Virus record (IMG/VR): IMGVR_UViG_3300010885_018528
Span: 1-22,076 of that record
Strand: one strand, 5' to 3'
DNA from: a virus
Length of the DNA stretch: 22,076 bases
Made by a program: the position numbers and the translations under genes. Under the pieces are notes generated by a model. That model was not told the DNA's origin. It made no database searches and worked only from the letters and a program-made list of their open reading frames with translations. Below are positions 1 through 22,076 of this stretch, one piece after another. Position 1 is the stretch's first letter. Each line of letters begins with the position of its first letter.

Positions 1-245
1 AGCAGCAGTTGTTGCACTGGCAGCCGCTGAAGTAGCGGATGTAGCAGCAGAGGCAGCGCTTGTTTGTGCGGATGTAAGGTAACTTGCTGCACTAGTTGCT
101 GAAGCAGCAGCGCTGGTAGCGCTAGTAGAAGCAGCAGTCTGGCTTGTAAGAGCAGATGAAGCAGAAGTAGCAGCAGAAGCAGCAGAAGTTGCTGCTGATG
201 CAGCGGATGTCGCTGCGCTCGCTGCAGATGTAGATGCTGCAGTTG
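1..245. repeat. GCA/GCT-triplet low-complexity tract encoding Ala/Ser/Thr fibre shaft
   Basis: Roughly the first 245 bases are dominated by degenerate triplets (GCA, GCT, AGC, AGT, TGT on the plus strand). On the minus strand they encode runs of Ala, Ser and Thr in the fibre shaft. The unit is a codon-level, imperfect protein repeat, with no fixed DNA period and no spacers. Confidence 0.7.
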
Positions 246-948
246 CTGAACCAAGAATGCTATCTACATAGTTCTTAGGAGTAGCAGATGTGGTAGACAT
301 ACCAGTGCTAGACAAACCAGTAATGACCGGTGTTCCGTTGATGGTAGGGCTAGTAATCGTCTTGTTAGTAAGGGTCTGAACCGCATCAATGATATCTATG
401 GTACCGCTGGTGTTAGGCAGGGTAATGGTGTTGTCCTGAGTAGGATCAACCAATGTAAGGAAGGTCTCGTAAGAGTCAGCAGTAGCACCTTCAAAGGTAA
501 TACCTGTGTCGTTTTCAAGAGTAGATGTAAGTGTTGGAGCAACAAGAGTCTTATTGTAAAGAGTCTGAGTGTCCTGAGTACCGACTACCGATGAGGTAGA
601 TGCTAGCCCGTGTACACCGTTGCTAGACTCAATGTGAGTGTTAGCTTCACGAAGGTCACGACCAATAATCATGTGACGTACTACTGCACCTGCTGAGTGA
701 TCCTGTGCAGAAGATCCATCAATAGAACGAGTAACAGTTAGGTTGTTAGAACTTATTGCGGTTATGTCTACTACTTCTTCAAGCGCTGTATCTGGGTCAA
801 TGACCACAGTAAAAGTTTGACCTGTGCTGACTGTTGCACCACCAAGCAAGGTGGTAGCAGAGACAACAGGAATAACTGCAGCACCAGAAGTAACTGAGCC
901 TGTGAGTGTGGTTTGTTGAGACCGGGATGTATACTTACGTGTTGTCAT
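1..948 (-). CDS. tail fibre / tail-fibre-like protein, C-terminus cut by window edge
   Basis: A minus-strand reading frame starts at ATG 946-948 and stays open to base 1, giving 316 visible residues with no stop. Residues about 12-92 look like a small beta domain (SGAAVIPVVS, a valine/isoleucine-rich core, then NLTVTRSIDGSS and DHSAG). Two copies of a phage-fibre motif follow, LYNKTLVAPT near residue 131 and LTNKTITSPT near residue 197, as in many marine and freshwater phage fibres. From about residue 232 the protein becomes an Ala/Ser/Thr repeat (AASAATSAAS type), typical of the extended shaft of trimeric fibres. It probably serves in host recognition. It begins 8 bases after the 311-residue gene stops, with an AGGT-type ribosome site inside the end of that gene. 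The missing C-terminus would carry any receptor-binding tip. A general appendage or collar protein is the main alternative. Confidence 0.72.
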   Translation of the reverse strand, partial: MTTRKYTSRSQQTTLTGSVTSGAAVIPVVSATTLLGGATVSTGQTFTVVIDPDTALEEVVDITAISSNNLTVTRSIDGSSAQDHSAGAVVRHMIIGRDLREANTHIESSNGVHGLASTSSVVGTQDTQTLYNKTLVAPTLTSTLENDTGITFEGATADSYETFLTLVDPTQDNTITLPNTSGTIDIIDAVQTLTNKTITSPTINGTPVITGLSSTGMSTTSATPKNYVDSILGSATAASTSAASAATSAASAATSAASAATSASSALTSQTAASTSATSAAASATSAASYLTSAQTSAASAATSATSAAASATTAA

Positions 949-956
949 CTATCTAC

Positions 957-1892
957 CTATCGGCTGTAGTGGACGCGGGCTGGGAACTGAAGTTTTTGTT
1001 TTAACGATTCTTCTTCAAGACGTTGCATGTACAAACCCTGAAGTTGTTTAGTAACATTTACACCTGTGCCATATGGACGTTTAGAGTCATACTCATCGGC
1101 AGCAGCAGAGGTAATAGAAATACGAGCAGGATCTAAGTATGAAGCCAAACGCCATGCTGCTCCGTAGATGATTACGTCACGCATAGTAGAAGGCAACCCA
1201 GTAGTTGCTTCAAAGTTATCGGTCTCGTTGACTAACTGATTAGGAATGTGTGCGTAGACACAGTGAATGGTACGACCGGGTAATACGTTGTCATAGACAG
1301 AAACAGTACGGCTGTAATTAGTAGGTGAACCTTCTGCTCCATCAGGAGTTTTATTACCCCAGTATGCTGTATCTGCTAGTGGATCCCATCGCCATTGGCG
1401 AATGGGTAGCCACTCACGTGTTGGTCCGACTGTCTGCCAAGCCATATGTAAAATTTGTATTGCTTCAGATGGAATCTGATATGTAGTACGTGATGCAAGA
1501 AATGAAAAGTCAGTTGCACCAACTGCAAAAACCTTTGGGTAGACAGCACCAATGGTGTCATTTAATGCGCGTATTACCGCTGCTCTAGGATATGTTGGAG
1601 TAATTGTAACTTTTGCATTAGCTGAATGTGCAGCAGAAACAGTAGAATTATAACCACGACCAAACGGAGCAACAGTAATAGTATTTGCTTGACGGTCATA
1701 GGAATCAACCCACATCATTTCGTTATCAATCTCAATGATGCCTTTACCAATATTGTCGGTAGAACCAACAGACAAAATTAAATCACCAGAGGTGCAGGCA
1801 GATGTTAAATAAGTGACACGGTCTTGACGGTAAGTAAAACCCTGCACGTTAAGTTGCGTATCATCAATAAGATTTTTAAGTGTAGTTGCCAT
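957..1892 (-). CDS. putative head-tail connector / virion structural protein (311 aa)
   Basis: This 311-residue protein has no signal peptide or membrane segment. Residues about 26-98 form a beta-type module: SGDLILSVGST, then EIDNEMMWVDS, then NTITVAPFGRGYN with AAHSANAKVTI. It resembles a module in the neighbouring fibre and an insertion in the capsid protein. The rest contains helical stretches such as RDVIIYGAAWRLASYLDP and a charged C-terminal helix rich in Glu, Lys and Gln. Size, position between the small-gene cluster and the fibre, and the phage-like sequence suggest a connector, tail-completion or tail-tube-like protein. I cannot assign it to a precise family. The ATG at 1890-1892 overlaps the stop of the upstream gene by one base (TAATG), which supports this start. 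Confidence 0.6.
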   Translation of the reverse strand: MATTLKNLIDDTQLNVQGFTYRQDRVTYLTSACTSGDLILSVGSTDNIGKGIIEIDNEMMWVDSYDRQANTITVAPFGRGYNSTVSAAHSANAKVTITPTYPRAAVIRALNDTIGAVYPKVFAVGATDFSFLASRTTYQIPSEAIQILHMAWQTVGPTREWLPIRQWRWDPLADTAYWGNKTPDGAEGSPTNYSRTVSVYDNVLPGRTIHCVYAHIPNQLVNETDNFEATTGLPSTMRDVIIYGAAWRLASYLDPARISITSAAADEYDSKRPYGTGVNVTKQLQGLYMQRLEEESLKQKLQFPARVHYSR

Positions 1893-2221
1893 TAAGAAGC
1901 CACAGTCCTTAATGCTGTTACAATTTCTAGGTACTGTGCAGGATTTGTAATACCTGCTAGTTCACTAGCTACTGCATTGAGCTCTTTGTAATCTGGTGGT
2001 TGACGGGTAGAAGAAACTTTGTAATTAAGAGCAGCAACAATTGCTTTGCCCGTTGTGCCTGCCCATTGATTGGCAGCACCTTGTTCATCTTGATAGATAG
2101 TTAATGCTGGATAGTTACCACCATTAGCTAATCGGTTAAGTTCATCACGAAGTGTAGAGCCAGGAAATCCATAGAGTGTGTAAGTTGTACCATTGTAAAC
2201 AGCTGTGCCGTATGTAGCCAT
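1892..2221 (-). CDS. small hypothetical virion-region protein (109 aa)
   Basis: I do not recognise this gene. The 109-residue product starts MATYGTAVYNGTTYTLYGFP, a glycine/tyrosine-rich N-terminus, followed by a helical segment (TLRDELNRLAN) and a helical C-terminal half ending in ITNPAQYLEIVTALRTVAS. No cysteines, signal peptide or membrane span are visible. Both ends overlap neighbours by one base (TAATG at 2221 and at 1892), so it is probably co-translated with the genes around it. Its position next to the connector-like protein suggests a structural or assembly role, but that is inference only. Confidence 0.7.
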   Translation of the reverse strand: MATYGTAVYNGTTYTLYGFPGSTLRDELNRLANGGNYPALTIYQDEQGAANQWAGTTGKAIVAALNYKVSSTRQPPDYKELNAVASELAGITNPAQYLEIVTALRTVAS

Positions 2222-2382
2222 TACTTACCTTTCTTTTTTGCAGCTCTCATATTATCTACAAGATTTGGATAAGATCTACCAGCAGATTTAGCAGCTGCTT
2301 TAGCAGAAGATTTTTGTGATGGTGTTAATGGTTTTGATTTTTTATTAGGATTAGGCGTATCCCAAACTTCTTTCTTAGCCAT
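2221..2382 (-). CDS. tiny basic protein (53 aa)
   Basis: ATG at 2380-2382 and TAA at 2221-2223 frame a 53-residue, Lys/Ala-rich protein beginning MAKKEVWDTPNPNKKSK and ending in AAKKKGK. It carries a motif, SYPNLVDNMRAA, that I associate with small proteins in other phage structural modules, but I cannot name a family. Both ends are TAATG overlaps with the adjacent genes, which strongly supports the frame despite the length. The very basic composition would suit binding of DNA or of an acidic capsid protein. No function is assigned. Confidence 0.65.
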   Translation of the reverse strand: MAKKEVWDTPNPNKKSKPLTPSQKSSAKAAAKSAGRSYPNLVDNMRAAKKKGK

Positions 2383-2642
2383 TACCATTTAACCTTGTCT
2401 GCCCAGTAAGCTGCACTCATTTTTCCTTTGGCAATATTTTTAGCATGACGAGCTTTGAATGAAGCTTGTCGTGCTGTTGGTTGACGATCACCGACCACGC
2501 CTTGTTGCCCAAACCTAATAAGTTTTACTTGTGTACCTTCTTTAGCTACAACAACATGTGACTTAGTAGGATGACTAGGTGTACGTTTTGGTTTATTAAA
2601 ACCGGATACACCGGCTTTCTTTAGACGTGGGTCGGCAGTCAT
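2382..2642 (-). CDS. conserved-looking basic protein with RHAKNIAKGKMSAAYWA motif (86 aa)
   Basis: The 86-residue product is very basic. Its N-terminus is Lys/Pro-rich (PRLKKAG, NKPKRTPSHPTKSH). The middle has VKLIRFGQQGVVGD and the C-terminus FKARHAKNIAKGKMSAAY then WADKVKW. From memory this C-terminal block recurs in small proteins of cyanophages and other environmental phages, where no function is established. The ATG at 2640-2642 has AAAGG at 2655-2659 as its ribosome site, inside the end of the preceding gene. The stop overlaps the next start by one base. The Arg/Lys/His-rich tail suggests nucleic-acid contact, for example a capsid-interior protein; this is inference. Confidence 0.7.
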   Translation of the reverse strand: MTADPRLKKAGVSGFNKPKRTPSHPTKSHVVVAKEGTQVKLIRFGQQGVVGDRQPTARQASFKARHAKNIAKGKMSAAYWADKVKW

Positions 2643-2651
2643 GATTTATCT

Positions 2652-2825
2652 ATTACCTTTTTTCTTTGGCATTAATACTTTTTTAAGATTTGGATTTGCA
2701 GCTTTAGCAGCAGGGCTAGCTTTACGTGTAGCCCCAGCTAGGATTGCTCCTGCTTTTTTAGATGAGATCCCTTGCTTCTTAGCAATCTGTTCTTGGGCTT
2801 TAGAAAAACCCATACCCATTGCCAT
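2652..2825 (-). CDS. tiny basic protein with QGISSKKAGAILAGATRKAS motif (57 aa)
   Basis: ATG 2823-2825 to TAA 2652-2654 encodes 57 residues starting MAMGMGFSKAQEQIAKKQG. A helix-turn-helix-like stretch (IAKKQGISSKKAGAILAGA) is followed by a Lys/Pro-rich tail (KANPNLKKVLMPKKKR). I know similar short proteins from other phage structural regions but cannot name a function. The start overlaps the upstream stop as TAATG at 2825, which supports the frame. Alternative in-frame ATGs lie at 2819 and 2813, so the exact start is uncertain by a few codons, but the overlap favours 2825. Confidence 0.62.
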
Positions 2826-2989
2826 TACTTAGCAATCTTGTTAAAGTTAGTAGGACCTTTAGCTTGTGTTTTGCCTTTAACTGTACCGCCAACAGCACTA
2901 TGTTGTTTAACGTTTACTGCTGCATTATCTACAGCAGCTGAACGAACACCAACTGGAGCGATGCCCGGTGTTGGAATTCTATTAGGCAT
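2825..2989 (-). CDS. tiny hypothetical protein (54 aa)
   Basis: ATG 2987-2989 to TAA 2825-2827 gives a 54-residue product, MPNRIPTPGIAPVG at the start and TQAKGPTNFNKIAK at the end. It has many Pro, Gly, Ala and Lys residues and no cysteines or membrane span, so it is probably a flexible basic peptide. I do not recognise it. Both ends are 1-base TAATG overlaps. That and its place in an uninterrupted run of same-strand small genes are the evidence for calling it a gene. Confidence 0.58.
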   Translation of the reverse strand: MPNRIPTPGIAPVGVRSAAVDNAAVNVKQHSAVGGTVKGKTQAKGPTNFNKIAK

Positions 2990-3183
2990 TACTTGGCACG
3001 TCCACCTTCAGGTTGTGTATAGATACCTTCAACAACTTCTGAAGGACCCATCATTGTTTGACCATAACGCGGTTCAACATAGTTAGCTGCAGCAGGTGCT
3101 ACACCACCAAAGAAATCCGCTTTGTTTACTGATGAGACATCTGTAGCTGCACTACGTGTCTTAGGTGACATCATATCTGACAT
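2989..3183 (-). CDS. small hypothetical protein (64 aa), start chosen at 3183
   Basis: The frame is open further upstream, but the start at 3181-3183 (MSDMMSPKTRSAATD) is preferred. It has an AAAAGGAAAA ribosome site directly upstream, and the longer version would overlap the cysteine-bearing 42-residue gene completely. The 64-residue protein contains KADFFGGVAPAAANYVEPRY and ends TQPEGGRAK. No domain is recognised. Its stop overlaps the next start by one base (TAATG at 2989), and its start follows the previous stop by a single base. Confidence 0.6.
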   Translation of the reverse strand: MSDMMSPKTRSAATDVSSVNKADFFGGVAPAAANYVEPRYGQTMMGPSEVVEGIYTQPEGGRAK

Positions 3184-3184
3184 G

Positions 3185-3313
3185 TTATTTTCCTTTTCCG
3201 TATGGGGGTGGTACATCGAAGCCTTGAATGACTGAAGCATCCTGACCCGGTGCAACTCTTACTGGTGCTTTAATTGTTACAAATGTATCAGCGCATCCAC
3301 ATTGTGTGCACAT
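3185..3313 (-). CDS. micro-protein with CxxCxC motif (42 aa)
   Basis: ATG 3311-3313 to TAA 3185-3187 encodes 42 residues. The N-terminus, MCTQCGCADTFVTIK, has three cysteines in six residues, a possible metal-binding or disulfide knuckle. The C-terminus is proline-rich (FDVPPPYGKGK). It sits exactly between two other small genes, two bases after one stop and one base before the next start. An AAAGG ribosome site lies about ten bases upstream. Function is unknown. The short length makes it less certain than its neighbours, but the exact packing favours a real gene. Confidence 0.55.
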   Translation of the reverse strand: MCTQCGCADTFVTIKAPVRVAPGQDASVIQGFDVPPPYGKGK

Positions 3314-3315
3314 AA

Positions 3316-3495
3316 TTACTTGCCTTTCTTTTTCATAATCTTATTGCGAAGAGCCATATCCATTTTCATGTCTTGTTTAGGAGTTGGCTTCTTTTTATCC
3401 ATTACAGTATCAGCTTTTTTAAAAGCTGCTTTTTGTCCGGGCTTCATACCCTTCATTACTTTTGCATCTTGTTTCTTATCATTGTGCATTGACAT
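3316..3495 (-). CDS. tiny Lys/Met-rich protein (59 aa)
   Basis: ATG 3493-3495 to TAA 3316-3318 encodes 59 residues. The product is unusually rich in lysine and methionine (MSMHNDKKQDAKVMKG, KQDMKMDMALRNKIMKKKGK), so it is strongly basic and probably helical. A TAGGAG ribosome site lies eight bases upstream, and the start also overlaps the upstream stop as TAATG at 3495. No family is recognised. A role in contacting DNA or an acidic scaffold is possible but unproven. Confidence 0.6.
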   Translation of the reverse strand: MSMHNDKKQDAKVMKGMKPGQKAAFKKADTVMDKKKPTPKQDMKMDMALRNKIMKKKGK

Positions 3496-3977
3496 TATAC
3501 TGCTCCTATTTCTTTTAAGACTTCAACAGTCTTTTCATTTACATGACTGGCTTTAGGCATCTTTCCACCTTGGTAAGGTTTGTTAAGAACCTCTGAGGCT
3601 TCTAGTGCTTTCTCTACTGCTGCTCTTGATGTACCTTCAGGTTGCACACCTTGAGCACGGGCATCTTTATAGAAAGCCAATTCTTTATCCCACTTCTTTT
3701 GAGTGGTTCCTGATGTAACAATAGAGTGCTTAGCATCTCCAGCATTTAACTGAAGACTCTTTGCTTTGCAACCAAAACAATCTGGACCACATATAGTGTG
3801 GTCAACAAATACTTCAACAGTTACAAAAGGTTCTATTGATGTAGCATGACATTTAGTACATCCATAAAGACTTGGAGTTTCCTTAACATTGCCATCAACT
3901 AATTGATAAACCCATTCAAGTATTTTAGGTACGTGACTGTGGTCACTCGGAGAAGATGTTTGCTGAATATCCTGCAT
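3495..3977 (-). CDS. small protein with putative zinc site (160 aa), start chosen at 3977
   Basis: The frame opens further upstream, but ATG 3975-3977 (MQDIQQTSSPSD) follows an AAAGGACGG ribosome site and keeps the overlap with the preceding gene to 35 bases. Residues 40-70 hold C40-x2-C43, H60, C63, C67 and C70 (YGCTKC and CGPDCFGCK), a likely structural zinc site. The C-terminal half is helical and charged (QKKWDKELAFYKDARAQG; AAVEKALEASEVL). I have a weak recollection of similar cysteine-knuckle proteins in other phage structural modules, but no function is known to me. It could be a head-completion or minor virion protein. Its stop overlaps the next start as TAATG. Confidence 0.68.
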   Translation of the reverse strand: MQDIQQTSSPSDHSHVPKILEWVYQLVDGNVKETPSLYGCTKCHATSIEPFVTVEVFVDHTICGPDCFGCKAKSLQLNAGDAKHSIVTSGTTQKKWDKELAFYKDARAQGVQPEGTSRAAVEKALEASEVLNKPYQGGKMPKASHVNEKTVEVLKEIGAV

Positions 3978-4206
3978 CAATAAGTGCCGTCCTTTGTGCA
4001 TCGTTAATGTAATGTTTATAACCACCTCGGAAAAGAAAACCTGCATCTGCTAATGCAGTCTGATCTTCTGTTGGGTAACGAATCTCTTGCCATACTCCTT
4101 GAATGCGCATAACAGTTACGCCACGATTTAATCGGAAACGAATAAATAAACGTCCACCACCAGCAGGACCTTCAGATACTGTAGGAGGTAAAAAGTAATA
4201 AGCCAT
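3943..4206 (-). CDS. small hypothetical protein after the capsid gene (87 aa)
   Basis: ATG 4204-4206 is preceded by AAGGAG at a good distance, giving 87 residues. The N-terminus is Pro/Gly-rich (YYFLPPTVSEGPAGGGR), followed by a beta-rich segment (LFIRFRLNRGVTVMRIQG) and two similar C-terminal stretches, QTALADAGF and RTALIDAGY, that look like a small internal repeat. It is the first gene after the major capsid gene, from which it is separated by a hairpin at 4236-4254. That position suits a head-tail adaptor or decoration protein, but no family is recognised. Confidence 0.68.
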   Translation of the reverse strand: MAYYFLPPTVSEGPAGGGRLFIRFRLNRGVTVMRIQGVWQEIRYPTEDQTALADAGFLFRGGYKHYINDAQRTALIDAGYSANIFSE

Positions 4207-4235
4207 GATTCTCCTTTATAGTGGACTTACCACAA

Positions 4236-4254
4236 GGCTGGGATTAACCCAGCC
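4236..4254 (-). terminator. hairpin between capsid gene and downstream genes (no U-tract)
   Basis: GGCTGGG (4236-4242) and CCCAGCC (4248-4254) form a perfect 7-bp stem with loop ATTAA, 17 bases after the capsid stop in the direction of transcription. The following transcript sequence has no run of U, so it is not a typical intrinsic terminator. It may be a partial terminator or an mRNA-stabilising 3' end that keeps capsid expression above that of the genes after it. Confidence 0.55.
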
Positions 4255-4271
4255 CTGCAGTCAATCAACTA

Positions 4272-5441
4272 TTAGTAGTCAATAGAAGAGGAAGTCTCTA
4301 CACGGTAGAGTGCTTCATCACGGTAGATGGAGAAGCCAAGTACGCCGTACCATCCAAGTGGACGGTGACGCATAAGCTTGTCAACAACCGGACCAATAAC
4401 AACATGTGGCTCTTCGGCAACAGCTTCAGCAAGTGCTTGCTGTCCAGCGAAGTATGTATTAAATACATTTGTTTCATGTGTAAAGGTAATTGATGCACCT
4501 GATGTAACACCAGCAGAAGTTACTGGAACGTCAACTGTAACGTTTAGACCACTGATGGATACAACGTTTGCGTTGGTTCCAACACCAGTTCCAGCAACAG
4601 CATCAGAAACCAAAATTCCTGAAGTAGATGTAACAGCAAGTACAGTTGCACCAGAAGCAGCAGAAGCTGTTGTGGTGGTTGTAGATGTTGTCTTAGCAGC
4701 ACCTTTAAAGTCACTGTACAAACGTGGTGATTCTACATAGAATGCACCTTCGTATGTTCCAATTTCTCCAGCCCAGATTTCATCATTAGCCTGGTATTCG
4801 TGTGGCTGACGCCATGAACCTACACCAGTTTCAGCACGAAGATCGTGAGCAACTTCTGGATGGATACCTGCCCAGTACAAAGATCCCTTACGAGGGATAG
4901 CTTTGTTGGTACGCAACTTAGCAACTGCCTTACGAGCAAGTGCAGAAGTAAAAGTATCTGAAGAAGTTATTGTTGTTGTTGAAGTACGTCCTCCTCCATA
5001 GATTACGTTAGCACCTGTACGAAGTACATTCTGTGCAATCGTATCAATAGAGTCAGCAAGGTTGAACGCAATAATGTTAGCAACAGCAGGATCTACATCA
5101 GCAAGGCTGAAGAGTTCCAATGCACGTGTAACAAGAACAGCGTTACCATACTCTTGAAGAGTAATGGTTGTGTATGTAGGGGTAGCCAGTGCTACTGCAT
5201 CTGGATCAACTGACTCAGTAAGACTTGTGATCTGCTGAGTTAAGTCAACGTAACGTTGCAATACAACTGAGGAACCCGGGATGCTCTGACGAGCAGGGGT
5301 CTTATCTGCAACATTGCGGATAAGAGGCTGAGCACGGAGTGCGAACTCGATAAGACGATCATACGCCTTTTGTACGAGACCTGCACTACCAACTGTACCT
5401 CCTAGAGAGGAGGACCCAGTATTGGTATATGCGTTTGCCAT
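4272..5441 (-). CDS. major capsid protein, N4-gp56 family, with beta-domain insertion
   Basis: The 389-residue protein matches the N4-gp56 family of HK97-fold major capsid proteins. Supporting segments are the N-terminal helix (YDRLIEFALRAQPLIRNVA), TPTYTTITLQEYGNAVLVTR near residues 87-106, ADSIDTIAQNVLRTGANVIY near 130-148, and the C-terminal HVVIGPVVDKLMRHRPLGWY. Residues about 250-322 are a Thr/Ala-rich insertion (SGATVLAVTSTSGILVSDAV, then GLNVTVDVPVT) that looks like an added surface beta domain. The start has a strong AAGGAGG ribosome site, as expected for the most abundant virion protein. The gene follows the scaffold gene by 37 bases and is followed by a stable hairpin. Multiple copies would form the icosahedral shell. 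Confidence 0.9.
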   Translation of the reverse strand: MANAYTNTGSSSLGGTVGSAGLVQKAYDRLIEFALRAQPLIRNVADKTPARQSIPGSSVVLQRYVDLTQQITSLTESVDPDAVALATPTYTTITLQEYGNAVLVTRALELFSLADVDPAVANIIAFNLADSIDTIAQNVLRTGANVIYGGGRTSTTTITSSDTFTSALARKAVAKLRTNKAIPRKGSLYWAGIHPEVAHDLRAETGVGSWRQPHEYQANDEIWAGEIGTYEGAFYVESPRLYSDFKGAAKTTSTTTTTASAASGATVLAVTSTSGILVSDAVAGTGVGTNANVVSISGLNVTVDVPVTSAGVTSGASITFTHETNVFNTYFAGQQALAEAVAEEPHVVIGPVVDKLMRHRPLGWYGVLGFSIYRDEALYRVETSSSIDY

Positions 5442-5478
5442 TTTTGCACCTCCTTATGAGGATGTTAGATTCGGTTGA

Positions 5479-5961
5479 TTAAAAGTTTCCGGACTGAATC
5501 ATTGCAATAATTTCTTCAGCAGAAGCTGCATCATTAATGCGTTGAACCGCGTCCATCTGTTTGTCGGGTGTCATCCCGTTCTGTGTAACAATGTCTTGCT
5601 GGCGTAATGCTGCAAGATCAAGTTCACGTTGAGGGTCTTTTTCCTGAGGCTGACTGTATCCAAACAGATCTCCATTATCTTCGAGCCAATCATTAACTGA
5701 TTGTTCGCTAATATCATCGAGGTCTTTCAAGATAAGTCTTGCTGCCTTAGGGTTAACACCCTTCTGATCAAGGACTTCTTTAACAACTCGCTCACGCTGC
5801 ACCTTGGATAATCCCTCAAGTTGCTCAGTCAGTTCTTTGATTCGTTTCTCATCAGCACGTTTAGCTTTGCGTAACTTCTTTACTAAGTCATCACCCATTA
5901 CTGGTACTTGTTGATCCTCAAGATCAAAGTCGTCGTCTTCGTCCCAATCGTTTGTTGCCAT
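5479..5961 (-). CDS. capsid assembly scaffolding protein (putative)
   Basis: This 160-residue, highly charged protein lies immediately upstream of the major capsid gene, the usual place for a scaffold. The N-terminus is very acidic (NDWDEDDDFDLEDQQ). Residues about 25-65 form a coiled-coil-like helix (KKLRKAKRADEKRIKEL and on to VQRERVVKEVL), and the C-terminus is also helical (DAASAEEIIAMIQSGNF). Acidic and helical composition, small size and gene order are the evidence; scaffolds diverge too quickly for a firm sequence match. The ATG at 5959-5961 has GGGAGAA upstream. It would direct capsid protein into procapsids and leave before DNA packaging. Confidence 0.75.
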   Translation of the reverse strand: MATNDWDEDDDFDLEDQQVPVMGDDLVKKLRKAKRADEKRIKELTEQLEGLSKVQRERVVKEVLDQKGVNPKAARLILKDLDDISEQSVNDWLEDNGDLFGYSQPQEKDPQRELDLAALRQQDIVTQNGMTPDKQMDAVQRINDAASAEEIIAMIQSGNF

Positions 5962-6001
5962 AGCAACCGTTCTCCCATTCTGTTATGTGTATCGCAAGCC
6001 A

Positions 6002-6027
6002 CGTTAGTACTTGGGGAAGTATTAACG
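6002..6027. promoter_or_regulatory. 26-bp inverted repeat upstream of scaffold/capsid genes
   Basis: CGTTAGTACTT (6002-6012) and AAGTATTAACG (6017-6027) pair over 11 positions with one mismatch, around GGGG. It lies in the 125-base gap between the 432-residue gene and the scaffold gene, one of the few sizeable gaps in the leftward module. It could be an RNA hairpin that terminates, processes or stabilises mRNA upstream of scaffold and capsid, or an operator next to an unseen internal promoter. There is no U-tract. I see no clear sigma-70 promoter in this gap. Confidence 0.45.
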
Positions 6028-6086
6028 GATCTCACTACCAGTATCTTTTACACCATACGGGGCTGGCAGGTCCGCAGGGAATCTAT

Positions 6087-7385
6087 TTAGAACTTGCCTT
6101 GAACTGATGTTCCTAGTGAACCACCATAACCGGCATTTACATTAGCTTCAACTATTCCTGATCTACCAGAAAATTGTGCTTTCTCTAGTTCTTGTAACTC
6201 ACGTTTCTTACGTGCAGCTGATGCTGCACCTTTAAGATTAAATTGCTCTGCTTCTGCAGTAGCTTGGTCGTAGTTACCTTGTGATTGTTTACCATAAATT
6301 TGATTTAACTTACTAGCAATAGGAAGTTCTTGTCCTATATTTATATAACCTTTAATAGCATCTGCTTGTGTAACATTATTTAATGCTAAATTCATTGCAC
6401 TACTAGCAGATGTAGTAAATCCCTGATTAGCTGCAGCAGCACCAATTTGTGCTGATTGAGTTTTTATTGTAAGATCATTAAGATTTTGTGTAGGGTTAAG
6501 GTAATACTTCATAAGATCTGTATCGTTTATATTATAAAAATTCTTTAATTGTTTTTTAATTTCAGGATCAGCATTGACAACTTGATCTTCAACTAATTTA
6601 ATTCTACTTTGAAACTCAGGAGCAGATACATCTCCACCAATAATACTTGCCATACCAGCTTGTTTTTCTTTTGGTGTAACGCCAAAGTAATTTCCTAAAC
6701 CATAGGCATTTAAAGTTTCATTATATTGATTCTCTAAAGTTAAATATTCTGCTTCACTTAAAGCATTTAAACCTTTATTAACACGTCCATTTTTAGGATC
6801 ATAGTTACCGGCAAAACGAGTTTTATATTCTTGAGTTTGTTTAAGTAAAAGACTTGCTTCTTGAGGACCAGTATTATCTGCCATGTATTTTTCGATAACA
6901 GGAACAAGATCATCTAAACCATAATCTCTAAAAGCTTTTTTAAGTAAAGCATAAGCATCTAACTGTGTAGAATCTAATGAACTTAGTGCTGGTCCTGGAA
7001 GTGTTTCTCTTACAACTGGATTTTCTTCAGCTGTAAGAAGTTTTTCTGGAGTATAACCACCTGTAGGTGGTGTAATAATTCCAGTCTTAGAATCAATTGA
7101 TCCACCAAGTTGTGCTGAAAGTTTAGTATTACTAGCAATTACATCTTTTTTTTCTGCTACAGCAGCTGCTGTATTTTTATCAGCACTTTTAGTAGCAGCT
7201 TTCATGCTAGTTAAAATTTGATTCTGTTGACTTTGAATTTTTCTTGCTGCTATTTTAGCATCTGCTGCAGCTTTAGCTGCTGCTATTTTATTTGCAGCAT
7301 CTGTAGCTGCTAGTTTTTTTGCAGCAGCTGCAGCTTTAGCATCTTCTGCAGCTTTAGCTGCTGCTTGTTGAGCTGCTGTAGCCAT
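6087..7385 (-). CDS. putative internal virion / ejection protein (432 aa)
   Basis: The 432-residue protein starts with about 60 residues of Ala/Lys-rich coiled coil (AAQQAAAKAAEDAKAAAAAK). A mixed helical body follows (LLKKAFRDYGLDDLVPVIEKYM; EAEYLTLENQYNETLNAYG; IKKQLKNFYNINDTDLMKYY). Near the C-terminus is an Ala/Asn-rich helix (IGAAAANQGFTTSASSAMN) and a charged helix (AARKKRELQELEKAQ). No signal peptide or enzymatic motif is visible. It follows the 441- and 1791-residue genes with TAATG junctions, so the three are probably made together. By analogy with the internal virion protein sets of T7-like phages, it could be one of the proteins ejected into the cell with the DNA. That is inference from size, composition and grouping, not sequence similarity. 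Confidence 0.55.
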   Translation of the reverse strand: MATAAQQAAAKAAEDAKAAAAAKKLAATDAANKIAAAKAAADAKIAARKIQSQQNQILTSMKAATKSADKNTAAAVAEKKDVIASNTKLSAQLGGSIDSKTGIITPPTGGYTPEKLLTAEENPVVRETLPGPALSSLDSTQLDAYALLKKAFRDYGLDDLVPVIEKYMADNTGPQEASLLLKQTQEYKTRFAGNYDPKNGRVNKGLNALSEAEYLTLENQYNETLNAYGLGNYFGVTPKEKQAGMASIIGGDVSAPEFQSRIKLVEDQVVNADPEIKKQLKNFYNINDTDLMKYYLNPTQNLNDLTIKTQSAQIGAAAANQGFTTSASSAMNLALNNVTQADAIKGYINIGQELPIASKLNQIYGKQSQGNYDQATAEAEQFNLKGAASAARKKRELQELEKAQFSGRSGIVEANVNAGYGGSLGTSVQGKF

Positions 7386-8710
7386 TATTTAACCAATCCA
7401 AAACTACTAAGAATAGTATTAACATAACTAGATGCTTCTTCTTTAGCACCTGTTGTTTTAGCCCAACGTGGGTCTGCACGTAATTGTTTTTCAAAGTCAT
7501 GAATATTCATAACACCATCTTGTGGTTTGCCATTAACATCTTTATTTTGCAATGCTTTGGTTATATACTTATCATTAAGATTAATTGAACCAGGAGTTAA
7601 CTCTAATGTTTTTTCCATATGAGAAGCTAATGAACCAGCAATACTACTAACCTTTACACCCTGATCTATTTGATTAGATAAGTTAGGGTAATAAGCTTTA
7701 GCCATTGTGCGGATAGCTAACTTCTCAGGATCTTCTGCAGCAGTAGGTGTAATATTGCCAGCTCTTATTTTGCTAACAATATCTCTTTTTGCTACATCTG
7801 CACTGTAAGCAGGCAAAGAATAATCAGCAGCATAGTTTTGTAAATTAATAATTGATTTAGCAACGGAACCATTTGTTTTTAATATTTCAGCAGTAGACAT
7901 TTTCTCAATAACAGGTGCTAGTAATCCTGCTTGAATATGATCAAGGTCTTGCTGGGTTAAACCACCAGCACCAGTATTCATAGTTGATTTAGAAGTAGCA
8001 GTACTATCTGGTCCAGTTACTGTAGTAGATTGAGTTTGCACTCTAGTAGCAGCTTGCTTTTCAGCTGTATTAATTTCTTTAAGGTATTCTGCTTTTTCTT
8101 CTTTAGTTGCTTTACGTCCAATAGCATCAAAGAAATAACTATCAATTTGAAAAGAAGCTTGTGCTGCACTAGTAAGCTGTGCATTAACAGTGTAATCACT
8201 TACACTACCTGTAGTTCCAATGCTACCTGATTGACCAGCAGCTGATTTTGTCCATTGAGAAAATGGAATAAAATCATTCTGTTGTCCAGCTGACATGTTA
8301 GTGGCTTGATCAACACCATAATCCATAACATATCTAGTAAGACCAGATATAAATGCAGCTGAATTGTTAGAGGTATATTGTTTTTGATTTATATATTTGT
8401 TATTGTATAGCTGTTTAGATATAGCAGAACGTGTACCATTTGCATTGATATCTTTTAGATATCTTTGAACTGCACCTTCTGGTGCAGAATAAGGAGTTGC
8501 AACTCCTTTATCATCAACATAAAAATAAACCGGCAAATTAGCAGTACCCTGCACACCAGTTGTAGGATCTACAGTAGTAAATACCTGAGTTTGATAAGTC
8601 TTAGGATCTGTACTAACAGTATATTTAGCAGATCCTCCACCTTGAGGTGGCATAAAATCTTGAGATAATGTTCCTGTTTTTGGAGAGGAAGTTCCTGTAC
8701 TATCAGCCAT
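7385..8710 (-). CDS. putative internal virion / ejection protein (441 aa)
   Basis: This 441-residue protein has a Ser/Thr/Gly-rich N-terminus (MADSTGTSSPKTGTLSQDF), a beta-rich segment (GTANLPVYFYVDDKGVATPY), and a helical middle with IDSYFFDAIGRKATKEEKAE. A linker rich in Thr, Ser and Gly spans about residues 224-250, followed by a helical C-terminal half (LTQQDLDHIQAGLLAPVIEK, DFEKQLRADPRWAKT, ASSYVNTILSSFG). The segment DAIGRKATKEEKAEYLKEIN resembles EF-hand-like or helical repeats found in large phage virion proteins, but I cannot name a domain. The gene overlaps both neighbours by one base (TAATG at 8710 and 7385). The case for an ejection or virion role rests on this coupling and on the 1791-residue partner. 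Confidence 0.55.
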   Translation of the reverse strand: MADSTGTSSPKTGTLSQDFMPPQGGGSAKYTVSTDPKTYQTQVFTTVDPTTGVQGTANLPVYFYVDDKGVATPYSAPEGAVQRYLKDINANGTRSAISKQLYNNKYINQKQYTSNNSAAFISGLTRYVMDYGVDQATNMSAGQQNDFIPFSQWTKSAAGQSGSIGTTGSVSDYTVNAQLTSAAQASFQIDSYFFDAIGRKATKEEKAEYLKEINTAEKQAATRVQTQSTTVTGPDSTATSKSTMNTGAGGLTQQDLDHIQAGLLAPVIEKMSTAEILKTNGSVAKSIINLQNYAADYSLPAYSADVAKRDIVSKIRAGNITPTAAEDPEKLAIRTMAKAYYPNLSNQIDQGVKVSSIAGSLASHMEKTLELTPGSINLNDKYITKALQNKDVNGKPQDGVMNIHDFEKQLRADPRWAKTTGAKEEASSYVNTILSSFGLVK

Positions 8711-11700
8711 TACTTACCTCCAATCACTGCATATTTTTCAGGGACGTATTTATTCATTATGTTTTTAAAGATGTATTGATATGCTTGAGAAACTGCAGGA
8801 TTTAATTTTGCTATATTTTCTATACTTGCCTCAGCTTGATTACGTGAGTCTGTTTTAATTTCAGTAAAGTTAGGTAAACTTTTAAATTCTGGATCAGTAA
8901 CTTGGCTAACAAAACCATCCATAATTTTAATAGCTGCATTCATTTGAACACGATCTTCAGGATTAATAGGTGCATCTTTTAATGCAACTAATTGTTTAAG
9001 TTTGCCATAATCAACTTCAGATTCAGATTGAGTACTTGTGCTAGGGTTAGCAAGTTCTTTTGCTAAATCAGGATTGCTTGCTAATATACCTGCACGTTTT
9101 TGTGCAGCTTCTTTAATAACACGTTGACGATCTGAAAGATTTGAGTTACCTATTAACCCATCTTTTTCTTCATTAGCAACAGCAAAGTATCTTTCTTTAT
9201 CAGCAGCTACGCTTGCCTTTGCAAAATACTCATCTATTGTAGGAAGAGTAACCATATCTTGAGACTGCATCCATCCGTATACATAGTTATCAAAGCTTCC
9301 TATTTTAGGAGCAAAGACTAGTGCTGCAGTTCCATAACCGCCTTCACCATCTATCCATTTATTGTTTTGGATAGTCCAATCCATTACATTTTGATTTGCA
9401 TCAAGTAGCACTTGGTATTTTTTATTACTACGTGATGTAGTATAAATACTTTTACCAGGATTTTTTCCAATAAATATACCTGTAGCTAAAGAGTATGCAT
9501 CTTGTACATCTGGATAAGTATCTTTAATACCCTGTAAAATTTGAAAGAACTCTGGACGTATAGCAGTAATTCCTATTTTTTTATAGTAATCAGGTACTGT
9601 TTTGCTTTCTTGTAATGAAGGAGTAATAGGAGATATAAAGCCTAAAGCTGCTCGCATAAAAAGAATGCTATGTGTTGCTACTTTTACATTGCGAAGAAAA
9701 TCTCTTTTCTGTTGCACAGTAGGATTACTAGGTAATCCATTTCCAGCACCATATAGATAATTTATTCCAGCTTGTGCAGCAGTATTAAATTGTTTACTAG
9801 ATTCACTGAAAGGAAGCATGTCATATAGGTTACTGACTTGCATAGGAACAAGTGCTTTCCACCAACTTACATTGCTACCATTTTGACCTGTTATAATATT
9901 ATCAAAAATATTACCAGCTTTAACTAACTCTGAAGAACCAATTTCTTTTCCAGCATAATTTAATAAGTTACTTAAAGCCCATACAGATAGAGCAGAAGCA
10001 GGACCAGAGAACATTGGCTCTGAAGCATCAGCAGCTAAAGATGGATCAATAAGAGATAGTTTTAATTTAATATCATCAAATTGAACACCCTTATAAAGAT
10101 CATTGCGACCAGGGTAGAAGTAATTTAATACTGTTGAGATTGGTTTAAAAAGAATTGAATCAGTAGGAGCAATTATATACTCATCACCATTTGCATCTTT
10201 ATAAACAGCACCATTAGAAGCTACAGCAGTATGTACTAATCTCATACGATAAAAAGCAGTAAGTGGTTGTTGCTTACTCATGCGATAAGCACGTCGTGCA
10301 AAGTCTTCATTAGCACGATAGAATCTTCCTAGCGTAGGTAAAGATGCAGCAAGATTACTACGGATGCTTGGGTTGTCAGCAAATTTAAGAATGGTACTTG
10401 TAGCTTCATTCATGGAAATTTCTGCTCCCCATTTAGCAGCAAAATTTTCTGCCTGTTCTGTCATCCATTTTATACTATTTGGACTAGGCATAAAACCATT
10501 ATTTTTTTCTAATGCATCTTGAAATAAATTATTTAATGTTCTTTTTTTCATAAGATCTATAAAAGGTTTATTTTGTTTATAGATTCTAGCATAAGTAATA
10601 ACTAAAGCAGGTTGACGAAAAAATCCATTGATCTGTCTATCCATTGTTTCATAGCTATATTCTGTAATACGTTTTGATGCATCATCTTTAGTAAATGAAG
10701 CTACATCTGGATATTCAATACGAGTATTAACTCCACCTTTAATAGGATGTTTGTTAACAGTAAGTTTTTCAAACTCAGGAAACTCTATGGAGTTTACTGC
10801 AGTTTTCCAACGTGAAGAATCGGAAACTTTTTTAGGAGTATCTTTAAATGTTTTAGTGTAAGCTTCTTTAATTCGATTTAAAAGTTCTTCATTAAATCCT
10901 TTGTCACCATGAAAAGTAACATACATATCTGTAAGCATTGTTTCAATATGAACACGGGCAATTTGTACTGCATCTAATCCTTTTTGTTGAAGATTAAGTG
11001 TATCAACAAACATTGAATTAAAACTTTCAATACGTTCAGGGTTTGTTATTGTACGAGTAATACCATTAATTGAATCTTCTTCTATACCAACATCTTTTAA
11101 TAAAGCATTAGTTGCTCTTCTTAAATCAAGTTTAGTTTTTAGTGCATTGTTTTTAAAGAATGCAGGAACTGGATTGAATATAAAAGCTTCATCTGCAATT
11201 TTTCCATCATTAATAGGAATACTATTATAAGAAAAACGTAATCCAAAATTATCTATGTGAGATAAAGCAATTAATTTTTGTAGTTGAATATCTTTGCTTT
11301 CTTGATCTAATCCAGACCAAGGATTTTTTTCTACATTAACTAATTTTTTTTCAGCAGCAGCTTCTAATTCTTTTGCTGGTACATTATAAAACTTTTTGCT
11401 AACTTTTAAACCCTTAAGTTCACCTAGTTTGCCAACATAATCTACAGCTTTATCTACAACGCTAGGTTCAAACATAATATTACGAATATCATCTACAGTA
11501 GATGAACCAGTTAAACCAGTTTTTGCAGTTAAAGCATTGACAGTTCCACTAAGAAAATCTGGACTATATTTAACACCATTAATAAGTGCTTCTTTATCAC
11601 CTTGAAGTCCTTTAGGTAAATTTCCTAAATAAACATCCCATGCTCGGGATGTTATTGCTTCACGTTTTAAATAATTAGCAACCTCAGTTACAGGAATAGG

Positions 11701-14085
11701 ACGTTTAAATTTTACAGATAACTCTTCCGCAAGATTTTCAATAATATCAGAACGGTCTTGTATAGTAAAATATCTTTCAGGTCCGCCATTTTTAAAAAGA
11801 TTATTATAAATTGCTTTTATTGGTCCAACTGAATCTCTATTACCAGCAACAGCAGTAAGAACTTTGCCTTCTCTACGCCCACCACCAGAAAAAAATCTTA
11901 ATACATCTTGCAATGGTTGATTCCATAGATACATGAATGCTTCATCAGCAGTTGAACGTATACCCAAACGTGGAAGCAAAGTTTCAAAAGACCAAAAGTT
12001 AGTATATTTTTTAAGTAACTGGTTTTTTGTTGCTTTATCTACAGCACTCCAGATTCTATGTGTTTCACCAAAGTCTCTAAGCTGAGCAATTTTTGAAAAA
12101 TCAAGAGGAGCTATAGCATTAGTAAGCATTGATGGTTGTGGTGTACCAGATTTAGCAAGCAAAGGTACATCGTCTATATATTTAACTGTATTCTTGTCAA
12201 CCATACCAACAAAATGTGATGGTAGTTCTGTAATACCAGATGAACCAAAACCATTTTCATCATTTGTAAATTTATTTAATACTTGTTGTATGTACTCTCT
12301 GCCTTTTTCAGTACCTTCTAATCCCATTTTTTGCATGTAAGCAAAATAAATATTACGGACTGTAGCAATCTGTTGATTAACTGGAGCTTTTACAAAAGTT
12401 TCAGCAAGAATTTTAGCTTGATCACGTGGTAAAACTAATCGTGTTATGTTAATAAAATTGTTAATAGTTTTTTCTGCATCATTACCATATAGAATAAACC
12501 CACCTTGAGGTGATCTAGCCAATAGATTACCTAATTTATATCCAAGTCTTTGAGTTTTGCTGATATTGTCAGCCATATTATTTAATAAAGCTGCATCTCT
12601 ATTTATTCCTTGGTCTTCTGTAGGACCAACAGTACTAAGAATTTTCCAATTTTCTTCACGTGTTTTTTCAGCAGCACTAATTGCTGCTTGTGTTTCAACA
12701 TTTTTAAAACTAGGATTAAATATAGCATCAAGACTTTTAGCTAAACCTTGATTTATAATACGGTTGTTACGTGCAGTAAGAATACCATTACGATAAAAGT
12801 TAGTACCATCTACACGACCATTAAGAAGCATATGAGTATTTTCAATATCTTGAAAAAATTCTTCTGCTTCTTTTGCATTTACTATAGGCTTGTTTGGTCC
12901 ATTACCTTTAACAAGTGTATTAATAATTTCACGGTTATCATAACCAGGTACAGTGAATTTAAAATTTTCGTAAGCTGCTGCTTTTTCTGTATCGTTTTTT
13001 GCATCTACAACTTTTTGAACAGAGGGTCCAATTGTATTATTCCAAAGATCTGCAATATCTTTTCTTGCAAATATTTGATTTGTTTTTTCTGCAAGACGAC
13101 CTTCTGATGCTGCCTTGTATATACTATCTGCAAGTTTAGTTCCTTTAGAACCTGCACTTCCTCCACCAGTAATCCATGTTAATGGATCGGCAATGACTGA
13201 ATAAATAAAATCAAGTCCACCAGCTTCAGCTAATTTAGTTTCAGTATTATTTTGAAGATAATTAGTTTTAGGATTATATTTTTTTCCTTGTTGAAGAGCA
13301 GCATTTTGTTGTGCCATTCTGCTAAATTTATTAGCAAGTGCTCCGCCTGTTTCTGGAACTGTTCCTTCATTATGATTTTTATCAGAACGAACAAGAGAAT
13401 TACCAGGAGTAAATCTAGCAAGTTTTACATCATCAATAATTTTTTGAAAGTTAGGATCATCAAGAGAAGCAGTAAGAGCTTTACCAAGTTCAGGATCCCA
13501 AGCTCCACCTTTGCTATACTCTTGCATAATTTCAGCTGGAGTTTTACCAGCAACAATTCCCATTGCAACAGCAGCAGTAGCTTTGCCATATGTTTTATTA
13601 AGTCTTGCTACATCATTAGGATTGTAAAGATCTTTACCTTGAAAAGCTTCACTCCATGTTCCTGGAGAAAATAAATTTTTTCCTAAACTTGTAGTTTCAA
13701 AACCTACACGCATTGGTGTAGCAAGAGTTTTTTCATAAGTAGGAGCAACTTTACTGTATCCATACAGTATTGGACTTGCAGCAAATTTTAAAACATTTTT
13801 TCCAAAGTCAACTATTTTAGAACCAAAACTAGGAGCACCTTGAAGATATGGGTCGTTACCAAACAATGTATTAATATCTTGTTTAGCAGGATCAGATAAT
13901 TTAGCATATTCATTTTGTGCTACATTTTGCGGTAACTTACGTAATTGAATTCCTTTTTGATATGCAAAAGCAAGTGACTCTGACATTGCTATTTCTTGAG
14001 GTGTAGCATTAGCAGCTTGTAGTGCTTGAGCTGTATTAGGCAATACTTCAGATACTACAGGTTTAATTGGAGTTGACCAAGGCAT
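8710..14085 (-). CDS. giant virion-associated protein (1791 aa), putative internal/ejection protein
   Basis: This is the largest gene here and takes up about a quarter of the window. The 1791 residues are mostly helical, without signal peptide, cysteine clusters or collagen-like repeats. Notable segments: SESLAFAYQKGIQLRKLPQN near the N-terminus; LGRFYRANEDFARRAYRMSK near residue 1260, followed by FYRMRLVHTAVASNG; moderately hydrophobic stretches such as SALSVWALSNLLNYAG and SILFMRAALGFISPIT in the last quarter; and a charged, Ala-rich C-terminus. I found no recognisable lysozyme, transglycosylase or single-subunit RNA polymerase motifs. Size and virion-gene context resemble the giant ejected proteins of podoviruses (T7 gp16, N4 virion RNA polymerase). 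Placement between portal and scaffold is unusual. Its sequence is more AT-rich, by eye, than terminase or portal. Both ends have TAATG overlaps. A tape-measure role is the alternative. Confidence 0.6.
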   Translation of the reverse strand: MPWSTPIKPVVSEVLPNTAQALQAANATPQEIAMSESLAFAYQKGIQLRKLPQNVAQNEYAKLSDPAKQDINTLFGNDPYLQGAPSFGSKIVDFGKNVLKFAASPILYGYSKVAPTYEKTLATPMRVGFETTSLGKNLFSPGTWSEAFQGKDLYNPNDVARLNKTYGKATAAVAMGIVAGKTPAEIMQEYSKGGAWDPELGKALTASLDDPNFQKIIDDVKLARFTPGNSLVRSDKNHNEGTVPETGGALANKFSRMAQQNAALQQGKKYNPKTNYLQNNTETKLAEAGGLDFIYSVIADPLTWITGGGSAGSKGTKLADSIYKAASEGRLAEKTNQIFARKDIADLWNNTIGPSVQKVVDAKNDTEKAAAYENFKFTVPGYDNREIINTLVKGNGPNKPIVNAKEAEEFFQDIENTHMLLNGRVDGTNFYRNGILTARNNRIINQGLAKSLDAIFNPSFKNVETQAAISAAEKTREENWKILSTVGPTEDQGINRDAALLNNMADNISKTQRLGYKLGNLLARSPQGGFILYGNDAEKTINNFINITRLVLPRDQAKILAETFVKAPVNQQIATVRNIYFAYMQKMGLEGTEKGREYIQQVLNKFTNDENGFGSSGITELPSHFVGMVDKNTVKYIDDVPLLAKSGTPQPSMLTNAIAPLDFSKIAQLRDFGETHRIWSAVDKATKNQLLKKYTNFWSFETLLPRLGIRSTADEAFMYLWNQPLQDVLRFFSGGGRREGKVLTAVAGNRDSVGPIKAIYNNLFKNGGPERYFTIQDRSDIIENLAEELSVKFKRPIPVTEVANYLKREAITSRAWDVYLGNLPKGLQGDKEALINGVKYSPDFLSGTVNALTAKTGLTGSSTVDDIRNIMFEPSVVDKAVDYVGKLGELKGLKVSKKFYNVPAKELEAAAEKKLVNVEKNPWSGLDQESKDIQLQKLIALSHIDNFGLRFSYNSIPINDGKIADEAFIFNPVPAFFKNNALKTKLDLRRATNALLKDVGIEEDSINGITRTITNPERIESFNSMFVDTLNLQQKGLDAVQIARVHIETMLTDMYVTFHGDKGFNEELLNRIKEAYTKTFKDTPKKVSDSSRWKTAVNSIEFPEFEKLTVNKHPIKGGVNTRIEYPDVASFTKDDASKRITEYSYETMDRQINGFFRQPALVITYARIYKQNKPFIDLMKKRTLNNLFQDALEKNNGFMPSPNSIKWMTEQAENFAAKWGAEISMNEATSTILKFADNPSIRSNLAASLPTLGRFYRANEDFARRAYRMSKQQPLTAFYRMRLVHTAVASNGAVYKDANGDEYIIAPTDSILFKPISTVLNYFYPGRNDLYKGVQFDDIKLKLSLIDPSLAADASEPMFSGPASALSVWALSNLLNYAGKEIGSSELVKAGNIFDNIITGQNGSNVSWWKALVPMQVSNLYDMLPFSESSKQFNTAAQAGINYLYGAGNGLPSNPTVQQKRDFLRNVKVATHSILFMRAALGFISPITPSLQESKTVPDYYKKIGITAIRPEFFQILQGIKDTYPDVQDAYSLATGIFIGKNPGKSIYTTSRSNKKYQVLLDANQNVMDWTIQNNKWIDGEGGYGTAALVFAPKIGSFDNYVYGWMQSQDMVTLPTIDEYFAKASVAADKERYFAVANEEKDGLIGNSNLSDRQRVIKEAAQKRAGILASNPDLAKELANPSTSTQSESEVDYGKLKQLVALKDAPINPEDRVQMNAAIKIMDGFVSQVTDPEFKSLPNFTEIKTDSRNQAEASIENIAKLNPAVSQAYQYIFKNIMNKYVPEKYAVIGGK

Positions 14086-14510
14086 TAGTTACCGCTATCT
14101 GCTAGGCGACGGTAGATAAGTTCTGCTTCTCCGCTAGGATCAAATTGAGCAATACGACGCATTATTTGGCTAGGTGATCTTTGCATACTAGGCATAGGTA
14201 ACATAGCTTCAGATCCAGCTCCAGGCCCTATATCAACCCCTGTAGTAATAGGTTCATCAGGACGTTGAGTTGGAGCTGTTAATGGAATAGTAGGAAGTTG
14301 TGGAGTAACAGGTGCACCTGCTAAAGGTGCAGCCTGTTCATTGTCCATATTTTTTTGACCTTCTCCATAGCCAAGACCAGGCATGTACTTAGGTGCTTGT
14401 GGTTGCATGCCATCAATGGCTCCACCATCAGTACGTTGTGAAAGAGCACCCGGTCCTGAGACCGGTGCTGGATTAGATGGCTGACGGTATCCGCCTTGCT
14501 GTCCTGCCAT
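14085..14510 (-). CDS. Pro/Gly/Gln-rich small protein downstream of portal (141 aa)
   Basis: The 141-residue product is low in complexity and probably largely disordered for its first 100 residues (MAGQQGGYRQPSNPAPVSGP, many Pro, Gly, Gln). It ends in a short charged helix (SQIMRRIAQFDPSGEAELIY). I do not recognise a family. A disordered arm with a terminal helix suits a small protein that binds the portal or capsid interior. It lies two genes after the portal, and both ends are TAATG overlaps. Confidence 0.65.
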   Translation of the reverse strand: MAGQQGGYRQPSNPAPVSGPGALSQRTDGGAIDGMQPQAPKYMPGLGYGEGQKNMDNEQAAPLAGAPVTPQLPTIPLTAPTQRPDEPITTGVDIGPGAGSEAMLPMPSMQRSPSQIMRRIAQFDPSGEAELIYRRLADSGN

Positions 14511-14743
14511 TATTCATCCTCATCTTCTAAAAATGTTATAATTTCTTCTGGTTTAGTATTTCCATGTTCAACCCAATCAGGGAAAGAATCTTTAGAAGTT
14601 ATTAACCAAAGAGCATTGTCAACTGTAAATCCTGATTTACGTAATGCTCTATAAAATTCATTAAGCCAAATGCAATACTGTTCTAACGGAGAATAATTTT
14701 CATCAGTAACCGTTTTAACTTTATTGTTTTTTTTGGCTACCAT
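14510..14743 (-). CDS. small acidic-tailed protein downstream of portal (77 aa)
   Basis: ATG 14741-14743 follows an AGGAAAT ribosome site just after the portal stop (8-base gap). The 77-residue protein has a basic N-terminus (VAKKNNKVK), a helical aromatic middle (LEQYCIWLNEFYRALRKSGF), and a very acidic end (EEIITFLEDEDE). No family is recognised. The charge asymmetry and position suggest a small adaptor in head assembly. Its stop overlaps the next start by one base. Confidence 0.68.
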   Translation of the reverse strand: MVAKKNNKVKTVTDENYSPLEQYCIWLNEFYRALRKSGFTVDNALWLITSKDSFPDWVEHGNTKPEEIITFLEDEDE

Positions 14744-14751
14744 TTTATTTC

Positions 14752-16557
14752 CTATCCAACTGTTCGACGATTAACCGTTCTTACGCTTGCATTTCCTTTG
14801 CCTGATACATTCAAACTACTTAAAAGACTTTCTAATTCTGGACGTTGCGTTACTATTCCAGGACCTTTTATTGGTTCTTGTGGTCCTCCCATTTGTTCTG
14901 GAGAAGCGGCTCCTGCCGGAGCTTCCCCGGGAGCAGAAGGGGATTGTTGCTCAACCGATTGTTGGGGACCAGCAGGAGGATTCTCAGGTGTAAATACTTC
15001 AAGGATTACATCTTCTAAAACTCTACCCTTTTGACGTTGTTTAATTACTTCAGCAATTTTTTGAACAATGTTTGTTGGGTCTTGTCCTTGTGCAGCCATC
15101 TGTGGGATAGCTTGTGTGTAAGCTGTTAATGCACCCATAAGCGATGTACGCAAATCTTCGGTTTCAATTTTTTCTTGTTCTAATGTTACGTTTACATTAA
15201 ATGGCAATTCTCTCATTGCCATATCTTTAGAGATTAATTTTCCTCCAAGAGCTTGGAGCATAAAGATTAATCCTTGTGCTGGGTTAAGACCAGCCAACAT
15301 GCCGTACCGCACGTCTGCTGAGTAATCGCTTTTAATATCTTTCGATGGAGTATAGGTGATGGCATATGGAGAACCAGCATCGGTACCACGAATAGTTTTC
15401 TCGACATTAAATATCTTCTCATCTACTTCAAAACAAAGGGAAATAACATCACGTAAAGCTGTAGTAAAGATAGCTTGTGTAGATTTAATCTGACTATCAA
15501 ATGCACCTTGTAATGCTTCAACTCCTGCACCTGTAACAATAGATGCTTTAATATTACCAGTACGTGATTCAGGATAACGAGAACCTACACGTAGTTCTTG
15601 GTTAAGAATCTCTTGCTCATTAAATGCACCAGCTGGAATTTCTAAAGCAACACGGCGAACTCCAGCTGGGTTAGCTGTGCGGATAACCGCATCTCCACCA
15701 AGCTGTAATTCTTGTACATCGTTAGGCAAAACGATTGGTGCTTGAACGGATTTTTCTGCAGCTTCCATAGCCATCAGAGCAAATCGGTTACGCAGTAACT
15801 GAATACCTAGCACATCATCAAACTGCCCACGTAGTTCACCATCAGGACTTGGTCGTCTTGCAACAATAACCATCATCTTACCAAGCGGATTAGGAGCTTG
15901 GGATAAGACAAAGTTAGTACGAGATGGTAAATAAAGAACGCTTTGATCTTTATCATAATAACGAATCATTTCAATCATGCCATTAAGATCTTGCTTGTAC
16001 CCATCACGTCCAAGAATCTGACGTTCAAATTCAGGGAACTGAGCAACCAGTTCTCCTAGCGTCATAGAATAACGCTTGACAAAGGCTATGCAACGTCCGT
16101 AGCGATCAAACTCAGGGTAAGCCCCTATTGGATTTTCTAGGCGTATGCGTGGCAACTTTGCTTCTTCATCCAATTCAATAATGAATGGAAGAAAACCATA
16201 AGTAACAAACATATCAGCACCGTTATACATATTGACTTCCATTTCCGAATGACGGAAATAGTTAGCAGCAATACGAGTACGTTTGTCAGCAAACGTACGA
16301 GCACGGTCTGATGTTTGATTTACTGCCGAACAATTAATTGCTGGCAGTGGTGCAATCATTTCTGCAAGATCACGGGCAACTACATCAATAAAGTTAGCAA
16401 CCACATTTTGATCAATACCATCTGGAAAAAAGTTAGGGTAGACTTGTGAGATCTTTCCCTGACGTACCATCTGTACATCACCGTTACGCATATCACGGCT
16501 AGTACTGCGATAACGCAATGCCTGTACACGTGACACTACTTGTGGAATAGTTAACAC
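14752..16557 (-). CDS. portal protein
   Basis: This 601-residue protein has the size, composition and gene position of a phage portal, the 12-subunit ring at one capsid vertex that binds the terminase and passes DNA. Segments fitting a portal core include DQNVVANFIDVVARDLAEMI near residues 48-67, PIGAYPEFDRYGRCIAFVKR near 142-162, FDDVLGIQLLRNRFALMAME, and SIVTGAGVEALQGAFDSQIK. The last 90 residues are Pro/Gly/Gln-rich and probably flexible. Translation starts at GTG 16555-16557, seven bases after an AGGA ribosome site; no better ATG is available without losing conserved-looking sequence. It follows the terminase and two small genes. Confidence 0.83.
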   Translation of the reverse strand: MLTIPQVVSRVQALRYRSTSRDMRNGDVQMVRQGKISQVYPNFFPDGIDQNVVANFIDVVARDLAEMIAPLPAINCSAVNQTSDRARTFADKRTRIAANYFRHSEMEVNMYNGADMFVTYGFLPFIIELDEEAKLPRIRLENPIGAYPEFDRYGRCIAFVKRYSMTLGELVAQFPEFERQILGRDGYKQDLNGMIEMIRYYDKDQSVLYLPSRTNFVLSQAPNPLGKMMVIVARRPSPDGELRGQFDDVLGIQLLRNRFALMAMEAAEKSVQAPIVLPNDVQELQLGGDAVIRTANPAGVRRVALEIPAGAFNEQEILNQELRVGSRYPESRTGNIKASIVTGAGVEALQGAFDSQIKSTQAIFTTALRDVISLCFEVDEKIFNVEKTIRGTDAGSPYAITYTPSKDIKSDYSADVRYGMLAGLNPAQGLIFMLQALGGKLISKDMAMRELPFNVNVTLEQEKIETEDLRTSLMGALTAYTQAIPQMAAQGQDPTNIVQKIAEVIKQRQKGRVLEDVILEVFTPENPPAGPQQSVEQQSPSAPGEAPAGAASPEQMGGPQEPIKGPGIVTQRPELESLLSSLNVSGKGNASVRTVNRRTVG

Positions 16558-16577
16558 TTAGTTGTCCTTAAATTTGT

Positions 16578-16592
16578 TTACTTCATGCGAGG
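16578..16592 (-). repeat. 15-bp direct repeat at gene 3' end, copy 1
   Basis: TTACTTCATGCGAGG is identical here and at 17150-17164. Each copy covers the stop codon and the last four codons of a gene, so two adjacent proteins end in the same PRMK residues. Confidence 0.75.
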
Positions 16593-17141
16593 GAGAAGTC
16601 CTTCTCCTCCGCCTTCTAAGCTTGGTATAAACTCTCCTACATCAGAATGACCACCAGCATGTTGACCACCAAGACGTCCAGCTTGTGATAATGAAGTAGA
16701 TGTTCTTATATGTTGTTGTGCTTCAGCTTCTGTCATAGGTTTAACATTAGGATTAGGAGTAGTTCTCCAAGGTTCTTCACTTGATGATGTTTGTGAGTTA
16801 ACTTGAATATTTGGAACTTTACCTGATGGACCGTACTTGCTACGCTCTCCAAGTGCACGTTGTCTAGCTATTTCTTCTGCTGTAAATTTTTGACCAGAAG
16901 GTGGTTTAGTTCCTTTAACTACAGGAGCAGGAATACTAGGACGTGGCTTTGGTGTAGGATTTGCTTGCCTTACAGTTACCTTTGTAGTATCAACTTTATT
17001 TGGTTGAGATACTGGTTTTAATGGTGTACCAGATTTAAAAGCATTATACAAACCTCTAGCTAAATCTTCTTTAGGTTTGCTTGTACTAGTTTCACGTGCA
17101 CCACGTGAAGCAGAACCTTGCGATGATCCCATTTTAACCAT
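16578..17141 (-). CDS. Pro/Lys-rich protein with GGQHxGGHSDVG C-terminal tail (187 aa)
   Basis: The 187-residue protein is Pro/Ser/Thr/Lys-rich and probably disordered over much of its length (NPTPKPRPSIPAPVVKGTKP). A short charged helix is visible (FTAEEIARQRALGERSK). Its last 32 residues contain LGGQHAGGHSDVGEF and end GGGEGLLPRMK. This tail is shared with the adjacent 124-residue protein encoded just upstream. The ATG at 17139-17141 has AAGGAC six bases upstream. It lies between terminase and portal, a place often held by head-assembly or packaging factors. No family is recognised. Confidence 0.68.
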   Translation of the reverse strand: MVKMGSSQGSASRGARETSTSKPKEDLARGLYNAFKSGTPLKPVSQPNKVDTTKVTVRQANPTPKPRPSIPAPVVKGTKPPSGQKFTAEEIARQRALGERSKYGPSGKVPNIQVNSQTSSSEEPWRTTPNPNVKPMTEAEAQQHIRTSTSLSQAGRLGGQHAGGHSDVGEFIPSLEGGGEGLLPRMK

Positions 17142-17149
17142 GATTGTCC

Positions 17150-17164
17150 TTACTTCATGCGAGG
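17150..17164 (-). repeat. 15-bp direct repeat at gene 3' end, copy 2
   Basis: Second copy of TTACTTCATGCGAGG, 572 bases from the first. Together with the similar protein tails it suggests duplication of a 3' gene segment. Confidence 0.75.
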
Positions 17165-17524
17165 AATTAAGCCACCCTCGCCACCTTCGCCTTGCATTAT
17201 ACTTGTTGGCATTGATTGTCCTACATCTGAATGTCCACCCATATGCTGTCCACCTAGTTGACCTGAACGACCCTGAAGACCAGAAGTGCGAGTTGAAATG
17301 CCACGCGAAATGTTATCTAGTTTTTGCATTTTAACTGCGTTTTTACTACCGCGGCTATTAGGAGTCGCATTGAATCCACCACGTAAACCAGTAGCCATCG
17401 ACTCAACTGAAAAATCATGTGAACGCTCTATCTTATCCCAGTGAAGATCTTCGGCAATTTTACGAATTTCTTCGGGAGTTCTCTTGGTTCCACGGTCGGA
17501 GATGTCTTTCTTAAACACAGCCAT
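17150..17524 (-). CDS. small protein with GGQHxGGHSDVG C-terminal tail (124 aa), start chosen at 17524
   Basis: ATG 17522-17524 (MAVFKKDISDRGTKR) with AGGA eight bases upstream is preferred over a longer frame that would overlap the terminase end. The 124-residue protein has a charged helical N-terminal half (TPEEIRKIAEDLHWDKIERS) and a basic middle (NSRGSKNAVKMQKLD). Its tail contains LGGQHMGGHSDVGQS and ends GEGGEGGLIPRMK. The tail matches that of the next gene, while the N-terminal parts do not match visibly. It follows the terminase by 8 bases. It could be a packaging or head factor, but its function is unknown. Confidence 0.68.
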   Translation of the reverse strand: MAVFKKDISDRGTKRTPEEIRKIAEDLHWDKIERSHDFSVESMATGLRGGFNATPNSRGSKNAVKMQKLDNISRGISTRTSGLQGRSGQLGGQHMGGHSDVGQSMPTSIMQGEGGEGGLIPRMK

Positions 17525-17532
17525 GATAGTTC

Positions 17533-19431
17533 CTATCCGTAAATGTCTGACCATTGCTCTGCAAAAGCATCGTCAAGGTTTATTGAGTAACGTGCATCCA
17601 TCTGTGACTTAGTAGCCCACCGATTGGTAGCATACGGAGACACTTGTGTAAACTTTTGTATCATTTCACGGGCACGAATGACCGCAAACCATAAAGCCAT
17701 TACACAGTCTGTCGGACCTTTAGTGTCCGGCTTCCATGTAATTAACTGTTGTACCAATGCTTTAATGCCCTCTGATCCTTCAGATGATGGCAGTTCGATA
17801 AGGTTATTGTCTTGATGGATTCCTTCGCGCATGGTCCCGAATAAAGCCGACATAGAAGCGACACCGAATGAGGTGTCCCATTTGTTCTTGCCGGTGAAGT
17901 GTGAGTTAAGCCTAACCCCTCGTCCTGCGAGCCAGTTGCGTAAATCTTCATCAAGTTCAAATGCTTTTTGAAAAGCATTAATTTCAATTCTGACTTCTTG
18001 TGGTTTGTACTTTTCAGTATAAGCCTCGATAGCTGCTCGGATTTTTTGGTAGTTACCTTCAGCCATATTAAGACAATCCAGTACATAAATTTTTCCATCT
18101 ATCTTGTTATAGGTAATAGCAGTTAAGGCGGTACGTCCAGCAATAGCTGGGTCCATGCCAATAATGGTATAACCTTCTACATCTCTAGGATGACCTACAG
18201 CTCCAGGTCTGAGGGTTCCAACTCGTCTAGCTCCATTAACAGATCCTTGCACCAAGGCTGGTGGAAAGACTGAATCTTCTTGGATGTCTTCTTGCTGATA
18301 GACAAGAGCCCATGTACTAGGTGTAACTTCTGACCTACGTTTAAAGAGGGCTGACCCATCCCATTTAGGGAAGAATCCATTTTCATTAGGAGGGATGTCT
18401 TCATCCCCATCCCACGCGACGTCTGATTCTTTCCAGAGAGTAACCCAGTCTTCCGGTTTTTCCGCAAACTCCAAGACTGCCGGCATTCCCATATAAGTAA
18501 AAGGACTACGACCGCCAGACCAATGCTTTGGATTACGTAGTTCCTTATAGAGATCATTCGCTGCAATTCGGGTTCCCACCACTAATAGTTTACCGTTTTT
18601 ACCTAAACGGGTAATAACTTCTTTTTGTAGCCAGTTAATCTGCTTGTCCCATTCATGGGCATTGGCAGTTGTAATAACGTCATCAAGTATGATAAGATCG
18701 GCACGTGCACCATAGATCTGACCACCCATACCCAGTGCTTGAATGGTAGGGTCTTTTTCGCTTGAGTTACGCGCATCGCCCCCGAGGTATACCGTGTCAG
18801 TTCGCCAAGTGTCTGCGTCTTCTTTCCAGCCCCCCTCAGGTCCATAAGCATTTTGAAGCTTAAGCCAACGAGGGTGCGAAAGACGCTGCTTGATTGCGTA
18901 CACGAATTCACGTGCTTTGACTAAGGTCTTCGAGACCACGATGATCCGAATGTTAGGGTCTAGGGCGATACGGTAAGTTGAATAGTTCACCGTAATAACG
19001 GTGGACTTGGCATGCTCAGGTGGAACGTTGATTAAGATTCTTGAACGTTCACCTGGCTCATAGATCATAGAAGGGTGAACCCATGAAGGCTCCCTCGACT
19101 CCAGTAAATCTACCCAGTCCTGATGATGAGGGAATACCGTCTGATCTAAAAATATTTTAGAAAACTCTGAGAAGTTAAGTTCAGATTTATCTTTGCCTAT
19201 GCTCGACAAGGAAGTTGTCTCGCCTCGTTCCTTTGCCTCAGCTAAAGCTGTAGCAAAGTCCGAGTCACGCAGTAACCACTGTCTTAACGTATCTGGCTTT
19301 TTATTGACTGCTGACATAGCTTGGTGCGTAGTCGCACCCTGCTCTACCATAGCTAAGACTTTAGCTTTAGACTCCGCCAACGCCTTAACCTTGAAATGTT
19401 CCCCACCCGTACCAAATCCTTTGCCCGGCAT
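17533..19431 (-). CDS. terminase large subunit (TerL) with N-terminal TerS-like helix-turn-helix
   Basis: TerL is the packaging motor: an ATPase that pumps DNA through the portal and a nuclease that cuts concatemers. In the 632-residue protein the Walker A-like loop is NVPPEHAKS (residues 135-143), the Walker B is LIILDD (246-251) and the coupling motif is VVGTR (284-288). The RNase H-like nuclease has MDPAIAG with D427, RIEINAF with E483, and TDCVMALWFA with D575. Residues about 22-66 form an extra helix-turn-helix-like block (MVEQGATTHQAMSAVNKKPD, then LRQWLLRDSDFATALAEA), of the kind normally seen in small terminase subunits or phage helix-turn-helix domains. The Walker A has Ala where most have Gly (P-E-H-A-K-S). 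ATG 19429-19431 follows AGGAGA. It is the first gene of the leftward module, and no separate small-subunit gene is visible. Confidence 0.93.
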   Translation of the reverse strand: MPGKGFGTGGEHFKVKALAESKAKVLAMVEQGATTHQAMSAVNKKPDTLRQWLLRDSDFATALAEAKERGETTSLSSIGKDKSELNFSEFSKIFLDQTVFPHHQDWVDLLESREPSWVHPSMIYEPGERSRILINVPPEHAKSTVITVNYSTYRIALDPNIRIIVVSKTLVKAREFVYAIKQRLSHPRWLKLQNAYGPEGGWKEDADTWRTDTVYLGGDARNSSEKDPTIQALGMGGQIYGARADLIILDDVITTANAHEWDKQINWLQKEVITRLGKNGKLLVVGTRIAANDLYKELRNPKHWSGGRSPFTYMGMPAVLEFAEKPEDWVTLWKESDVAWDGDEDIPPNENGFFPKWDGSALFKRRSEVTPSTWALVYQQEDIQEDSVFPPALVQGSVNGARRVGTLRPGAVGHPRDVEGYTIIGMDPAIAGRTALTAITYNKIDGKIYVLDCLNMAEGNYQKIRAAIEAYTEKYKPQEVRIEINAFQKAFELDEDLRNWLAGRGVRLNSHFTGKNKWDTSFGVASMSALFGTMREGIHQDNNLIELPSSEGSEGIKALVQQLITWKPDTKGPTDCVMALWFAVIRAREMIQKFTQVSPYATNRWATKSQMDARYSINLDDAFAEQWSDIYG

Positions 19432-19473
19432 AAGTCTCCTTTAGGTAGACTTTTCCCGTCTACAAGCAGTCTG

Positions 19474-19498
19474 TACAGTATTTATACTGTAACAGTAT
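19474..19498. promoter_or_regulatory. operator-like array of three alternating ACAGTAT half-sites
   Basis: ACAGTAT (19475-19481), ATACTGT (19484-19490) and ACAGTAT (19492-19498) alternate in orientation. Pairwise they form an 18-bp palindrome (19474-19491, centre TT) and a second one with a 1-base centre (19484-19498). A fourth half-site, ATACTGT, lies at 19540-19546, overlapping the candidate leftward -10. Spacing and symmetry suit binding of a dimeric repressor or activator controlling the terminase-to-fibre transcript. The regulator is not in the window. Confidence 0.5.
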
Positions 19499-19500
19499 GA

Positions 19501-19522
19501 GCAGGCTATATAAAGAGCCTGC
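19501..19522. promoter_or_regulatory. perfect 7-bp hairpin in the terminase leader
   Basis: GCAGGCT (19501-19507) and AGCCTGC (19516-19522) are perfectly complementary around an 8-base AT-rich loop. If leftward transcription starts near 19530, this hairpin lies at the very 5' end of the late mRNA, where it could protect the transcript. As DNA it could be another protein site. There is no U-tract, so it is not a typical terminator. Confidence 0.45.
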
Positions 19523-19536
19523 GAATAACTTTACTT

Positions 19537-19567
19537 CCTATACTGTTTAATCCGTTCAAACAGTCAA
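19537..19567 (-). promoter_or_regulatory. candidate leftward sigma-70-type promoter for the late module
   Basis: On the minus strand TTGACT (19567-19562) resembles a -35 box and TATAGG (19542-19537) a -10 box, but the spacer is 19 bases, longer than ideal. An ACAGTAT-type half-site overlaps the -10. It is the best leftward candidate before the terminase. A phage-specific polymerase could use unrelated signals. Confidence 0.28.
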
Positions 19568-19613
19568 AACGAACACTTTCTTTAAAAGTATTTTTATTTC
19601 CTTAACTAAGGAC

Positions 19614-19631
19614 TTGTCCAAATATGGACAA
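19614..19631. promoter_or_regulatory. inverted repeat TTGTCCA-N4-TGGACAA
   Basis: Arms TTGTCCA (19614-19620) and TGGACAA (19625-19631) are perfect around AATA. A further GGACA occurs at 19636-19640. Operator-like; it lies upstream of the candidate leftward promoter. Confidence 0.42.
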
Positions 19632-19845
19632 AATAGGACATAACAGTACAGCTCCCCTGTATAACCAGAAAAAGTTATAGGCAGAGTAACGAACTAGAAG
19701 CAAGCCTTACTTAATAACCGCCCGGGTCAAACCTTCTCTGACCTTCTGCTGACAGACTGGCTGACATAGCAGGGCATGTGCGGTGCTGAAGACACTGCAC
19801 CCCTTCTCAGGGGCGCTGTAAATCTGTTTCTTTCCATAGCTAAAT

Positions 19846-19867
19846 GATAATTCTGTACAGCTGTACA
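19846..19867 (+). promoter_or_regulatory. candidate rightward -10 with adjoining 14-bp palindrome
   Basis: GATAAT (19846-19851) is a good -10 match, but I see no good -35 at the right distance. Immediately downstream, TGTACAGCTGTACA (19854-19867) is a perfect 14-bp palindrome that would cover the transcription start. Its core CTGTACAG also occurs at 19471-19478, near the leftward operator array. A shared regulator of both directions is possible. Confidence 0.3.
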
Positions 19868-20061
19868 CGGTACTGCTGTCTAACCCTTGCTACCTTGGCA
19901 GTGAGTCATCCAGGCTTCGCGCTGCACCGTGTCTTCTCAGCGCAAGCGCTTCGGCGTAAACGCCCAGCCACGCTGGGCTCAGGCGCAAATCAGGATTTAC
20001 CTTTTTCTCTTCTACGCTCGTGCAGACACCTTCGTCGGCTCAGGCAAGGGTGGACTAGGAG

Positions 20062-20115
20062 AACTTTTGGTGAACTCGCAAGCGAGTTATCGGCGCAAGC
20101 GCCTCACCAAAACTT
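20062..20115 (+). ncRNA. possible three-way-junction structured element
   Basis: TTTTGGTGA (20065-20073) pairs with TCACCAAAA (20104-20112). The stem extends by two more pairs beyond one mismatch. Inside it are two further palindromes: AACTCG...CGAGTT (20073-20088, apex CAAG) and GGCG...CGCC (20092-20103, apex CAAG). The nested arrangement with the same apical CAAG looks like a folded RNA, or a structured DNA site, about 100 bases before the DUF4326 start. It could be a 5'-leader element or small RNA. No known family is recognised. Confidence 0.35.
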
Positions 20116-20213
20116 ACACCTACGTCCACAACTCGCCCTTCGCACCGACTCGGTGCAGTCGAGCGCGACAGAAGCCCATAGGGGGTGGCTGTATTAAAAA
20201 AGGAGAGAATAAA

Positions 20214-20474
20214 ATGAGTAAGGTAGTAAATAAGCTAAGTGCAGAAGCTGAGCATGCAAAGTATGTAGGCCGTGGCTCAGTATGGGGAAATCCCTTCATT
20301 CTAAATGAAGATGGTGCAAGAGAAATAGTAATAGCAAAGTTTAAAGAATATGCGTTGTGGCGTTTATCACGTGAGCCAGATTGGTTGGTTCCCCTAAAAG
20401 ATAAAAACCTCGCTTGCTATTGTGCTCCGTTAGCTTGCCATGCAGATATCCTTCTGCAACTGGCAAATAAGTAA
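20214..20474 (+). CDS. DUF4326 domain protein (86 aa)
   Basis: The 86-residue protein matches the DUF4326 family, found in phages and bacteria: KYVGRGSVWGNPFIL near residues 16-30 and LACYCAPLACHADILLQLAN near 66-85, with two cysteines and a histidine that could bind metal (C69, C71, C75, H76). The family has no settled function that I know of. The start at 20214 follows AAGGAGAGAATA closely. A longer in-frame version from 19929 runs through an unrelated Arg-rich sequence and is rejected. It is the first gene of the rightward module and is followed by a 12-bp perfect hairpin. The product is shorter than many family members, having a compact central part. Confidence 0.85.
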   Translation: MSKVVNKLSAEAEHAKYVGRGSVWGNPFILNEDGAREIVIAKFKEYALWRLSREPDWLVPLKDKNLACYCAPLACHADILLQLANK

Positions 20475-20486
20475 AGTAAGTTGTCG

Positions 20487-20514
20487 GATCAGCAGGGCTA
20501 AAGCCCTGCTGATC
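20487..20514 (+). terminator. perfect 12-bp hairpin after the DUF4326 gene
   Basis: GATCAGCAGGGC (20487-20498) and GCCCTGCTGATC (20503-20514) form a perfect stem with loop TAAA, 12 bases after the stop. No U-run follows. It may be a weak terminator, an mRNA-processing or stability element, or a DNA-binding site. Confidence 0.55.
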
Positions 20515-20532
20515 TGATTAGTGCAAAATCAG

Positions 20533-20549
20533 CATATCAAATTGATATG
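20533..20549. promoter_or_regulatory. 17-bp palindrome just upstream of a ribosome site
   Basis: CATATCAA (20533-20540) and TTGATATG (20542-20549) are perfect around a single A, ending 13 bases before the AAGGAG of the next gene. The near-zero loop argues for a protein operator rather than an RNA hairpin. Confidence 0.45.
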
Positions 20550-20572
20550 TTGTTCGTATAAAGGAGAGAATA

Positions 20573-20986
20573 ATGTCCCAAGAAATAGAGCTAGGTATCT
20601 CAATAGCAAGTCAATGCTACACATGTAACCTCATTGGCGAAGCTTGTCCTGAGTGCATGGATCTTAAAGAAACAAACCTAACCGTGCTGGCTCATAACCT
20701 AGTCGATGATGGTAACGTACATTACAAACGTCAATGGTTACGTGACAACGAAGCTATCTCTGCACATGAATGGATAGGTTCGCAAACACGTAGACGAGAT
20801 TCCTCAATACGCGAGGAGTTTCTAGAGCCAACAACACAGCTTGCAGACCGTCCGATTGAACCCGGTGACGACGCAATGATTGACCTCGTCACCGTACGTC
20901 CAAATGAAAAGGTATGTAACTGGTGCAATCTTACGTTCTTCAGCAAGCAAAACAACTGCACAAACTGCGAACTCGCAGACGCTTAA
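20573..20986 (+). CDS. double CxxC zinc-ribbon-like protein (137 aa)
   Basis: The 137-residue protein carries two four-cysteine sets: C15-x2-C18 with C25-x2-C28 (CYTCNLIGEACPEC) and C115-x2-C118 with C129-x2-C132 (CNWCNLTFFSKQNNCTNC). These look like two small zinc knuckles or ribbons, one at each end. The middle is charged, with RRRDSSIREEFLEP and an acidic segment near residues 96-105. I do not recognise the family. Zinc ribbons of this type often bind nucleic acid or polymerase partners, so a regulatory or DNA-metabolism role is plausible but unproven. AAGGAGAGAATA precedes the ATG, the same leader as its neighbours, and a hairpin at 21001-21032 follows. Confidence 0.75.
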   Translation: MSQEIELGISIASQCYTCNLIGEACPECMDLKETNLTVLAHNLVDDGNVHYKRQWLRDNEAISAHEWIGSQTRRRDSSIREEFLEPTTQLADRPIEPGDDAMIDLVTVRPNEKVCNWCNLTFFSKQNNCTNCELADA

Positions 20987-21000
20987 CTACACAATCAAGA

Positions 21001-21032
21001 AACTGCCCCTGTTACCTACGGCAGGGGCAGTT
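21001..21032 (+). terminator. perfect 11-bp hairpin after the zinc-ribbon gene
   Basis: AACTGCCCCTG (21001-21011) and CAGGGGCAGTT (21022-21032) are perfectly complementary around a 10-base loop, 15 bases after the stop. The sequence after it is GCTCC, not a U-run. Its role is probably similar to the hairpin after the previous gene. Confidence 0.55.
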
Positions 21033-21067
21033 GCTCCAAACCACAACCAACTAATCAAGGAGAGAAT

Positions 21068-21376
21068 ATGTCAGATCTAATCAATGCAGTTGCACTCGAA
21101 GGTACACTCAAGAACGTGGTTGCACGTGCTGAGAATGTAGTGACGGCTAACATCAGTCTTCGAGGCGAAGACGGAAAGTGTATCACTACTATGCCTTTGG
21201 TATTCATTAACAACGGTGATTCAGTACTCGGACTCAAGGGTGCTGAAACATACGTAAAGATTGTCGGGCGTTTAGCTACGCGCTTCGATCGTAGACCAAT
21301 GTCAGTAGTTGGTTCTAATGAAAACCGCAACAAGCCCTTCACACAAATTGAAGTGGACGCATTAACTATCCTCTAA
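21068..21376 (+). CDS. putative OB-fold / single-stranded-DNA-binding-like protein (102 aa)
   Basis: The 102-residue protein has the pattern of a small OB-fold beta barrel: NAVALEGTLKNVVARAENVV at the N-terminus, then VTANISLRGEDGKCITTMPL, then GAETYVKIVGRLATRFDRRP and a C-terminal strand (FTQIEVDALTIL). The VKIVGRLATR segment resembles the central strand pair of bacterial and phage single-stranded-DNA-binding proteins. It lacks the acidic C-terminal tail typical of bacterial SSB, so it may be a divergent phage SSB or another OB-fold protein. The AAGGAGAGAATA leader precedes the ATG, and an intrinsic terminator follows. Confidence 0.6.
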   Translation: MSDLINAVALEGTLKNVVARAENVVTANISLRGEDGKCITTMPLVFINNGDSVLGLKGAETYVKIVGRLATRFDRRPMSVVGSNENRNKPFTQIEVDALTIL

Positions 21377-21390
21377 ACATAGCAAGTATA

Positions 21391-21425
21391 AAGCCAGGCT
21401 CACTTCGGTGGGTCTGGCTTTTTTT
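21391..21425 (+). terminator. intrinsic terminator with TTCG tetraloop
   Basis: AGCCAGGCTCAC (21392-21403) pairs with GTGGGTCTGGCT (21408-21419) around a TTCG loop closed by C-G, with G-T wobbles, followed by a T-run to 21425. It is a typical rho-independent terminator 14 bases after the OB-fold gene, ending the first rightward unit. Confidence 0.88.
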
Positions 21426-21437
21426 ATGATCGTTCCA

Positions 21438-21456
21438 CTAGACTAATACAGTCTAG
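21438..21456. promoter_or_regulatory. inverted repeat CTAGACT-N5-AGTCTAG
   Basis: Perfect 7-bp arms (21438-21444 and 21450-21456) around AATAC, between the terminator and the next gene. It could be an operator for the small-membrane-protein/transglycosylase unit. No clear -35/-10 pair is seen beside it. Confidence 0.4.
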
Positions 21457-21461
21457 AACTT

Positions 21462-21479
21462 CCCGCCCTAACGGGCGGG
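21462..21479 (+). promoter_or_regulatory. very GC-rich 7-bp hairpin, CCCGCCC/GGGCGGG
   Basis: Perfect arms with a TAAC loop, in an otherwise AT-rich stretch, directly after another inverted repeat. Possible leader hairpin or a second, U-less terminator. Confidence 0.45.
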
Positions 21480-21531
21480 GCGTAGCACACGCACGGTAAT
21501 GGGCGCAAGTTAAAAACTTAGAAAGGAATGC

Positions 21532-21681
21532 ATGATGATAATGTTTTATAATGGATTCAATCTATTAATAGATATAATCATAGGAAGTCTGACATATTAT
21601 GTTACATATAAAAAAGCATGGTGGAATGGATATGATGCTGGAGTATCTGATTCATTTCATAAGAAGAATGAAACATTATAA
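21532..21681 (+). CDS. small membrane protein (49 aa)
   Basis: ATG 21532-21534 to TAA 21679-21681 encodes 49 residues. An N-terminal hydrophobic segment (about residues 9-24, FNLLIDIIIGSLTYYV) should span the membrane. A short soluble tail follows with KKAWWNGYDAGVSDSFHKK. An AAAGGA ribosome site lies 4 bases before this ATG. Starts at 21535 or 21541 are equally possible, so the N-terminus is uncertain. The end overlaps the next gene by 14 bases, suggesting coupled translation with the transglycosylase. A role in lysis (holin- or spanin-like accessory) is possible from context only. Confidence 0.58.
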   Translation: MMIMFYNGFNLLIDIIIGSLTYYVTYKKAWWNGYDAGVSDSFHKKNETL

Positions 21682-22076
21682 AGTATTGATGTTAATTATG
21701 ACTGCTTACTTAACAGTATCATCAGTACTTATATGTACTGAAAGAACAGAGATTATAATCCTTAGTAATAAAGATTGTGTACGTCCACATAATTACTGGA
21801 CAACAACACATATTAAAAACTTTACTCGCTTTGAAATGATTACTCAATACAAATGGAATGCAAAAGAATACACAGCATTAAACAAACTTTGGTATAAAGA
21901 ATCACGTTGGAATCCTCGGGCGTACAATCCAGTAACGTCTAGAGGTTTACATGCACAAGGCATACCACAGCTATTAGGTATGAATCGTAACCTGCCAGCC
22001 CCGCAACAAGTTGCGCGGGGCCTGGCGTACATATCTAAACGGTACGGCAAACCATCTGTTGCATGGAATCATGAAA
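21668..22076 (+). CDS. membrane-anchored lytic transglycosylase-like protein, 3' end cut by window
   Basis: The frame from ATG 21668 is open to the window end (136 visible residues). Residues about 6-23 (VLMLIMTAYLTVSSVLIC) form a signal peptide or membrane anchor, with a cysteine at residue 23. The C-terminal part fits a lysozyme-like, SLT-type fold as found in actinobacterial cell-wall enzymes: LNKLWYKESRWNPRAYNP with a probable catalytic Glu in KESRWNP, then GLHAQGIPQLLG, then QQVARGLAYISKRYGKPSVAW. It would cleave the glycan strands of peptidoglycan. It could be an endolysin acting with a signal anchor, or an entry or release hydrolase. It overlaps the preceding gene by 14 bases. A GC-rich hairpin-forming segment lies inside the coding region at 21994-22026. 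Confidence 0.75.
   Translation, partial: MKHYKVLMLIMTAYLTVSSVLICTERTEIIILSNKDCVRPHNYWTTTHIKNFTRFEMITQYKWNAKEYTALNKLWYKESRWNPRAYNPVTSRGLHAQGIPQLLGMNRNLPAPQQVARGLAYISKRYGKPSVAWNHE

Follow-up and report, generated by a model that had tools for sequence, protein, structure and literature searches.

A short peptide motif shared by otherwise unrelated small proteins encoded between the terminase and portal genes of a phage group

Two adjacent genes of the virus record IMGVR_UViG_3300010885_018528 (IMG/VR; positions 1 to 22,076, the whole stretch analysed, hereafter the window) encode proteins which share a C-terminal tail but not their bodies. The core of that tail, M2 ([LIV]GGxHxGG[HN], usually followed by SDV), recurs in related phages, on exchangeable proteins encoded at the same place, between the genes for the terminase large subunit (TerL) and the portal protein. 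Our leading reading, which we hold tentatively, is that M2 serves as a tether by which minor virion (cargo) proteins, themselves interchangeable, attach to a conserved component of the assembling particle; from the genomic pattern we infer both that partner and the presence of the proteins in the virion.

Genes A and B and their surroundings

The two open reading frames are called on the minus strand, at 17150-17524 (gene A; 124 aa, pI 9.9) and 16578-17141 (gene B; 187 aa, pI 10.2). They lie between TerL (17533-19431, minus strand; phrog_38, 1.1e-67), the upstream border of what we call the slot, and the portal gene (14752-16557, minus strand; phrog_104, 1.4e-24), its downstream border. Both proteins are basic; the body of A has no recognised relatives, and that of B, which is predicted to be disordered, resembles slot proteins of two relatives (L004 and L186). 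The C-terminal sequences of the pair are LGGQHAGGHSDVGEFIPSLEGGGEGLLPRMK and LGGQHMGGHSDVGQSMPTSIMQGEGGEGGLIPRMK, and only the last ~35 residues are common to them: LGGQH(A/M)GGHSDVG, a spacer and GEG-GL(I/L)PRMK. M2 of gene A, LGGQHMGGHSDVG, is encoded at 17219-17257 and its C-terminal end, GEGGEGGLIPRMK, at 17153-17191; the corresponding minus-strand segments of gene B are LGGQHAGGHSDVG (16635-16673) and GGGEGLLPRMK (16581-16613).

Aligned at full length, A and B match with an E value of 2e-13, carried by the tail; with the tail removed the bodies give only E 0.14, and thus A and B are not ordinary paralogues. This agrees with the sequence-only reading, which had described a common tail on unrelated bodies and had named in advance a full-length alignment revealing ordinary paralogues as a possible refutation; homology outside the tail was not found. 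It is highly improbable, we consider, that the two are divergent copies of one slot protein of which only the tail can still be recognised: their tandem position and their basic, disordered composition would suit such an origin, but the bodies do not match, body B has relatives of its own with other ends (L004), and L028 shows that a body which carries M2 in some relatives can lack it in another. Neither protein matched a Pfam profile, and A had only a weak PHROGs match, to a family of unknown function (phrog_19407, E 0.004). A small terminase identity for A or B was rejected, with no match of that kind in the PHROGs and Pfam profile searches. A profile built from ten M2 proteins matched no PDB chain, and the AlphaFold2 model of gene B has no confident fold (pLDDT 54, pTM 0.16).

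The same early reading had reported an exact 15-bp repeat over both stop codons, and this too was recovered: TTACTTCATGCGAGG occurs at 17150-17164 in gene A and at 16578-16592 in gene B, in each case covering the PRMK codons together with the stop, and zero copies are expected by chance. The repeat extends into two imperfect repeats of the tail, of 39 nt (72%) and 52 nt (75%).

The minus-strand structural module runs in the order TerL, A, B, portal, 77-aa, 141-aa, 1791-aa, 441-aa, 432-aa and 160-aa (scaffold-like) proteins and major capsid protein (4272-5441, minus strand; PF13252, 2.6e-9; phrog_1357, 1.7e-78). The shared strand and tight spacing suggest that the slot genes would be expressed late, with the packaging genes. 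The 141-aa protein (14085-14510, minus strand; phrog_8200, 2.4e-21), downstream of the portal, is cysteine-free and kept in most relatives; the 1791-, 441- and 432-aa proteins (6087-14085, minus strand) are cysteine-free or nearly so and are probable internal or ejection proteins. Cysteine is at zero or near zero in these four, the scaffold and the major capsid protein, and at ~0.5% in TerL and portal. The C-terminal domain of the 441-aa protein recurs in proteins of Streptomyces phages that have an NLPC_P60 or SLT domain, as would be expected of an ejection machine; the fold of this protein had no solved-structure match, and its relatives were found only in Streptomyces and uncultured phages. 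Between the capsid and adaptor genes (2221-3495) the window also encodes tiny lysine-rich, cysteine-free proteins with no significant Pfam family.

The slot and the motif in relatives

We compared 142 distinct TerL-portal junctions, gathered by IMG/VR searches (two TerL queries and one portal query), by a motif scan and from a few named phages. The slot is empty (0-11 bp) in 40 of them, and nearly all others hold 1-4 open reading frames. Homologous pairs of these frames have pN < pS in 117/119 cases (median ratio 0.44), so the slot frames of relatives are real genes. Their products form a distinct composition class, being basic (pI > 9.5 in 99%), cysteine-free (zero Cys in 19,895 residues) and disordered (~90% by the charge-hydropathy rule, against 18% of controls); among M2 proteins 97% have a pI > 9.5, against 15% of controls. 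Streptomyces endolysin aside, recognised domains were found in only 2 of 80 slot representatives, an OmpA-like domain (L080, 3457-3984) and a LysM domain (L184, 5904-6659), both peptidoglycan-binding and both in proteins without M2. No signal peptide was obvious by eye at the N-termini of the slot proteins with wall domains, and the simplest route to the wall for a wall-binding slot protein would therefore be to travel with the virion.

What recurs in the relatives is the core LGGxHxGGHSDV; the PRMK end is specific to the window phage. Of the 146 distinct slot proteins, 32 contain M2, against a mean of 0.01 after shuffling, and a strict DNA pattern for it, scanned against all of IMG/VR, found 17 stretches, every one in a TerL-portal slot. 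No M2 lay outside the slot in 24 longer contigs, a scan in which two motif-bearing frames were masked by the gene-calling overlap rule, yet visible in the junction extraction. The expectation that the tail would recur in relatives, always at C-termini near terminase and portal, therefore held for recurrence and place and failed for the terminus: M2 is usually C-terminal (median relative position in the protein 0.71), but it is at or near the N-terminus in L001, L092, L098 and L199. A 40-aa tail query had no convincing match among 50,697 named phages; two Listeria records (E 7) were dismissed as chance.

The full form of the motif is [LIV]GGxHxGG[HN]SDV. Nearly every position of it is encoded by a mixture of synonymous codons, and the peptide is almost invariant; together with pN < pS in the slot genes, this means that conservation lies in the peptide rather than in the DNA, and that selection acts on the protein. 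A DNA-level signal, such as a cos/pac or recombination site, is ruled out by the synonymous variation.

Slot proteins carry other short modules. A second mini-motif, ~GGIxGxGGxNVxxxY(K/R), occurs in 15 of them, against a mean of 0.23 after shuffling; its carriers, which include proteins of L101, L132, L151, L158 and L172, belong mostly to phages that lack M2; K(I/V)NSNPNPTPAK and RPPxAPGxRxWTP are further examples.

Exchange around the motif and its distribution

Comparisons among relatives show that the tail moves between bodies and that ends match within a genome, which supports the earlier reading of a common tail on different bodies. Window B and L004 have a body in common and differ in their ends; so do L097B and L013 (TKNK versus IPLP) and, in their tails, L097A and L014; and L028 is the body of L172A, L090 and L196 without M2. 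Where a slot holds two M2 proteins, the ends match within the genome in 3 of 4 cases (permutation p 0.008), as PRMK in the window, TKNK in L097 and RENM in L186. The constant element across these exchanges is the M2 core. A dependence of the end sequence on the portal or TerL was not borne out, and a matching of ends to either protein is ruled out by L190 and L196, which are almost identical in TerL and portal and have different ends.

It could be argued that M2 is a passenger without selected function, the tails matching through duplication and exchange of 3′ segments beside a conserved gene. The matching ends and the identical 15 bp at both stops are what such a process would leave; but synonymous sites in the motif vary freely around an almost invariant peptide, slot genes have pN < pS, and M2 is kept across a deep clade while its surroundings change, which together make this account very unlikely.

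On a tree of TerL plus portal, M2 requires 5 changes (shuffled 30.6) and empty slots 27. M2 or a close variant is present in 26 of the 27 rows of the window clade, none of which has an empty slot; the exception (L021) ends in RIGGHAN, which may be an M2 remnant. The rest of the core group has 24 of 78 slots empty, against zero in the window clade (Fisher p 0.0004, with kinship ignored). M2 thus looks like a fixed requirement in the window clade, with the bodies turning over. In the wider group M2 is missing from most members and the slot is often empty, so M2 is not a universal part of assembly. L148 (with M2) and L149 (with an empty slot) are almost identical in TerL and portal; neither of these proteins, therefore, needs M2. 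The families best associated with M2 are clade markers, and no gene family was found that is present exactly when M2 is; the partner of M2 would accordingly be something that every member of the group possesses, or else a host component.

These distributions bear on a further alternative, in which M2 would bind TerL or portal while DNA is being packaged, much as a small terminase or a motor clamp might, without being retained in the virion. The strict TerL-portal location of the motif would favour such a regulator, which we nevertheless regard as distinctly unlikely given the L148/L149 pair and the many relatives, the majority, that have the same TerL and portal families without M2. TerL also appears to carry a weak TerS-like HTH of its own at the N-terminus (residues 14-68; phrog_4044, terminase small subunit, 0.001; HTH_23, 0.02, below the cut-off).

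The main rival to a tether for cargo is a host-directed role, with M2 binding a conserved host target (a cell-envelope, lysis, defence or regulatory protein) from an ordinary accessory-gene slot, and nothing packaged. Short motifs in disordered proteins are frequent binders of host proteins; the slot is dispensable in the many relatives where it is empty; Streptomyces relatives hold an endolysin there; and L080 and L184 have wall-binding domains in it. The window clade, moreover, may have M2 through common descent, for a reason that concerns the host. Against this, the slot sits between packaging and head genes, and one clade has come close to fixing M2 on a changing set of bodies, which is not how moron genes typically behave. 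The M2 pattern had 13 scattered matches in GTDB genomes, 3 of them in open frames, on GC-rich contigs (GC 0.64-0.72); none of the 13 was beside TerL or portal and their number is as chance predicts, so that no M2-like host protein was found beyond chance and host mimicry by M2 was rejected. We judge the host-directed role unlikely, although it is the alternative that most deserves attention.

A possible tether for virion cargo

Returning to the tethering of cargo, we propose that the TerL-portal junction of this actinophage group may serve as a slot for cargo genes, whose products are accessory proteins of the basic, cysteine-free and disordered class, and that M2 would act as a short linear motif tethering any body to one conserved component, be it portal vertex, scaffold or ejection complex. 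The slot proteins would then become minor virion components and, as ejection proceeds, act at the host envelope or across it. Recombination around the motif would exchange bodies and end sequences, and gene pairs with matching ends, such as A and B, could arise by duplication or conversion of a 3′ segment. The resemblance of the slot proteins to cysteine-poor ejection-type, capsid and scaffold proteins points, indirectly, to the virion; as a counterpoint, low cysteine is also expected of disordered proteins. The domains recognised in the slot all bind or cut peptidoglycan: OmpA, LysM and, in Streptomyces relatives, the Amidase_2 endolysin. A docking tag, as the sequence-only reading had supposed, is a plausible interpretation of the tail, and one strengthened by the present comparison.

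The internal proteins IPI, IPII and IPIII of T4 carry a capsid-targeting sequence, an N-terminal propeptide cut by gp21 (PMC9026906). As with M2, a short sequence is common to small, basic, non-essential proteins which are otherwise divergent and differ from one related phage to another. The two sequences are unrelated, and that of T4 is N-terminal, whereas M2 is mostly C-terminal and sometimes N-terminal or internal; the T4 internal proteins have been shown in the virion, whereas the M2 proteins are putative virion components. The T4 tag is cleaved by gp21, whereas searches of 17 contigs revealed no prohead protease of the S78 or Clp type (the S77 search had no positive control), so that a cleaved, T4-style tag seems unlikely. 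At most, M2 would work like the capsid-targeting sequence of T4.

In several relatives, Planktophila phage AprF5 among them, the portal is followed immediately downstream by a gene with a weak match to the proteasome/HslV-like Ntn-hydrolases (PF00227; L101, 12302-12838; L264, 2123-2653; also G004, G005, G009, G011, G013 and G014); this gene is not in the window and is possibly a maturation protease. In the sister-clade contigs G011, G013 and G014 the portal tblastn alignment spans one in-frame TAA, probably by running beyond the true stop.

The Streptomyces Beephvirinae (FlowerPower and Immanuel3) have the order TerL, endolysin, portal, with homologous TerL (44%) and portal (42%) and an insert at the same junction. 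That insert acts on peptidoglycan, being an Amidase_2 endolysin with a weak PG_binding_1 match; it is a folded amidase, whereas the window slot holds disordered M2 proteins. The closest isolates are LanE43AprE7 and LanE43AprF5 (TerL 61%, portal 73-76%), which infect 'Ca. Planktophila' (PMC10202952); their slot encodes two small basic proteins with the mini-motif RTTGGIMGPGGRNVTPTYRP and without M2. Given the host of these isolates, the window phage is itself likely to infect a member of the Nanopelagicales or another actinobacterium.

With M2 and its slot, relatives of the first phage isolates on Nanopelagicales have a peptide that is conserved and a precisely placed locus that is hypervariable. 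The Nanopelagicales are very abundant freshwater bacteria. It is possible, if doubtful, that M2 is an undescribed virion-targeting peptide of ~13 residues, portable, usable at either protein end and without T4-style cleavage, which loads interchangeable disordered proteins in or onto freshwater actinophage particles. The docking idea is directly testable, because natural swaps exist, in which one body occurs with and without the tag or with different ends. Should M2 prove to be a docking tag, this would amount to a second, T4-independent route for loading proteins onto a phage particle, and would offer a handle on the accessory proteins that these phages deliver.
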